From assembly GCF_008107725.1 (NCBI RefSeq), contig NZ_VIRN01000061.1, forward strand, positions 496,001-560,000: a stretch of DNA of 64,000 nucleotides. The letters are read 5' to 3'. Position numbers and translations under genes: made by a program. Under the pieces are notes generated by a model. That model saw only the letters and a program-made list of their open reading frames with translations, was not told where the DNA came from and made no database searches. Position 1 is the first letter of the stretch; every line of letters begins with the position of its first letter. Shown in pieces: positions 1-64,000 of this stretch. This DNA is from Marinobacter sp. BW6 (GTDB lineage Bacteria > Pseudomonadota > Gammaproteobacteria > Pseudomonadales > Oleiphilaceae).

Positions 1-1
1 G

Positions 2-571
2 GTGCGCAATTCCGCCAGCAGCGTCGAAGCCCTGGCCGAAAACAGCCATGAAATCAGCCACGCCATCACCGAGATCCGGGGCATTGCCGAACAGACCAAT
101 TTGCTGGCCCTGAACGCAGCCATCGAGGCGGCCCGGGCTGGCGAACAGGGCCGTGGGTTTGCCGTGGTTGCCGATGAGGTCCGTAAACTGGCCCAACGAG
201 TCCAGGACTCCACCGATCAGATTCAGGGCACCATCGATCGTCTACTCAATGCCATGAACACGGCCGTGAACCAGATGACCGGCAGCTCCGAGGATGCCAC
301 ACGCTGCGTTGAGGAATCTGAGGAAGGCCGCCGCGCGTTGGAAGCCATTAACGAAGTGGTCAGCCGGATCGATCATACCAACCAGGAAATCGCCAACGTG
401 TCGGCGGACCAGACCGCTGGCACCGACGACGTGCTGGCCAATGTGCAGGGCATTCGCGAAACCACCCAGAACATGGTGACCCAGCTCGCAGAAAGCGCGG
501 AAATGAGCCGCCGCCTGAAAAAGCTGATCGATTCCCTTGAGGAAGCCTCGTCAAAGGTCACGGTTCACTGA
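2..571 (+). CDS. Methyl-accepting chemotaxis protein, C-terminal fragment (5' end outside window)
   Basis: This is the cytoplasmic signalling domain of a chemoreceptor that would control CheA/CheW at the membrane. The highly conserved hairpin tip is visible (residues about 27-66, with [20 protein letters not shown] and [17 protein letters not shown]), followed by the returning coiled coil with heptad-like spacing. Sensor, transmembrane and HAMP parts lie upstream of base 1, so the ligand cannot be guessed. The first codon in frame (GTG at 2) is internal and is not a start. The stop is at 569-571, 48 bases before the next gene on the same strand. Family assignment is certain; function beyond chemotaxis-type signalling is not. 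Confidence 0.95.
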
Positions 572-619
572 GGTTTATGGCACACTCTGCACTCGTTTGA
601 ACTGGCAGAGTAGTTGTTC

Positions 620-3124
620 ATGAATCGTCTTCACGCCCTGTATGATCGCCTGATTTTTCCGCATCCCTTTATTATCCTCACGGCTTTTGCCCTGTTGCTG
701 GCCCTCGCCGCCATCAAGTTCGGCGAATTCCGTCTGGATGCTTCCGCCGAATCCCTGGTGCTGGAAAACGACCGCTCCCTCGAACAATACCGCCAGGTAA
801 ACCGCCGCTTCACCACCTCCGACGATTTCCTGATCGTCACCTACACCCCAGAAGGTGACCTGTTCTCTGAAGATGGCCTGGCAAGACTGGGCGCATTGCG
901 CGACGAACTGCAAAGCCTGAAAGCCGTGGGCTCCACCAACAGCATCCTGAACGTGCCCCTGCTCCACAGCCCGGATCTGACGCTGGATACCGTGGACAGC
1001 GAGATCAAGACCCTTGACCAGCACGATGTAGCGCCGGACACCGCCCGCCAGGCGCTGCTGAACAATCCGCTCTACCCGAACCTGCTGATCAGTGAAGACG
1101 GACGTACAACCGCGATACAGGTCAACCTGCCCACGCCGGATCGATACTTTGAGCTGCTGAACAAACGAAACGATCTCAGAGACAAGGCCGGCGCCGGCAA
1201 AGCCTCCGAGGCCGAGTTGGCTGAACTGGAAAAGGCAAAACAGGAGTTCATCGACTTTACCGAAACCCTCGGGGTCGAGCGCGATGCCACCATCCGAACC
1301 GTTCGCTCCATCCTCGACAAGTACCGGGATGGCGCCGACATCCACCTGGGTGGCGTGCCCATGATTGTGGCGGATATGATCCGTTTCATCGAAAACGACC
1401 TGTCGACCTTCGGGCTCGGCGTACTTGCGTTTCTGCTGCTCACCCTGGCCGTCATCTTCCGACAATGGCGCTGGGTGCTGGTGCCACTGTTGTGCTGCGG
1501 CTTTACGGTCTGGCTGATGATCGGGTTTCTCGGCTGGGCCCAGTGGCCAGTGACGGTCATCTCATCCAACTTCATTTCCCTGCTGCTGATCATGACCCTG
1601 TCGCTCACTATCCATTTGATCGTGCGCTACCGGGAGTTCCAGCATGACGAACCGGATGCGGGTCCCAGAGACACCCTGCGCAACACCGTAATGGCCATGA
1701 TCAAGCCCTGTTTTTACATGGCCATCACCACCATCGTCGCCTTCGGCTCCCTTACCTTCAGCGGCATTCGCCCGGTAATCGACTTCGGCTGGATGATGAC
1801 CCTGGGCCTGACGGTGGCTTTCCTCATCACCTTTATCGTTTTCCCGGCCCTGCTGACCCTGTTGCCACCGCCCCTGGACAGCCGCGTGACCTCCGACCGG
1901 ATTCCCTTCACCGATGCCTTTGCCAGGTTCACGGAACACTTCGGCAAGACGGTTCTGGTCGGCTCCGGCGTGATTGCGGTGCTCTGCGTGGTCGGCCTGA
2001 GCAAACTGACGGTGGAAAACAGCTTCATCGACTACTTCAAATCCTCCACCGAAATCCATCAGGGCATGATCACCATGGACAACCGCCTGGGCGGTACTAC
2101 GCCACTGGACGTGGTGATCACCGACGATCCACCGCCGGAAGGCGCCGGCACTGGCGACCCGTTTGCCAGCGACTGCGACCCTTTCGTGGAGGACTGCGGT
2201 GCCGGAGAGGAATATCGGGATACCTGGTACACCTACCAGAAAATGGAAGAGCTGGAAGCCGTTCACGAGTACCTGGACGGATTGCCGGAAACCGGCAAGG
2301 TGCTGTCCATCAACACCACGCTGGATATCCTGGCCCAAATCAACCAGGGCGCCCCTCTGGATGCCCTGGAGCTGGCGTTTGTGCCGGCTGCCGTCCCAGA
2401 TGATCTGAAGGACACCCTGCTGACCCCCTACATCTCCGAGGAGCATGACCAGGCCCGCTTCAGCATTCGGATCCTGGAAACCATGCCGGAACTGCGTCGA
2501 CAGGAGCTGTTAGACCGCATCCACAACCACCTGACCACGGAACTGGGCTACGGCCAGGATCAGGTTCTGTTCGCCGGCATGACCGTGATGTACAACAACA
2601 TGCTGCAAAGCCTGTTCGATTCCCAGATCAAAACCATTGGCGTGGTCTTCGCTGCCATCATGGTGATGTTCCTGATCCTGTTCCGCTCCCTGAAACTGGC
2701 CCTGATCGGTATCGCCCCCAACCTGATCGCAGCAGGCTCGGTGCTCGGCCTGATGGGCTGGCTCGGAATCCCGCTGGATATGATGACCATCACCGTGGCC
2801 GCCATCACCGTCGGCATCGCCGTCGATGACACCATCCATTACATTCACCGCTTCAAAACCGAGTTCCAGAAAGACGGCGACTACATCGCCACCATGCACC
2901 GCTGCCACCGGAGCATCGGCCAGGCCATGTTCTTTACCTCGCTGACCATCATCTCCGGGTTCTCGATACTGGTGCTGTCCAACTTCATCCCGACCATCTA
3001 CTTCGGGTTGTTTACGGGGTTTGCCATGTTCATGGCTCTGGTGGGGGCGCTTACGCTGCTTCCCCGGCTCATTGTTCTCGTTAAGCCCTTTGGCTTGGGT
3101 GGGGCTTCGGGCTTGGGCTCCTAG
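620..3124 (+). CDS. RND-superfamily (MMPL-type) membrane transporter
   Basis: An 834-residue inner-membrane protein of the MMPL/RND exporter type. One N-terminal membrane segment (about 14-33) is followed by a periplasmic domain, a block of five hydrophobic segments (about 255-415), a second periplasmic domain and a second block of segments (about 685-825). The halves are similar, as expected for RND duplication. The second periplasmic domain has a short acidic, proline-rich insert with two cysteines (DPFASDCDPFVEDC). ATG at 620 was chosen over TTG at 614; both lie downstream of GGCAGAG. Relatives export lipids, hopanoids or other hydrophobic molecules, but no partner gene here identifies the substrate. 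No periplasmic adaptor is adjacent. Confidence 0.85.
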   Translation: MNRLHALYDRLIFPHPFIILTAFALLLALAAIKFGEFRLDASAESLVLENDRSLEQYRQVNRRFTTSDDFLIVTYTPEGDLFSEDGLARLGALRDELQSLKAVGSTNSILNVPLLHSPDLTLDTVDSEIKTLDQHDVAPDTARQALLNNPLYPNLLISEDGRTTAIQVNLPTPDRYFELLNKRNDLRDKAGAGKASEAELAELEKAKQEFIDFTETLGVERDATIRTVRSILDKYRDGADIHLGGVPMIVADMIRFIENDLSTFGLGVLAFLLLTLAVIFRQWRWVLVPLLCCGFTVWLMIGFLGWAQWPVTVISSNFISLLLIMTLSLTIHLIVRYREFQHDEPDAGPRDTLRNTVMAMIKPCFYMAITTIVAFGSLTFSGIRPVIDFGWMMTLGLTVAFLITFIVFPALLTLLPPPLDSRVTSDRIPFTDAFARFTEHFGKTVLVGSGVIAVLCVVGLSKLTVENSFIDYFKSSTEIHQGMITMDNRLGGTTPLDVVITDDPPPEGAGTGDPFASDCDPFVEDCGAGEEYRDTWYTYQKMEELEAVHEYLDGLPETGKVLSINTTLDILAQINQGAPLDALELAFVPAAVPDDLKDTLLTPYISEEHDQARFSIRILETMPELRRQELLDRIHNHLTTELGYGQDQVLFAGMTVMYNNMLQSLFDSQIKTIGVVFAAIMVMFLILFRSLKLALIGIAPNLIAAGSVLGLMGWLGIPLDMMTITVAAITVGIAVDDTIHYIHRFKTEFQKDGDYIATMHRCHRSIGQAMFFTSLTIISGFSILVLSNFIPTIYFGLFTGFAMFMALVGALTLLPRLIVLVKPFGLGGASGLGS

Positions 3125-3186
3125 CCTTCCGGTTTCGGGGGTGGCTCCACACCCCTGTTCCTCCCGCCAAACCAGCAGGCTACAAA

Positions 3187-3223
3187 AACAAAAAAGGGCC
3201 ACACCAAAAGATGCGGCCCTTCT
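3187..3223 (-). terminator. Rho-independent terminator of the Spy/CpxP-like gene
   Basis: AAGGGCC (3194-3200) pairs with GGCCCTT (3215-3221) around a 14-base loop. Read on the minus strand the hairpin is followed by a T-rich tract (TTTTTTGTTTTTG), so it terminates the minus-strand gene starting at 3714. It also lies just after the stop of the plus-strand RND gene. Confidence 0.75.
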
Positions 3224-3249
3224 CCAACCCAGCTAAAGGGAAGTCAGGA

Positions 3250-3714
3250 TTACTGCATGCCCTGACCTTGCCCCTGCTGCATCTGTTGTTGCATCTGACG
3301 ACGCTGCTGCATTTGCTGTTGCATCTGCTGCATACGCTTATCCAGCTCGTCGCGCTGCTCTTGGGTAAACACGCTGTCTACCTTCGCCTGCATCAGGGTG
3401 GACAGAGCCGCGATCTCGCCAGTCACTTCGCCAAGCTCCTTGGCTTGCTCGCGAATGGCCGCCTCATCAAAGTCTGATTTGATCTCACCCTGCATCTGCT
3501 GCTGCAGTGCACGGGCTTCCTGGCGGAGTTCGCCGATTTCGCCCTGCATCTCGTCGATGATGGCACGGATTTCAGTTTGCTGATCTTCGTTAAGCCCTAC
3601 CATCTGGGCCAGTTGATCAACTTGATCCGGCTGGCCACCGGATTGCTGGGCCACGGCCGGGACCGAAAGGCTCAGGGCGACCAGCGCAGTACCAAACAGT
3701 TTTGCAAGCTTCAT
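3250..3714 (-). CDS. Spy/CpxP-like periplasmic protein with Gln/Met-rich tail
   Basis: A 154-residue exported protein. Residues 1-22 form a signal peptide with cleavage after AVA. The rest is helical and charged, with two LTxxQ-like segments (LNEDQQTEI near residue 41 and FTQEQRDEL near 115) typical of the Spy/CpxP chaperone family, and ends in a tail of nearly pure Gln and Met. Family members bind unfolded periplasmic proteins or modulate envelope-stress sensing. No CpxRA or metal-resistance gene is adjacent, so the role is inferred from composition only. It is monocistronic with its own terminator. The CTG-rich DNA of the tail is codon low complexity, not a tandem repeat array. Confidence 0.65.
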   Translation of the reverse strand: MKLAKLFGTALVALSLSVPAVAQQSGGQPDQVDQLAQMVGLNEDQQTEIRAIIDEMQGEIGELRQEARALQQQMQGEIKSDFDEAAIREQAKELGEVTGEIAALSTLMQAKVDSVFTQEQRDELDKRMQQMQQQMQQRRQMQQQMQQGQGQGMQ

Positions 3715-3957
3715 AACACTCTCCGTTAATCAGGGTGGCCACAATCGGAATACCACCGACATACATTGATTTCATCGTTCAGGGCCTACACCCTAAAACA
3801 TACGGATACGGTTTTTCACCCCGACCAGCCCTCTTTTTGTACATACTTCTCAATATCCCGCGCCAGAAGCCGCCACACACGGGGATTCAAACAAATGTGA
3901 AAGTTTGGTCATTCCCCTTCATAATGGCGCCGTTTAACCCTATCCGGAGCAGAAACG

Positions 3958-4896
3958 ATGGCCATTAACTGGTTTCCAGGGCATATGCATAAGGCCCGCA
4001 AGGAGATCAAACAGGTAATGCCGCAGATGGACCTCATCATCGAAGTGGTGGATGCGCGTATTCCTTTCAGTAGCGAAAACCCGCTGGTGCCGGCTCTCCG
4101 TGGCGAAACGCCATTGATCAAAGTGTTGAACAAGCGTGACCTGGCAGATCCGGCAATTACCGAACAGTGGCGAGCCTGGCTCGAGAAGGAGCGCGGGGTA
4201 CGCGCCATCACTCTCACTCACAACCAGCGCAATGAGGCACTGTCCATCCTCAAGTTGGCCGAGGATATGACACCAGACCACGATCGCCAGAAGAGCGCCT
4301 TGCGGGTGATGATCCTCGGCATTCCCAATGTCGGCAAGTCCACCCTGATCAACACCCTGGCAGGGCGCCCTGCAGCCAAAACCGGGAACGAGCCGGCGGT
4401 TACCAAGGCCCAGCAGGCCATCAAGCTGCCCAATAACATTCTGCTTTACGACACCCCTGGCTTCCTCTGGCCGAAACTGTCCCCCGAAGCCTGTGGTTAC
4501 CGTCTGGCGGTTACCGGAGCCATTCGAAGCGCGGTTCTGGATTTCGAGGATGTTGCCATGTTCGAGGCCGAGTACCTGCTAGAGGCCTACCCAGAGCTTG
4601 TCCGGGCCCGCTACGGTTTTGAAGAACTGCCGAAAGACGCGCTGGCGCTGATGGACGGTATTGCCGCAAAGCGCAGGTTTTTCGGGCGCGGCGGCATCCC
4701 TGACCTGCATAAAGTGTCGGAGGTGCTACTCAACGAATTCCGGGCCGGAACCCTGGGGCGCATCTCCCTGGAGACTCCGGAGATGGTCGAGCGAGAAGCT
4801 CGGGAAGCGGCCGCAGCCGAGGCCGAGAAGGCTGCCAGGGAAGAAGTCGACGGTAAAAAGAAGGGCCCCAGGAAAGGCCGGGGCAGCAGTCGCTGA
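3958..4896 (+). CDS. ylqF: Ribosome biogenesis GTPase YlqF/RbgA family
   Basis: A 312-residue circularly permuted GTPase. The motif order is diagnostic: G4 (NKRD, about residue 58) comes before G1 (GIPNVGKST, about 120) and G3 (DTPG, about 162). Family members act in late maturation of the large ribosomal subunit. The C-terminal region ends in a Lys/Arg/Gly-rich tail (KKKGPRKGRGSSR) suited to RNA contact. The ATG at 3958 follows GGAGCAG. It is a single-gene unit between an oppositely oriented gene and fabB. In proteobacteria the family is less studied than in Firmicutes, so the exact assembly step is inferred. Confidence 0.92.
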   Translation: MAINWFPGHMHKARKEIKQVMPQMDLIIEVVDARIPFSSENPLVPALRGETPLIKVLNKRDLADPAITEQWRAWLEKERGVRAITLTHNQRNEALSILKLAEDMTPDHDRQKSALRVMILGIPNVGKSTLINTLAGRPAAKTGNEPAVTKAQQAIKLPNNILLYDTPGFLWPKLSPEACGYRLAVTGAIRSAVLDFEDVAMFEAEYLLEAYPELVRARYGFEELPKDALALMDGIAAKRRFFGRGGIPDLHKVSEVLLNEFRAGTLGRISLETPEMVEREAREAAAAEAEKAAREEVDGKKKGPRKGRGSSR

Positions 4897-4975
4897 TTCG
4901 GCTCTAGACTCAATCCGCCCCTCGCCCCTTACCAAGGTCAAATATCGTATCCGGGCCAAAGCGCCTAGACTGTTA

Positions 4976-4987
4976 AATAACGTTATT
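4976..4987. promoter_or_regulatory. Perfect 12-bp palindrome upstream of fabB
   Basis: AATAACGTTATT is its own reverse complement and sits about 45 bases before the fabB start, in an AT-rich stretch within GC-rich surroundings. It could be the operator of a fatty-acid regulator (TetR- or FadR-like proteins control fabB in other gammaproteobacteria), but it does not exactly match a consensus I can name. Confidence 0.35.
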
Positions 4988-5031
4988 GATCGCAAGGTCG
5001 GCCATATCGGCCGGTCGGGAAGGAGGAATTT

Positions 5032-6240
5032 ATGAGACGCGTCGTCGTCACCGGCATGGGCATTGTTTCCTGCCTCGGCAATTCACTGGACGAGGTCACC
5101 CAGAGCCTGAAAACCGGGAAGTCAGGCATCCGCTTCAACGAAACCTACAAGGAAATGGGTTTTCGCAGCCAGATCGCCGGCTCGGTGGATGTGGACACAT
5201 CCGTTATCGACCGCAAGATCCGTCGATTCATGGGGCCATCCGCCATGTACAGTTTTCTGTCCATGGAGCAGGCCATTGCCCAGGCGGGGCTGACCGAAGA
5301 CCTGATCTCCAACGACCGCACCGGCCTGATTGCCGGCTCCGGCGGCGCATCCTGCTCCAGCCAGGTGGAAGCCACCGACATCATGCGAGAGAAAGGCGTG
5401 AAGCGCATTGGGCCTTACATGGTTCCCCGCATCATGACCAGCACAGTTTCCGCCTGCCTTGCCACCGCCTACAAGATTCGTGGCGTGAACTACTCCATGT
5501 CTTCGGCCTGTGCCACCAGCGCCCACTGCATCGGCCACGCCATGGAGCAGATCCAGGCTGGCAAACAGGACATTGTGTTCGCCGGCGGCGGGGAAGAAGA
5601 GGACTGGAGCCTGACCATGATGTTCGATGCCATGGGAGCGCTATCCACCAAGTACAACGATGCCCCTGAAACCGCCTCCCGCCCCTTCGATGCCGGCCGG
5701 GACGGTTTCGTGATCGCCGGTGGTGGCGGCATGATGGTACTGGAGGAGCTGGAACACGCCAGGAAACGGGGCGCCAACATCATTGCCGAGCTCACCGGAT
5801 ACGGCGCCACCTCTGACGGCTATGACATGGTCGCCCCCTCAGGCGAAGGGGCCCAGCGCTGTATGAAGCAGGCCATGGCCACTATCCGGGGCAAGATTGA
5901 CTATATCAACGCCCACGGAACCAGCACCCCGGTTGGCGACGTTGCCGAGATGGGTGCGGTACGGGCCACCTTCGGTTCCGGCATCCCGGCCATTTCCTCA
6001 ACCAAATCGCTGTCTGGTCATTCGCTGGGCGCTGCCGGTGCTCAGGAGGCCATCTATTCGCTTCTGATGCTGCAGAATGGCTTCATTGCCGGCACCAAGA
6101 ACCTGGCCAATCCAGACGAAAAAATCAGCGATATTCCTCTTGTAGGCCCTGAAAGTCGGGAAGCATCGCTGAACACCGTGATGTCCAACAGTTTCGGGTT
6201 TGGTGGAACCAACGCGTCGCTGGTATTCGAGAAACTCTGA
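5032..6240 (+). CDS. fabB: 3-oxoacyl-ACP synthase I (FabB)
   Basis: A 402-residue condensing enzyme that extends acyl-ACP with malonyl-ACP in type II fatty acid synthesis and is needed for unsaturated fatty acids. The Cys-His-His triad is visible: C160 (SSACATSAH), H295 ([11 protein letters not shown]) and H330 ([12 protein letters not shown]), with K325 nearby. The C-terminal [14 protein letters not shown] is typical. The start is fixed by a strong ribosome site, AAGGAGGAATTT. In pseudomonads fabB is usually next to fabA; here fabA is absent and the gene stands alone with its own terminator. The overall sequence, including the [10 protein letters not shown] start, fits FabB better than FabF. 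Confidence 0.95.
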
Positions 6241-6250
6241 GACAAAGACA

Positions 6251-6280
6251 AATAAGGGCCCACGGGCCCTTATTTTTTTT
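6251..6280 (+). terminator. Rho-independent terminator after fabB
   Basis: AATAAGGGCC (6251-6260) pairs with GGCCCTTATT (6265-6274) around a four-base loop and runs into eight consecutive T. It begins 10 bases after the fabB stop. Confidence 0.92.
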
Positions 6281-6346
6281 CAATATATTCTAAGATCATT
6301 CAGCTTGATTATTGGCAAAGACAGTCATCCGTATTAAGGTACATAG

Positions 6347-6360
6347 TTGACATGGATCAA
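6347..6360 (+). promoter_or_regulatory. FNR/Anr box upstream of the FNR-type regulator
   Basis: TTGACATGGATCAA matches the FNR consensus TTGAT-N4-ATCAA at nine of ten defined bases and ends 19 bases before the start codon of an FNR-type gene. A weaker half match (TTGAT-N4-GGCAA) lies at 6304-6317. The position near the transcription start suggests autorepression, as known for fnr in enterobacteria. Confidence 0.7.
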
Positions 6361-6379
6361 ATCGGACGGATTATCACGT

Positions 6380-7129
6380 ATGGCTCAAGCAATTCCGTTT
6401 CGTCAGGCATCTCCTCTCAAAGCGTCCTGCCACCAGTGCAGTCTTAGCAACCTGTGCCTGCCTCTGGCGCTTGAAGAGAATGACCTCGACCGCCTGGAAG
6501 ACATTGTCCAGCAGGGGCGGATCTTCAACCGCGGCGAGCACATCTTTGACCAGAGCACGCCCTACCGCTCCTGTTTTGCGGTGAAAAGCGGCTCCATCAA
6601 GACGTCAATCATTACCGAAAATGGCGAGGAACAGGTGACCGGCTTTTTCATGCCCGGTGAACTGGTGGGCCTGGACAGCATTGGCAGTGAACACTACGCC
6701 TGCACGGCCAAGGCTCTGGAACGGACCAGCGTATGCGAGTTTCCGATCGACAAACTGGAGGAACTGACTGGCAAACTGCCAGAACTGCAGCATCACATGT
6801 ATCACCTGATGAGCCAGGAGATTCAGAACAGCCATCAACTGGCCATGCTACTGAGCAAGAACACCGCTGAAGAGCGCATTGCCGCATTGCTGCTGTCGCT
6901 GTCCAGCCGATTCCAGCGCCGCCGGATGTCCCCTACCAACTTCAGCCTGCCCATGGCACGCAATGACATTGCCAACTTTCTAGGGCTTGCTGTCGAAACC
7001 GTGAGCCGGGTGTTCACCCGCTTCCAGAATCAGGGAATCATCAAGGCCAGGGGCCGGGAAGTCGAACTTCTGGATATCGAAGCCCTGCAAATGGTCAGCC
7101 GGGAATTCTCCCGTCAGTGCAATAACTGA
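6380..7129 (+). CDS. fnr: FNR/Anr-type oxygen-responsive transcription regulator
   Basis: A 249-residue Crp/Fnr-family regulator that switches genes for anaerobic or microaerobic metabolism. Four cysteines needed for the oxygen-labile [4Fe-4S] cluster are present: C17, C20 and C26 (CHQCSLSNLC) and C108 (HYACTA). The cyclic-nucleotide-fold domain spans about 35-145 and the winged helix about 160-240. The recognition helix reads VETVSRVFTRF (E206, S209, R210), the E-SR signature for TTGAT half sites. I chose the ATG at 6380; the upstream in-frame TTG at 6347 is actually the first base of an FNR box. Pseudomonads call this protein Anr. Confidence 0.93.
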   Translation: MAQAIPFRQASPLKASCHQCSLSNLCLPLALEENDLDRLEDIVQQGRIFNRGEHIFDQSTPYRSCFAVKSGSIKTSIITENGEEQVTGFFMPGELVGLDSIGSEHYACTAKALERTSVCEFPIDKLEELTGKLPELQHHMYHLMSQEIQNSHQLAMLLSKNTAEERIAALLLSLSSRFQRRRMSPTNFSLPMARNDIANFLGLAVETVSRVFTRFQNQGIIKARGREVELLDIEALQMVSREFSRQCNN

Positions 7130-7156
7130 GAAGCTGACTCGGACCCGCCAGTAACC

Positions 7157-8035
7157 TTACCCGGCGGGTTCACTTGCCATTTCACGGCCATTATTCTGCC
7201 TCAGCATGGCCAGTTCATCCACCAGACCCGAGCGCCATGGCATCTGTTTAATACCGAAGGTATTGCGGATTTTGGTGCATATCAGGGTGGTATTAACCGG
7301 CTCAAGATGGCCCCACTCCGGCACCTCATCCACCACCCGAATACCTTCGGGAATCCCCGGAAGACCGGCAATTGCGAGCCCCAGCTCGTATAGATTGATT
7401 TCCTCGGCACCGGCGTACTGATACGTGCCCCACACCTCGGCCCCGCAATCAAGTTGCAGAACCACCGCCTCAATCACCCGGGCCAGATCCCGAACCGCCA
7501 AAGGCTGGCCGCGGCATCGCCCCGGCAATGACAGTAACTCGTCGGCACCGGTACTGGCTTGAACCTTTCGAATAAACCGCGCCAGGCTCCAGCCCGTCCG
7601 TAGAATTATGTGCCTCGGTAACAGGGTGCGCAGTGCCTGCTCGCACTCCCATTGCCAGTTGCCCAGCTCATTCACCGGCTGCCCCGGGTTGGAGGTGATG
7701 TACCCGCTTTGCTTGCGGCCATCGAATACATAGCAGGAGGATAGCTGGAACAGCGCCATGCCACGATCGCGGGCAAACTCCGCAATGGCCACTGGCAGTG
7801 AGAACGCCGCCATGTGGACGCCCTCAGGGTCTTTCTCTGCGACTTCCGGATCGGCCATCCAGAGTGCGTTCACAATCAGGTCGGTATCTTCAGGAATCCA
7901 GTTTTCCAACGCATCCAGGTCCGCATTGGAGGGGTCACTGACGAGCAATGGGCTGACGTGCAGGTGTGTTTCCCGCAGGCGCTCCAGCAAGAGCTTCCCC
8001 AAAGGGCCGTAATCGTGAACAACAAGTACATGCAC
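7157..8035 (-). CDS. RmlD-like extended SDR (sugar-nucleotide-binding type) lacking catalytic Tyr/Lys
   Basis: A 292-residue Rossmann protein of the RmlD (dTDP-4-dehydrorhamnose reductase) branch. The conserved strand SSCYVFDG (99-106) and the following proline turn are present, but where active members have Tyr-x-x-x-Lys (YGxxK before the helix ending in E) this protein reads ELGNWQWECE (123-132), giving Leu124 and Gln128. The usual glycine-rich nucleotide loop is also altered (HDYGPLGK). A conventional reductase is therefore unlikely; binding or a regulatory role, as in human MAT2B, is possible. It converges with the FNR gene, and no rhamnose genes are nearby. Confidence 0.75.
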   Translation of the reverse strand: MHVLVVHDYGPLGKLLLERLRETHLHVSPLLVSDPSNADLDALENWIPEDTDLIVNALWMADPEVAEKDPEGVHMAAFSLPVAIAEFARDRGMALFQLSSCYVFDGRKQSGYITSNPGQPVNELGNWQWECEQALRTLLPRHIILRTGWSLARFIRKVQASTGADELLSLPGRCRGQPLAVRDLARVIEAVVLQLDCGAEVWGTYQYAGAEEINLYELGLAIAGLPGIPEGIRVVDEVPEWGHLEPVNTTLICTKIRNTFGIKQMPWRSGLVDELAMLRQNNGREMASEPAG

Positions 8036-8186
8036 GAGGATTCAATGCCTCCGGATATCACTGATGTGACGGTATTTCCGAACCAATCTGGCCAATGGCT
8101 TACCCAGTCCGGTCCCTACACTGTGGTGCAGTCTGAATTTAATGCTTCGCTATTTCTTTCAAGAGCATACAACAACAGGAACTCTC

Positions 8187-8543
8187 ATGCTGAAACAACA
8201 GAGCCACATTGTGGCGCCGATCCCCGATGAGTTGCGAACCCGAGCCCTGTATACCGTCGGCGAACTGCGCGCACGGGGCAAGGCCGACAAGGAAGCCATC
8301 GACAAGCTCTTCAACCTGATCGTGGACATGACCGAGGAAGGTCTGGACTTCTTTTTCCTGGAGCCGCTTCGGCGATTGCATGCCAGTAACATGATGATGG
8401 GCATGGCCAAGATGGGCATCAGCAGCATGCTCAAGGGCAGCAAGATGGTCGTGCACAAAGTGCTCAAGAAACTGGACGACCGCAGCCTCGCTGCCATTCT
8501 CGACTTTATCGAGGAAATCATTCACGAACCGGAACAGGGCTAG
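8187..8543 (+). CDS. Conserved hypothetical protein, 118 residues
   Basis: A small, soluble, mostly helical protein with no signal peptide or membrane segment. The middle contains a Met- and Lys-rich segment (SNMMMGMAKMGISSMLKGSKM) of amphipathic character. The ATG at 8187 has ACAGGA seven bases upstream and is preferred over an in-frame start at 8142. It is transcribed away from the RmlD-like gene and converges with alr, 17 bases between stops. I do not recognise a family with a known function. Confidence 0.7.
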   Translation: MLKQQSHIVAPIPDELRTRALYTVGELRARGKADKEAIDKLFNLIVDMTEEGLDFFFLEPLRRLHASNMMMGMAKMGISSMLKGSKMVVHKVLKKLDDRSLAAILDFIEEIIHEPEQG

Positions 8544-8560
8544 CGAAACGCCCTGCAGTG

Positions 8561-9637
8561 CTACCGGTATTGCCTTGGCACCCGCCCGGTGATGCCGGTC
8601 ATAAGCTCATAGGAGATGGTACCAGCGCACGCGGCCACCTCGTCGACACCCACGGTGCGACCCCACAGTTCAACACTGTCGCCTTCCTTTGCATCCGGTG
8701 CATTGGTCAGGTCAACGGCCAGCATGTCCATGGAAACCCGACCGATGAGCCGGATTCGCTGACCATTGATGGCGGCGGGCGTGTTGGTTCCGGCATGCCG
8801 GGGGTAACCATCACCGTAACCAATCGCCACCATTCCCATCCGGGTGTCGCGGTCGGCAACCCAGCTGGCACCGTAGCCAACCGACTCGCCCGCTGGCACC
8901 ACACGGGTACTGATCAATGGCGCCTCCAGTGACATCACCGGCTCCAGGCCAAGCTCCGGGCCGGTCTTGCCAACCATTGGCGAACCGCCGTACAACATGA
9001 TGCCCGGACGACTCCAGTCAAACATGGGCTGGTCTGGATGAAAATGGGCAGCCGAATTGGCAACGCTCTTCATCAACCCCGGAAACGCAGAGGTCGCTTG
9101 CTCAAACACCGAGGTTTGCTTCGCTGTCATGGCGCTATCGGGATCGTCGGCACAGGCAAAGTGGGTCACAAAGCCCAGCAGCTCTTGATCAGCGTTCATG
9201 GCCTGCAGCCGGCTCATTACCCCAGCCAGCTCGTCCGGATGAAAGCCCAGGCGGTTCATGCCGCTGTTCAGCTTCAGCCAGAACACCGGCGGTGTTTCCA
9301 GGCGCTCCAGCCAGGTCAATTGCTGGAAACTGTGAAAAACCGGTTCAAACCCATGCCCGGCGCACTCGTCGATATCAGCTTCGGCGTGCACACCTTGCAA
9401 CAGGACCACCGGCTGTACGAGCCCTGTTTCCCGAATGGCCCGCGCCTCTTCCAGGCAGGCCACCGCAAACTTTGGCGCCAGGCTGTCCAGAGCTGAGACC
9501 ACCGGCCCGATACCGTGGCCATAGCCATCGGCTTTAACCACGGCCATCACCTGCGCTCCGCCGGCCCGGCTTCGAGCAGTCTGGAAATTCCGCCGAAGGG
9601 CGTCGAGATCAATCCGGGCAACCGTACTGCGGGGCAT
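8561..9637 (-). CDS. alr: Alanine racemase
   Basis: A 358-residue PLP enzyme that interconverts L- and D-alanine for peptidoglycan. The PLP-binding lysine is K35 in VVKADGYGHG and the second catalytic residue is Y255 in SVGYGASW; the substrate-side segment SRPGIMLYG is also present. Length is typical. Its start codon overlaps the dnaB stop by one base (TGATG), indicating translational coupling. Gammaproteobacteria often carry a second, catabolic racemase (dadX), but the position after dnaB fits the biosynthetic alr. Confidence 0.95.
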   Translation of the reverse strand: MPRSTVARIDLDALRRNFQTARSRAGGAQVMAVVKADGYGHGIGPVVSALDSLAPKFAVACLEEARAIRETGLVQPVVLLQGVHAEADIDECAGHGFEPVFHSFQQLTWLERLETPPVFWLKLNSGMNRLGFHPDELAGVMSRLQAMNADQELLGFVTHFACADDPDSAMTAKQTSVFEQATSAFPGLMKSVANSAAHFHPDQPMFDWSRPGIMLYGGSPMVGKTGPELGLEPVMSLEAPLISTRVVPAGESVGYGASWVADRDTRMGMVAIGYGDGYPRHAGTNTPAAINGQRIRLIGRVSMDMLAVDLTNAPDAKEGDSVELWGRTVGVDEVAACAGTISYELMTGITGRVPRQYR

Positions 9638-11043
9638 CAGTACTCCCCGCCATAATCGCTATAGTCGCCGTGAGCCAGATCCTCGAATTTGGTGTACTTG
9701 CCGATAAATGCCAGGCGGATCGTGCCTATAGGACCGTTCCGCTGCTTACCAATAATGATCTCGGCAATGCCTTTGTCCGAGGTATCCTCGTTGTAAACCT
9801 CATCCCGGTACACGAACATGATGACGTCGGCATCCTGCTCGATGGCACCGGATTCACGCAGATCCGAGTTGACCGGGCGCTTGTTGGGCCGCTGCTCAAG
9901 ACTCCGGTTGAGCTGGGACAGAGCCACCACCGGGCAGCTCAGCTCTTTGGCAATACCCTTGAGCGACCGGGAGATTTCCGAGATTTCGGCAGTCCGGCCT
10001 TCGGTGTTCCCGGGCACTCGCATCAACTGCAGGTAGTCGACCATGATCAGGCCAATCTTGCCGTCGTTTTCCCGGGCAATACGCCGGGCTCGGGAACGCA
10101 TTTCGGTGGGGCTCAGGCCGGGTGTATCGTCGATATAAAGAGGCTTGTCCTTGAGCAGACTCACCGCCGAAGTCAGCCGGGGCCAGTCGTCCTCTTCGAG
10201 CTTGCCGCCGCGGACCTTGGTCTGGTCGATGCGCCCGAGGGAAGAGAGCATACGCATGGCGAGGGCATCCGCTGGCATCTCCATACTGAACACCAGAACC
10301 GGCGTGCCGGTGCTGATCAGAGCATTCTCAACAATATTCATGGCGAAGGTCGTCTTACCCATGGAGGGCCGCCCCGCCACAATGATCAGATCCGAGGGCT
10401 GCATGCCCGAGGTCTGCTCGTCCAGATCCTTGAAGCCTGTGGTCAAGCCGGTGGTCTGCTCGCCAGACTCAAACAGTTCCTCAATCCGGCTCAGAGTCTT
10501 GGCCAGAATGGGATTGATTGCCTGCGGGCCGGAACCTTCCTTGACCCGTGCTTCGGCAATCTGGAAGACGCTGCGTTCGGCTTCGTCCAGAATTTCATTG
10601 CTGTTCCGGCCGAGTGGATTAAAAGCCGAATCGGATATCTTGCCGGACACCTCCACCAGCTGTCGAAGAATGGAGCGCTCACGGACAATATCGGCGTAGG
10701 CGCGAATGTTGGCGGCACCGGGAGTTTTCTCGGCCAATTCCGCCAGATAGGACAAACCACCGGCATCTTCAATATCGCCGGCCCGCTCGAGGAATTCCGC
10801 GAGGGTCACCACATCCAGGGGCTCGCTCTCACTGGCCAGGCGTTCTACGGCACCAAAGATCAGGCGGTGGTCCTGCCGATAGAAATCTGCGGCTGAAATA
10901 ACCTCGGAGATTTCGTCAAACCGGCGGTTGTCCAGCATCAGGCCGCCCAGCACCGCCTGCTCGGCTTCCACAGAATGGGGAGGAACCTTGATACGACTGG
11001 TTTCGAGATCGGTACTCGCGGGCTTCAGATTCGGCTTGGCCAT
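9637..11043 (-). CDS. dnaB: Replicative DNA helicase DnaB
   Basis: A 468-residue hexameric helicase that unwinds DNA at the replication fork. The N-terminal helical domain (about 15-130) is joined by a linker to a RecA-like ATPase with Walker A GRPSMGKTTF, Walker B LIMVDYLQLM and the arginine-finger region near KQRNGPIG. A GTG two codons upstream (11049) is an alternative start; I chose ATG because the MAKPN start is simpler, but neither has a strong ribosome site. It precedes alr with a one-base overlap and follows rplI after 233 bases. Confidence 0.95.
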   Translation of the reverse strand: MAKPNLKPASTDLETSRIKVPPHSVEAEQAVLGGLMLDNRRFDEISEVISAADFYRQDHRLIFGAVERLASESEPLDVVTLAEFLERAGDIEDAGGLSYLAELAEKTPGAANIRAYADIVRERSILRQLVEVSGKISDSAFNPLGRNSNEILDEAERSVFQIAEARVKEGSGPQAINPILAKTLSRIEELFESGEQTTGLTTGFKDLDEQTSGMQPSDLIIVAGRPSMGKTTFAMNIVENALISTGTPVLVFSMEMPADALAMRMLSSLGRIDQTKVRGGKLEEDDWPRLTSAVSLLKDKPLYIDDTPGLSPTEMRSRARRIARENDGKIGLIMVDYLQLMRVPGNTEGRTAEISEISRSLKGIAKELSCPVVALSQLNRSLEQRPNKRPVNSDLRESGAIEQDADVIMFVYRDEVYNEDTSDKGIAEIIIGKQRNGPIGTIRLAFIGKYTKFEDLAHGDYSDYGGEY

Positions 11044-11141
11044 GAACACATCTTCAGTTGGACATCATAACCACGACAGTTTAAGCGACCTGCCGCAGCA
11101 ATGGGAGAGGGTTACAAGGACTTAACAGCATACCAGAAAGC

Positions 11142-11180
11142 AACAGGCCCGAAAGCCGCAAGATGCGGTTCGGGCCTGTT
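11142..11180 (-). terminator. Terminator after rplI
   Basis: A perfect 12-bp outer stem (AACAGGCCCGAA at 11142-11153 with TTCGGGCCTGTT at 11169-11180) continues inward to CCGC/GCGG around AAGAT. On the minus strand it is followed by TTGCTTTCTGG, a modest T-rich tail. It separates the ribosomal protein operon from dnaB-alr. Confidence 0.7.
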
Positions 11181-11276
11181 GGGTTGGCCAGAACGCAGCC
11201 TCCGGAGAGGCCACGTCGGCCACCAGCGTATTAGCAGAGCCGGGGAACCCCCGACGCCGTTTTCAAAGAAAACAGC

Positions 11277-11723
11277 TTACTCTGCAACAACCGCCAGCTT
11301 GACCGTTACTTCAACGTCGGAGTGCAGCTGAAGCTCGATCTCGTACTCGCCAGTCACCCGGATCGGGCCTTCCGGCAAACGAACTTCGCTCTTCTCAACT
11401 TCGGTACCACCGGCAGTGATCGCGTCAGCAATGTCGCGCACACCGATAGAGCCGAACAGCTTACCTTCTTCACCAGCCTTGGAGCTGATGGTGAAAGCAG
11501 CACCCTCGAGGGCCTCGGCACGAGCCTGGGCAGCAGCCTGCTTCTCAGCAGCCGCTTTCTCAAGCTCGGCACGACGCTCTTCGAACGCCTTCAGGTTTGC
11601 TTCAGTGGCAGGTACAGCCTTGCCATAAGGAAGCAGGAAATTACGACCGTAACCGGCCTTAACCTTCACCTTGTCACCCAGGGAGCCAAGGTTTGCAACT
11701 TTCTCGAGCAGAATAACTTCCAT
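11277..11723 (-). CDS. rplI: 50S ribosomal protein L9
   Basis: A 148-residue protein, the normal L9 length. The N-terminal domain begins [19 protein letters not shown] with the [13 protein letters not shown] rRNA-binding segment, joined by a long Ala/Glu/Arg-rich helix (about 42-75) to the C-terminal domain. It is the last gene of the rpsF-rpsR-DUF2232-rplI unit and is followed by a strong hairpin. Confidence 0.98.
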
Positions 11724-11743
11724 CTCGTTAACCTCTTCGTGCT

Positions 11744-12610
11744 TTATTCAGCCGGCCCGGCAGGGCTTATACGCCTCCGGATATCCAGCCAGCTATCCAC
11801 AAAAGCCAGAACCACTAACAGAATCATCAGACTTGGGCCCAAAAGGATCAGCGCGACATAGAACATCGCCAACCAATTCCCACTGAGCTTTTTCAAACCA
11901 ACAACACCGTGCACCAATGCCAGACTGGTCAGGAACAACGGTGTTCCCGCAGCCCAGGCAAGCAACATGGAATTGAGCCCCAGGAACGGGCCAACCACCA
12001 TGGTCACCGCACACAACACCGCAATGGGGGGCGACAGCCGCAGGCTATGGAATTCCTTCCGGAATCCGCCGGGGTTATAAAGCCCCGCCTGCCAGGATCG
12101 CGCCAGCATGGTCATGCCCACACCCGTTGCCAGGTAGGTGCCGGCCATGCTCGCATTCATCGTGTCCCGGATAACCCTATCGAGGTCATCGCCAAGACTC
12201 TGCGCAATTTCGGCATTGTACTGTTGGTAAAAACTCACCCCGGCCTGGACCAGATCCTCCAGCAACCCCGGGTAGACCACAGGCAACATCAGGCCTGTGA
12301 CGATTGCGAGAAAACTTCCCGCAAGCAGAGCTTTTTCCCAGGACAGCGTGGTTCTGATCAGCGACGCCATGAGCATAACCTGGAGCAACACAGCCAGAGC
12401 AGTCGGGTCCTGCCCGAAAATGCTCCAGCCGAGCGCCGGAAGTAATGCCCAGAGCCCGATGTTGAGCCCCTGGCCGATGCCAAGCCTGAGAATAACCAGG
12501 CCGACAACGGCTGCGCCAATCCAGAACAACAAGGGTACTGCAGTCGTGACTGCCGCTACCCCGCCGGCCTGGAAGGGACCGCGCATTACATACTGTGCAA
12601 GTGCACGCAT
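11744..12610 (-). CDS. DUF2232 multi-pass membrane protein
   Basis: A 288-residue integral membrane protein with about eight hydrophobic segments across its length (for example residues 21-45 and 255-275) and a short polar C-terminus. DUF2232/YybS-like proteins occur at exactly this place, between rpsR and rplI, in pseudomonads and relatives, but their function is not established. It is 20 bases from rplI and 26 from rpsR, so it is co-transcribed with ribosomal proteins. The call rests on hydrophobicity pattern and synteny. Confidence 0.85.
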
Positions 12611-12636
12611 GGTCCCAAGTCCTGTGTTTCTGTTAC

Positions 12637-12867
12637 TTAGTTATCGTGGCTGTCCGAGTACGGCAGCAGTGCCAGGTAGCGGGCACGCTTGATAGCGGTA
12701 GCCAGCTGACGCTGATAACGTGCTTTGGTGCCGGTGATGCGGCTGGGCACGATTTTGCCGGTTTCAGTGATGTAGCCTTTCAGGGTGTCCAGATCTTTGT
12801 AATCGATCTCCTTAACACCCTCTGCCGTGAAGCGGCAGAACTTACGACGTCTGAAAAAACGAGCCAT
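12637..12867 (-). CDS. rpsR: 30S ribosomal protein S18
   Basis: A 76-residue basic protein, with the typical RRRKFCRFT start and the segment [35 protein letters not shown] split across its second half. It binds S6 on the 30S platform. It lies 25 bases after rpsF. No priB gene lies between them, unlike in enterobacteria. Confidence 0.98.
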
Positions 12868-12892
12868 AACTTAACTCCTCAACTCCGGTTAA

Positions 12893-13309
12893 TTACTCTT
12901 CTTCGTCCTGGGTTTCAGCACGCTGACGTGGCTCGTCAGATTCGGCTGAACGACGCGGGCGATCATCGCCGCCACGACGGTCTTCACGGGACTCGGAAGC
13001 TTTCATCGGGGACAGGTCTGTATCCGCACCATCGCGGCGCAGGATCATGTCGCGGATGATTGCATCGTTGAAACGGAAGTTGTGAGTCAGCTCGTCCATC
13101 GCGGCCTGTGAACATTCAACGTTCATCAGTACGTAGTGAGCCTTGTGAATCTTGTTGATCGGGTATGCCAGGTGACGACGGCCCCAATCTTCCAGGCGAT
13201 GTACCTTGCCGCCATCTTCAGTGATGACGCCGGTATAACGCTCGATCATCGCGGGCACCTGCTCGCTCTGATCCGGATGTACCATAAAAACGATTTCGTA
13301 GTGACGCAT
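12893..13309 (-). CDS. rpsF: 30S ribosomal protein S6
   Basis: A 138-residue protein beginning [19 protein letters not shown], with the [14 protein letters not shown] segment typical of S6. The last 35 residues form a charged, Arg/Glu/Asp-rich tail (ending ETQDEEE), as in E. coli S6, where glutamates are added after translation by RimK. It is the first gene of the ribosomal unit, with AGGGAG just upstream of ATG. Confidence 0.97.
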
Positions 13310-13376
13310 GAGTTCTCCCTACGGTTTAAACAGCTTCCTTTTTACCGGCACGGCTTGTAAATCCGCGACCGACAAA
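13310..13376 (-). promoter_or_regulatory. Possible S6:S18-binding leader upstream of rpsF
   Basis: On the minus strand CGGTAAA can pair with TTTA-ACCG a few bases before the rpsF ribosome site, leaving an A-rich loop and a CCG next to the stem. A leader bound by S6:S18, with an unpaired CCG, is known upstream of rpsF in many bacteria. The match here is weak and read by eye. Confidence 0.25.
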
Positions 13377-13500
13377 CATGAAAGCAAGGAGTTGACAGCA
13401 GCAGCTGCCGGTTTCTTTTTGCTTTATCAATAAGGCTTTACAAGAAAGGCTTGATCAAAAGCTCGGTCTCGGATTGCCTACATTCAGGCAACACAAAACC

Positions 13501-13518
13501 ACCCCTTAAAAAAGGGGT
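13501..13518 (-). terminator. Probable terminator after rlmB
   Basis: ACCCCTT (13501-13507) and AAGGGGT (13512-13518) form a 7-bp stem around four bases. Read on the minus strand it is followed by GGTTTTG. It lies 38 bases after the rlmB stop and upstream of rpsF. Confidence 0.5.
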
Positions 13519-13555
13519 CACATATTCTAGGCGGGGACGGGCCTGTGTGCAAGGG

Positions 13556-14293
13556 TTAACCGAGCCGTTGACGCAGGGCTTCGTATAGGCAAACACCCGT
13601 AGCCACGGACACGTTGAGACTGTCCACATGGCCCAGCATGGGGATATTGATGAGCTGGTCGCAGTGCTCCCGGGTCAGTCGGCGCATACCCTTGCCTTCA
13701 GCCCCCATCACCAGTGCCACCGGCCCCTTGAAATCGGCCTGGTAGAGCGTTGCGTCCGCCTCACCGGCGGTGCCGATCAGCCAGACTCCCTGATCCTGCA
13801 AACTCCGCAGAAAGCGGGCGAGATTGGTGACCCGCACCAAGGGCACCGTTTCCGCAGCACCACAGGCAACCTTGCGCGCAACCGGTGTCAGCGATGCGGA
13901 TTTGTCCTTGGGCACAATGACCGCCTGGACACCCACCGCATCGGCGGTGCGCATGCAGGCGCCAAGATTATGAGGATCGGTGACACCATCCAGCACAAGC
14001 AAAAACGGCGGTTTGTCACTGCCCGCCAACTGAGCAAGCAGATCGTCTTCCGTCCACTCCCGGCTTTCACTGACGGCCGCGACAATACCCTGATGCACTC
14101 CGGACACGCGCTCGTCGAGCTCTTTACGATGCACAACTTTCCAACGCACACCCAGGCTATCCAGGGCATCGGTAATGCTCTTGACCCGCTTATCCTGCCT
14201 GCCGGTCTGAATCCAGACCTGCTGCAAACGTTCAGGCTCGCGCTTGAGGACAGCCTCAACCGCGTGCCAGCCAAACACAAATTCTCCGGACAC
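13556..14293 (-). CDS. rlmB: 23S rRNA (guanosine-2'-O)-methyltransferase RlmB
   Basis: A 245-residue SPOUT (TrmH/SpoU) methyltransferase that makes Gm2251 in 23S rRNA. The N-terminal substrate-binding domain (1-75, starting [14 protein letters not shown]) precedes the knotted domain with motif 1 ([17 protein letters not shown]), motif 2 ([13 protein letters not shown]) and motif 3 ([16 protein letters not shown]). It lies 15 bases downstream of rnr and is probably co-transcribed with it, as in E. coli. Confidence 0.96.
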
Positions 14294-14308
14294 TGATTCT
14301 GCTTCCTG

Positions 14309-16882
14309 TTACTTGCCTGATTTGCGCGGCTTGGCTTTCTTATCGCCTTTGCCAGCGCCACTGCTTTTTTTGCCTTTCTTCAGGGCAAGCTTTGCAGCTC
14401 GGGCTACCAGTTCGTCCCTGGCAGAGGGAGTTTCATCGTCATCAAAGGCCTCGGGGCCCGCCTTTTTCTTCTGCGAAGCCGGGCGCTTCCTAGGGGTCTT
14501 CGGGCCAGACTCGCCAGTTGATGCGCCTTTCTGACCAGGCCTGTTTCTGCCGGGCGGCTTGCCACCTTTGCCAGCGCCGCGCTTGCCCTTTCCTCGCTCG
14601 CCTTTATCTGGAACCTTGAGCGCGTCACGATCTGCCTGTCGATGCACGGGCTCGCTGATCAGCTCCAGGTCGATCTTGCGATCTTCCATTCCAACCCGAA
14701 CGACTTTCACACGGACCTCATCGCCAAGCCGGAAACTCATGGCCGTGCGCTCACCAATGAGGCGATGCTTGGCCGAATCGTGATGGAAGAAGTCACCGCT
14801 GAGCGTCGACACGTGCACCAGCCCCTCTATGTAGACGCCAGAAAGCTCCACAAAGAAACCGAAGGGCACGACTGACGCAATGACGCCGTCGTATTCCTCA
14901 CCGACATGATCACTCAGGTACTCGCACTTCAGCCAGGCCATGACATCCCGGGTGGCATCATCGGCACGCCGTTCTGCCATGGAGGTATGCTCACCCAACT
15001 GCTCCATCCGGGCCATATCGTAGGGGTATTCGGAAAGCTCCGGATCCGCTTTCGGGGGCACGATAACGTCTTTGGACGCCTGCCCTCCGTGGATTACCGA
15101 TTTAATGGCCCGGTGATTGATAAGGTCCGGGTAACGTCGGATCGGCGATGTGAAGTGGGCATAACCCGCATAACCAAGACCAAAATGGCCACCCTCTTCC
15201 GGGCTGTAGACCGCCTGACTGAGTGAGCGCAGCATAACCGTCTGGATCACGTTGGCATCCGAGCGGTCCTTGATACTGTTCAGCAGTTCCTGGTAGTCCG
15301 CAGACGTGGGGTTATCACCGCCACCCAATTGCAGGCCCAGCTCGCCCAGGAACAGCCGGACCGCATTGAGGCGCTCTTCTGAAGGGCCATCATGCACCCG
15401 GTAAAGGGCCGGCAGTTTATGCTTCTTCAGGAATCGCGCTGTTGCTACGTTCGCGCACAGCATGCACTCCTCGATAATCTTGTGGGCGTCGTTCCGCTGC
15501 ACCGGCACGATCTCTTCTATCTTCCGGTCGGCGTCAAACACGATCTTGGTTTCGGTGGTTTCGAAATCAATCGCACCACGCTCGGTACGGGCCTTGCGTA
15601 GCAACTGATAAAGCCCATAGAGATTATGCAGCTGCGGGAGGACATTGGCGTATTGCTCACACAGCTTGTAGCCCTGCTCGGTGTCCGGATGCTCCAGCAT
15701 GGTGCTTACCTTGTTGTAGGTAAGCCGCGCATGACTGAACATGACCGCCTGATAGAAGCTGTAGCTGCTGATGTTACCGGCGGCGCTGATGGTCATATCA
15801 GCCACCATGCAGAGGCGATCCACCCCGGGGTTCAGCGAGCAGAGGCCATTGGACAGTTTTTCCGGCAGCATTGGCACGACGTGATCCGGGAAATAAACCG
15901 AAGTACTGCGGTTTACCGCCTCTTCGTCCAACGGCGTTCCGGGCCGCACATAGTGGGAAACGTCGGCGATCGCGACCAGCAGACGATAACCGCCACGAGG
16001 CCTTGGCTCGCAGTACACGGCATCATCGAAATCACGGGCAGTTTCGTCATCGATGGTGACCAGCCGGAGATTTCGGATATCCTTCCGGTTGGCCTTGTCT
16101 TTTTCGGTGACTTCTTCCGGAATTTGCGCAGTCTGCTCACCGACAGCGGGCGGCCAGCTATGGGGAATATCGTAGGAACGAATGGCAACATCGATCTCCA
16201 TCCCCGGCGCCATGTGCTCCCCGAGAACCTCGACCACCTTACCCAATGGCTGGGTGCGCACGGTGGGCTGACGGACGATATCCACCACAACGTACTGGCC
16301 GTGGCGTGCATTGCCGCAATTCTCCTGGGGAATCAGTACTTCGTGGTTGATCCGCGCATTCTCCGGCACCACGAAGCTGATCCCGCTTTCCTGGAAAAAA
16401 CGTCCCACCGTCTGACTGGTCCGATATTCCAGAACGTCAACGATCACACCTTCGCGCCGGCCGCGATCATCGACACGATCGACCCTCGCAGCCACCCGAT
16501 CGCCATGGAACACCTGGCGCATCTGCCGGGCGGTGAGGAACAGGTCACTGCCTCCGTCGTCAGGGATCAGGAAACCGAAACCATCCTTATGACCAACCAC
16601 CCTGCCGGCGACCAGTTCGGCCTCTTCAATCGGCAGATAGGCCCCACGGCGGTTACAGATCAACTGCCCGTCACGACACATGGCAATAAGACGCCGACGC
16701 AGAGCCTCGATACCCTCCGGGGAATTCTGTCCGAGTTCTTCACAAAGCGTCTCGTGTGTTGCCGGGGCACCACGCTCCTTGAGGTGCTCAAGGATGAACT
16801 CCCTGCTCTGGATCGGATTGTCGTATTTTTCTGCTTCACGACCTGCGTGCGGATCTCTGTCTGTCTTTTTTCTCGAAGCCAT
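14309..16882 (-). CDS. rnr: Ribonuclease R
   Basis: An 857-residue 3'-5' exoribonuclease that degrades structured RNA. In order: N-terminal winged-helix and cold-shock domains (about 20-235), the catalytic RNB domain (about 260-590) with the metal-binding run TIDDETARDFDDAV, an S1 domain (about 645-730) and a long Lys/Gly/Arg-rich tail (about 745-857). The tail is typical of gammaproteobacterial RNase R. It is the first gene of an rnr-rlmB unit and is transcribed away from the tRNA-Leu gene. Confidence 0.96.
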   Translation of the reverse strand: MASRKKTDRDPHAGREAEKYDNPIQSREFILEHLKERGAPATHETLCEELGQNSPEGIEALRRRLIAMCRDGQLICNRRGAYLPIEEAELVAGRVVGHKDGFGFLIPDDGGSDLFLTARQMRQVFHGDRVAARVDRVDDRGRREGVIVDVLEYRTSQTVGRFFQESGISFVVPENARINHEVLIPQENCGNARHGQYVVVDIVRQPTVRTQPLGKVVEVLGEHMAPGMEIDVAIRSYDIPHSWPPAVGEQTAQIPEEVTEKDKANRKDIRNLRLVTIDDETARDFDDAVYCEPRPRGGYRLLVAIADVSHYVRPGTPLDEEAVNRSTSVYFPDHVVPMLPEKLSNGLCSLNPGVDRLCMVADMTISAAGNISSYSFYQAVMFSHARLTYNKVSTMLEHPDTEQGYKLCEQYANVLPQLHNLYGLYQLLRKARTERGAIDFETTETKIVFDADRKIEEIVPVQRNDAHKIIEECMLCANVATARFLKKHKLPALYRVHDGPSEERLNAVRLFLGELGLQLGGGDNPTSADYQELLNSIKDRSDANVIQTVMLRSLSQAVYSPEEGGHFGLGYAGYAHFTSPIRRYPDLINHRAIKSVIHGGQASKDVIVPPKADPELSEYPYDMARMEQLGEHTSMAERRADDATRDVMAWLKCEYLSDHVGEEYDGVIASVVPFGFFVELSGVYIEGLVHVSTLSGDFFHHDSAKHRLIGERTAMSFRLGDEVRVKVVRVGMEDRKIDLELISEPVHRQADRDALKVPDKGERGKGKRGAGKGGKPPGRNRPGQKGASTGESGPKTPRKRPASQKKKAGPEAFDDDETPSARDELVARAAKLALKKGKKSSGAGKGDKKAKPRKSGK

Positions 16883-17021
16883 TCGTGTCCTTGTCCTGGT
16901 ACCGTAATGCGGTGTGTCTTAATTGAATTTGATCCCGAGTATAACGCCGGTGCAAAGGAAGTGCCTAACCACACAAAGAATATAGGCACAAATACCACTC
17001 AAGGTTTTTGATAAAAAACGT

Positions 17022-17050
17022 TTGACACCGTTTTCCGGAATTATTAAAGT
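17022..17050 (+). promoter_or_regulatory. Sigma-70 promoter of tRNA-Leu
   Basis: A perfect -35 (TTGACA, 17022-17027) is separated by 17 bases from a -10-like TAAAGT (17045-17050), followed by a GC-rich ACGCGCC discriminator typical of stringently controlled stable-RNA promoters. The predicted transcript has a leader of about 80 bases before the tRNA. Confidence 0.75.
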
Positions 17051-17136
17051 ACGCGCCATCGGTTGAGGGGCAATACCTCAGCTGCGGCAGAACTGCTAAG
17101 TTTTCAACGAACTAAAAGCAGAACTGCAAATCACCT

Positions 17137-17223
17137 GCCGAGGTGGTGAAATTGGTAGACACGCTAGCTTCAGGTGCTAGTGGGGGCAACCCCGTGGAGG
17201 TTCAAGTCCTCTCCTCGGCACCA
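17137..17223 (+). tRNA. tRNA-Leu (CAG)
   Basis: The acceptor stem GCCGAGG/CCTCGGC is perfect, with discriminator A and encoded CCA at 17221-17223. The anticodon loop is TTCAGGT with anticodon CAG at 17171-17173, reading CUG. A long variable arm (GTGGGGGCAACCCCGT region) and the TTCAAGT T-loop fit a class II leucine tRNA of 87 bases. Confidence 0.97.
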
Positions 17224-17343
17224 CTTTCTTCCTCAGGAAGTGGTCAGACAGCCAACCGGCCAGATCTCGATTTTCTCTGAATAACGCTCAATTCGTTCTA
17301 CTTCTTTGCTGTCAGACAGCAACAGAAATAGACTTGCCTCCGG

Positions 17344-19227
17344 CTATTCCAGCAACCCTACCAGATATTCAGACAACCTCTGGTAGCTATACTCCACCCG
17401 CGCATAAGCGGAATTGGGGACACCCTCGAACTCTCGACCACAATCACCAGCAGCGCTGTAGCTTTTCAGGTAGGCATCACGGATGAGGTTCGGCTGTTCA
17501 GCAACAAAGCCCGGCCCATCTGCTGCAGGGTAGTTCATAGCCCATTCGAAACTGCCATCACCCGTCACCCGGGCCAGCAGGAGCAGATCGGGATCGAGGA
17601 ATCCATAGCGCAACAGTCGAAGATTCGGTTGCTCATTTTCGGAAAACGCCCTTCGATCGAACTCAAGAACCGGATCGGTAAAACCGGAGGGCTGTGGGTC
17701 ATGGCCGGCAAACTGGTACGGCTGAACACCTGTTACCACCTGACTTGCTTCCAAGGCATCGTCCTGTGGCGTACAACTGCTGATGCCGACCGCAAAGGTT
17801 ACGGCCTCCACCTCACTGCCCTGCTCTGCAATCCGGTAACCGGGAAACACCGACGACGAATTTGCGGTTTCCGGAACCAGCGTACGGGTTGCGCCACCGC
17901 TTGTCGCTGCAACCAATGCCACCAGATCACCACTGTCCCTGGTCCAGCTGTAGGTAACCTCGGGGTTCCCGCCGAGCTCCGATGAGCCCGCTGCAACCCC
18001 GCGGTGCTGATGACAGGTGGTACTGGTTTCGAAATAGGCTCGGCGGTTGTCCCAGTCGAAAACCAGACGCTCATCCGTTCCCTCTTCATCGAAATTCAAG
18101 CGGCTCTGCTCCGACAGTGCGGCGGAGGGCAACCACTGGGTTTGCAGGTTCGCCATATAGCCATTCACGCCGATCAGCCGCGCTAACTCCGGCATGGAAG
18201 GTGACAGACAGCCATTCGCCGAGACGGATAGCAGGCGCCCGCTCTCACTGTAATCGAAGGCCAGCTCGGCGGAGATCTGAAGGCCGGAACGATTGGCAGG
18301 CAGGGTGTTCTGACTGGAAGGCTCGGCGTAGATTTTCTGACTGGTCAGCAGCACCGGGTCGCTCAGCTCCACATCCACTTCAGGCAGGGCCAGGGCATCG
18401 ACATCAACATTGGCAAAATCACCCTGGGCCGTGGCATCAACCACCGCAATGACATCCGCGGCATTCTGTACCAGCGATACGCCCAGCAGAAACGCCGCTT
18501 CCTTACTCAGGAATCGCTCCGTGCCGTCACTGTCTCCGGCTGCCAGCAGGTCGTTATAGGCAGCAGGAATCTGGCTGGCCATAAACCTTGCCAATGCCCT
18601 GGCATAGGCGTGTGAGCGATCGTCCCGGGCGAGGATATAATCGCGCACCAGATTCAAATCGGCCAGGCTGGCAGCGACGCTGGACGGCGTTTCCAGGAAC
18701 GAACCCAGACCGACAATGCCCCGATAGCGGGCCAGTGTTGTCAGTGGCGTGATATTGCGGACACCGGGAGGCGCCGACATCAGATAGGCACTGGCCACCG
18801 GCACTTCTCCAATGCGCGTTTCCTCAAGGGTTTTACCCGGCAGGGCTACGGCATGCAGCGAATAGTCCCGTGGATCAAGATCGGGGCCGACTGCAGGGTC
18901 GAGAACCAGCTCCGAAATATCCATTACAAAACGACCACCGGCGCCACTCATTGCGGTGGGTTCACCCGAGGCAAGGGTGACTTCACTGCCGTTATCCAGT
19001 TCGATGACCAGAGGCCCCGGCGTAAACTGACTGTCACCATCCATATCCAGCCAGACCCGGGCGTTCTTCAGGTATCCGTCGATGACCTTGCCGGTATAGG
19101 GTGCCGGCTCACTGTACTCCACGCCGTCGAAATCCCGCCCGTCCACGGGCAGTTGGTCGGATTCCTCACCGCAACCGGCCAGGATGAGGGAGAAAGCAGT
19201 AACAGAGAGACCAATGAGGCGTTTCAT
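17344..19227 (-). CDS. Large predicted outer-membrane or periplasmic lipoprotein, function unknown
   Basis: A 627-residue protein with a lipoprotein signal: MKRL start, hydrophobic stretch and lipobox LAGC with Cys19. The residue after Cys is Gly, so the inner-membrane Asp rule does not apply. Near residues 47-67 is an Asp-rich segment (DGYLKNARVWLDMDGDSQF) resembling a calcium-binding or bacterial carboxypeptidase-like fold seen in other surface lipoproteins. The central part is predicted helical; the C-terminal part (about 310-627) is rich in beta-type sequence with several Cys. I do not recognise a named family. It is a single gene, 107 bases from SelO, on the same strand. Confidence 0.75.
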   Translation of the reverse strand: MKRLIGLSVTAFSLILAGCGEESDQLPVDGRDFDGVEYSEPAPYTGKVIDGYLKNARVWLDMDGDSQFTPGPLVIELDNGSEVTLASGEPTAMSGAGGRFVMDISELVLDPAVGPDLDPRDYSLHAVALPGKTLEETRIGEVPVASAYLMSAPPGVRNITPLTTLARYRGIVGLGSFLETPSSVAASLADLNLVRDYILARDDRSHAYARALARFMASQIPAAYNDLLAAGDSDGTERFLSKEAAFLLGVSLVQNAADVIAVVDATAQGDFANVDVDALALPEVDVELSDPVLLTSQKIYAEPSSQNTLPANRSGLQISAELAFDYSESGRLLSVSANGCLSPSMPELARLIGVNGYMANLQTQWLPSAALSEQSRLNFDEEGTDERLVFDWDNRRAYFETSTTCHQHRGVAAGSSELGGNPEVTYSWTRDSGDLVALVAATSGGATRTLVPETANSSSVFPGYRIAEQGSEVEAVTFAVGISSCTPQDDALEASQVVTGVQPYQFAGHDPQPSGFTDPVLEFDRRAFSENEQPNLRLLRYGFLDPDLLLLARVTGDGSFEWAMNYPAADGPGFVAEQPNLIRDAYLKSYSAAGDCGREFEGVPNSAYARVEYSYQRLSEYLVGLLE

Positions 19228-19330
19228 CGCGGCAACCGTTTATCCTTGTTAGAGGTTGTGCCGCTACTTTAGGGGATGTGGTGATCGGAGACCTTGATAG
19301 GTTTGGCAATTTGTAAAGTTTGGTAACAGG

Positions 19331-21073
19331 TCAGGACGAACAGCTGTAATGGGAAAACCCTCCGAGATCGAACAGCTCGGAGGGCTTCAGCCGGTAGTAG
19401 CGATGCTCAATCCCATGCGATTGCTCGGCATAGGGTTGAATCAATACTTTTTGCAGTTCCCTCAGTGGCAGGTAATCACCTTCGGCAGCTTGCTGATAGG
19501 CGGGAACCACGAACCACTCTCGCATGGTGTATTTCGGGTTCACGAGTTTCATGTTTCGGGACAGTTCCTCGCGGAGCTGGGATCCGTCGCCAGCCCCGTC
19601 GACTTCAATCTGTGATTTCCACTTGGCAAGCCATTCGGACCAGCGCTTGAGCAGCCCTTCCGAATTAGCCACTCCTGCTTCATCCAGTGACCTGTAAAAG
19701 CTCTTTTTTATTGGCTCAATGTCGTCGGGTATCGACGAAAGCTCACGAAAGAGAATTGTGTAATCGACCGGAGTTCGGGTCATCAGCGCTATCAGCTCCC
19801 TGAAGAGCTCAGCGTCAAAAGCCTCAAGGCCCAGCTTCGCTGCCCACATCTTCTCCATTTCCGCCTGCATCACCTCCGGGAAACCGTCATGAATCTCTTC
19901 AAGTTGAGCCAGTTCTTCCTCGTGAGCGTGTAACAGAGGCCTCAGGGCCGAACAGAAACTTTTAAAGTTCCTCTCCGCAGCCGCAGGTTGATTCAAGAAA
20001 GCGAAGTGTTGCCCACCGCCGGTCCACGGTTGGTAAAAAGGCTCAAACACTTCGCAGAAGCCGAAGGGGCCGTAATCCAGTGTGAAGCCGCCTGCGGCGC
20101 AGTTGTCACTGTTGAAATTCCCCTGGCAGTAACCAACCCGAATCCAGTTCGCAACCAGGGAAGCAAGCCGGCTGCGGAACTCCCGCGCGAGCATCATGAT
20201 TTTTGTAGGAATATCGAGTGACTGATCAATGACCTCGCTGTATTCCCGATCAATCAGATGCAATACCAACTGCTCGAGTTCTTCAATCGCTCGGGGGTGC
20301 TCATGCTTTCGGGCCCTGCGCCCGAAAAGTTCTAGCTGGCCAACCCGAATGAAGGACGGGGCTACGCGGGTGGATATGGCAACCGGCTCCGAAATGAGCT
20401 GGTCCGGATCCCGGGAATGGGAACCCTCGGAGTACCAGGGGCGCCGCACCCTCTCCGTTTTCGAGACATAAAGACTCAGTGACCGGGAGGTCGGCACACC
20501 CAGGGCGTGCATGTGCTCTTGCGCCAGGAATTCACGGACGCTGGAGCGCAGAACGGCCCGACCATCGGCACCACGACAATACGGCGTCTGCCCTCCACCC
20601 TTGAGCTGCATTTCCCAACGTCGACCGTTTAGAACAGCTTCCAGTACCGAAATGGCACGGCCGTCGCCATAGCCATTGCCGGTCTGAAACGGGCATTGCT
20701 GGGTGTACTCGGTGCCGTAGATGGACAGCGCGTAGCCAGAGGCCCAGCCCACTTTTCGCATCGGCTCCGGAACGAGCGAGAGGTCGCCGGAGAACATCCG
20801 GATAAAGTCGTCGGATTGGGCCAGGCTGTCAGCAAAGCCCAGCTCGCGGAACAAACCTTCGCTGTGGGTGACGTATTCAGGGGTCTCGATGGGCGTTGGC
20901 CTGACCGGCACATAGTGCCCCGAAAAGACCTGCCGAGGCCGATGGTCAACACCATCGGGAGTGGCATCAGGATCAGGGCTCAGACGATCCATCAGCGAAT
21001 AGTCGGTCATCGGTGCAAGTTCTTCGAGATTGGTCACTTCGAAACTGGTTTCCAGCGACAACGGCTGTCTCAT
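19331..21073 (-). CDS. selO: SelO/YdiU-family pseudokinase-fold protein (protein AMPylase type)
   Basis: A 580-residue member of the SelO family, which transfers AMP to Ser/Thr/Tyr of proteins and is linked to oxidative stress. Typical blocks are [36 protein letters not shown] and [10 protein letters not shown]. The metal/nucleotide segment that usually reads HGVMNTDN is QGNFNSDN here, keeping the Asn and Asp but not the His. The C-terminus ends SCSS, where many relatives have a conserved redox Cys or selenocysteine. It is about 100 residues longer than E. coli SelO and clearly a divergent branch. AGGAGAGG supports the start. Confidence 0.85.
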
Positions 21074-21153
21074 CTGTGCCTCTCCTGATCAAAGGAAACG
21101 GGCAGTGCCAGCACTGCCCTCAGCCGCCCTTATGACCAGGCCCCGGGCCATGC

Positions 21154-22293
21154 TCAGAATGAGCGGGCAACGATTTCCTTCATGATTTCATTGGTGCCGG
21201 CGTATATCCGCTGCACCCGTGAGTCTGCCCAGGCACGTGCAATCGGGTACTCCCACATGTAGCCGTACCCACCATGAAGTTGAACGCACTCATCCATCAC
21301 CTTGCACTGCAGGTCTGTGGTGAGCTGCTTCAGCATCGCAGCGGTAGGAATGTCGAGTTTTTTGTCCAGATGCAGTTCCAGGCAACGATCGGTGAATACC
21401 CGGGCCGCGGTGATTTCCGCTTTCATTTCGGCCATCTTGAAGCGGGTATTCTGAAAAGCAATCACCGGCTTGCCGAAGGCGTTGCGCTCCTTGACGTAAT
21501 CCAGGGTCCACTCCCAGGCGGCTTCAGCAGCGGCTACGGCCCCCAGAGCAACCTGCAGACGCTCGGCCGCCAGTTCCTGCATCAACTGGAAAAAGCCCTG
21601 ACCCTCTCCCGGGCCGATCAGGTTTCCTGCAGGCACTTTCACGTCCTGGAAGAACAGCTCGGAGGTGTCCTGAGCCTTCATACCCACCTTGTTCAGGTTC
21701 TGACCTTTCTCGAAACCTTCCCACGCGGTTTCCACCATGAACAGACTGATACCCTTGGCGCCTTCCTTGGGATCCGTTTTGGCAACCACAATAACCACGT
21801 CGGCAAGCTGGCCATTGGTAATAAAGGTTTTTGAACCGTTCAGAACGTAATGGTCGCCGTTCTTGACTGCCGTGGTTTTCACGCCCTGCAGATCGGAACC
21901 AGCGCCTGGCTCGGTCATGGCGATAGCACCGATCATCTCACCGCTGGCCAGCTTCGGTAAATAGTGGTTTTTGAGCTCGTCGGAACCGTAGTTAAGCACG
22001 TAGGGCGCAACAATATCAGAGTGCAGGCCCCAGCCTATTCCGGTCAAGCCCGCCCTGGCCACTTCTTCGATCAACACCGCGCTGTACCGGAAATCCGCGC
22101 CTACACCGCCAAACTCTTCTGGCAGGCAAGGGCAAAGGAAGCCCAAGTCGCCGGCTTTCTGCCAGAGTTCGCGGCTGACCTGGCCGTCTTTCTCCCACTG
22201 ATCATGGTAAGGCGCTGCCTCCTGCTCCAAAAACTTGCGGACGGAATCGCGGAAGCCTTCAAGGTCGGCATCGAAGAGAGTACGTGGAATCAT
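21154..22293 (-). CDS. Acyl-CoA dehydrogenase (long-chain type)
   Basis: A 379-residue FAD enzyme of fatty-acid beta-oxidation. The signatures AMTEPGAGSDLQG (about 120), YVLNGSKTFITNG and QLHGGYGYMWEYPIAR are present. At the position of the medium-chain enzyme's catalytic Glu (YEGT) it has YAGTNEIM, as in long-chain and isovaleryl enzymes, which use a Glu in an earlier helix; EAAW near residue 250 is the candidate. I chose ATG at 22293, with GAGG eight bases upstream, rather than an upstream in-frame TTG at 22338. No electron-transfer flavoprotein gene is adjacent. Confidence 0.9.
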   Translation of the reverse strand: MIPRTLFDADLEGFRDSVRKFLEQEAAPYHDQWEKDGQVSRELWQKAGDLGFLCPCLPEEFGGVGADFRYSAVLIEEVARAGLTGIGWGLHSDIVAPYVLNYGSDELKNHYLPKLASGEMIGAIAMTEPGAGSDLQGVKTTAVKNGDHYVLNGSKTFITNGQLADVVIVVAKTDPKEGAKGISLFMVETAWEGFEKGQNLNKVGMKAQDTSELFFQDVKVPAGNLIGPGEGQGFFQLMQELAAERLQVALGAVAAAEAAWEWTLDYVKERNAFGKPVIAFQNTRFKMAEMKAEITAARVFTDRCLELHLDKKLDIPTAAMLKQLTTDLQCKVMDECVQLHGGYGYMWEYPIARAWADSRVQRIYAGTNEIMKEIVARSF

Positions 22294-22415
22294 GGTGAAC
22301 CTCGGTGAATAACCTGTGTTGTGATTGTGGTTCACCAAGTCTCTGCCCGGAGCCCGGTTTGCTCAATGATGAAAAGCATCAATCGCGCTGACCAAAACCA
22401 TCGCCCAGAGCGGCC

Positions 22416-23075
22416 TCAGCCCTTGCGCTTCTCCTCAGCGCGGGCTTCGCCCCAGCGGGGCATCAGGTCCTGGGGCAGGTTCAGATGATCGAGGATGCGG
22501 GCAACAATGAAATCCACCAGATCCTCGACTGACTGGGGCTTATGGTAGAAGCCGGGGCTGGCCGGCATGATGACGGCACCCATGCGGGTCAGTTTCAGCA
22601 TATTCTCCAGATGCACCTCGGAGAAAGGCGCCTCTCTGGGCACAAGAATAAGCGGACGCCGCTCCTTCAGGGCAACATCACCGGCGCGCTCGATCAGATT
22701 ATTGCTGGCACCGGTCGCCAGGGCCGAGAGCGTTCCGGTGCTGCAGGGGCAAACCACCAGCGGCGCTTTTTCCCCGGAGCCGGAGGCCGGCGGTGCAAAC
22801 CAGTCTTCCCGACCAAACACCAGAACCTGCCCCGGTTCCGCGTCGGCATAGACAGACAGGGTTTCCTGCATCGCCGGCGGGGTTCCAGGCAGCTTGAGGT
22901 CGGTTTCGGTAGCGATTACCACCTGCGCGGCCCGACTGACCATCACATTCACCCGGCAGCCGGCCGAAACCAGGCACTGCAGCAGGCGCAGGCCATACTG
23001 GGCACCGGACGCGCCGGTGAACGCCAGGTTAACGGTTGATGGCCAGTTCTGATCGTTGCTCATTAAAGTCGCCAT
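22416..23075 (-). CDS. ubiX: Flavin prenyltransferase UbiX
   Basis: A 219-residue enzyme that prenylates FMN to make the cofactor of the UbiD decarboxylase in ubiquinone synthesis. The N-terminal [14 protein letters not shown] binds [40 protein letters not shown] and [17 protein letters not shown] are family blocks. ATG at 23075 or 23063 are both possible; neither has a clear ribosome site. It lies 34 bases downstream of mpl, an arrangement also seen in pseudomonads. Confidence 0.95.
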
Positions 23076-23109
23076 TTGTCAGTCGGAGGAAGTCGCCGGA
23101 TGCGACGGA

Positions 23110-24504
23110 TCAGCCACGGATACGCTCAAGCTCGGCAATAAGTTTACCGTGAATACCACCAAAGCCACCGTTGCTCATGATCACAATGTGACAGGGGCTG
23201 GGAAGATCTTCCAGAGTGCGTGCCAGCAATGCCTCGACCGTTGCCTCCACCCGGTGCTGATCAGAATCGGCATTCAGGTCCTGCCAACCGGCAATCAGTT
23301 CCGGCAGCCAGTCCATATCATTCAGGTTGGCCCACAGAACCCGGTCCGCGGTTTCCGCGCTGGGCAGCAGTGTCTGCTGGTGGACACCCTGCTTCATGGT
23401 GTTTGAGCGCGGTTCAATCAGGGCCAGGATGGGCTCGTCGCCCACCTGGTTCCGCAAACCCTCGAGGGTGGTGGCAATGGCTGTTGGGTGGTGGGCAAAG
23501 TCGTCGTATACACGCACGCCGCCTATGTCCGCCAGCAACTCCATCCGCCGTTTGACGCCGGAGAACCGGCACAGGGCCGCCACCGCATGGTCAGGGGTGA
23601 CGCCCACGTGACGGGCGGCAGCAATAGCAGACAAGGCATTGCGGACATTATGCAGACCGGTCTGATCCCACTTCAGTGTCGCTACCGGCTGCTCGTGATG
23701 AATCACCAGAAACCGGCTGCCGTCCTCCGATAGCAGCTCGGCTCGCCAGTCCGACATGCGAGGTGTCTCGCTGCCAATGGCGGTGTCCTGGACCGGGCTC
23801 CAGCAGCCCATTTCCAGAGCATTGTCCAGATGGCCATCCACCGCCGGGCGGATAATCAAACCCTGGGATGGGACGGTTCGCACCAGGTGATGGAACTGTC
23901 GCTCGATAGCTTCGACATTCTCGAAGATATCCGCGTGGTCGAACTCAAGGTTGTTCAGGATCAGGGTGTGGGGACGGTAATGGACAAACTTGGAACGTTT
24001 GTCGAAGAAGGCGCTGTCGTATTCATCCGCCTCGATCACAAAAAAGTCGCTGTTTCCCAAACGCGCTGAGACAGGAAAGTCCCGCGGAACACCGCCAACC
24101 AGATAGCCCGGTTCAAACCCGGCCTGATCCAGTATCCAGAGCAGCATGGATGTCGTCGTGGTCTTGCCGTGGGTACCGGCTACCGCCATTACCCAGCGGT
24201 GCCTGAGCACCTCCCGGCTCAGCCACTCGGGCCCGGACATGTAGTCGATATTGCGGTTAAGCACCGCTTCAACTTCCTGATTGCCTCGGGACATAGCGTT
24301 ACCGATCAGCACAAGGTCCGGCTTCGGCTCCAGGTGATCAGGGCTATACCCTTCCATCAGGCTGATACCCTGAGCCTCCAACTGGGTGCTCATGGGCGGA
24401 TAAACCCCCTGATCGGAGCCGGTCACCGTGTGGCCCAGCTCCCGGGCCAGAACGGCCAGGCTGCCCATGAAGGTGCCACAGATTCCGAGGATATGAATGT
24501 GCAT
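23110..24504 (-). CDS. mpl: UDP-N-acetylmuramate:L-alanyl-gamma-D-glutamyl-meso-diaminopimelate ligase
   Basis: A 464-residue Mur-type ligase that reattaches recovered murein tripeptide to UDP-MurNAc in cell-wall recycling. It starts MHIHILGICGTFMGSLAVLA, with the GICGTFMG nucleotide loop peculiar to Mpl, and has the ATP loop GTHGKTTTTSM (about 109-119) plus the metal segment IEADEYDSAFFDKRSKF. I trimmed an upstream extension (to 24537) because family members start here and GAGGG lies before this ATG. Divergent from pfp, upstream of ubiX. Confidence 0.96.
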   Translation of the reverse strand: MHIHILGICGTFMGSLAVLARELGHTVTGSDQGVYPPMSTQLEAQGISLMEGYSPDHLEPKPDLVLIGNAMSRGNQEVEAVLNRNIDYMSGPEWLSREVLRHRWVMAVAGTHGKTTTTSMLLWILDQAGFEPGYLVGGVPRDFPVSARLGNSDFFVIEADEYDSAFFDKRSKFVHYRPHTLILNNLEFDHADIFENVEAIERQFHHLVRTVPSQGLIIRPAVDGHLDNALEMGCWSPVQDTAIGSETPRMSDWRAELLSEDGSRFLVIHHEQPVATLKWDQTGLHNVRNALSAIAAARHVGVTPDHAVAALCRFSGVKRRMELLADIGGVRVYDDFAHHPTAIATTLEGLRNQVGDEPILALIEPRSNTMKQGVHQQTLLPSAETADRVLWANLNDMDWLPELIAGWQDLNADSDQHRVEATVEALLARTLEDLPSPCHIVIMSNGGFGGIHGKLIAELERIRG

Positions 24505-24659
24505 TCGGCAACTGCCCTCTGTGTTGAAATCCGACAAGCCTCCCGTATCCGCCCCACCCCGTCAAGAGCCACGCTATCCGCAATCCTGCTCATGAAAATT
24601 GCCAGCGATTGGCGTATCATCTGCGCCATTGTCGAACCAGCAGGAGGCTCCAGCCCGAG

Positions 24660-25922
24660 ATGGCCATCAAGAACGCATTCTACGCTCAATCCGGCGGTGT
24701 CACCGCCGTCATCAATGCCAGTGCCTGTGGCGTCATTCAGACCGCCCGCAAGCATCCGGACAAAATCGGCAAGGTATTTGCCGGACGCAACGGCATTATC
24801 GGGGCGCTGAAGGAAGAACTGATTGATACCAGCCTCGAAAGCGACGATGCCATCCAGGCACTGATACACACTCCGGGGGGCGCTTTCGGCTCCTGTCGCC
24901 ACAAGCTCAAGAACATTTCCGAGAACCGTCGCGAATACGAGCGCCTGATTGAGGTGTTCCGGGCCCACGACATTGGCTACTTCTTCTATAACGGCGGCGG
25001 GGACTCACAGGATACTGCCTATAAAGTCTCACAAATTGCTGACAAGATGGGCTACCCCATTACCTGCATCGGCGTGCCCAAGACTGTCGATAACGATCTT
25101 CCGTTTACCGACTGCTGCCCCGGCTTCGGTTCCGTTGCCAAGTACATTGCCACTTCCACCCTGGAAGCCAGCCTGGACATCAAGTCCATGTGCGAAACAT
25201 CCACCAAGGTGTTCATCCTGGAAGTGATGGGGCGTCATGCCGGCTGGATTGCCGCATCTGGCGGTCTGGCAGGACAGGGCGAGGGCGAACCGCCCCACAT
25301 TATCCTGTTCCCGGAAATTCCGTTCGATCGCGAAAGCTTCCTGGCCCGCGTGGATCACTGTGTGAAGGAATACGGCTACTGTGTAGTCGTGGCCTCCGAG
25401 GGTGCCCAGTACGAAGATGGTCGCTTCCTGGCGGACGCCGGTGCCAAGGACGCGTTTGGTCATACCCAGCTAGGCGGTGTGGCGCCGGCCCTGGCCAACA
25501 TGGTCAAGCAAGCCCTGGGCCACAAGTACCATTGGGCTGTTGCCGACTACCTGCAGCGCAGCGCCCGCCACATTGCCTCCGCCACCGATGTGGAGCAGGC
25601 CTATGCCGTTGGCAAGGCAGCCGTAGACATGGCTCTGGAGGGCAAGCAGGCCCTGATGCCCACGATCGTCCGCGAACAGGGAAAGCCTTACCGCTGGAAG
25701 ATTGGCGAAGCCCCCCTCAGTGAAGTGGCAAACCAGGAAAAGAAGATGCCGATTCACTTCATCACCGACGATGGTTTTGGCATCACCCAGGATTGCCGGG
25801 ACTATCTGGAGCCCCTGATTTACGGGGAGAGTTTCCCGCCGTTCGACAATGGTCTGCCACGAGTGGCCAAACTCCAGAACACGTTGACCGAGAAGAAGCT
25901 GAAAACCGATTTCCAGCTGTAG
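24660..25922 (+). CDS. pfp: Pyrophosphate-dependent 6-phosphofructokinase
   Basis: A 420-residue phosphofructokinase that interconverts fructose-6-phosphate and fructose-1,6-bisphosphate in glycolysis. Two residues decide the phosphate donor: the loop GGGDSQDT has Asp at the position where ATP enzymes have Gly, and PKTVDNDL has Lys where ATP enzymes have Gly. Both point to PPi. MGRHAGWIAA is the substrate-binding segment. The chosen ATG (24660) follows AGGAGG at a rather long spacing; an upstream extension to 24609 looks non-coding. It is followed by a strong terminator. Confidence 0.92.
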   Translation: MAIKNAFYAQSGGVTAVINASACGVIQTARKHPDKIGKVFAGRNGIIGALKEELIDTSLESDDAIQALIHTPGGAFGSCRHKLKNISENRREYERLIEVFRAHDIGYFFYNGGGDSQDTAYKVSQIADKMGYPITCIGVPKTVDNDLPFTDCCPGFGSVAKYIATSTLEASLDIKSMCETSTKVFILEVMGRHAGWIAASGGLAGQGEGEPPHIILFPEIPFDRESFLARVDHCVKEYGYCVVVASEGAQYEDGRFLADAGAKDAFGHTQLGGVAPALANMVKQALGHKYHWAVADYLQRSARHIASATDVEQAYAVGKAAVDMALEGKQALMPTIVREQGKPYRWKIGEAPLSEVANQEKKMPIHFITDDGFGITQDCRDYLEPLIYGESFPPFDNGLPRVAKLQNTLTEKKLKTDFQL

Positions 25923-25947
25923 TCCCCTTCGGCCACCATCGGCAAAT

Positions 25948-25987
25948 AAAAAAGCCTGACAGATTATCTCTGTCAGGCTTTTTTCAT
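25948..25987. terminator. Bidirectional terminator between pfp and glutaredoxin gene
   Basis: AAAAGCCTGACAGA pairs perfectly with TCTGTCAGGCTTTT around a short AT loop, with A6 before and T6 after, so it serves both converging transcripts. Confidence 0.95.
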
Positions 25988-26011
25988 TGTTCGGGAAACC
26001 AGCGTCGTTTG

Positions 26012-26266
26012 TTAGCGGGCGAGTTCCGCCTGGTGATCGCGCACATAGGCATAGAATTGATCAAATCCTCCCACGTACTGGCTCCCGACAAGAATCTGCG
26101 GCACGGTGTACACCGGCCGGCCAACCCGGTCGGCGATGTCCTGTTTGCTCATACCCTTCTCGATCATATCGACCCAGACATAGGGAATGTTTCTGGCCTC
26201 ACACAGGTGCTTTGCCTGTACACAGAATCCACAACTTGAACGGCCGTAAATCGTGACCTGCTCCAT
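26012..26266 (-). CDS. grxC: Glutaredoxin (GrxC-like)
   Basis: An 84-residue thioredoxin-fold protein that reduces disulfides with glutathione. The redox motif is CGFC (SSCGFCVQAKHLC), and TVPQILVGSQYVGGFDQF holds the cis-proline and glutathione-binding glycines. Class I glutaredoxins more often have CPYC; Phe and Gly here are unusual but keep both Cys. GGGGAGG supports the ATG at 26266 over an in-frame GTG two codons upstream. Confidence 0.9.
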   Translation of the reverse strand: MEQVTIYGRSSCGFCVQAKHLCEARNIPYVWVDMIEKGMSKQDIADRVGRPVYTVPQILVGSQYVGGFDQFYAYVRDHQAELAR

Positions 26267-26386
26267 AAACACCTCCCCAAGCTCTCTGGCGGTTAATTTC
26301 GGTATTCAAATCTTATGGGCGAATCATGACACGCCACCCGGTAATTGAAAATTGATGCTTTGAATCGCAGCCATAGTAGCCGGCCA

Positions 26387-28513
26387 TCATGTTCTGAGGC
26401 GGCTTAGCTCACGCTCCAGAACCTGCACCTCATTGTCCAGGGCCTGACCACTGCCCTTAACGCGACCCGCCAGCTCCCTTAGATCGTTGGCCGCATCGCC
26501 GATGTGAGTAAGGTTGCGATTAATTTCCTCGCTCACCGAGCTTTGTTCTTCCGCTGCGGTTGCCACCTGGGTTACGTGTTCCACAATGGTTCCGATCCGG
26601 TCGACCACCGTGGCCAGGGAGTGAGCCGCCTCCTGGGTGCCGTCGACCGCCGAGGTGGCGCGATCAACGCCGCTCTGAATCACCGAGACGGCTCCGTTCA
26701 CATCCTGCTTGAGGCCGTCAATCATTGTGCTGATTTCATCGGTGGATTCCCGCGTACGGGAGGCCAGCGTACGAACCTCATCGGCAACAACGGCAAATCC
26801 GCGACCCTGTTCTCCGGCCCTGGCGGCCTCAATGGCAGCGTTGAGGGCCAACAGGTTGGTCTGCTCGGCGATGCCACGAATGACATCAAGAATCCGATTG
26901 ATATCCTCACTGCGATTGGCCACCTGCCCGATCGCCGTGCTGGCCTCGCCCATGTTATTGGCTACCGCACTCACACCGGTCACCGCCGATGACAGCGTAT
27001 CCTGGGTAAACCGGATGCCATCCTGTGCCATACGGGCGTTGTCCGCAGCCTCGCCGGCAAATCCTGCCACCTCACCAGCTGCAGCGGACATTTCGTTCAT
27101 GGCGGTCACCACGCTGTCGATGTCCTGATGCTGTCTGCCTGTCTGCTCATCGGTCTCAACCGCAATGCCGCCGACATCCCTTGCCTGTTCACGGACCTTG
27201 GCATTCACACCCTTCAGGTCATTGATCATTTCTCTCAGCCTGGCCAGGAAGGCATTGAATCCGCCAGCCAGGTCAATCAGTTCGGCATGGGTGTCGATTT
27301 CCAGTTCACGGGTCAGGTCCCCCTCGGCGCTGGCGAGGTTCTTCATGCGATCCCGGATCTCGTCCAGCGGGCGTGTCACCGAGCGCACCAGGAGCACCAG
27401 AGCCACCAGAGCAAGGACTACCACCCCGATTCCGACGAGGGTCTGGCGCGTAGCCGTAGCGGCGACTTCGTCCGACAACAGATCCGTGATTTCCGAAACG
27501 CTGGCGAGCGCAGCGTCCCGCGGCAACTCGATCAGTAGTGACCATTGTGCATCCGGCAACCGAATCTCAACGGGGTAGGCCACCGCGAGGGTTTGCCCAT
27601 CATCAAAGGTGCCCTCACCCTGATGCAACTCCGAAAAGGTGTCGCCGTGCTCTGGAACCGCCTCTTGCAAAGGACGACCCAAGTATTCTTCATAGTGGCT
27701 TGAGGCAGCGATCATCCCATTCTGGCTCACCAGGGTAACCCTGGACAGACCATTGAAGAGCTCCCGGCTGACACCGGTAATGGTTTTCTGAAGTGTCGAG
27801 AGGTTGATATCCACACCGGTCACACCCGCAAACTTATCACCGTCCATAATGGGTACGACCAGGCTGGTCATGAGCTCAGAATAGCCTTCACTGATTTCGT
27901 ACTCGTAAGGCTCCATAATGCATGGCTGTCCGGTATCTCTTGAGCAGAGATACCATTCCGCTTCACGGATTCCGTATTCGTTTCTACCGTCGAGGTACTT
28001 CACGGAAGGATCTTCCGTTCGGCTGAACACAACGTTGCCGTCCGGGTCGCGGTAATAGTAAATTTCCAGCGTTCCTTCGTCGCTGCTGTGCTCTTCAACT
28101 CCGCCAGTAAAGTAGCGGTCCTGGCCATCATAGCCATCGGGCTCAAACTGGGCGTAAATCGAACTCAGGCTTTTCTGCTCCTCCAGAACCGCGCCGACAG
28201 TCTCCTGCAGTGCTGAACGGCTGATACGCCCGGAACTGTCAGACTCGATATTGCGGACAATGACATCGCTCACGACTTCCGGGGTCCTGAAGGCGGTCGC
28301 AAACTGACCACTGACCAACTCGCCATATTTGCCGGCAGTTGCGCCGAGCTGATCCATCACAATACCTTGCACCGTATCCCGGGTCTCGGCCGTCAGCCTC
28401 TCTTCCATGTCTCCGAGGGATAGCTGTGCGGTGACCACGATGCTGATACCCATAATCAGGAGCAGGGACACAACGAGGGCATAGAGCTTGAAGCGAAGCG
28501 ATAACTGTTTCAT
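26387..28513 (-). CDS. Methyl-accepting chemotaxis protein with periplasmic dCache-like sensor
   Basis: A 708-residue chemoreceptor. Residues about 9-30 are the first membrane segment. A large periplasmic domain (about 31-340) looks like a double Cache fold, with [19 protein letters not shown] and the distal segment ending before DLLSDEV. A second membrane segment (about 352-374) leads to HAMP (to about 430) and the signalling domain with the conserved tip [20 protein letters not shown]. No CheB/CheR-tethering pentapeptide is seen at the C-terminus. dCache receptors usually sense small organic acids or amino acids; the ligand here is unknown. Divergent from the YqaA-like gene. Confidence 0.93.
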
Positions 28514-28573
28514 CGTAAGGGCGGACCTGCGGAGTATTGGGGGTTCATTTCATCTTAAAGCACGGAGGGGCCG

Positions 28574-29017
28574 GTGGCCTACCTGACGCTATTTCTGACC
28601 GCGTTCGCTGCCGCCACGCTGCTGCCCGCCTACTCGGAAGTGCTGCTCGGTACCCTGATAACCCAGGGTTACTCCTGGTGGTGGCTGTGGTTCTGGGCAA
28701 CGCTGGGTAACACGTTGGGCTCGGTCGTTAATGGTGTTATCGGCCGGCAGGTGGATCGCTTTAAGCATAAACGCTGGTTTCCGATCAGCGAGATGCAACT
28801 GCACAAGGCGCGGAACCGCTTTAACCGTTATGGCCAGTGGTCACTGCTGATGGGTTGGTTGCCCCTGGGGGGCGACGCGCTGACCCTGGTTGGCGGGATC
28901 ATGCGCGTACCCTGGCTCAACTTTGTCATCCTGGTGGGTATCGGCAAGGGCGCCCGCTACGCCTTTGTGCTCTGGCTTGTGGCAGAGGCGTCCGGTGCAT
29001 CGCCACCCTCACCGTAG
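28574..29017 (+). CDS. YqaA-like DedA/SNARE-associated family membrane protein
   Basis: A 147-residue membrane protein with four or five hydrophobic segments and the family feature LLPAYSEVLLG near the N-terminus and GWLPLGGDALTLVGGIMRV near residue 97. The small YqaA branch of the DedA superfamily is of unknown substrate; larger DedA proteins move polyprenyl phosphates. It starts at GTG 28574 with GGAGGGG just upstream. Its last 61 bases overlap the end of the converging AarF-type gene. Confidence 0.85.
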   Translation: MAYLTLFLTAFAAATLLPAYSEVLLGTLITQGYSWWWLWFWATLGNTLGSVVNGVIGRQVDRFKHKRWFPISEMQLHKARNRFNRYGQWSLLMGWLPLGGDALTLVGGIMRVPWLNFVILVGIGKGARYAFVLWLVAEASGASPPSP

Positions 29018-30402
29018 AGGTATTTCCTGAGCAGCGGCTCGCCGTTGAATTCGGAATTCAACACTGCGACAAAGGTGTAGACCCCGATCAGTTTTCGGTT
29101 GAGGAACACAAACTCCTTGGGAGGCACCCGGAAATAGCGACTGATGGCCGACCGGGCCGCCTGACGCGCAACGCGGGAAGGCAATTCACTCTGTTTCCAA
29201 CGATACTGGCCGTGGCTGTTCACCGCATAGTCTGGCCAGGATTCCTTGTCGCTGGAAAGAGGTTCAAGCACCGACATACAGACCTGGCCAAACTTCTCCA
29301 GCACTTCTTCGGGCCACTCGGTACTCATGAAACGCAACTTCACACCGCCATCAATCACCGCTTGGAGATCGTTCTCGTAGGAGGCCCTGATCATCTGGAT
29401 AACCGGCTTGAGAAAGTCGTCCGAGTAGGCCTGCACAGCGCCGAAATCGAGCAGGACGATGCGGTCGTAACCCGGATCGTCGCCTTCTTCGCCGGCGATC
29501 CGGATGCGGTAATTGCCGAAATTTGGATCAGTCTGTATTTCACCCCAAACGAACAGCTCCCGGAAAAACAGCTCAAGGGCGGCCTTGCCAAGGGCGCTTC
29601 GACGCTCCAGCGAAAGATCCCTGACCGGTTGGGAACTGACCGAATGGCCGTGTTCGTAGGTCGAGCAAATAACGTGTTCGGTTGAGAATTCGGGCAGGAC
29701 CCTGGGCACGATGAACCTCGGATCCGACGCCAGCATGTTGCGGAATTTTTCGGTGGTTTCTGCCTCCAGGCGGTAATCCACTTCCCGATGCATCATCTGC
29801 CGGACTTCTTCCAGCCAATCATTGAACTCCGGGCCGAAACTGACCAACCTCGCCACCCGCAACAGCTGGGCGACGGCATTCAGATCGCTATCTACCGCAT
29901 CGGCAACACCGGGGTACTGCACCTTCAGGACCAGCTCCAGGCCATCGCTACGGCGCCATGCCCGATGTACCTGGCCAAGCGAAGCAGCTCCAATCGGTTC
30001 GGGCTCAACATCCAGTTGATCCAGGCGTTCAGCGCCCAGCTCGTCTTTCAGTACACGCTCAATGGCAGGCCATTCCAGTGAAGTGGTCTGGTCTTCCAGA
30101 GTATGCAGTGCTTCGGTAACTTCCTCCGGCAGGAAATGCTCGCCGTACAGGGCCATGACCTGGCCGATCTTGACCACGCTGCCCTTCAGCTTGCCCAGTT
30201 CATCCACCAGGAACCGCGCTTGGCTCGAAAGCATGGCGCGGTGGCGTTTTTCCCGATTTTCGCGGCTGCTGAACCAGTTGGTCGCCATATGGGACGCCAT
30301 GCGGGTACCTGCGAACAGCCCGGCACGGGTCAGGCTCAGCCTGCGCTCGAAACTGCCTGTCTTGATGCGGGAAACCGAATTTCCTGAACGTCTGGAAGAC
30401 AT
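28957..30402 (-). CDS. ABC1/AarF-family atypical kinase (UbiB-like)
   Basis: A 481-residue protein of the ABC1/ADCK/UbiB family, which has an ATPase rather than a normal protein-kinase function and supports quinone or lipid homeostasis. Family motifs are KGSVVKIGQVMALYG (KxGQ, near 75), EPIGAASLGQVHRA (the Ala-rich loop), VLKVQYPGV and LLDFGAVQ (DFG). No strong C-terminal membrane segments are seen, unlike true UbiB, and ubiE/ubiJ are not adjacent, so I do not call it ubiB. Overlaps the 3' end of a converging gene. Confidence 0.85.
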   Translation of the reverse strand: MSSRRSGNSVSRIKTGSFERRLSLTRAGLFAGTRMASHMATNWFSSRENREKRHRAMLSSQARFLVDELGKLKGSVVKIGQVMALYGEHFLPEEVTEALHTLEDQTTSLEWPAIERVLKDELGAERLDQLDVEPEPIGAASLGQVHRAWRRSDGLELVLKVQYPGVADAVDSDLNAVAQLLRVARLVSFGPEFNDWLEEVRQMMHREVDYRLEAETTEKFRNMLASDPRFIVPRVLPEFSTEHVICSTYEHGHSVSSQPVRDLSLERRSALGKAALELFFRELFVWGEIQTDPNFGNYRIRIAGEEGDDPGYDRIVLLDFGAVQAYSDDFLKPVIQMIRASYENDLQAVIDGGVKLRFMSTEWPEEVLEKFGQVCMSVLEPLSSDKESWPDYAVNSHGQYRWKQSELPSRVARQAARSAISRYFRVPPKEFVFLNRKLIGVYTFVAVLNSEFNGEPLLRKYLYGEGGDAPDASATSQSTKA

Positions 30403-30654
30403 AGTGACCTGTTCGGATCAGAGAATTTCACCACGTTTGGCGGCTAATACCATTATACGGATAGTCAGGGGAGCTGACCTAACCGAGTCGACCGGCTTGC
30501 TGCGGCCACGGGGCCAATGCGCCAACACCCTGGCCGGTTTAAATCTGAACAACCGGATCATTTACGTTTCGACACAGTTTCTGGCAGGAAACCGGTCTAC
30601 TATTTCTTCATACGTAAGGTCCAATAACGACTATCACAACAACAAGATCTGAAC

Positions 30655-31746
30655 ATGTCGCAATCCGCAAGAAAAACGCCGGACCCGGAACTGTCTCAAT
30701 TCCGGGTCAAGGGCGAGATTCCTGTCCCGATTCTGATCAACTGGTTGACCGCCGTTGCCGTTCCCCTTCTGTTTTTCTTTGCCTGGCGCTCGAGCCTGCA
30801 GAACGATCCGATTACGCCGCCCTTGCTGATTGGCTTCGCCGTCCTTCTGGCGGTCAATTCTGCGACCTATCTGCTTTCCGGCAACAAAACTCTGCAACGA
30901 AGGGGATTTATTGCACTGATCACGGTGCTTTTCACCTATCTGGCCATCTACGCCGTGGAGGACGGTTCTGCCATTATCTGGCTGTTCGCCTATCCCCCCA
31001 TTATTTTCTATATCAGCGAGTCCCGGGTTGGCGTTCTCGCCTGCGGCGGCGGGTTCGCGGCCGTCATTTTTCTGTTCAGCCCGCTGGGAGACTTCCTGTT
31101 TGAGCCTCCACACAGCACCAGTTTCCGAATAACCATGGTGGCGGTGCTGGGCTTCGAAATGGTTACCTGCTACATCCTTGACCAGAGCCGTCGGCGAAGC
31201 AAGCTGGGCCTCCTGAAACTGGCTGCGGAATTCGAGTATGCCGCCAAGCATGATGCCCTGACTGGCCTTGCCAATCGACGGGAAGCCCTCGAGCAGCTCG
31301 ATATCGAGTATCAACGCTACCTTCGCAACGCCCGGACCTTTTCTGTGCTTCTAATGGATATCGATCTGTTCAAGAGCGTTAACGATAACTACGGGCATCA
31401 CGTGGGAGACGAGTTGATCATCCTGGTTGCCAGAACCCTGAGAGAGCAATGCCGCAAGGTTGACACCCTGGCCCGATGGGGCGGCGAGGAATACCTGGTG
31501 CTGCTGCCGGAAACCAACACCGAGGAGGCCATGTCGTCTGCCAACCGGGTCCGGGAAGCCTTTGCCGCCAAATCCTTCAGCACGGAGCAGGGCCAGGTTC
31601 AGGCCACAATCAGTGTGGGAGTGGCATCGATCCGAGGGTCCGAATCCATCGACCGCCTGCTGCAGCGGTCAGATGAAGCTCTGTATCGAGCCAAATCCGA
31701 GGGGCGTAACCGCGCGTGCGGTTACGAAAATGAAGCCGCCGCCTGA
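30655..31746 (+). CDS. Membrane-bound diguanylate cyclase
   Basis: A 363-residue protein with six hydrophobic segments (about 28-178) and a C-terminal GGDEF domain (about 195-355). The active-site loop is GGEEY (276-280), a functional variant, and the product-inhibition I-site RKVD (267-270) sits exactly five residues before it. DALTGLANR and MDIDLFKSVNDNYGH are intact, so it should make c-di-GMP from GTP at the inner membrane. Input sensing is through an unclassified membrane domain. It stands alone, converging with lipB, one base between stops. Confidence 0.92.
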   Translation: MSQSARKTPDPELSQFRVKGEIPVPILINWLTAVAVPLLFFFAWRSSLQNDPITPPLLIGFAVLLAVNSATYLLSGNKTLQRRGFIALITVLFTYLAIYAVEDGSAIIWLFAYPPIIFYISESRVGVLACGGGFAAVIFLFSPLGDFLFEPPHSTSFRITMVAVLGFEMVTCYILDQSRRRSKLGLLKLAAEFEYAAKHDALTGLANRREALEQLDIEYQRYLRNARTFSVLLMDIDLFKSVNDNYGHHVGDELIILVARTLREQCRKVDTLARWGGEEYLVLLPETNTEEAMSSANRVREAFAAKSFSTEQGQVQATISVGVASIRGSESIDRLLQRSDEALYRAKSEGRNRACGYENEAAA

Positions 31747-31747
31747 A

Positions 31748-32386
31748 CTACCAACCCTCGCAGAACTCGACGTCCTGATGGGCCAGGCCACTGACAAGCT
31801 GCTCCGACAGTCGCTGCTGAACCTCGGACAGGGTTACACCCGGAACAAAATCCCGCACCTGGCACATGGCCATGCCGGCGTAGCCACAGGGGTTGATGCG
31901 CTGGAAGGGCTCCATGTCCATATCCACATTCAACGCCAGCCCGTGAAAAGAGCAGCCCCGGCGAACCCGGAGGCCGAGGGAGGCAATTTTGGCATCACCC
32001 ACGTAAACGCCGGGCGCATCGGGCCTGGGCGCAGCCTCAACGCCTAAACCTGCAAGGGTTCGGACAATGGCCTGCTCAATCTCATCTACCAGGGACCGCA
32101 CACCCAGCTTTTTACGGGTCAGGTTGATCATCAGGTAAATCACCAGCTGCCCGGGGCCGTGATAGGTTACCTGCCCGCCCCGATCAACCGGGATCACCGG
32201 AATATCGCCCGGGGCGAGGATGTGCTCTGCCTTGCCTGCCTGTCCCTGGGTATAAACCCGGGGATGTTCAAGACACCAGAGCTCGTCCGCCACGCTGTCG
32301 TCTCGCTCGGCCGTGAACGACTTCATGGCTTCCCAGGTTTCCAGGTAAGACTGCTCCCCCAGGGATCGGACAATCAGGTCAGGCAT
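31748..32386 (-). CDS. lipB: Octanoyltransferase LipB
   Basis: A 212-residue enzyme that moves octanoyl from ACP to the lipoyl domains of 2-oxoacid dehydrogenases. The catalytic Cys167 (INPCGYAGM) and Lys133 ([12 protein letters not shown]) are both present, as is [14 protein letters not shown]. It is five bases after the ybeD-type gene. In many gammaproteobacteria lipA follows directly; here the next gene is a converging cyclase. Confidence 0.97.
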
Positions 32387-32391
32387 CGGGC

Positions 32392-32661
32392 TCAGAGCAC
32401 CATGTGCACGCGGCCACTGGCCTTGAGATCTTCGAACAGGGCTTTCAGCTGTTCCTCTCCGGTAGCTACGATCTTGAGCTGGACCGAGGAGAACCGGCCT
32501 TTGCTGCTGTCGTTAACTGTGATGTCGGTTTCGCAGATTCCGGGCGCGTGCTGCTCCACGACCTCAACCACGAACTCGGTGAAATCCGGCGCCGCATTGC
32601 CGATCACCTTGATCACGTAGTCGCAAGGAAACTCAATTTTTGGTGCTTTCGGCTTGCTCAT
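32392..32661 (-). CDS. ybeD: YbeD/DUF493 small regulatory protein
   Basis: An 89-residue protein of the YbeD family, with an ACT-like fold (beta-alpha-beta). The block [19 protein letters not shown] near the start and the C-terminal GRVHMVL are typical. It lies between dacA and lipB, its standard place, and has been suggested to have a role in lipoate metabolism or protease sensing; no function is established. Confidence 0.93.
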
Positions 32662-32691
32662 GCCGTTTTACTCCCCGGGATCAACATCACC

Positions 32692-33858
32692 CTACTGAAA
32701 TAACTGAACGAAAAAGAGCTTGATGGCGTCCCAGATGCGTTTGAAGAACCCGCCCTCGGGAACCTCAGTCAGGGCCAACACCGGCTGATCAACCAGCACT
32801 TCTCCGTTGTAGGACACCTTGACCCGTCCCAACTCGTCTCCGACCTTGATGGGTGCTTTAATGACAGAATCAAGGTCTACCGTGGACTCAAGATCGTTCC
32901 GGGAACCACGGGGAATGGTGACAAAGACGTCTTCCGTCATACCGACGGAGAGCTGGTCTGCCTGACCGCCCCAGACACGGGCTTCGATCAGTTCCTGGCC
33001 AGACCGGAACAAACGCTCACTCTCATAGTAGCGAAAACCGAAGTTCAGCATCTTCTGGATTTCCTGAGCCCGTGCTTCTGAGCTGTTGGTACCCATGACT
33101 ACGGCAATGAAGCGGGTGTCATTTCGCTTGGCAGAGGCAACCAGACAGTAACCTGCCTCCTCGGTATGACCGGTCTTCAGGCCATCGACGCTGTCGTCAC
33201 GCCAGAGCAGGCTGTTACGGTTCGGCTGGCGGATATTGTTGTAGGTAAAGTGCTTTTCTGCATACAGGGGGTAGTTTTCCGGGTAATCATTGATGATCGC
33301 CTGGGCCAGCATGGCCAGATCATACGCCGTTGAAAAGTGGTCCGGCGACGGCAGGCCGGTGGCATTTACGAAATTGGTATCTTTCATCCCCAGCAACTCG
33401 GCCTGCTGGTTCATGATATCGACAAAAGCACCTTCACTGCCGGCGACGAATTCCGCCAGAGCCACAGAGGCATCATTGCCCGACTGAATGATCACCCCTC
33501 GGAGCAGATCCTCCACCGACACCTGAGTACCTTCCCGGACGAAAGTCCGGGAGCCTTCGGTCTTCCAGGCATTAACACTGATCGGAACCATGTCCGACAT
33601 GGCGATGCGCCCCTCATCCAGCTCTCGCTCGACGATATAGGCTGTCATCATTTTGGTCAGACTGGCCGGAGGTAAACGCTCGTGGCTATTCTCCTCCATG
33701 ATGATTCGTCCGCTCCTGGGATCCATCAGAATGTAGGAGCTGCCCGCAATCTGGGGCGGCGACGGAATCAGTACAGACTGGGACATCGCCTTGCCTGTCA
33801 ACGCAAGCATCAGCACAAAGACAACGGATAGGGTTCGAAAAGCAGAGTTTAAGGCCAT
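32692..33858 (-). CDS. dacA: D-alanyl-D-alanine carboxypeptidase (PBP5/6 type)
   Basis: A 388-residue low-molecular-weight penicillin-binding protein that trims the terminal D-Ala of murein pentapeptides. After a signal peptide (cleavage near AMS), the active-site motifs are S66-LT-K69, S126-G-N and K228-T-G. The C-terminus ends in an amphipathic helix (FFKRIWDAIKLFFVQLFQ) that anchors it to the outer face of the inner membrane. ATG at 33858 gives a standard signal peptide; an in-frame ATG four codons upstream is possible. Confidence 0.96.
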   Translation of the reverse strand: MALNSAFRTLSVVFVLMLALTGKAMSQSVLIPSPPQIAGSSYILMDPRSGRIIMEENSHERLPPASLTKMMTAYIVERELDEGRIAMSDMVPISVNAWKTEGSRTFVREGTQVSVEDLLRGVIIQSGNDASVALAEFVAGSEGAFVDIMNQQAELLGMKDTNFVNATGLPSPDHFSTAYDLAMLAQAIINDYPENYPLYAEKHFTYNNIRQPNRNSLLWRDDSVDGLKTGHTEEAGYCLVASAKRNDTRFIAVVMGTNSSEARAQEIQKMLNFGFRYYESERLFRSGQELIEARVWGGQADQLSVGMTEDVFVTIPRGSRNDLESTVDLDSVIKAPIKVGDELGRVKVSYNGEVLVDQPVLALTEVPEGGFFKRIWDAIKLFFVQLFQ

Positions 33859-33915
33859 GGGTCCATTCATTCGTCGTTAAGTGTGTTTCTTATGTAGGTG
33901 TCTTATTCGCCGTGC

Positions 33916-34809
33916 TCAGTGCGTATCGGTCAGCAGAATGGACTGATCGAAACCACGGTCTTCCAGCAGGCTCTGGGTGCGCCTGGCACTGTCTTCATCA
34001 CTGAACGGGCCCACCTGGACCCGATGAAAGCGCCCTGAAGATGTATCAACCGCGCGCACCCGCATCGGATTTTCCAGCACCGCCCTTGCCCGACTGAGCA
34101 ACTTTTCGGCCGGGTCCCGGCTGCTGAAGGAACCCAGCTGCACGAACAATGACCGGTTTGTCATCGCCATGTCACCGCTTGCCTTCACACGGCTTTCAGC
34201 GTATCCGGCCGAGTCTCCGGGGGAATAAGGCTCACCGGCAATGAACATAGCGCCGTCTGATCTGACCGTAATAGCGGCGACTTCGACCCGCGCTGTGCCC
34301 CGAGACTGGTAACCCAGCTTCTTGGCAGCGGCGTAGGACAGGTCGATGATTCTGTCGCCGTGAAAGGGCCCGCGGTCGTTGACCCGGACAATCACCGAGC
34401 GGCCATTATCAAGATTCGTTACCCTGGCATAACCGGGGATCCGCAGGGATTTGTGCGCCGCGGACATGGTATACATGTCAAAGGTTTCGCCGTTGGAGGT
34501 CTTGTGGCCATGGAACTTCTCGCCGTACCAGCTCGCCGTGCCGCGGGCAACATAGCCGTCGTTGCTGTCGAGCACTTGGTACTGCTTGCCCCAGACCTTG
34601 TAGGGCGATTTATTGCCCGCCCGTCGGGGAGCCTCGTAAACCGGCACCGCATCGTCAAGCCCGGAGACATCGAAGTTGCCCGAAGGCGCCCTATCGGTCG
34701 CCAGGGTATAGCGTGACGAATGATCCGTTTCCGGAGCTGACGCACAGCCGCCGAGTATCAGCGACGCCACAACCGTCAACAGGAGAGAGAATGAGGGTTT
34801 GCAGTTCAC
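33916..34809 (-). CDS. rlpA: Septal ring lytic transglycosylase RlpA
   Basis: A 297-residue lipoprotein with lipobox ILGGC (Cys22), a double-psi beta-barrel catalytic domain (about 85-180: ARGTASWYGEKFHGHKTSNG and VRVNDRGPFHGDRIIDLS) and a C-terminal SPOR domain (about 215-297) that binds denuded glycan at the septum. The catalytic Asp of the VNDRGPF block is present. It lies between rodA and dacA. Confidence 0.96.
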   Translation of the reverse strand: MNCKPSFSLLLTVVASLILGGCASAPETDHSSRYTLATDRAPSGNFDVSGLDDAVPVYEAPRRAGNKSPYKVWGKQYQVLDSNDGYVARGTASWYGEKFHGHKTSNGETFDMYTMSAAHKSLRIPGYARVTNLDNGRSVIVRVNDRGPFHGDRIIDLSYAAAKKLGYQSRGTARVEVAAITVRSDGAMFIAGEPYSPGDSAGYAESRVKASGDMAMTNRSLFVQLGSFSSRDPAEKLLSRARAVLENPMRVRAVDTSSGRFHRVQVGPFSDEDSARRTQSLLEDRGFDQSILLTDTH

Positions 34810-34932
34810 TGTCCGGAGTTCCTCTTAACTACACTGGCGACCGCCATCAGGTATCCGGCGGCCTGGCTACCATTGTAACGGGTTCTACACCGGAATCACC
34901 ATTACCCGACCGCCATGGTTCAATTGACACGG

Positions 34933-36075
34933 TCATGCGCCAATCATTCGCCGGTGCGTATGTATCGACATCAGAACGCCGAACGCCGCCATCAGCGTGA
35001 CCCCTGAGGTTCCACCATAGCTGATCAGCGGCAATGGCACACCAACCACGGGTAAAAGTCCACTTACCATCCCGACATTCACGAAAATGTAGATAAAGAA
35101 TGTCATGGTGAGCGCGCCGGCCAGAAGACGACTGAAAGAATCCTGGGCCGTGGCAGCAATGTACAGGCATCGCAGGATAATCAGGACATACACTGCCATC
35201 AGCATCAGCATACCCACAAACCCGAACTCCTCCGCAAGTACCGCTACGATGAAGTCGGTATGGCTCTCCGGAAGAAACTCGAGGTGTGACTGGGTCCCTT
35301 GCAGCCAGCCTTTCCCATCCACGCCCCCGGAACCAATAGCCGTCTTGGACTGGATGATGTTCCAACCGGCACCCAGGGGATCACTTTGCGGGTCCAGCAG
35401 TGTCAGTACCCGCTGTTTCTGATAATCCCTCATGACGAAGAACCACATCAACGGAGCCGACACGGACACCATGGCCACGAATGCGGTGATCAGTTTCCAG
35501 CTGATTCCGGCGAAAAACACCACGAAGATGCCGGCCATACCCACCAGCAAGGAGGTCCCCAGATCTGGCTGCTGCATGATCATGACCATGGGCACCAGAA
35601 CAATGGCCAGCCCGACGGCCACATGCCGGAACCTGGGCGGCAGGAAATGCCTGGACAGATACCAGGCCGCCATCATGGGAACCACCAGTTTCATCAACTC
35701 CGAGGGTTGAAAACGGGGCAGCCCCGGTATCGCCAGCCAACGTTGAGCGCCCTTGGCACCAACGCCAACCAGCATGACCGCAATCAGTGCAACAATGCCG
35801 GCCGCATATAACCACGGGGCCCAACGACGGAACACCGAGGGATCAAGCTGGGCAAACACCAGCATGACCACAAATGCCACGCCCAGGCGTATGCCCTGGG
35901 CCTTGACCACCTCGAAGTTCCGGTCGGCACCGCTATAGAGCACAAACAAACCTCCGGAAACCAGCAGGAGTAGCAGCAGTAAGAGAATCGGATCCAGATG
36001 CAGCGCGGTCCAGATACTCCGATGCCGGCCAAGAGGGTTGCTGGCCGTTGAATCCAGTAACTCCTTGAATGCCAT
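34933..36075 (-). CDS. mrdB: Rod-shape glycosyltransferase RodA
   Basis: A 380-residue SEDS-family protein with about ten membrane segments, which polymerises lipid II during elongation with PBP2. Conserved blocks include GAKGAQRWLAIPGL near 105-120, FQPSELMKLVVPM, AIGSGGVDGKGW, FLPESHTDFI and the C-terminal GVPLPLISYGGTSG. The start overlaps the mrdA stop by one base, consistent with a coupled RodA-PBP2 pair. In pseudomonads mltB lies between rodA and rlpA; here the 123 bases between them hold no gene. Confidence 0.97.
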   Translation of the reverse strand: MAFKELLDSTASNPLGRHRSIWTALHLDPILLLLLLLLVSGGLFVLYSGADRNFEVVKAQGIRLGVAFVVMLVFAQLDPSVFRRWAPWLYAAGIVALIAVMLVGVGAKGAQRWLAIPGLPRFQPSELMKLVVPMMAAWYLSRHFLPPRFRHVAVGLAIVLVPMVMIMQQPDLGTSLLVGMAGIFVVFFAGISWKLITAFVAMVSVSAPLMWFFVMRDYQKQRVLTLLDPQSDPLGAGWNIIQSKTAIGSGGVDGKGWLQGTQSHLEFLPESHTDFIVAVLAEEFGFVGMLMLMAVYVLIILRCLYIAATAQDSFSRLLAGALTMTFFIYIFVNVGMVSGLLPVVGVPLPLISYGGTSGVTLMAAFGVLMSIHTHRRMIGA

Positions 36076-37964
36076 CAGTCAGCCACCTCGTCAACGCCGC
36101 TGACCAGTGCGCCACCCGACTGACCATACTCAAGTAGCCAGGAGTCAAACAGGGCGCGCGCCACCGGTGCCGCGGTACCACTCCCGCTGCCGCCATTTTC
36201 GACGATCACTGCAACGGCAATTTGTGGGTTATCCACCGGTGCAAAGCCAACGAAAAGCGCGTGATCGCGAAGCCGCTCACGGATCTCCTCTTCATCATAT
36301 TCCTCATCCTCGGCCAGACTGAATACCTGGGCGGTTCCTGTCTTACCCGCCATCTGGTACGACGCACCACGGCCCGCTCCCCGGGCGGTGCCTTTGGGCC
36401 CGTGCATGACCTCAACCATGGTCTCCACCACGTATTCCCAGTCATCCGGGTTCTTCAGGGCAAGCGGCTCGTGGGTCTCGGCGGGCAGGAACTCCTCGAC
36501 CGGGCGATCCCCTTTGATGTCCTTCAGCAATCTCGGCTCAACCCACTCGCCCCGGTTGGCAATAAGGGCTGTCGCCGTTGCCAACTGCAGTGGTGTTGCA
36601 AGCATGAATCCCTGACCGATACCCAGGTTCACAGAGTCCCCCGGATACCAGGGCTCGTTCTTGACCGCCCTTTTCCAATCCTTGGAAGGGAGCAAACCGC
36701 TCAGGGCACCGGCGACATCGAGGGTCGCGTCCTCACCGAAACCAAAATGAGCCAGGTAGCTGTGCATGGTATCCACGCCCATCTCGACCGCGGCTTCGTA
36801 AAAATAGACATCGCACGATTCGGCCACGGCATCCTTCAGGTCGACCCAGCCATGTCCCGTTCGCTTCCAGTCGCGCCAGACCCGACCGCTTTGATTCAGG
36901 CGGAAATGACCGGGATCCCAGATGGTGTAATCCCGAGTCGTCGCACCGCTGTCCAGGGCAGCAACTGCGAGCATAGGTTTGAGTGTGGAACCAGGCGGGT
37001 ATTGGCCTCGCAAGGCCCGATTGAACAGGGGCTTGTCCTTGCTATCGCTCAGCTCCCGGTAGTCATTGACGCTGATACCGGTAACGAATTTATTGGCGTC
37101 AAACCCCGGCACACTGGCCAGTGCAAGAATGCCGCCGGTATCGGGCTCAATAGCAATGATGGCGCCACGGCGACCATCCAGAAGTTCGTGAGCGCGCTGC
37201 TGCAGTCTCAGATCCAGATGTAGCTGAAGATCCTCCCCGGGCACCGGGTTCTCGCGTTCAAGGACCCTGAGAGTCCGGCCCCGAGCGTTGGTTTCAACAT
37301 GCTGATAGCCGACCTCACCGTGCAGGATCTCCTCATAGAAGCGCTCGATGCCCGACTTGCCAATGTAGTTGGTGCCCGCATAGTTAACCGGATCGATCCG
37401 CTGCAACTCATCCCGGTTGATGCGCCCGACAAAGCCCAGGGCATGAGCCGTCAGTTCACTGTGCGGATAGAAACGGACCAGCTCGGCCTTGACTTCCACC
37501 CCAGGCAGCTCATGGCGATGCACCGCGAGGCGGGCCATTTCCTGTTCATCAAGGTCGTAGCGAAGGGGAATCTCCTGGAATGGACGACGGGGTTCCTGAA
37601 GCCGGCGCTGGAAACGTTCCCGATCTTCTTCAGAGATTTCCAGGATACTGTCAAGCTGAGCCAGGGTATCGTCCATGCCCTGAACCCGCTCGGGCACAAG
37701 CGTCACACTGAAAACGGGCCGGTTTTCCGCCAGCAGTGTGTCATTGCGGTCGTAAACCAGTCCTCGTGGGGGCGGTACAGACTGGACCTGCACGCGGTTC
37801 TTGTCTGAGAGAGTCGTGTATATCTCATGCTCGACGACCTGAAGCTGGTACATCCGCGCAATCAGGCCGCCAACGGCCAGCATCACTATCACCAGCATCA
37901 CCAGAGTCCGGCGCTGGAAGAGCCGGCGTTCTGCAGCCGTATCCTTGAACTCACCCCATGGCAT
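36075..37964 (-). CDS. mrdA: Penicillin-binding protein 2
   Basis: A 629-residue class B transpeptidase of the elongation machinery. One N-terminal membrane segment (about 20-40), the pedestal domain (about 60-230, with RGLVYDRNDTLLAENRP), then the transpeptidase with the active Ser in YPPGSTLKPM, SxN-type motif AESCDVYFYEAA and KTG in MAGKTGTAQVF. An acidic insert (EDEEYDEEEI) follows the KTG block. It lies nine bases after rlmH and overlaps rodA. Confidence 0.97.
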   Translation of the reverse strand: MPWGEFKDTAAERRLFQRRTLVMLVIVMLAVGGLIARMYQLQVVEHEIYTTLSDKNRVQVQSVPPPRGLVYDRNDTLLAENRPVFSVTLVPERVQGMDDTLAQLDSILEISEEDRERFQRRLQEPRRPFQEIPLRYDLDEQEMARLAVHRHELPGVEVKAELVRFYPHSELTAHALGFVGRINRDELQRIDPVNYAGTNYIGKSGIERFYEEILHGEVGYQHVETNARGRTLRVLERENPVPGEDLQLHLDLRLQQRAHELLDGRRGAIIAIEPDTGGILALASVPGFDANKFVTGISVNDYRELSDSKDKPLFNRALRGQYPPGSTLKPMLAVAALDSGATTRDYTIWDPGHFRLNQSGRVWRDWKRTGHGWVDLKDAVAESCDVYFYEAAVEMGVDTMHSYLAHFGFGEDATLDVAGALSGLLPSKDWKRAVKNEPWYPGDSVNLGIGQGFMLATPLQLATATALIANRGEWVEPRLLKDIKGDRPVEEFLPAETHEPLALKNPDDWEYVVETMVEVMHGPKGTARGAGRGASYQMAGKTGTAQVFSLAEDEEYDEEEIRERLRDHALFVGFAPVDNPQIAVAVIVENGGSGSGTAAPVARALFDSWLLEYGQSGGALVSGVDEVAD

Positions 37965-37973
37965 GGCTAACCC

Positions 37974-38444
37974 CTAGGCCCGGTGATACGGGTGATTGCG
38001 AGTGATCGACCAGGCCCGGTACAACTGTTCAGCCAGAACAATACGTACCAGTGGGTGAGGCAAAGTGAGCGGCGATAACGACCATTGCTGGTCTGCCCGC
38101 TTGCGGCAATCGTCGGCCAGCCCATCGGGGCCACCCACCAAAAAGCTCACATCGCGGCCATCCTGTTGCCAGTTTTCCAGTTGAGCCGCGAGTTTTTCGG
38201 TCGACCAGGGTCGCCCGCCAACCTCCAGGGCGATCACGCGATCTTTCGAACCTGTGGCCGCCAGGATAGCGTCGCTTTCTCGCTGCATCAGTCTGGGAAT
38301 GTCGGGATTCTTGCCCCGGTGGGCGACGGGAATTTCAACCAGTTCCACGGGCAGCTCCTGCGGCATGCGGCGGGCGTAATCTCCGAATCCGGTACTGACC
38401 CAGTCGGGCATTTTTTGCCCCACACAGATCAGGCGTAACCGCAT
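37974..38444 (-). CDS. rlmH: 23S rRNA (pseudouridine1915-N3)-methyltransferase RlmH
   Basis: A 156-residue SPOUT methyltransferase acting on Psi1915 in helix 69 of 70S ribosomes. [25 protein letters not shown] and the C-terminal [16 protein letters not shown] with HPYHR are diagnostic. It is two bases from rsfS and nine from mrdA, the usual order. Confidence 0.97.
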
Positions 38445-38446
38445 GA

Positions 38447-38797
38447 TTATTCGCTGCCCGCAACACCAAGATCCGGAGCATCGCGCCAGAAGCGCTCCAG
38501 ATCGTAAAACTCCCGTGTGGCAGGCATCATCACGTGAACAACCACATCGCCCAAATCCACAAGAATCCAGTCGCTGACGCCAGCACCTTCAACATTGCTG
38601 GCACGCACACCCTGCTCTTTGGCTTCGACAACCACAGAGTCTGCGAGAGATTTTACATGTCGGTTGGACGTTCCGGATGCCAGAACCATGAAGTCGGTGA
38701 CACTGGTGCGGTCACGGACATCGATCACGCTGATGTCCTGTGCTTTCACATCTTCAAGCGCATTAATTACCAGATCTTTCAGTTGCTCTGCCTGCAT
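38447..38797 (-). CDS. rsfS: Ribosomal silencing factor RsfS
   Basis: A 116-residue protein that binds L14 and blocks subunit joining in starvation. [30 protein letters not shown] and GDVVVHVM with FYDLERFW are typical. I trimmed the upstream in-frame extension (to 38896) because the family starts at [10 protein letters not shown]. It follows nadD after 70 bases. Confidence 0.95.
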
Positions 38798-38867
38798 AAT
38801 TACCCTGTTGGACGGGCGTTTGCCGGAATGGCCGCCCGAAATGTCATATTCAGACGCGATTGTAGCA

Positions 38868-39524
38868 CTAAAAGTTCCCGTCGGGGCATGCACCATAAAG
38901 CCCCTGACGGCGAATTTCTGCCCAGACCAGGTCGGGCATCAGGTAGCGGGGGGAGCGGCCATCACCAATGCGTTCCCGTATGCCGGTAGCAGATATATCC
39001 AGAAGCGGCGGATCCAGCTCAAGAAAGTGGCCGGAGGGCCTATCGTACAAGGCCTCAGGACCTCCCACGCCTCGTTCCGCCAGCAGCCGGGCCGGTTCCC
39101 CTGAAGGATCCAAGGGTGGGCCGGGCCGACGGACCACCACCACGTGGGCCAGTTCCGGGATCTGCTGCCACTCCCGCCAGCGGTCGAAACCCGCGAATGC
39201 GTCGGTGCCAACCACCATGACCAGAGGCTCATCCGGCCCAAGCTCAGCCCGGAGTTGACGCAAGGTATCGGCAGAAAAGGATGCCCCCTCTCGTGCCAGT
39301 TCCCGGTCGTCAATCCGTAACTGGGGCTGGTTGGCCACCGCCAGCCTCAGCAGCTTCAGGCGCTGGCTAGAGGAAGCCCCGGTCTGTCCCCGATGCGGCG
39401 GAATATGACAGGGCACCAGGCTGACGCAGCCCACGCCGAGACGGTCACTGATTTCAAGGGCCAGCCTGAGGTGGCCATGATGCACCGGATCAAAGGTTCC
39501 GCCGTAAACCACATGCATGGGCAT
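38868..39524 (-). CDS. nadD: Nicotinate-nucleotide adenylyltransferase
   Basis: A 218-residue nucleotidyltransferase that makes deamido-NAD from nicotinate mononucleotide and [21 protein letters not shown] carries the HxGH motif and [11 protein letters not shown] the ISxTxxR motif. The ATG at 39524 overlaps the proA stop (TGATG), which favours it over an ATG two codons in. Confidence 0.96.
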
Positions 39525-40780
39525 CAGGTCCGGATGTGCCCGTCACCGAAGACCACATACTTCTGGGATGTGAGACCCTCGAGCCCCACCGGACCCCGCG
39601 CGTGGATCTTGTCGGTGGAAATGCCGATTTCAGCCCCCAGGCCATACTCGAACCCATCGGCAAAGCGCGTTGAGGCATTGACCATCACCGAACTGGAATC
39701 CACTTCGGTGATGAACCGACGGGCCCGGGTGTAGTTCTCGGTGATGATGCTGTCAGTGTGCTGGGAACTGTAACGGTTGATATGGGCAATGGCCCCATCC
39801 AATCCGTCAACCACACGCACCGCCAGCACCGGAGCCAGGTATTCGGCCTCCCAATCTGCCTCGGTGGCTTCCGCCATGCCTTCTACAATGGCCCGGGTCT
39901 GTTCACAGCCTCGCAGTTCCACGCCCTTTTCAATAAAAGCAGAGGCCAGCAGAGGCAGGATATCCTCGGCGATCTCGGCATCGACCAGCAGGGTTTCCAT
40001 GGTGTTGCAGGTCCCATACCGGTGGGTTTTAGCGTTGATCGCGACCCTCAGCGCCTTTTCCGGATCGGCATGGCTATCGATGTAGACATGGCAGACGCCA
40101 TCGAGGTGTTTAATAACAGGCACCCGGGCGTCACGGCTGATACGCTCGATCAGACCCTTGCCGCCCCTGGGTACAATCACATCAACATAGTCCGGCATGG
40201 TGATCAACTCACCCACGGCCGCGCGATCTGTTGTCTTGATCACCTGCACCGCATTCTCGGGCAGCCCCGCTTGCGCCAAACCCTCGGAAATGCAGCGCGC
40301 AATGGCCTGGTTGGAATGGATCGATTCGGAGCCACCCCGAAGAATGGTCGCATTGCCCGACTTGAGACACAGACTGGCGGCCTCAACAGTCACGTTAGGG
40401 CGGGACTCGTAGATAATACCGATGACCCCAAGCGGAACACGCATCTTGCCTACCTGAATGCCAGAGGGGCGGTAAGCCAGGTCGGTAACGGCACCGATAG
40501 GGTCAGGCAACGACGCCACCTGGCGCAGGCCCTCAATCATGGTGTCGATTCGCTGCGAGGTAAGCTCCAGCCGGTCCAGCATCGCCGCATCCAGGCCATT
40601 TTCACGGCCACGCTGCAGATCCTTGCCATTGGCCAGGGACAGCTCTTCCCGGGCCGCATCCAAAGCCTCTGCCATCGCCAATAGCGCCTGATTACGCACG
40701 GCTGTGGTCGAACGCGCCACTCCGGTTGCCGCTGCTCGGGCCTGCTGTCCAACCTCAGCCATGTACGCTGCAATATCCAT
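39524..40780 (-). CDS. proA: Gamma-glutamyl phosphate reductase
   Basis: A 418-residue NADPH enzyme of proline synthesis that makes glutamate-5-semialdehyde. [17 protein letters not shown], the nucleotide segment [13 protein letters not shown] and the catalytic Cys in [17 protein letters not shown] are present; the C-terminal [15 protein letters not shown] is typical. It is the first gene of the run ending at lipB. proB is not adjacent. Confidence 0.97.
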
Positions 40781-40953
40781 TCAAATACCTTTCTGTTTTC
40801 AAGCGGAATCAGGAATAAGAGCCTAACTTTACCTTTCCCGTTTCAAGTACGCATCCCAAACAGATATTATACCGCAGCGATACACTATACTCGGAACCGT
40901 AATGGCTCCCCGTGGAAGGTTTTTTCGGGGAGTTCAGGAAAAGGAAGGACACC

Positions 40954-41970
40954 ATGGCCCAGATGGCCGAAAAATTCCTGTTAAGCAAGTTGTCGCGGGC
41001 AGGCTTCGTGGCCCTGATCGCCATTGCGACCCTCTGCGCCCTACTGGGAGAACCCATGGTTGCGGCAGCTTCGGCTGCAGCCTCAGGTATAGTGATTGCT
41101 GGCAAGACCTTCCACCCCAACCGGATGAATCAGCCCTGGCCCCGGGTTCAGCAAGCTTTCTTTGTCATTCTTCTGCTGATTCTTCTGGCCAGCTTCTGGA
41201 CCGGCCCCTGGATCCTGAGCCACTGGCTCTATGCGCTTCCTCTGGTCGCCTTCGCACTGGTCCCGCCCGCGGCAGCAGCACTGGTGACCCTGGTTATCGC
41301 TGTTCTGGCGATGATCGCGACACAATGGGCTGTCGGCCTTGCTGACCGCCACCAGATGATCAGTGCCTTTCTGCTCACCCTGCTGCTCTCGGCCCTACTG
41401 GTATTCCTGCGTGGCTATAAGGCCCGCCAACTGGCTCCGTTGCGCCGGACCGATGAACTCACACAGGCCGCCAGCCGGGAATACCTTTCCGCCGACCTTC
41501 ACAAGGAAATCCAGCGCAGCGAACGGGAAGGCACAGATATGTCGATCATCATGATCGGGCTGGACACCCACCTGAGTGACGACGAACCAGATGAGGATAT
41601 TCGCTCGATACTTCCACGCATTGGTCGCTACCTGCACTCCCAGATCCGTGATTTCGACACCTACTACCGGGTTGCCGATCTGCAGTTTCTGGTGATACTG
41701 CCGGGCATTGCCACCAGCGACGCCATCGCTCGCGCCGAGACTATCCGCAAGGGCCTGGCAACGCTTCTGGAATCCCACGGAATGAATCTGACCATCAGCA
41801 CCGGAATCGCCGGACTGAATATCGGTGACGATGCCAACAGTCTGCAGCAGAGCGCAGCAAACGCTTTGCGACGGGCCCAGCAGCAGGGCGGCAACCGGAG
41901 CCAGGCCTACAGTTCGTGGTCACAGCCGGCACAACCGAGCCAACCGCAGGCACAGGGACCGGTATCATGA
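40954..41970 (+). CDS. Membrane protein with degenerate GGDEF domain retaining the c-di-GMP I-site
   Basis: A 338-residue protein with about five or six membrane segments (15-152), a short linker and a GGDEF-fold domain (about 163-315). The catalytic loop has decayed to A-D-L-Q-F (241-245), and the DxLTG-type start is TDELTQAASREYL, so cyclase activity is not expected. The inhibitory-site RDFD (232-235) is kept at the canonical five-residue distance from the loop, pointing to c-di-GMP binding. The tail (318-338) is Ser/Gln/Pro-rich. ATG at 40954 follows AAGGA. It shares an ATGA overlap with the next gene. Confidence 0.82.
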   Translation: MAQMAEKFLLSKLSRAGFVALIAIATLCALLGEPMVAAASAAASGIVIAGKTFHPNRMNQPWPRVQQAFFVILLLILLASFWTGPWILSHWLYALPLVAFALVPPAAAALVTLVIAVLAMIATQWAVGLADRHQMISAFLLTLLLSALLVFLRGYKARQLAPLRRTDELTQAASREYLSADLHKEIQRSEREGTDMSIIMIGLDTHLSDDEPDEDIRSILPRIGRYLHSQIRDFDTYYRVADLQFLVILPGIATSDAIARAETIRKGLATLLESHGMNLTISTGIAGLNIGDDANSLQQSAANALRRAQQQGGNRSQAYSSWSQPAQPSQPQAQGPVS

Positions 41971-42965
41971 CAGAGACCCGCCTCAGAACCTGGACCCACG
42001 CCTTTGGCTACGGCATCGCCTGCCTGTTCATTTTCACCCTGGCCATGCAAAACCTCCGCTATGGCTTTTACGAACTGTTTTACCTGGCCTCCGGGATGGC
42101 CATTCTGACCCTGGCAGGCGCCATTTACACCATTATCTGCCGCCGGCATCAGCTGTCCGCACCCGGGCACCTGGTCATCCTCTCCGGTCTGAACAGCGGC
42201 ATGCTGGCAGCACTCCTGACCATGGATGCACCCGGCATCAGCCACTGGGCGATGCCCCTGCTTGTTCTGAATCTGCTTATCCTGCCCCTGCGCCAGGGTG
42301 TCGGCCTCTCCCTTTTGCTGCTGATACCCATGTCGATCATCCTTTTCCTGGAACAGGCGCCGGCTGACGCCATCACCATCGCCGCGGGGCTTTTCAGTCT
42401 TCTGGCGGTTGCAGCCCTGTACATCTGGCACTATGACCACATGGCCCAGTCGGCAGAGGATCTTGCCATTACCGATCCGGTGACCGGTGCTCACAATGCC
42501 CGTTTCCTGGACGAAACCCTGCAGAAAGAGATCAGCCGGGCCATCGCTACCGGGCATTGCCTCTCCGTGATCGACCTGAGTATTGATTACGCGGATGAAG
42601 TGGCCGACCTCCACGGCAGGGATCAAGTTCAGGGCCTGTTCCGGGATATGACCGAACACCTCTTCGGCGTGATTCGTGCCGGCGATACCCTGTATACCCT
42701 GAAAGATTCCGAGTTTTTCCTGATCCTGCCGTTTACGCCGGAAGAAGGCGTTAGAGTGATTGCCGAACGGATTCGCCGTACCATCGCAGAACACCATTGG
42801 CCGGTGGTTGGCAAAGCAACCGTAAGCCTGGGCTGCACCACCCGGGGCAGCGGCGATACCCGGACCGACACACTCAGGAAGCGAGCCCACCAGGCCATGG
42901 AGGAAGCTCGCAGACGGGGTACTGATTCGGTCTGGTTCAGCCCGGGAGAAACCATCGAAACATGA
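41967..42965 (+). CDS. Second membrane protein with degenerate GGDEF domain retaining the I-site
   Basis: A 332-residue relative of the preceding protein. Hydrophobic segments fill 13-153, followed by a GGDEF fold (about 165-325). The catalytic loop is K-D-S-E-F (246-250), incompatible with normal GTP cyclisation, whereas RAGD (237-240) forms an I-site five residues before it. ITDPVTGAHNARFLDETL replaces DxLTGLxNR. Start and stop overlap by four bases with both neighbours (ATGA), so the three genes are probably one transcript with coupled translation. The two GGDEF proteins may have arisen by duplication and may form heterodimers. Confidence 0.82.
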   Translation: MTETRLRTWTHAFGYGIACLFIFTLAMQNLRYGFYELFYLASGMAILTLAGAIYTIICRRHQLSAPGHLVILSGLNSGMLAALLTMDAPGISHWAMPLLVLNLLILPLRQGVGLSLLLLIPMSIILFLEQAPADAITIAAGLFSLLAVAALYIWHYDHMAQSAEDLAITDPVTGAHNARFLDETLQKEISRAIATGHCLSVIDLSIDYADEVADLHGRDQVQGLFRDMTEHLFGVIRAGDTLYTLKDSEFFLILPFTPEEGVRVIAERIRRTIAEHHWPVVGKATVSLGCTTRGSGDTRTDTLRKRAHQAMEEARRRGTDSVWFSPGETIET

Positions 42966-44413
42966 GTAGTGCCTGGCTGAACGACCTGTCGGCATGGCTG
43001 AGCCTTCATCCCGGCTGGCTGGCAGCGGCCCTGTTTTCGACCGCATTCATCGAATCCCTGGCGATAGCCGGCATTATAGTCCCAGGTGTCGCCGTCCTGT
43101 TTGCCGTAGCCGTATTGGCCGGTGAGACCGGCATGGCGTTGCCGGAAGCACTACTCTGGGCGGGTCTGGGCGCCATTGCTGGCGACACGGCAAGTTTTGG
43201 CCTTGGGCGGCTGCTTCAAGGTCGCCTGACAACGGTCTGGCCGCTGAGCCGTTACCCGAAAATCATCTTCACCGGAGAGCGCTTTTTTAACCGTCACGGC
43301 GGTAAAAGCGTGATCATCGGGCGCTTTGTCGGGCCGGTGCGCCCCGTCATCCCCCTGGTCGCTGGGGCCCTGATGATGTCCTGGCGGCGCTTTCTGGCTT
43401 TCAACATCGGTTCGGCCATCGCCTGGGCACCGGTCTATATTTTCCCCGGGTTTCTTGTGGGCAGTGCCTTGGCCAGCGACATCAGGCCGCCAGCACACTT
43501 CTATGCGGTGATCGGCATCAGCCTCGCTGCTCTGACCGTGGTCTATTTCGTCCTTTTGCGCTTTCAACTGGGGCTCGGTGAGAACAGCCGTTTCTACCGC
43601 TGGCTGAAGCAATGGATGGCGCAATACGAGGCCACGAACAGGTTCTGGCGTCTTTACACCAATCAGCGTCCCGCCCGGGAGGGTGAGTTTCCACTGGCCT
43701 CACTCATGCTCGCTCTGGGCGCTTCCGCGCTGTTGCTGATCTGGGGACAGCTGGCAACAGCAACGAATCTGCTGGATGGATTCGACCAGGCCACTCTTCA
43801 TTGGTTCGAGCAGCTTCGACAGCCCCTGCTGGACGGCCCCTTCATTGCCATAACGCTGCTTGGCGACGCGCCGGTATTGATGGCCGCCGGGGCCCTGGCC
43901 TGCGCAGCACTGCTGTTCCGGGGTTATTATGCCGCGGCCGTCCATATTCTGATTGCCGTCGTCGTGACGGTTATTCTGGTCTGGGGCCTGAAGTCCTTGC
44001 TCGGCGTCCCCCGGCCGGACGAAGTCATTGGGCCGCCCGATTCCGGCGCCTTCCCCAGCGGTCACACGGCAGGTATTACCCTGCTGGTCACCCTGCTGGC
44101 AAGCTTTGCTGCCGGAGAAAGCCGGCACCGCAAGCGCTGGCAATCCTATGTGCTGCTGTCTCTTCCACTGGTGCCGGTGGCTCTGAGTCGGCTTTACCTG
44201 GGGGTTCACTGGTTCACGGACGTGATCGGGGGGCTGCTGCTTGCACTGGCTGTCACCGGAGCGGTGCGGGCCAGCTACAGCCGTTACGACAAAGTACCGC
44301 TGGCACCGGATATAGCTATTGTGGCTGCAGCGGTCATCTGGTTGGTCATTGCAGTCGGGTATATCGCGTTGTCATGGGACCAGGCGGTCATCAATTTCCG
44401 GCCCCTGGGTTAA
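42962..44413 (+). CDS. DedA-PAP2 fusion membrane protein
   Basis: A 483-residue fusion. Residues 1-200 form a DedA domain (IIVPGVAVLFAVAVLAG at 38-54 and GRFVGPVRPVIPLVAGAL at 120-137), and 240-450 a PAP2 phosphatase with all three motifs: K344-x6-RP, PSGHT (365-369) and SR-x5-H416-xxx-D420. DedA proteins are now known to flip polyprenyl phosphates; PAP2 enzymes remove phosphate from undecaprenyl pyrophosphate or phospholipid. Together they could dephosphorylate and return a lipid carrier. The ATGA overlap with the second GGDEF gene suggests c-di-GMP control, an inference. Confidence 0.88.
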   Translation: MSSAWLNDLSAWLSLHPGWLAAALFSTAFIESLAIAGIIVPGVAVLFAVAVLAGETGMALPEALLWAGLGAIAGDTASFGLGRLLQGRLTTVWPLSRYPKIIFTGERFFNRHGGKSVIIGRFVGPVRPVIPLVAGALMMSWRRFLAFNIGSAIAWAPVYIFPGFLVGSALASDIRPPAHFYAVIGISLAALTVVYFVLLRFQLGLGENSRFYRWLKQWMAQYEATNRFWRLYTNQRPAREGEFPLASLMLALGASALLLIWGQLATATNLLDGFDQATLHWFEQLRQPLLDGPFIAITLLGDAPVLMAAGALACAALLFRGYYAAAVHILIAVVVTVILVWGLKSLLGVPRPDEVIGPPDSGAFPSGHTAGITLLVTLLASFAAGESRHRKRWQSYVLLSLPLVPVALSRLYLGVHWFTDVIGGLLLALAVTGAVRASYSRYDKVPLAPDIAIVAAAVIWLVIAVGYIALSWDQAVINFRPLG

Positions 44414-44425
44414 GGGTATTAGAGC

Positions 44426-45004
44426 CTAGCCTTCCTCCAACGCTTCCAGAAGTCCCTGAAGCCTGCTGAGCCGCTCCAGTGGATCCTGTAACTCCACCAG
44501 CTTCTGTTTCTCCTGCTTGTCCAGGGGCAGCAGTTCCGTTAGCCGCCAGCCAACATCGCGGGCATCGCCATAGTCGATGTCCATGTTCAGGTCCCGGATG
44601 ACTGGATGCCGAAACAGCGCTTTAAGCACCGAAGGCAATTCGCTGAAACGCTCCGGCACCTCACTCTCTGCCTCTTCAACCAGATATTCGACATCGCCGA
44701 CATTCAGCCCATCTTCCTGCTGCCAGCTGCGAACCACCGACACCTTGGACTCTCCTTCGACGGTAATTCCCAGAAGGCCGTTATCAAGCTGCTGGAAATC
44801 AATAATCCGGACATAGGTGCCAATGTCGTAGAAGGCTGCGGTGCGACCGGCCTCTCCGCCCTCCTGCAGCAGCACCACAACGAACCCGCGATCCTCCTTG
44901 AGACAACGGGTAAGCATGTCGATATAGCGCGGTTCGAACAGCTGCAAGGGGATCCTCCCCCTGGGCAGGACGATGGAATTCAGGGGGAACAGAGGTACAT
45001 TCAT
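44426..45004 (-). CDS. LON substrate-binding-domain protein
   Basis: A 192-residue stand-alone LON N-terminal (PUA-like) domain. VPLFPLNSIVLPRGRIPLQLFEPRY is the family start and is followed by a typical beta-rich core. There is no ATPase or protease part. Such proteins are widespread in proteobacteria and of unknown function; peptide or protein binding is inferred from Lon. ATG at 45004 was chosen over one five codons upstream. Its gene converges with the DedA-PAP2 gene, 12 bases between ends. Confidence 0.9.
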   Translation of the reverse strand: MNVPLFPLNSIVLPRGRIPLQLFEPRYIDMLTRCLKEDRGFVVVLLQEGGEAGRTAAFYDIGTYVRIIDFQQLDNGLLGITVEGESKVSVVRSWQQEDGLNVGDVEYLVEEAESEVPERFSELPSVLKALFRHPVIRDLNMDIDYGDARDVGWRLTELLPLDKQEKQKLVELQDPLERLSRLQGLLEALEEG

Positions 45005-45056
45005 AAGAGCAACAGTCACCGGAAAACAGACTCCACAGTTTACGCAGCCCGGACGT

Positions 45057-46313
45057 TCATCGGATGGCCAGCAATTGCTGAACTTCGTCGACCCGGGCCC
45101 TGGCCTCCGTCAGAAGCTGTAAACTGCGTGAGGCATTGAGTTCAAGCTCGCCCAGACGCCGATACGCCGGCACCTGGTCGAACGGGGGCAGCTCGGCATT
45201 CTGGCTGGAACCGATCATCGAATGCAATTGCGCCACAATGACCACGTCCACCAGTTGCGGCGACGTCTCACGGCATTCATAGCCCCAGTCCTCGGCGTGG
45301 CGGATCGCCTCAACAAATGCCGACGGGAACGACCAGTTTTCCAGTACCGCCGTGCCCACCTCCGCTCTGAGCTCGCTGATTGCGTGACTCAGATTGGCCT
45401 CATCGGCAAAGAGATTCACATGGTGCTCTGCTTGAACCAGGATCGGGACCACGCCGATATCGTGGAGTAGCCCCGCCAGCAGTGCCTCCTCCGGATTCAG
45501 TTTGGTGGCGTGGTCCGCAAGCACCCAACACAGAGCCGCCACCTCCCGGGAGTGCCGCCAGAGTTTTTCCATTTCTTTCTGCAACGACGCCTGACGGGTT
45601 TTGAATACCTCCCGCATGGAAAACACCGTCACCAACTGCCGGGTGGTACGCATACCCAGACGGACGACTGCCTCACGGACATTCCGGACATCACTGAACC
45701 CACGATACAAAGGACTGTTGCAAGCGCGCACAAGCTTGGCCGCCATGGCCGGATCCGCAGACACCGCCAGGGCCACCTGGTCCGCCGTCGACTCTTCACG
45801 ATCCACCGCCCGCCGGACCTTCCAGGCCACATCCGGCACACTGGGCAGCTTCACCTGGTTTGATCTCAGCTCCGAAAGGAACTCCATCAGCAGATGGTGT
45901 TCCTCGCTCTCAATCCCGCCGCTGCCCTCACCGGAATCCATTTCAACCTGCTCCACCGGTGCCGAACGCAGCAGCTGATTCAGAATTTCCTGTTCGACAA
46001 CCAGGAACTCCGAGGGTTTAACGGCCGTTACGTGGTACATCCGGGGCTGGAGCCGAGCAATCGGATTGTGCGCTTTCTCCGTCTCGGCTTCGATGATCGA
46101 CTTGCGACCATCCAGGGACTCCAGCTCCACCTTGCCGGCAATCAGAAAGAAGTCGAGACCATCCCGAACACCGCGCTCCAGAACCCGCTGCCCGGGCCCA
46201 TGGGTCCGACGCTCTGCTCGGCTGGCGAGCAGGACCAGCTGGTCATCCGTCAGTCGGTTCAACGGCTGAAACTCTTTAAGACGACGAAGCGGCAGGCTTT
46301 CCTGGCCAGCCAT
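45057..46313 (-). CDS. HDOD signalling protein with N-terminal cyclic-nucleotide-like domain
   Basis: A 418-residue protein. Residues about 12-115 resemble a cNMP-binding beta roll (LNRLTDDQLVLLASRAERRTH region and GKVELESLDGRK), followed by an HDOD domain (about 150-350) with LPSVPDVAWKVRRAV, ACNSPLYRG and LLHDIGVVPIL. HDOD proteins lack HD-type hydrolase activity and act as signalling scaffolds in motility, biofilm and c-di-GMP networks. AAGGAG is seven bases before ATG 46313, so I prefer it to ATG 46319. It may be co-transcribed with the LON gene, 52 bases apart. Confidence 0.85.
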   Translation of the reverse strand: MAGQESLPLRRLKEFQPLNRLTDDQLVLLASRAERRTHGPGQRVLERGVRDGLDFFLIAGKVELESLDGRKSIIEAETEKAHNPIARLQPRMYHVTAVKPSEFLVVEQEILNQLLRSAPVEQVEMDSGEGSGGIESEEHHLLMEFLSELRSNQVKLPSVPDVAWKVRRAVDREESTADQVALAVSADPAMAAKLVRACNSPLYRGFSDVRNVREAVVRLGMRTTRQLVTVFSMREVFKTRQASLQKEMEKLWRHSREVAALCWVLADHATKLNPEEALLAGLLHDIGVVPILVQAEHHVNLFADEANLSHAISELRAEVGTAVLENWSFPSAFVEAIRHAEDWGYECRETSPQLVDVVIVAQLHSMIGSSQNAELPPFDQVPAYRRLGELELNASRSLQLLTEARARVDEVQQLLAIR

Positions 46314-46472
46314 AGGCATACTCCTTGTCGATTCAAACCTGAAGAATAGTTGGCAACTCTGTTACCTATTGTAAACAGAGCCCCGGAAAACAACCATGCG
46401 CCTCGAGTCTAATCTGGTATCCTCTGTTTTTTGCTTATCGTCACCAGGTAACAACAGAGAGAACAGAACACC

Positions 46473-48308
46473 ATGCCTCAATATCGTTCGCGGACATCCA
46501 CCGCAGGCCGCAATATGGCCGGCGCCCGTGCCCTTTGGCGCGCCACCGGTATGAAAGACGGGGACTTCGGCAAACCGATTATTGCCGTGGCCAACTCCTT
46601 CACCCAGTTCGTGCCCGGTCACGTGCATCTCAAAGACCTCGGCCAGCTGGTGTGTCGCGAAATCGAGGCTGCCGGAGGCGTAGCCAAGGAATTCAATACC
46701 ATAGCAGTAGACGATGGCATCGCCATGGGCCATGACGGCATGCTGTACTCCCTACCCTCCCGAGAAATCATCGCGGACTCTGTAGAGTATATGGTGAACG
46801 CCCACTGTGCCGACGCCCTTGTATGCATTTCCAACTGCGACAAAATTACTCCGGGCATGCTAATGGCCGCCATGCGCCTGAACATTCCCACGATTTTCGT
46901 GTCCGGCGGACCCATGGAGGCGGGTAAAACCAAGCTGTCCGAGCACAAGCTGGACCTGGTGGACGCAATGGTCATTGCCGCGGATCCCAACGCCTCCGAT
47001 GAACAAGTGGAAGAGTACGAGCGTAGCGCCTGCCCCACCTGCGGTTCCTGCTCCGGCATGTTCACGGCCAACTCGATGAACTGCCTGACCGAAGCCATTG
47101 GCCTGGCGCTTCCGGGCAACGGCTCACTGCTGGCCACGCACGCCGATCGAGAACAACTGTTCCTGAACGCCGGTCGACAGATTGTGGAGAATGCGCGCCG
47201 CTATTACGAGCAAGACGATGCCAGCGTACTGCCTTTGAGCATTGCCTCGACGGCAGCTTTTGAAAACGCCATGGTCATGGACATTGCCATGGGCGGCTCA
47301 ACCAACACCATCCTCCACCTGTTGGCGGCAGCCCAGGAAGGTGGTGTTCCCTTTACCCTGAACGAAATCGACCAACTGTCACGCCGGGTCCCGCAGCTGT
47401 GCAAGGTGGCACCCAATTCGCCCAAATATCATATGGAAGACGTGCACCGGGCCGGCGGCATCATGGGCATTCTCGGTGAGCTGGAACGGGGCGGGCTGAT
47501 CAACACCGATCTTCCCACTGTGCACAGCAAGACCATGAAAGAGGCCCTGGAGACCTGGGATATCATGCGATCGCCGACCACCGAAGTGGTCGAATTCTAC
47601 AAAGCCGGACCAGCTGGCATTCCCACCCAGACCGCATTTTCCCAGAGCACCCGCTGGCCAACCCTGGATGGTGACCGGGAAACCGGCTGCATCCGCTCAG
47701 TTGAGAACGCCTATAGCTCTGAGGGCGGTCTGGCGGTGCTTTATGGCAACATTGCCCTCGACGGCTGCGTGGTTAAAACCGCGGGCGTGGACGAAAGCAT
47801 TTTTGTTTTCGAGGGCAAGGCACGGGTCTTCGAGAGCCAGGATTCTGCAGTAGCGGGAATTCTCAGTGATGAAGTGAAATCGGGCGAAGTGGTGATTATT
47901 CGTTACGAGGGCCCGAAGGGCGGGCCCGGCATGCAGGAAATGCTTTACCCGACCAGTTACCTGAAATCCAAAGGCCTCGGGAAAGATTGCGCCCTGCTGA
48001 CAGACGGACGTTTCTCCGGAGGCACCTCCGGCCTGTCCATCGGTCACGCATCGCCGGAAGCTGCCTCCGGCGGGGCCATTGGTTTGATCGAAAATGGCGA
48101 TACAATCCGTATCGACATTCCGAACCGGAGCATCAACGTTGGACTGGACCAGCACGAGCTGGATCGTCGCCGTGAAGTCCGGGACGCGAAGGGCTGGAAA
48201 CCGGACCTGCCCCGGGACCGCAAGGTCTCTGCCGCCCTGAAAGCCTACGCGTTACTGGCCACGAGTGCCGATAAGGGCGCCGTTCGGGATCTCGAAAAAC
48301 TCGACTGA
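46473..48308 (+). CDS. ilvD: Dihydroxy-acid dehydratase
   Basis: A 611-residue Fe-S dehydratase for branched-chain amino acids and pantothenate. Cluster cysteines are visible in [10 protein letters not shown] (C122) and [18 protein letters not shown] (near 195), and the C-terminal [16 protein letters not shown] block is intact. Length fits the IlvD group. It stands alone between an oppositely oriented gene and a bidirectional terminator. Confidence 0.97.
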
Positions 48309-48330
48309 ACATTCCGAACCTGAACCAACA

Positions 48331-48367
48331 AAAAAGCCCGGCAGGGAATCCTCGCCGGGCTTTTTTT
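48331..48367. terminator. Bidirectional terminator after ilvD
   Basis: AAAAAGCCCGGC and GCCGGGCTTTTT form a stem around an 11-base loop, with a T7 tail on the plus strand and A-rich flank giving T on the minus strand. It serves ilvD and the converging gene. Confidence 0.95.
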
Positions 48368-48383
48368 GTTCAGGAAACTCGGA

Positions 48384-48803
48384 CTACCAGAGCGACCAGC
48401 CGCCATCTTCCTCTTCTTCGATGGCGTCGTCCTGCTCAGGCTCCGGGGCCGAGGTTTCTGCCGCGGAAGAAGCCGACTCCTGAGCCGGTGCGGTGCTGGA
48501 TGCGGTGGACTGTGATGGCGCCGAAGCGGCAACCTGGACGGAGATCATGCCCAGGGCTTCTTTGGTAGGATCGTCCAGGCTACCGGTAGCCTGAAGACCG
48601 TTATCCTGTTGGAACCGGGTCAGCGCGGACCGGGTTGAGTCATCCATCTGCGGGCTGACATTGGTAATGTCGTACCCTGCTCCGTAGAGCGCATTCTTGA
48701 GTGCAACGATCTCATCCGCGAAGGCCGCAGGGGCAAAGCCCAGTGTGACCGCCAATCCGGCCGCAGCGGCCAGGCGTCCCAGTCGGGTAGTTGCTTTTCT
48801 CAT
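48384..48803 (-). CDS. Exported peptidoglycan-binding-domain protein with acidic tail
   Basis: A 139-residue protein with a signal peptide (cleavage after AFA, about residue 29) and one peptidoglycan_binding_1-like repeat (EIVALKNALYGAGYDITNVS through STRSALTRFQQDNGL). After it comes a Ser/Ala/Gln-rich linker and an acidic end (EPEQDDAIEEEEDGGWSLW). Such proteins sit in the periplasm next to murein; no catalytic domain is present. Start at the second Met (48803) gives an ordinary signal peptide. Confidence 0.72.
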   Translation of the reverse strand: MRKATTRLGRLAAAAGLAVTLGFAPAAFADEIVALKNALYGAGYDITNVSPQMDDSTRSALTRFQQDNGLQATGSLDDPTKEALGMISVQVAASAPSQSTASSTAPAQESASSAAETSAPEPEQDDAIEEEEDGGWSLW

Positions 48804-48926
48804 GGTACTCACCTGCTTAACTCCTGATATCTCACCGATATCCGTTTCTTTCTTGTTATGTGGTGCCTATCTCCACAGGCTGGGGCAAACGATTAAAAGA
48901 CTACCATACTTTCGTCGCATGTCGCC

Positions 48927-50042
48927 TTACCGGACATCATGCCCCGATTCCTGGCTCTGCCCTCGCGCCTCATCGTCGATACTGACCGGTAGGCGGTGGG
49001 CCTCCTCGCTGAACTCACGGATAAAAATCCCCCAGAAAGCCATAAAGAGCGCCGCCACCAATGGCCCCATCACAAATCCGTTGATGCCGAACATGACGAT
49101 GCCACCAAGGGTCGACAGTAGAACAATGTAGTCCGGAAGCTTGGTATCCCGACCAACCAGTACCGGACGCAGCAGGTTGTCCGCCAGCCCGATGACCACC
49201 ACGCCGAAGGCTGTCAGTATCGACGCCTCGATCACATCTCCTACCGCCGCCAGGTAGATGGCAGCAGGCACCCAGACCAGCGCGGCACCCACCGCAGGCA
49301 GAAGCGATACAATCGCCATGACCACCCCCCAGAGCAAAGCGCCACTGATTCCGAGAACCCAGAAAATCAGCCCGCCCAGAGCCCCCTGGATGATCGCGAT
49401 CAGCAGGTTCCCCTTGACGGTAGCGCGGGTCACCTCCGCAAACTTGGCAAACAGCAACCGCTCCCGTTCGTCTCCGAGTGGCAGAGCCCGGATAATAAGC
49501 TCTACCAGCGCATTGCCATCCCGCAGCAGGAAGAACGCAAGATACACCATCAACGCCAGGCCCAGGAAAAACTGGAAGGTATTCTGGCCCACGCCCAACG
49601 CCTGCTTACCCAGGAACTGGCTTCCTCCAACAAAAATGCTCACCGCCCGGTCTCTGAGCTCGGCAAAGCTGATATCGAACTGCGCAAGGAACGCCTGAAT
49701 AGCAGGAAATGACTGGTTGACCCGATCTATGTATTCCCCGGGCCGTATTTCACCGCTCTGGATTTGTTGATAAAGCGCGACGCCCTCGGCCACCAGTGAA
49801 GTCACCAGAACCAAAACCGGGATGACCACGATAAACATGCAGATGCACAGGGTGATCAGAGCATTCACATTGGGCCTGTCCCCCAGTTTTCGCACTAGCA
49901 ATTGCTGCACCGGGTGGAAAATCAGGGCAATGGCGACCGCCCAGAATATGGGCCCGAAGAAGGGTTTCATTAGAAATACAAAGGCAAGGGAAACGCCGAC
50001 CAGCAACGCCAGAAAAGTCCGTGTTTCAAGTTTTGCGTACAT
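48927..50042 (-). CDS. AI-2E/PerM-family membrane permease
   Basis: A 371-residue protein of the AI-2E exporter/UPF0118 family, with about eight membrane segments: two near the N-terminus (about 10-45), one near 65-85, and the rest between 150 and 330. ADNLLRPVLVGRDTKLPDYIVLLSTLGGIVMFG is split by the family's signature near residue 285-315. Members transport varied small molecules or sodium/protons; export of autoinducer-2 is only shown for TqsA. No luxS is visible. Divergent from the small gene at 50170. Confidence 0.9.
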   Translation of the reverse strand: MYAKLETRTFLALLVGVSLAFVFLMKPFFGPIFWAVAIALIFHPVQQLLVRKLGDRPNVNALITLCICMFIVVIPVLVLVTSLVAEGVALYQQIQSGEIRPGEYIDRVNQSFPAIQAFLAQFDISFAELRDRAVSIFVGGSQFLGKQALGVGQNTFQFFLGLALMVYLAFFLLRDGNALVELIIRALPLGDERERLLFAKFAEVTRATVKGNLLIAIIQGALGGLIFWVLGISGALLWGVVMAIVSLLPAVGAALVWVPAAIYLAAVGDVIEASILTAFGVVVIGLADNLLRPVLVGRDTKLPDYIVLLSTLGGIVMFGINGFVMGPLVAALFMAFWGIFIREFSEEAHRLPVSIDDEARGQSQESGHDVR

Positions 50043-50169
50043 AGTTTATGCGGTTCCCTGATGTTGGTTCTGCAATTTACCGAGCCATTCTACCCTACCA
50101 CGCTGGCGTGGCCACTGTAGCTATCTTCGGGTTATAGTGGACGGTTGTTGATCAACTAATAGACAGGTC

Positions 50170-50520
50170 ATGTTGTTGGAACTGGAAACCTTCACCATAG
50201 AAACAGCCCTGGATGCGGCCACAGAGTTGCGCAAGGTTCTGGCCGCCAGAACTCACCGACGCAAGGTGATGGGCCAGGAAGTCATGGTGCCCGGTCAGCT
50301 CGGCGAGGCCCTGCAGCTGCCACGGATCATCAACCGACTTCAGAGCAAGCAACAGAAGCAACGGGAACTCGGCCTCGAAGACTTTCAGGAGCTCTGGCCT
50401 ACACTGTCGCCACAGACACGGGAAAGAGTACTGCAGGCCATAGGCTGGTATGACCCCAAGGAGCTTGACTGGGATGACAAGCGCTCCAATCGCCGGCCAC
50501 TGGTCGATCCTGACGGTTAA
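50170..50520 (+). CDS. Hypothetical protein, 116 residues
   Basis: A small soluble protein, rich in Gln, Arg, Lys and Leu, predicted mostly helical (for example IINRLQSKQQKQRELGLEDFQELW). No signal peptide, membrane segment or known motif. The ATG at 50170 follows AGACAGG. A 10-bp palindrome, GTTGATCAAC (50147-50156), lies just upstream and might be an operator. I do not recognise a family. Confidence 0.6.
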   Translation: MLLELETFTIETALDAATELRKVLAARTHRRKVMGQEVMVPGQLGEALQLPRIINRLQSKQQKQRELGLEDFQELWPTLSPQTRERVLQAIGWYDPKELDWDDKRSNRRPLVDPDG

Positions 50521-50595
50521 GCCGTATAACAGCGGCATCCCGACTTTGAAATGTCATACTTGGCCCATATGTTGGGCAGTATCAGGAGGATATTT

Positions 50596-50844
50596 ATGAC
50601 TGAACAACAGCAATACACAGCGCTTTTGGCCGAGGGCAGCGCGGTACCCACCCTGCTTTGCGGCCACTGCCACTCGATTCTCTCCAGGGCCCGGATTTTC
50701 CGGAACCAAGGCAGCCAGAACCAGAACACGGAATGCCGGACCATCGGCCTCTGCTCAGCCGACGATTGCGGCGCCGTCAATTGTTGCGACGGGGCTCTGG
50801 CCCGCGTTGACAACCCCGAGCGCCTATTCGGCATTGCGTCCTGA
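50596..50844 (+). CDS. Cys-rich small protein, probable zinc-binding
   Basis: An 82-residue protein with seven cysteines (22, 25, 47, 53, 58, 63, 64), beginning the cysteine part with CGHCH. The pattern CxxCH plus C/C pairs suggests one or two zinc sites, but I do not know the family. AGGAGG six bases before the ATG at 50596 makes this start firm. It lies 75 bases after the preceding small gene and may share its transcript. Confidence 0.6.
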   Translation: MTEQQQYTALLAEGSAVPTLLCGHCHSILSRARIFRNQGSQNQNTECRTIGLCSADDCGAVNCCDGALARVDNPERLFGIAS

Positions 50845-50990
50845 TTCAAAGCGGCAACGCTCTGTTACGCAACTCAAACACACAAATTTTCCATCTGCTT
50901 TATCCTGATCTTTGACGATTGTATTAGGGCGTTCTTATCACTGAATGCCCCCGGCAATCACGCAACCAATCAGTCAGGACAGTCGATGGC

Positions 50991-51890
50991 ATGCGTATTC
51001 TGAGAACCGATGAAGCCCGCTTCGCAGGTCTTCCGGATTACCCCTTTGCTCCACACCATCTCGACGTAGAACCCGGGCTCCGGATGCACTATGTTGACGA
51101 GGGCCCGCGAAGCGCTTCGCCGGTCCTCATGCTCCATGGCGAGCCATCCTGGTCCTACCTTTACCGGCACATGATTCCCCTGGTGGCAAACGCCGGGCAT
51201 CGGGTGCTGGCTCCCGACCTTGTCGGCTTCGGCAAATCGGACAAGCCGGCGTCGGTGGCTGACTACAGTTATGGCCGCCACCTGACATGGCTGGCCAGCT
51301 GGCTGGAACAGCTCGACCTCACCAACATCACCCTCGTGTGCCAGAACTGGGGGTCATTACTGGGCCTGCGACTGGCAGCGGAACACCACCAGCGCTTTAG
51401 CCGCATCATTGTGGGGAATGGCATGCTGCCAACCGGCGAAGCGGCTGTGCCTGCTGTCTTCTCGATGTGGAAGGCCTTCGCCACTCACAGCCCCTGGTTC
51501 CCGGTTGGACGCATCGTACAACTGGGCACTGATCGTACCCTGAGCAAGGCAGAAATTGCCGCCTACGAGGCCCCTTTTCCATCGGCGGACTTCAAGGCGG
51601 GCGCCAGAGCGTTTCCAAAGCTGGTTCCGACCGAACCGGGCACGCCGGACAGCGACGCCAACAAGGCCGCCTGGCAGGTTCTGGAAAAATGGAAGAAGCC
51701 GTTCATCACCTGTTTCAGCAGTGGCGACCCAATTACACGGGGCGGCGACAGGCATATGCAGCGCCGGATTCCCGGCGCCCACGGCCAACCCCACATTACT
51801 CTTCGTGGCGGGCATTTTCTGCAGGAAGATTCACCGGAAGATTTCGCCCGCATCATCATTGATGCCCTGAAATCAGAAATGGCGGCCTGA
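50991..51890 (+). CDS. Haloalkane-dehalogenase-like alpha/beta hydrolase with Asn at the nucleophile position
   Basis: A 299-residue protein of the HLD-I type. HGEPSWSYLYR is the oxyanion and halide-side segment, Asp246 (SSGDPIT) is at the acid position and H275 (GGHFLQED) is the base. The nucleophile-elbow segment, normally VQDWG, reads VCQNWGSLLGL, so Asp is Asn119. Ester formation would fail unless Asn is deamidated, as reported for an engineered DhlA variant. Otherwise the protein may bind ligand or be inactive. Start ATG at 50991. It converges with a thioesterase gene. Confidence 0.85.
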   Translation: MRILRTDEARFAGLPDYPFAPHHLDVEPGLRMHYVDEGPRSASPVLMLHGEPSWSYLYRHMIPLVANAGHRVLAPDLVGFGKSDKPASVADYSYGRHLTWLASWLEQLDLTNITLVCQNWGSLLGLRLAAEHHQRFSRIIVGNGMLPTGEAAVPAVFSMWKAFATHSPWFPVGRIVQLGTDRTLSKAEIAAYEAPFPSADFKAGARAFPKLVPTEPGTPDSDANKAAWQVLEKWKKPFITCFSSGDPITRGGDRHMQRRIPGAHGQPHITLRGGHFLQEDSPEDFARIIIDALKSEMAA

Positions 51891-51903
51891 GCCGCCATTT
51901 CTC
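51877..51903. terminator. Hairpin terminator overlapping the dehalogenase-like stop codon
   Basis: AAATGGCGGC (51877-51886) and GCCGCCATTT (51891-51900) form a perfect 10-bp stem with loop CTGA, which contains the TGA stop. T-rich bases follow on the plus strand. The converging gene ends three bases away, so it may serve both. Confidence 0.55.
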
Positions 51904-52692
51904 CTACCCAAACACGGTTACCGTCTGGCGACTCAAAGCCACCAGCTCGCCTTTGGCGGTCCAAATCCCTGCCTGGGTGTGGCCGTACCCGGCTCCCGCC
52001 TGGTCTATCGAGACCTTGTACAACAGCCAGTCTCCCGGCTCCATAACGGGCCTGGGATGCACAATATCCAGCGCCCAACTCAGAGAACTGGTCCTCACCC
52101 GCTGCTTCACATACGGCAGGACTGCAGGCGGCCAGGCATCAACCAGGGCAATGATATGGGAATCGGAAAAGGTCTCCGGAGGCGTCCGAAACTGCATCCA
52201 GCCACCAAGCTCGCGGCCACCCTTACCACTGAACGGCAGGTTACCGAAGGCCCAGCGCATCTCGATCTGCTGAATAAATTCCGGGGTAACGCCTTCGATA
52301 TAATCCAGCCCCATGCACTGACTGACCGGTGTTGCTTCAGGTGCCGGAAGGGCGGCCACCTGTACCTCCGACTCCCGATCTCCGCCAAAACTGGCCAGGC
52401 AGACCAGCCGGGTTTCTCCTTTCTGGACAATGCGCCCCTGTACCTGACTGACCGCCTTACCTTCGCGCAGAATCTCCGCCTCAAAGCTGGCAGGCTCCTC
52501 CGGCTCCACCGGCCCCACAAACGATACCTGCAACGACCGCATGGCACGGCCCTCGGCAACAAGCTTTTGCATGCGTTCAAACATCAGTGCTGCCGTCAAA
52601 CCACCAAACGTGGCTCTACCCTGGGACCAGCTCCCAGGCATAACCAGTTCCTGGCTTTCACGGGCCGCCCGCAATAATTCGTCAAAGGTCAT
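51904..52692 (-). CDS. TesB-like acyl-CoA thioesterase (double hotdog)
   Basis: A 262-residue protein of the acyl-CoA thioesterase II/4HBT_3 group. The N-terminal hotdog has WSQGRATFGGLTAALMFERM, with RATFGG in the substrate site, and the C-terminal hotdog contains LDIVHPRPVMEPGDWLLYKV and QAGIWTAKGELVALSRQTV. It would release free fatty acid or CoA from acyl-CoA. No operon partner is seen. Confidence 0.82.
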   Translation of the reverse strand: MTFDELLRAARESQELVMPGSWSQGRATFGGLTAALMFERMQKLVAEGRAMRSLQVSFVGPVEPEEPASFEAEILREGKAVSQVQGRIVQKGETRLVCLASFGGDRESEVQVAALPAPEATPVSQCMGLDYIEGVTPEFIQQIEMRWAFGNLPFSGKGGRELGGWMQFRTPPETFSDSHIIALVDAWPPAVLPYVKQRVRTSSLSWALDIVHPRPVMEPGDWLLYKVSIDQAGAGYGHTQAGIWTAKGELVALSRQTVTVFG

Positions 52693-52828
52693 CTCATGTT
52701 CCTGTTAGCAACCTATCGGGATAGTTACGAAGACTGCCCAAGATCGGACGGCAACGCAATGGCAAGTCCCCGGCAACTACCTACAGCCATGCCAGGTTTT
52801 TTGCGTATTAAAGCAGCAACAAAACCGC

Positions 52829-52834
52829 TATAAT
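52829..52834 (+). promoter_or_regulatory. Probable -10 box of the DEAD-box helicase gene
   Basis: A perfect TATAAT lies 57 bases before the start codon, followed by GC-rich ACGCGCAC. No good -35 is seen at the ideal distance. The roughly 50-base leader could allow cold-shock-type control, an inference. Confidence 0.4.
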
Positions 52835-52891
52835 ACGCGCACATCATGCATTGCCCGGCAATGCTCTACCTCCCGAATTCCGAGTGAATCA

Positions 52892-54421
52892 ATGTCTGAA
52901 TTGTCCTTTGCCGAACTGGGGCTTGATCCAGCCGTACTTGAAGCTGTATCCGCCGTTGGCTATGAAACCCCGTCTCCCATCCAGGCCCAGGCGATACCCG
53001 CGCTGCTTGCCGGTAACCATCTGCTGGGCGTTGCCCAGACCGGAACCGGTAAAACCGCGGCGTTTGCACTGCCTCTGCTGAGCCGGATTGACGCCTCTGT
53101 TACCGATCCCCAGATTCTGGTTCTGGCGCCAACACGGGAACTGGCCATCCAGGTGGCCGAAGCCTTTACCACCTACGCCAGCAAGTTCCGTAACTTCCAT
53201 GTTCTGCCGATCTACGGCGGTCAGGATTTTTACCCCCAGATCAAGGGTCTTCGCCGCGGCGCCCAGGTTATCGTGGGCACGCCGGGCCGTATGCTCGACC
53301 ACCTGCGCAAGGGCACGCTGAAACTCGACAGCCTGAAAGCACTGGTTCTCGATGAAGCCGACGAAATGCTGCGCATGGGTTTCATCGACGACGTGGAAGC
53401 GATTCTGGCGAAGACGCCAGAGAACTGTCAGCGCGCCCTGTTCTCGGCCACCATGCCGCCCCAGATCAAGAAGGTTGCCCAAACCTATCTTCGCAACGCA
53501 ACGGAAGTGAAGATCGAGAGCGAGACCCGCACTGTTGAGCGAATTTCACAGTTCGTGTTGCCTGTCTATGCTGAGCGCAAGCTGGATGCCCTGACCCGCA
53601 TTCTGGAAGTTGAGCCGATTGATGCCGCCATTATTTTCGTGCGCACCAAAGCGGAAACCACCATGCTGGCCGAAAAACTCTCGGCTCGGGGCCATGCAGT
53701 CGCGCCCCTGAGCGGAGACCTGAATCAACGCCAGCGGGAACAAACGGTTGAAGACCTGAAGCGTGGCAAGAAAGACATTATTATTGCCACCGATGTGGCA
53801 GCGCGCGGTCTGGACGTGTCCCGTATCACGCACGTCATCAACTACGACGTGCCCTACGACACTGAAGCATACATCCATCGGGTTGGCCGTACCGGTCGTG
53901 CCGGTCGCGAGGGCAAGGCGATCCTGCTGGTAACACCCCGCGAGCGCAGTTGGCTGAGAACGCTCGAACGGGCAACGAACTCGCCGATGGAAGCTTACGA
54001 GTTGCCATCGCCCGTCGAGCTCAAGAAAATGCGGGAGCAGCAGTTTGAAACCCAGCTGCTGGCGTTCGCCGAAGACAAGAAGCTGGCCAAGACTATGGCC
54101 CTGCTGGACGAGATTGCCGAACGCAATGAGATGGATATGGCCATGGTAGCCGGCGCCCTCGCCTGCTGGATGGAAGCAGCTCAGCCAGGCTCCCTGCCGT
54201 TGGAGCAGCCGGAGGCTTTGCCAACCGTGTCGGCAACACCTCCTCGCCGTGATCGCAAAGGTGGCGGCGGCCGTCCAGGCGAGAATCGCAAGGGCCCGAA
54301 AGGCGGTTTCAAGAAAGGTGGCCCGAAAGGACGTAGCGGTCCCGGTGGCCCCGGTGGTCGCGGTAAGCCTCCCGGCAAGGGCGGCAAGCCCGCAGGCAAG
54401 CGCCCACCTCGCCAGGCTTAA
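52892..54421 (+). CDS. DEAD-box ATP-dependent RNA helicase (DeaD-like)
   Basis: A 509-residue RNA helicase with all motifs: Q (GYETPSPIQAQAIP), I (AQTGTGKT), Ia (PTRELAIQ), II (DEAD), III (SAT), V (ATDVAARGLDVS) and VI (HRVGRTGRAGR). The DeaD-type region after the core (about 365-440) is present, but the RNA-recognition domain of E. coli DeaD is replaced by a Gly/Lys/Arg/Pro-rich tail (445-509) for nonspecific RNA binding. It should unwind rRNA or mRNA structure. Its stop overlaps folA's stop inside a palindrome. Confidence 0.93.
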   Translation: MSELSFAELGLDPAVLEAVSAVGYETPSPIQAQAIPALLAGNHLLGVAQTGTGKTAAFALPLLSRIDASVTDPQILVLAPTRELAIQVAEAFTTYASKFRNFHVLPIYGGQDFYPQIKGLRRGAQVIVGTPGRMLDHLRKGTLKLDSLKALVLDEADEMLRMGFIDDVEAILAKTPENCQRALFSATMPPQIKKVAQTYLRNATEVKIESETRTVERISQFVLPVYAERKLDALTRILEVEPIDAAIIFVRTKAETTMLAEKLSARGHAVAPLSGDLNQRQREQTVEDLKRGKKDIIIATDVAARGLDVSRITHVINYDVPYDTEAYIHRVGRTGRAGREGKAILLVTPRERSWLRTLERATNSPMEAYELPSPVELKKMREQQFETQLLAFAEDKKLAKTMALLDEIAERNEMDMAMVAGALACWMEAAQPGSLPLEQPEALPTVSATPPRRDRKGGGGRPGENRKGPKGGFKKGGPKGRSGPGGPGGRGKPPGKGGKPAGKRPPRQA

Positions 54422-54429
54422 GCCTGGCG
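54410..54429. repeat. 20-bp perfect palindrome containing both converging stop codons
   Basis: CGCCAGGCTTAAGCCTGGCG is a perfect palindrome. The central TTAA holds the helicase stop (TAA, 54419-54421) and, on the other strand, the folA stop (TAA, 54420-54418). Confidence 0.8.
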
Positions 54430-54927
54430 CTGATAGACCACGAAACTGTAGTCGTAAGGGTTATTATCGGACGCGGAGAAATCCTCCCGTCCGACTTCTT
54501 CCCACTCATCCCAGTTTACTTCCGGAAAAAACGCATCCCCGTCCACCTCAGCGTGCACCTGGGTGATGTACATGCGATCAACCATTGGCAGCGCCTCGGC
54601 GTAGATCTGCCCGCCACCAATGATCATCACTTCGTCGCCACCTTCCAGCTCTGCCTGCGCCTCGGCCTTTACCAGCGCTTCGGGCAATGACGTCGCGGCC
54701 ACCGTTCCGGTTGGTGCTTCCCAGGCTTCATTCCGCGAGATCACCACGTTCATCCGCCCCGGCAATGGCCGACCGATCGAATCCCAGGTCTTCCGGCCCA
54801 TAATAATAGGCTTGCCCATGGTGGCCTGTTTGAAATAACGCAGATCACCCGGCAGATACCAGGGCAGATTGTTGTTACGTCCAATGACCCGGTTACGGGA
54901 CATGGCGACGATCAGGGCTTTTCTCAT
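54418..54927 (-). CDS. folA: Dihydrofolate reductase
   Basis: A 169-residue type I DHFR that regenerates tetrahydrofolate using NADPH. It has IVAMSRNRVIGRNNNLPWYLPGDL with the active-site acid Asp in the LPGDL segment, IIMGRKTWDSIGRPLPGR and MIIGGGQIYAEAL. It normally works with ThyA, which consumes methylene-tetrahydrofolate; here the thyA gene upstream is cut. The stop overlaps that of the converging helicase gene. Confidence 0.97.
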   Translation of the reverse strand: MRKALIVAMSRNRVIGRNNNLPWYLPGDLRYFKQATMGKPIIMGRKTWDSIGRPLPGRMNVVISRNEAWEAPTGTVAATSLPEALVKAEAQAELEGGDEVMIIGGGQIYAEALPMVDRMYITQVHAEVDGDAFFPEVNWDEWEEVGREDFSASDNNPYDYSFVVYQRQA

Positions 54928-54950
54928 GTACTCGCCTCTTCTGGGTTCGG

Positions 54951-55238
54951 TCAGATGGCAATCGGCGCCTTGATGCCCGGGCAGGGGTCATAGCCCTCAA
55001 ACTCGAAGTCTTCCAGTTCGTACTCGAAGATACTCGCAGGCTTGCGCTTGATCACCAGTGTCGGCAACGCGCGGGGCTCGCGCTTTAGCTGCTCGAAGAC
55101 AATATCGTCGGTGAGGTGGTTCTGGTAAAGGTGGCAATCGCCAAAGGTATGCACGAACTCACCGACACCCAGGTCGCACTGCTGGGCGATCATGTGCGTC
55201 AACAAGGCATAGGAGGCGATATTGAACGGCACGCCCAA
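54951..55238 (-). pseudogene. thyA: Thymidylate synthase, 3' fragment (last 95 codons)
   Basis: Reads [20 protein letters not shown] and continues through [28 protein letters not shown] and [14 protein letters not shown] to the stop, the canonical ThyA C-terminus. The upstream part, which includes the active-site Cys and the RSxD phosphate loop, is missing: before codon L-G the sequence changes to an unrelated, AT-rich one (in frame only by chance). This is the left boundary of the accessory island. The full-length gene must be elsewhere, or the cell must use another thymidylate source such as ThyX. Confidence 0.9.
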
Positions 55239-55707
55239 CACAATTATACGACTGAAAAACTGCACAATCCGTTAGGTTGGGTGGGTTGAACCACCAATAT
55301 CGGATTGTGCATTTTAAAAAGTGCACAGTCACCCCCAACAGCCAGGCCTCTCAAAATCCACATTTTATTCAAATTAATCAGACAGTTAGATCAGAACCAT
55401 AGTATATCTGAGTTAAAAATAACTTTCACGGGTTTGTGCATTTCAATATCTGAGAAACAAGATAGGCCTCTGATCGTTGAGCATGGGTGGGTGGGTGGCA
55501 GAGACATAACCTATATTGTGTTTTGAAAGGAAATTAATCGCAAAGGTTTTTTCAAATCGCGTATAGCCAGAAACCAGAAGATTCTTGGTGAGGGGTTGCA
55601 GTCGAAGATTGCAACCCCCTTCGCCAGGATACTCCCTGTGAATCGACGTAAAGAGACCGTGTCCTCGCTCTTCGGGCTGCGGACTGAGCCGACCACCCCT
55701 TAACGCT
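55239..55707. other. Gene-poor island boundary, 469 bases
   Basis: No credible gene. AT-richer than the core. It holds a long hairpin (55256-55316), a second inverted repeat (GGGGTTGCA/TGCAACCCC, 55592-55618), and two loosely similar blocks containing GTGCATTT...AGGCCTCT (near 55306 and 55436). Open frames on the minus strand show no recognisable protein. Confidence 0.6.
55256..55316. repeat. Long inverted repeat next to the thyA junction
   Basis: TGCACAATCCG (55261-55271) and CGGATTGTGCA (55301-55311) are perfect inverse copies, with an inner GGTGG/CCACC stem (55280-55284, 55291-55295). A-rich bases precede and ATTTT follows, so it could be a bidirectional terminator or an end structure of a mobile element. 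Confidence 0.65.
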
Positions 55708-56001
55708 TTACGCGTTGTAGACGTGATACTTAAGGTACTTGCGTACTCGCTCACAATCGCCAGACAGCATTGCTTCTAGCGGTGTCTGGCCACCAAAGGC
55801 GGCGTTTGGACGCGATGGCCATCGGCTGGCTCGGTCAGCGTCACCTTCATAGATTGCATAGAGGGAGTCTGCAATTGAGAGCACACTCAAGACATTTTCA
55901 TACTCATCCAGCAACTGGTCTTTCTGCTGCGGGTCCAGCCTCCACGTTGTCAGTATCTGAAACGCAGCGTCGCGGCGAGACTGTTGAGTTGCAGCATCCA
56001 T
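55708..56001 (-). CDS. MbcA/ParS/Xre-type antitoxin (DUF2384), orphan
   Basis: A 97-residue protein. The C-terminal part WPSRPNAAFGGQTPLEAMLS followed by DCERVRKYL is the toxin-binding DUF2384 domain of antitoxins that pair with RES-domain NAD-degrading toxins; the N-terminal 55 residues are helical, as in the dimerising domain of that family. GGAG precedes the chosen ATG (56001), and the longer frame to 56103 is not supported. No RES toxin lies on either side: downstream is the non-coding boundary and upstream a degraded frame. It could be a relic, or neutralise a toxin elsewhere. Confidence 0.75.
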   Translation of the reverse strand: MDAATQQSRRDAAFQILTTWRLDPQQKDQLLDEYENVLSVLSIADSLYAIYEGDADRASRWPSRPNAAFGGQTPLEAMLSGDCERVRKYLKYHVYNA

Positions 56002-56130
56002 GGCGTATCTCCGGTTGCGATTGTCACACTTGTGAGTATAACCGAGGATGACTTGATGATGGCCACCGCCAAGGCGGCGCAATTTCCAGGGTGGATGATG
56101 CATTCTTAATAAGTAAGATTGGTAAGTAAG

Positions 56131-56491
56131 TCAGGAAGACTCTATTTCTTTTGGGTGGTCAATCTGATTCGACATCGATTCGATGGTCGCCTCAAGGGCC
56201 TCGGTCTTTCTTTTGGCCTGACAAAGCTCCTCAAATATGCGATATCGCTCCACAGTCTCTCGTTCGACCCTGCCCTGGGTAACGGTTAACGGTCCCTGAA
56301 GTTCAGACTCCTTTCTCTAGTGCATTTCTTCCTCTAGCTCCAATAGACTCTCCAATCTCTAATCTCTTTTCCGCCTTCGTTGCTAGTTCGTCTCGAAGAT
56401 TTTCAAATACCACATACTGACCTGCCTCGCAGTGACCTTTATCGACAAATGCAAGCCGGCTTTTAAACAAAAGCGAACATTGGCCTCGCAC
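56131..56491 (-). pseudogene. Probable frameshifted coiled-coil protein remnant
   Basis: Two minus-strand reading frames join if a single frameshift near 56305-56315 is allowed. The first part (from about 56491) reads VVFENLRDELATKAEKRLEI and ends ALEKGV-stop; the second reads SELQGPLTVTQGRVERETVE then RYRIFEELCQAKRKTEALEA and ends IEESS-like at a TGA (56131). Both are charged and heptad-like. No family recognised, and the start is unclear; the first residues come from the repeat sequence. Confidence 0.35.
56469..56481 (-). repeat. Short island repeat, copy 1 (AATGTTCGCTTTT)
   Basis: On the minus strand AATGTTCGCTTTTGTTTA. It shares a 13-base core with copy 3 (60386-60399) and nearly all of it with copies 2 and 4. 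All four copies lie in the island. Confidence 0.55.
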
Positions 56492-56599
56492 TGTGATTCG
56501 GTTCTAGATTGAAAGAACCGACTGGATTTAGTGCGAGTTCAAACTAGCAAGCTGTTACTCTGGGGGTTGCCTCGAATCGAAGAAAGCCCGGAGAGTTTA

Positions 56600-57016
56600 A
56601 TGAAATACGTTCGTAACATAAGTGGGGCGTTTACAGGCGGAGCCTTAGGCGGGCTTTTGGACAGCTTCAATATCTGGTTTATGGGAAAGGTAGGGTTATC
56701 AGACCTTATTGGTATATCAATGAAACCAGATTTCACCGCACCTTGGTTGTATCAGCGAATGATCTGGGGTGGGTTGTGGATGCTGCGATTACTAATACCC
56801 GTTTGGAAAGATCGCACCATATTACGTGGCATGGCGGCTAGTATCTTTCCTTCAGCAATGGTGCTGCTTGTTGTTTTTCCTTCAATGAACAAGGGTGTAC
56901 TAGGTTTGGAGTTTGGCATCGCTATGCCAATGGTTGTGATCACCTTGAACTTCATTTATGGGATATTTTCAGCTTACTGGTATGTGGCGACTTGCTCCAA
57001 TCAAAACCATAAATAA
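56600..57016 (+). CDS. Hypothetical small integral membrane protein
   Basis: A 138-residue protein with about four hydrophobic segments (about 8-28, 58-70, 78-95, 105-128), alternating with short polar loops; FTGGALGGLLDSFNIWFMG near the N-terminus is Gly-rich. GGAGAG five bases before ATG 56600 supports this start over the longer frame from 56531. I do not recognise the family. Codon and base use look AT-richer than the core, in keeping with acquired DNA. Confidence 0.6.
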   Translation: MKYVRNISGAFTGGALGGLLDSFNIWFMGKVGLSDLIGISMKPDFTAPWLYQRMIWGGLWMLRLLIPVWKDRTILRGMAASIFPSAMVLLVVFPSMNKGVLGLEFGIAMPMVVITLNFIYGIFSAYWYVATCSNQNHK

Positions 57017-57234
57017 CAAGTCAGGTCAGCGGACCCGTGAGACGCACCGCTGCCTTCAGCGTTATAAGTAATTACTATGCCGAACGTTTATTTGAATTCA
57101 CGATCAAAGCGAATTATCTGACATGAGAGGGCGTGTCCTTTCCGAATCTCATGATGAGGAAAAAAGGAGGGCGTTGATCGGGCTGCCCTAGATGCAGCGG
57201 CTGCCACCAAACGTGCGCCACCTTTTTTCAACAT

Positions 57235-58134
57235 TCAGCAAAACAATGTATTTGGGCACTGGCCCTCACGACGCTCCCACTGAACAGTCGTATGCTGGAT
57301 GCCAAAGTGCTGATTCAGCATTTCAGCGGCCTCACTGATCACTTGGTCGTCACTCTCGGGGTCGGGTTTCACCAGGTGAACGGTTAGCGCGTTTTCGGTG
57401 GTACTCAGAGCCCAGATGTGGAGGTGATGGGCCGATATTACTCCTGGCAAGCTTTCAAGACGTTCATGGACAGCCGAAGGATCAATCCCTTTGGGGACGG
57501 CATCTACCGCTAGGTTGACGGAGTCTTTCAGCAACTGCCAGGTGCCCACAAAGATCACAACGGCAATAACGAGACTCACAATTGGATCAATCCAGGTCAG
57601 GTTGGTGAACATCAATATCGTGCCGGAGATCACGACGCCGACCGACACTGCGGTATCTGCGGCCATATGCAAGAAAGCGCCCCGGATATTGATGTCCCCT
57701 TTCTGCCCTTTGAGAAAGAGCATCATGGTTGCGCCGTTAATCAGTACCCCAATGCCAGCCACGATCACCACGGTCAGCCCGGCGACGTCGGCAGGATCTG
57801 TCAGGCGCTGAATGGCTTCCCAGGTAATACCACCGACAGCGGCGATCAGAATCAGAGCGTTAAACAGGGCCGCCAGAATCGTGGTTTTCTTCAGGCCATA
57901 GGTCTTTGCGTTGGTTGCCGCTTTGCTGGCCAGCCAACTGGCTGCCCAGGCCATGATCAACCCCATAACATCGCTGAGGTTGTGGCCGGCATCAGCAAGC
58001 AGCGCCAGCGAGCCGGATATAACCCCGTACACTGCTTCGATGACGACAAACAGGATGTTGAGGAACACAGCAATCGCAAAGGAGCGGTTATGGGTGTCGA
58101 AATGATGGCTGTGGTCGTGACTGTGATCGTGCAT
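57235..58134 (-). CDS. CzcD/ZitB-type cation diffusion facilitator
   Basis: A 299-residue inner-membrane CDF antiporter that exports divalent metal ions (Zn, Cd or Co) against protons. The His-rich start (HDHSHDHSHHFDTH) is typical of CzcD. Six membrane segments span about 15-205; metal-site motifs are in LLADAGHNLSDV and HMAADT. The C-terminal cytoplasmic domain (about 205-299) has HLHIWALSTTENALTVHLV. ATG at 58134 puts the His-rich run first. A MerR-type promoter lies 39 bases upstream. Confidence 0.92.
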   Translation of the reverse strand: MHDHSHDHSHHFDTHNRSFAIAVFLNILFVVIEAVYGVISGSLALLADAGHNLSDVMGLIMAWAASWLASKAATNAKTYGLKKTTILAALFNALILIAAVGGITWEAIQRLTDPADVAGLTVVIVAGIGVLINGATMMLFLKGQKGDINIRGAFLHMAADTAVSVGVVISGTILMFTNLTWIDPIVSLVIAVVIFVGTWQLLKDSVNLAVDAVPKGIDPSAVHERLESLPGVISAHHLHIWALSTTENALTVHLVKPDPESDDQVISEAAEMLNQHFGIQHTTVQWERREGQCPNTLFC

Positions 58135-58172
58135 TTTTGCCTCTATCAATGATCAACAACGATGCTGGCGTA

Positions 58173-58203
58173 GCTATGAACCCTTTAGCAACTACAGGGT
58201 CAA
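58173..58203 (-). promoter_or_regulatory. CadR/ZntR-like promoter-operator of the CDF gene
   Basis: On the minus strand a -35 TTGACC (58203-58198) and -10 CATAGC (58178-58173) are 19 bases apart, with the dyad ACCCTGTAG/CTAAAGGGT (one mismatch) between. A 19-base spacer with this ACCCT...AGGGT dyad is the hallmark of MerR-family metal promoters. Confidence 0.7.
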
Positions 58204-58240
58204 GGGCTTGCCACTGATTTGCGGTACGCTGAGCGTAACC

Positions 58241-58591
58241 CTACTGATCGCGTGTTTTTCCCAGCACCTCGGCCAAGCCTTCGGGCACCGGCATGGGTGC
58301 AAACGCGCTGACATTTGCGCGACCGGTATTTCCGACCGGAACCCAAATTCGGGAAAAGACCAGGGCGGCAATGGTTCGAATTGACTGCCCCAGCACTTCA
58401 CGAACGTCTCTTGTCCGCCACCCTAGTCTGAGCATTCGCAGATGGGTTGCAGCGTGCGCCAGAGCAAATTTCTGGCTGAGGATATGGGCTCGCTCAAGGT
58501 GAGCGAAGGCTGTCTGGAAATCGCCCGCCCATTCCGCAACGCGTGCCGCTTCAAGCTCCGTAAGATAGGACGCCTTCAATTCACTGTGCAT
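58241..58591 (-). CDS. DUF3703 family protein
   Basis: A 116-residue soluble protein with SYLTELEAARVAEWAGDFQT, a helical pattern around AFAHLERAHILSQ, and HAATHLRMLRLGWRTRD, the features of DUF3703. These proteins are common beside metal-efflux and mercury genes, but have no known function. It lies 62 bases downstream of the HMA-CDF gene and is probably transcribed with it. Confidence 0.8.
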   Translation of the reverse strand: MHSELKASYLTELEAARVAEWAGDFQTAFAHLERAHILSQKFALAHAATHLRMLRLGWRTRDVREVLGQSIRTIAALVFSRIWVPVGNTGRANVSAFAPMPVPEGLAEVLGKTRDQ

Positions 58592-58653
58592 GGATGTTTA
58601 CTCCCCATGAAGGCAACGACGGGCCAATAATCGAACACCTGACCCCGAAAGGT

Positions 58654-59550
58654 TCAGCCTTTCAGTGCCAGTATGCGTTTGGCACCTATCAATACGATGG
58701 CACCAACAATTCCCCCAATAATCAGATCTGGGTAGTTGGACCCGGTCCAGGCAACGAGCAGCCCCGCAAGTATTACCCCCAGGTTGATGACCACGTCGTT
58801 GGCTGAAAATATCCAGCTGGCTTTCATGTGAGCACCGCCTTCACGATGTTTGGCGATCAGGAGAAGGCAACTGATGTTGGCAACGAGAGCAACAGAGGCG
58901 ACAGTCATCATCATTAACGATTGGGGATCACTGCCAAACAGAAAACGCCTGCCAACTTCAATCAGTACACCGGCGGCAAGAATAAGCTGAAGAACACCAG
59001 CAACATGCGCAGCCCTGACCTGCATTTTGATGCCATGCCCAACAGCGTAAAGCGCGAGCCCGTAAACCGCAGCATCAGCAAGCATGTCTAGCGAGTCTGC
59101 GATCAAGCCAGCGGACTGGGCGATCAGGCCCATCGTCATCTCGACCAGAAACATCAGAGCGTTGATTGCCAGCAGTATCCATAAAGTGCCGGATTCTTCG
59201 CTTTCGTTGGCTATAGACGATTCAGCCGCTCTGACGGATTCAGCGCTGGCGTCTTCTGTCCTCTGCAAGGAAGCGCCCAGGCCCAGGTTTTCCAGTTTGC
59301 TGGTAATAGGACCGGTTTCTCCATGGTGGATAATTTCCAACGTACGACCCGATAAATCGAATGACAGCGACTGAATGTTTTCAACGCCAGTCAGTGCCAT
59401 TCGAATCATTCGCTCTTCCGAGGGACAATCCATTTTTGGTATTCTGTAGGTGCTTAGCTGGCTACCTGTTTCGGCGGTGGCGCGTCCCTGAAACTTGTCA
59501 TCTACGACAGAGTCTTCACTGCCACACTGCCCATTGCAGGGTTTGCTCAT
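58654..59550 (-). CDS. HMA-CDF fusion cation transporter
   Basis: A 298-residue protein. Residues 1-10 hold two Cys (CNGQC), residues 33-100 form a heavy-metal-associated-like domain in which the usual CxxC is reduced to one Cys (KMDCPSEE, C42), and residues 121-298 are a CDF membrane domain with LIADSLDMLAD and ANDVVINLGVIL. It would move a metal out of the cytoplasm. Its promoter carries a perfect MerR-type dyad. It is a different branch from the neighbouring CzcD type and may act on a distinct metal. Confidence 0.85.
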   Translation of the reverse strand: MSKPCNGQCGSEDSVVDDKFQGRATAETGSQLSTYRIPKMDCPSEERMIRMALTGVENIQSLSFDLSGRTLEIIHHGETGPITSKLENLGLGASLQRTEDASAESVRAAESSIANESEESGTLWILLAINALMFLVEMTMGLIAQSAGLIADSLDMLADAAVYGLALYAVGHGIKMQVRAAHVAGVLQLILAAGVLIEVGRRFLFGSDPQSLMMMTVASVALVANISCLLLIAKHREGGAHMKASWIFSANDVVINLGVILAGLLVAWTGSNYPDLIIGGIVGAIVLIGAKRILALKG

Positions 59551-59583
59551 TTTCTCGGCTCCGGTTATCGTGCAAATGATGTC

Positions 59584-59614
59584 ATTTAAAACCCTGTAGC
59601 TACTACAGGGTCAA
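59584..59614 (-). promoter_or_regulatory. CadR/ZntR-like promoter-operator of the HMA-CDF gene
   Basis: On the minus strand the -35 TTGACC (59614-59609) and -10 TTAAAT (59589-59584) have a 19-base spacer. It contains a perfect dyad: ACCCTGTAG (59591-59599) and CTACAGGGT (59603-59611). This is close to operators of CadR/PbrR/ZntR regulators and unlike the mer operator nearby. Confidence 0.85.
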
Positions 59615-59721
59615 TGACTAATCTACTCTAGTAGTCGTCAAAATCGGCGTTTGTCTGGATAAAGATCTACAATGATAAGTGCGATGGTGTGGGCATCTAA
59701 TTTTTTTCGGGGGTAAACTTT

Positions 59722-60186
59722 ATGATTTCATTTAAAAGACTTACAGCAACCGCTGCGTTGTTGGTTTTTCCTGCATTCGTGCTAGCGCATGGTGATCAAG
59801 GCTCATGGCAAGGGCATGGTCCTGGCATGATGATGGATCAGGAGCAAATGCAGCAGATGCACCAGAACTGGTCCCACATGAACCAGCTGATGCAACGCAT
59901 TCCTGATGAAGCTTCACCGCAAGAACGGCAACAATTGATGCGAGAACACAGAGAGGCGATGCAAGAGCAAATGGGTTTTATGCATCACGGTATGATGGGC
60001 CCCGGCATGATGCGGGGCCAACGGGGCATGATGGGGGGCCAGCATATGATGAATGGCAGCCAACCAAAAAATGGTGATGGTCCGACTACCGAACAACAAA
60101 TTCAGATGATGCAGGAGCGCATGGATCAAATGCAGCTGATGATGGAGCAAATGCTGCAATACCAGCAAAATCTGAAGGTAGAGTGA
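59722..60186 (+). CDS. Met/His-rich exported protein
   Basis: A 154-residue protein with a signal peptide (cleavage after VLA, near residue 22). The mature part is very rich in Met, Gln and His (MMMDQEQMQQMHQNWSHMNQ, GMMGPGMMRGQRGMMGGQHM), resembling periplasmic proteins that hold copper(I) or silver. A run of GGGGG precedes the ATG. No copper pump or sensor is in the window, so a metal role is inferred from composition. Confidence 0.7.
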   Translation: MISFKRLTATAALLVFPAFVLAHGDQGSWQGHGPGMMMDQEQMQQMHQNWSHMNQLMQRIPDEASPQERQQLMREHREAMQEQMGFMHHGMMGPGMMRGQRGMMGGQHMMNGSQPKNGDGPTTEQQIQMMQERMDQMQLMMEQMLQYQQNLKVE

Positions 60187-60340
60187 TCGAGAAGCCTTCA
60201 AATACTTCTGTTTAACAGACGCTTAGTGTCTGGCGAGTTTGATAGGCTGACGTTTGTGAAAACGGCCCAGTAGCTGGCTTTTAGTCTCTACGATCCGTGA
60301 CCTTTTACGGCTGAAAGTTGGTGCTCTGGGCGCTACTTCG

Positions 60341-60352
60341 AATGTTCGCTTT
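60341..60352 (+). repeat. Short island repeat, copy 2
   Basis: AATGTTCGCTTTGCGACC, sharing TTCGCTTTGC with the copy at the window end. Confidence 0.55.
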
Positions 60353-60385
60353 GCGACCAAGGCGACTCACGGGCCTCAGCTAAAC

Positions 60386-60399
60386 AAAAGCGGACATTC
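60386..60399 (-). repeat. Short island repeat, copy 3
   Basis: On the minus strand GAATGTCCGCTTTTGTTTA, inverted relative to copy 2 and sharing TTTTGTTTA with copy 1. Confidence 0.55.
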
Positions 60400-60569
60400 A
60401 GAAACGATCGAATTGACCAAAAAGCGGTATACGTCCGGTGATCCCATCTTGAGCCGCGCGCTGAAAAGGTCTTTCTGGTTTTCAATTACTGCACCGGGGT
60501 AAGTCCACGGACGTTTTAAAGCCGTCCTTGGAAACCGGGTAGAACCCAAGAGGTTGATTGGTTCAGAAG

Positions 60570-61004
60570 CTAACCCTTTTGGCCTCTTGTCCCAATACCT
60601 CCCTCATGTAACGAAGCAATGAGCGGGCACGCGATGCTGTCCGGCTGTGCGTGGCATTGACTGACCATATCGCTCAGAGCCATCTCAATTTTGACCAGCC
60701 TTTCGATCTTTTCACGCACATCCTTCAGCTTGTGCTCGGCGAGCGCACTGGCTTCCTCACAGTGGGTGCCATCTTCCAGCCGCAGAAGATCGCTTATCTC
60801 GTCGAGACTGAAACCCAGGTGCTGCGCCGTTTTCACAAAGGTCAACCGATCAATATCGGCGAAACCGTAGCGTCGAATGCCACCCGGAGGCCGCTTGGGT
60901 TCCGATAACAGACCACGCCGCTGGTAATAGCGGATCGTCTCTACATTTACGTTGGCCGCCCTGGCCAAGCCGCCAATAGTCATTGAATTGGCTTTAACCG
61001 ACAT
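60570..61004 (-). CDS. merR: Mercury-responsive regulator MerR
   Basis: A 144-residue MerR protein that represses the mer promoter without Hg(II) and untwists it when bound. The HTH spans [20 protein letters not shown]. The three mercury-binding cysteines, C82, C117 and C126, have exactly the Tn501/Tn21 numbering and spacing (C117-x8-C126). ATG at 61004 lies five bases from the mer -35, as in known mer loci, so merR is transcribed divergently across its own operator. Confidence 0.95.
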
Positions 61005-61009
61005 GCTGC

Positions 61010-61040
61010 TTGACTCCGTAGTTGACTACGGAAGTAACCT
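61010..61040 (+). promoter_or_regulatory. mer operator-promoter
   Basis: -35 TTGACT (61010-61015) and -10 TAACCT (61035-61040) have a 19-base spacer. The dyad TCCGTAG (61015-61021) and CTACGGA (61026-61032) overlaps it, almost identical to Tn501 (TTGACTCCGTAC...GTACGGAAGTAA). Confidence 0.93.
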
Positions 61041-61077
61041 TATCTCATCAAGTCCATGGGCAACAGGTGTAAACGTC

Positions 61078-61434
61078 ATGTCGAAATTCAAATCTAAATC
61101 CGGAGGTGCTTCTCTCGCTGTCGGGGGGATTGCTGGAATTCTCGCCTCGGCTTGCTGTCTCGGGCCATTGGTACTTATCACTCTGGGCGTTTCCGGTGCC
61201 TGGATCGGCAATCTGACATCTTTGGAGCCCTATCGACCGCTGTTCATTGGCGCGGCCATCGTCGCCATGTACCTCGCCTGGCGACGAATCTATCGCCCTG
61301 TAGAGCAATGCTCACCCGGTGAAACGTGTGCGATCCCTCAAGTCCGAAAGACCTATAAGGTGATCTTTTGGGTAGTTACGGCTCTGGTACTGGTCGCTTT
61401 AGTGTTCCCTTACATTTTGCCCCTATTCTACTAA
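61078..61434 (+). CDS. merT: Mercuric transport protein MerT
   Basis: A 118-residue inner-membrane protein that takes Hg(II) from MerP and passes it inward. Three membrane segments; the first holds the Cys26-Cys27 pair (ASACCLGP), and a second pair, C78 and C84, lies in the cytoplasmic loop (QCSPGETC). I chose ATG 61078, 38 bases after the -10; the longer frame (from 60952) runs through the operator. Confidence 0.95.
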   Translation: MSKFKSKSGGASLAVGGIAGILASACCLGPLVLITLGVSGAWIGNLTSLEPYRPLFIGAAIVAMYLAWRRIYRPVEQCSPGETCAIPQVRKTYKVIFWVVTALVLVALVFPYILPLFY

Positions 61435-61449
61435 ACGGAGATTTTCCTC

Positions 61450-61748
61450 ATGCGTAAACAGCTTGTACTTGCCATGTTCCTCACTTTGCTCAGCATGTCC
61501 ACCTGGGCTGCGTCTCAAAAAGTGACTCTCTCGGTGCCTGACATGACCTGTTCTGCGTGTCCGATCACCGTCAAGCTGGCTTTAAGTAAGGTGGAAGGGG
61601 TATCGCAAGTTTCCGTGAGCTACCCTGATCGAGAAGCCGTCGTCACCTTTGACGATGCGCTCACTTCCATAGAGGCGCTCACCAAGGCCACGAGCGACGC
61701 TGGTTACCCCTCCACTCCCACGGCCTTCGAGGCGACCCCGGAGGGGCA

Positions 61749-61752
<4 letters not shown>
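61450..61752 (+). CDS. merP: Periplasmic mercury-binding protein MerP
   Basis: A 100-residue protein with a signal peptide (cleavage after TWA, near 20) and an HMA domain with MTCSAC (C34, C37) that binds Hg(II) and gives it to MerT or MerF. It is 15 bases after merT and overlaps merF (ATGA) by four bases. Confidence 0.96.
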
Positions 61753-63745
<1,993 letters not shown>

Positions 63746-64000
63746 GGATTGGGTGGCATCCCTTCAGTCCAAGTTGATTCGACACCATATGAAACGATGA
63801 ATGCATCAGATTTTGTTGATACTTCACCTGCTTGAACTCATTTTCAACTTGTTTAGAACCAGACCGGTCTAATGGTTCAACGATTCTGGGCAGGCCAGCA
63901 GTTTGATTAAATGCTTGGGACCGGTTAGAGAATGAGCAATAGTTGGCAAATCTCTAACAATTGATTATGGTTTTGCGCTCCGACTGAACGTTCGCTTTGC
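63746..64000. other. Last 255 bases, no gene seen
   Basis: This holds the upstream region of the SecD-like gene and, at 63986-64000, copy 4 of the short repeat. Nothing else recognised. Confidence 0.55.
63986..64000 (+). repeat. Short island repeat, copy 4 (cut by window end)
   Basis: GAACGTTCGCTTTGC, matching copy 2 in TTCGCTTTGC; the remainder lies outside the window. Confidence 0.5.

Follow-up and report, generated by a model that had tools for sequence, protein, structure and literature searches.

Organization of the locus

The window analyzed here is a stretch of 64,000 nucleotides from Marinobacter sp. BW6. ORF calling placed a block of three reading frames, designated P1, P2, and P3, on the forward strand (Table 1). 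The coordinates given in an earlier note on this DNA were borne out, and so was its account of a three-gene operon with ATGA overlaps, which were found at both the P1/P2 and P2/P3 junctions. Hydrophobicity reading revealed several long hydrophobic stretches in each of the three proteins. The Pfam GGDEF profile matched P1 and P2 with E-values of 4.3e-17 and 1.4e-21, respectively, and P3 was matched by VTT_dom (6.6e-14) and PAP2 (1.5e-15). The motif positions also agreed with the note: both GGDEF loops are destroyed, an RxxD motif stands five residues ahead of each, and P3 joins a DedA domain to a complete PAP2 active site.

Table 1. Features of the P1-P2-P3 block (positions in the window).
Feature	Position	Strand	Remarks
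P1	40954..41970	+	338 aa; ATG 40954, stop 41970
P1 layout			six long N-terminal helices, then degenerate GGDEF domain; Pfam match at residues 166-315
P1 secondary I-site motif E185-x-x-R188	41506..41517	+	R188 aligns with P2 R191 = PleD R313
P1 I-site RDFD, residues 232-235	41647..41658	+	
P1 destroyed GGDEF loop ADLQF, residues 241-245	41674..41688	+	
P2	41967..42965	+	332 aa; ATG 41967
P2 layout			six long N-terminal helices, then degenerate GGDEF domain; Pfam match at residues 167-320
P2 secondary I-site E188-x-x-R191	42528..42539	+	R191 = PleD R313 (alignment)
P2 I-site RAGD, residues 237-240	42675..42686	+	= PleD R359, D362
P2 destroyed GGDEF loop KDSEF, residues 246-250	42702..42716	+	
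P2 R268	42768..42770	+	= PleD R390
P3	42962..44413	+	483 aa DedA-PAP2 fusion; ATG 42962
P3 VTT/DedA domain	43079..43450	+	Pfam, residues 40-163
P3 PAP2 domain	43937..44275	+	residues 326-438; all three motifs

Degenerate GGDEF domains of P1 and P2

A canonical GGDEF loop was absent from all rows in the alignments of P1 homologues (0/108) and P2 homologues (0/108). The Mg-ligand position D327 carries D in just 5 of the 108 P2 rows and is thus not conserved. The missing catalytic loop and the unconserved Mg ligand rule out P1 and P2 as active diguanylate cyclases. At an E-value of 0.01, PF00990 was matched by 41/41 P2 rows and 35/46 P1 rows. The two proteins align with each other over 313 columns, membrane part included, and on sequence they are paralogues.

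The predicted structures had mean pLDDT values of 81.4 (P1) and 88.5 (P2), and both models matched GGDEF structures. The P2 model, whose structure-match rows lie mainly within residues 117-328, matched c-di-GMP-bound 3ign (Z 25.5, rmsd 1.7 over 163) and c-di-GMP-bound PleD 1w25 (Z 25.3, rmsd 1.4 over 165). Profile searches of the N-terminal parts of P1 and P2 for a known membrane sensor domain gave none above the cut-off; MASE6 reached 16 bits on P2 against a cut-off of 27.4, with weak matches in 1/41 P2 and 4/46 P1 rows.

Conservation of the I-site

R191, R237, D240, and R268 of P2 align with R313, R359, D362, and R390 of PleD, respectively, the roles of which as I-site residues have been described (PMC8041772, PMC8457831). 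RxxD was present in every P2 homologue examined save one with an internal deletion, L163 (R237 and D240 kept in 107/108 rows). In strain L163, the P3 adjoining the P2 without an I-site is intact. The position of R268 carries R in 105 rows, K in 2 (both from family f7), and a gap in 1. Conservation scoring gave E188, R191, R237, and D240 as the fully invariant charged residues of P2, with R268 at 97% (weighted); G33 and P255 are likewise invariant. The R and D of the P2 motif are also held in Halomonadaceae, where the two residues between them drift.

Conservation in P1 follows another pattern. E185 is kept in 107/108 rows and R188 in 106/108, and E185, R191, and L178 of P1 match R188 in conservation. 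RxxD is present in 93/108 rows and at 43 of 55 named loci, and all 12 misses among the latter belong to Halomonadaceae or Terasakiispira. In these lineages E replaces the I-site D and the R is mostly gone, with the secondary arginine R188 retained; the acid persists as E in 14/14 Halomonadaceae-type rows without RxxD. No conserved equivalent of PleD R390 was found in P1 (108 rows). The I-site that the earlier note described in both proteins of this DNA is thus kept in nearly all P2 homologues but not in P1 of Halomonadaceae and Terasakiispira, and the loss there argues against equal roles of P1 and P2. By these alignments, P2 is the general carrier of the primary I-site.

The genome encodes 56 GGDEF domains besides these two, and 40 of them (27 canonical and 13 degenerate) served as controls. 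RxxD occurred in 22/27 canonical versus 3/13 degenerate controls. Since so few degenerate domains of this genome keep RxxD, its retention in P1 and P2 appears to be more than chance. All four I-site residues were jointly present in 2/27 canonical and 0/13 degenerate controls. The positions of R390 and R313 are usually variable, with R in 11/27 and 6/27 canonical controls, respectively; the R188 position carried R in 6/27 canonical and 5/13 degenerate controls.

Distribution and gene linkage

Of the 61 family genomes surveyed, 55 contain P3, and 14 of the 16 genera sampled have P3 together with the pair. P1 and P2 adjoin P3 in 54/54 relatives, with the whole block on one strand; P1 and P2 overlap in 48 of these and P2 and P3 in 35. 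The block also occurs in Halomonadaceae (f36), Terasakiispira, and two further families, with P3 beside the pair in f7 among others. This spread refutes a curiosity confined to Marinobacter. Linkage outside close relatives, on which the proposal had been staked in advance, was thus seen in the neighbourhood survey. In the genome-wide scan, the pair was present at 56 of 80 P3 loci.

The pair was found without P3 in 5 of the 60 family genomes with P2 (four of genus g10, plus G013) and at two of the six loci of family f38 (L093 and L096). All seven of these loci lie beside proA with their I-sites intact, and P3 is therefore not the sole client of the pair. The other four f38 loci encode a DedA protein without PAP2, directly beside P2 (one locus) or approximately 1 kb off (three loci). 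P3 without the pair occurs in Pseudomonas, Kushneria, Larsenimonas, and others, and in these three it lies at or near the same place. The run proA-nadD-rsfS-rlmH-mrdA-rodA is conserved in its own right, so the P1-P2-P3 linkage may be partly inherited.

The DedA-PAP2 protein P3

P3 contains the KX6RP, PSGH, and SRX5HX3D motifs of PAP2 lipid phosphatases in complete form (K344-x6-R351P352, P365SGH368, and S409R410-x5-H416-x3-D420). In the alignment of 18 family members these residues are invariant, S409 nearly so. The NCBIfam undecaprenyl-diphosphatase models scored 31.9 and 33.2 bits on P3, far below their cut-offs of 229 and 250. P3 probably processes a membrane lipid carrier that serves cell-wall synthesis.

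In the DedA half, E31, R121, and R127, which correspond to E39, R130, and R136 of the COG0586 flippases, are invariant in 18 rows and have the same spacing as in YqjA. YqjA has PG-D51, and the D51 position of P3 is V43. Among the 75 P3 sequences that could be scored out of 80, the residue after PG was V in 65, A in 7, and I, T, or W in one each, with no D or E. The DedA domain of P3, as read from these alignments, is without the second proton acid of the flippases. The genome has six VTT domains, of which, by motif reading, only that of P3 is a COG0586-like DedA. A DUF368 flippase-type protein is also encoded in the same genome.

Comparison with known systems

LapD is an inner-membrane c-di-GMP receptor with a degenerate GGDEF domain that binds its ligand via EAL. 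P1 and P2 share the degenerate GGDEF domain with LapD-type proteins, whereas Pfam gave no EAL match in either. PelD and P1/P2 are alike as membrane proteins with a catalytically dead GGDEF domain encoded in an operon with a client, here predicted to be P3. c-di-GMP binding by PelD requires an equivalent RxxD and a second arginine (PMC7112168), a set that is the same in P2 and partial in P1. PelD alone has a GAF domain and the Pel polysaccharide machine as its client (PMC7112168), whereas P1 and P2 are two paralogues with no GAF domain detected and a lipid phosphatase as neighbour. PleD, WspR, and DgcR have the same I-site residues as P2, and in these enzymes a c-di-GMP dimer cross-links the primary site to the secondary arginine of another GGDEF domain (PMC8041772). 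Their site inhibits an active enzyme dimer, whereas P1 and P2 have lost the catalytic site and the proposed partners are paralogous.

PA4011 (papP) of P. aeruginosa is the same DedA-PAP2 fusion, and its Pseudomonas homologues sit between proA and LON; the architecture and the proA-LON position suggest that P3 is its orthologue. No GGDEF pair was found at the four Pseudomonas PA4011-type loci examined. PA4010-PA4011 has been described as a PhoP-regulated operon, listed with the table remark 'peptidoglycan recycling' (PMC7916210), and the function of PA4011 has been termed elusive (PMC12893004). P3 shares the E39, R130, and R136 equivalents with UptA, YqjA, and PA4029 (COG0586; YqjA comparison) and differs from them in the replaced D51 equivalent and the fused PAP2 domain.

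Discussion

We propose that P1 and P2, two paralogous pseudo-diguanylate cyclases of the inner membrane, jointly form an asymmetric c-di-GMP receptor, the usual client of which would be P3, a PA4011-type lipid phosphatase. We give this reading a probability of about one half. The sequences show the degenerate domains, the conserved I-site, the paralogy, the linked genes, and the PAP2 motifs, whereas c-di-GMP binding, P1-P2 heterodimerization, regulation of P3, and the nature of its substrate are inferred. The ligand, most likely an intercalated c-di-GMP dimer, would be held at the primary I-site of P2 (R237, D240, and R268) and would bridge P2 to the secondary arginine R188 of its partner P1. 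The asymmetric view is supported by P1, which keeps R188 where its RxxD is lost. In most lineages a reciprocal site formed by RxFD of P1 and R191 of P2 may give a second bridge. Clamping and release of the cytoplasmic domains would pass via the paired membrane domains to the adjoining membrane protein. On the periplasmic side of the membrane, P3 is predicted to take phosphate off a lipid pyrophosphate or phosphate, of which undecaprenyl pyrophosphate is the most plausible candidate, and its DedA half may bind the lipid or hand it on. The further step, that a c-di-GMP dimer clamped between the I-sites of the paralogues gates P3 and so directly sets the supply of a shared lipid carrier, is tentative.

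The same receptor could mainly serve an enzyme encoded at an unlinked site, or another envelope process such as the Rod machinery encoded nearby (mrdA, rodA), with P3 remaining a neighbour through old gene order. The pairs without P3 that retain intact I-sites in the family and in f38, the solitary P3 genes at or near the same site in Pseudomonas, Kushneria, and Larsenimonas, and the conserved order from proA to rodA all point this way. However, P2 and P3 overlap at 35 of the 54 family loci that have both, and a P3-like lone DedA stays at or near the pair at four of six f38 loci, and we consider this alternative less likely. It is less likely still that the I-site is a structural relic and that P1 and P2 are adaptors, or sensors of something else, that bind no nucleotide. 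Canonical GGDEF domains often carry RxxD, and the P1 gene of Halomonadaceae outlives the loss of the motif, though its acid persists as E. A relic accords poorly, however, with an R and D of P2 that are almost fixed while the loop and Mg site drift, with the near fixation in P2 of the usually variable R390 and R313 positions, and with the rarity of RxxD among degenerate controls.

The role of P3 was weighed separately. The earlier note had proposed a membrane c-di-GMP switch on lipid recycling that includes flipping of undecaprenyl phosphate; the receptor part is supported, with the I-site kept over long evolutionary time and the active site decayed, and the flipping part is weakened. A full undecaprenyl phosphate flippase with its own phosphatase, through which c-di-GMP would set the whole recycling flux, would fit the sole COG0586-like DedA of the genome with its conserved E31, R121, and R127. 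It would also agree with the proposal of Todor et al. that PAP2 fusions dephosphorylate the carrier ahead of flipping (PMC10127716), and with the fall in colistin-resistant mutant frequency on loss of PA4011, as on loss of PA4029 (PMC12893004). However, an acid is missing after PG throughout the scored P3 sequences, and the genome already encodes the DUF368 protein. Moreover, in the experiments described in PMC12893004, overexpression of PA4011 did not rescue loss of the PA4029 flippase, and deletion of PA4011 did not lower the colistin resistance of an arn-constitutive strain. The replaced D51 position and these PA4011 genetics led us to reject P3 as a plain flippase, and the full-flux version is improbable.

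P1-P2 plus P3 may thus be an undescribed switch. No description of paired degenerate GGDEF proteins with a DedA-PAP2 fusion was found in the literature searched, which covered few subscription papers, and a recent review of Und-P discusses a handful of intrinsic carrier controls with c-di-GMP absent from its main text (PMC12826051). The block of P1-P2 and a PA4011-type gene usually clusters with elongasome genes. If the proposal is true, the biofilm signal c-di-GMP would be tied to lipid-carrier allocation, and under the tentative gating reading c-di-GMP would directly set the supply of a carrier on which peptidoglycan, LPS, and exopolysaccharide synthesis all draw. It would also offer a testable reason for the existence of PA4011-type proteins alongside normal flippases. 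P3 aside, P1 and P2 would be a natural experiment in which one I-site clamp is divided over two paralogues.

Positions of the features in the window, except where another sequence is named
Feature	Position	Strand	Description
P1	40954–41970	+	338 aa; membrane protein with a degenerate GGDEF domain
P2	41967–42965	+	332 aa; membrane protein with a degenerate GGDEF domain
P3	42962–44413	+	483 aa; DedA-PAP2 fusion
P1 E185	41506–41508		invariant glutamate, three residues before the secondary-site arginine
P2 E188	42528–42530		invariant glutamate, three residues before the secondary-site arginine
YqaA/COG1238-like DedA protein	28574–29017	+	147 aa; short; VTT 41.4 bits; about 12 kb before the block
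GGDEF domain	31243–31713	+	161.7 bits, high-scoring; about 9 kb upstream of the block, outside the operon
P2 of locus L163 (Marinobacter sp. EhC06)	7231–7989 of L163		in-frame deletion of about 80 residues; I-site gone; P1 and P3 open

Architecture of the three-gene block

The earlier note had described P1, P2 and P3 as overlapping genes for two degenerate GGDEF proteins and a DedA-PAP2 fusion, and this description was confirmed. Both the P1/P2 and P2/P3 joints are ATGA overlaps. The GGDEF loop position is occupied by ADLQF in P1 and KDSEF in P2, and RDFD (residues 232–235 of P1) and RAGD (237–240 of P2) stand five residues upstream of the respective loops. P3 is a fusion of a VTT/DedA domain and a PAP2 domain, the latter carrying the motifs K-x6-RP, PSGH, and SR-x5-H-x3-D. 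The N-terminal parts of P1 and P2 contain several hydrophobic stretches, and the predicted models show six long N-terminal helices in each, followed by the GGDEF-family domain. The P1 and P2 profiles aligned over 313 columns with the membrane part included, which identifies the two, at the sequence level, as paralogues.

I-sites of P2 and P1

In published structures, the c-di-GMP dimer bridges two GGDEF domains, contacting the RxxD motif (and R390 in PleD) of the first and a secondary arginine (R313 of PleD) of the second (PMC8041772, PMC8457831). Alignment with PleD, in which the printed chain numbers are one below the published ones, matched R191, R237, D240, and R268 of P2 to R313, R359, D362, and R390, respectively. 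Among 108 rows (Neff 36.9; rows identical over the last 180 residues removed), E188 was kept in 108, R191, R237, and D240 in 107 each, and R268 in 105, with K in two. The sole gap at the I-site positions came from L163, in which P2 carries an internal deletion. The R and D were also fixed in the Halomonadaceae P2, where the middle residues vary (RDHD, RAPD, RLDD, RRHD, RQQD, and others). The canonical GGDEF loop was absent from all 108 P1 and 108 P2 rows. In the degenerate GGDEF domain of Bacillus cereus PelD, changing R363, D366, or R395 abolishes detectable c-di-GMP binding (PMC7112168).

The genome has 56 other GGDEF domains, and 40 of these (the 14 with the highest scores and the 26 with the lowest) served as a control. 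RxxD was present in 22 of the 27 canonical domains and in 3 of the 13 degenerate ones. When this set was aligned a second time, R occupied the R313 position in 6/27 and 5/13, respectively, and the R390 position in 11/27 and 4/13; all four residues occurred together in 2/27 and 0/13. These counts, from a small control within one genome, indicate that the P2 I-site pattern, nearly fixed across several families, is unusual as a sequence feature. Other GGDEF domains vary at the position of P1 E185 and P2 E188, with E present in 6 of the 27 canonical controls.

In regards to P1, RxFD was found in 59/59 readable members of the host family (Oleiphilaceae), and RxxD in 8/10 order-level loci, 43/55 named loci, and 93/108 rows. 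The 12 named loci lacking it belong to Halomonadaceae and Terasakiispira. There, every row has E in place of D and most rows lack the R, which suggests that the site may be weakened, not erased. E185 was kept in 107/108 rows and the secondary-site arginine R188 in 106/108, the exceptions being the contig-cut L042 for both and L096 for R188 only. No conserved R390 equivalent was present in the 108 P1 rows. Pfam GGDEF was not matched at E 0.01 in 11 of 46 P1 rows, which marks P1 as the faster-decaying member of the pair. Most simply, P1 and P2 would form a heterodimer, with the primary site of P2 opposite the secondary arginine of P1.

Distribution of the block

Among 61 genomes of the family, the searches recovered P1 in 59, P2 in 60 (16/16 genera), and P3 in 55 (14/16 genera); G039, a genome of 68% completeness, yielded no match to any of them at the thresholds applied. 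The genes were adjacent on the same strand in 54/54 P3-bearing relatives, including L042, where P1 is truncated by the contig end. P1-P2 spacing was −17 to +94 bases (overlapping in 48/54) and P2-P3 spacing −4 to +222 bases (overlapping in 35/54). Within the fetched stretches, proA and a LON-domain gene were each detected in 48/54, and the block lay between them in all 43 loci showing both. In five family genomes (G013 and four of genus g10), the pair lies between proA and LON but P3 is missing; at E 0.001, the P3 profile matched nothing there beyond stand-alone DedA or PAP2 proteins of weak similarity at other places in the genome.

The P2 profile was searched against 244 genomes of the order with a cut-off of 1e-30. 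Outside the family, matches of E 1.4e-44 or better, on which this distribution rests, occurred only in families f38 (eight genomes) and f7 (two); weaker matches extended down to the cut-off. Of 20 loci fetched from the order-level sample, ten had the pair adjoining proA (two in f7, six in f38, two in Halomonadaceae) and ten had P3 with no recognised pair. Among the f38 loci, L092 has a stand-alone DedA immediately after P2, L094, L095, and L097 have one at a distance of about 1 kb, and none was seen in L093 and L096. The stand-alone proteins bear a P3-like VPG-V/I signature, which suggests that these four loci lost PAP2 or never acquired it.

Among the best 80 of 575 P3 relatives in named genomes, the filter scored P1 and P2 directly upstream of P3 in 55; L214 also has the pair, giving 56/80, and the L179 sequence starts inside P2. 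The pair is present in, among others, Marinobacter, Oleiphilus, Terasakiispira, Halomonas, Vreelandella, Billgrantia, Modicisalibacter, Bisbaumannia, and Onishia. Among the loci listed, those of Pseudomonas, Kushneria, Larsenimonas, and H. ventosae have P3 but no pair, with proA adjacent or no more than about 1 kb away; in Motiliproteus, Thiobacillus, and others, the flank of such a P3 lacks proA. In a quick P3 tree with several long branches and unsure deep joins, pair presence needed 4 changes versus 20 on average when the labels were shuffled. Homologues of about 660–700 aa, with some 200 extra residues, occur in Chromatiales, Thiobacillus, and others (L191, L192, L193, L201, L206, L219, L220, L229).

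Function of P3 and its relation to the pair

By motif reading, P3 is the only COG0586-like DedA among the six VTT domains of the genome, the others appearing to be of COG0398 and COG1238 types. The genome also encodes a protein of DUF368, the other known type of flippase. The DedA half of P3 keeps E31, R121, and R127, equivalent to E39, R130, and R136 of YqjA, but of the best 80 of 575 relatives, the 75 that the pattern could score all have V, A, I, T, or W at the D51 position. The acids and arginines at the E39, D51, R130, and R136 positions are reported essential in COG0586 proteins (PMC10127716). P. aeruginosa PA4011 (437 aa) shares the P3 architecture; according to PMC12893004, its deletion did not worsen PA4029 loss and lowered the frequency of colistin-resistant mutants, and its overexpression did not rescue PA4029 loss. 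Because of the replaced D51 position and the PA4011 genetics, we favour P3 as a lipid phosphatase, whose DedA half would bind or hand over the lipid, rather than as a full flippase. PMC6355987 deals with phosphatase screens.

The literature searched on DedA, PAP2, GGDEF, undecaprenyl, c-di-GMP, and Marinobacter contained no description of this arrangement. The receptor type itself is already known, with PelD as an example; that literature described neither the paired form, a feature of P1-P2, nor its partner. We estimate the probability that P1-P2 is a c-di-GMP receptor at roughly 0.75. The adjacency of the pair and P3, often with overlap, across long evolutionary times argues for P3 as its client, whereas the persistence of each without the other argues against it; the chances that the receptor acts on P3 are about even, and undecaprenyl pyrophosphate is a tentative candidate, at somewhat less than even odds, for the substrate of P3.
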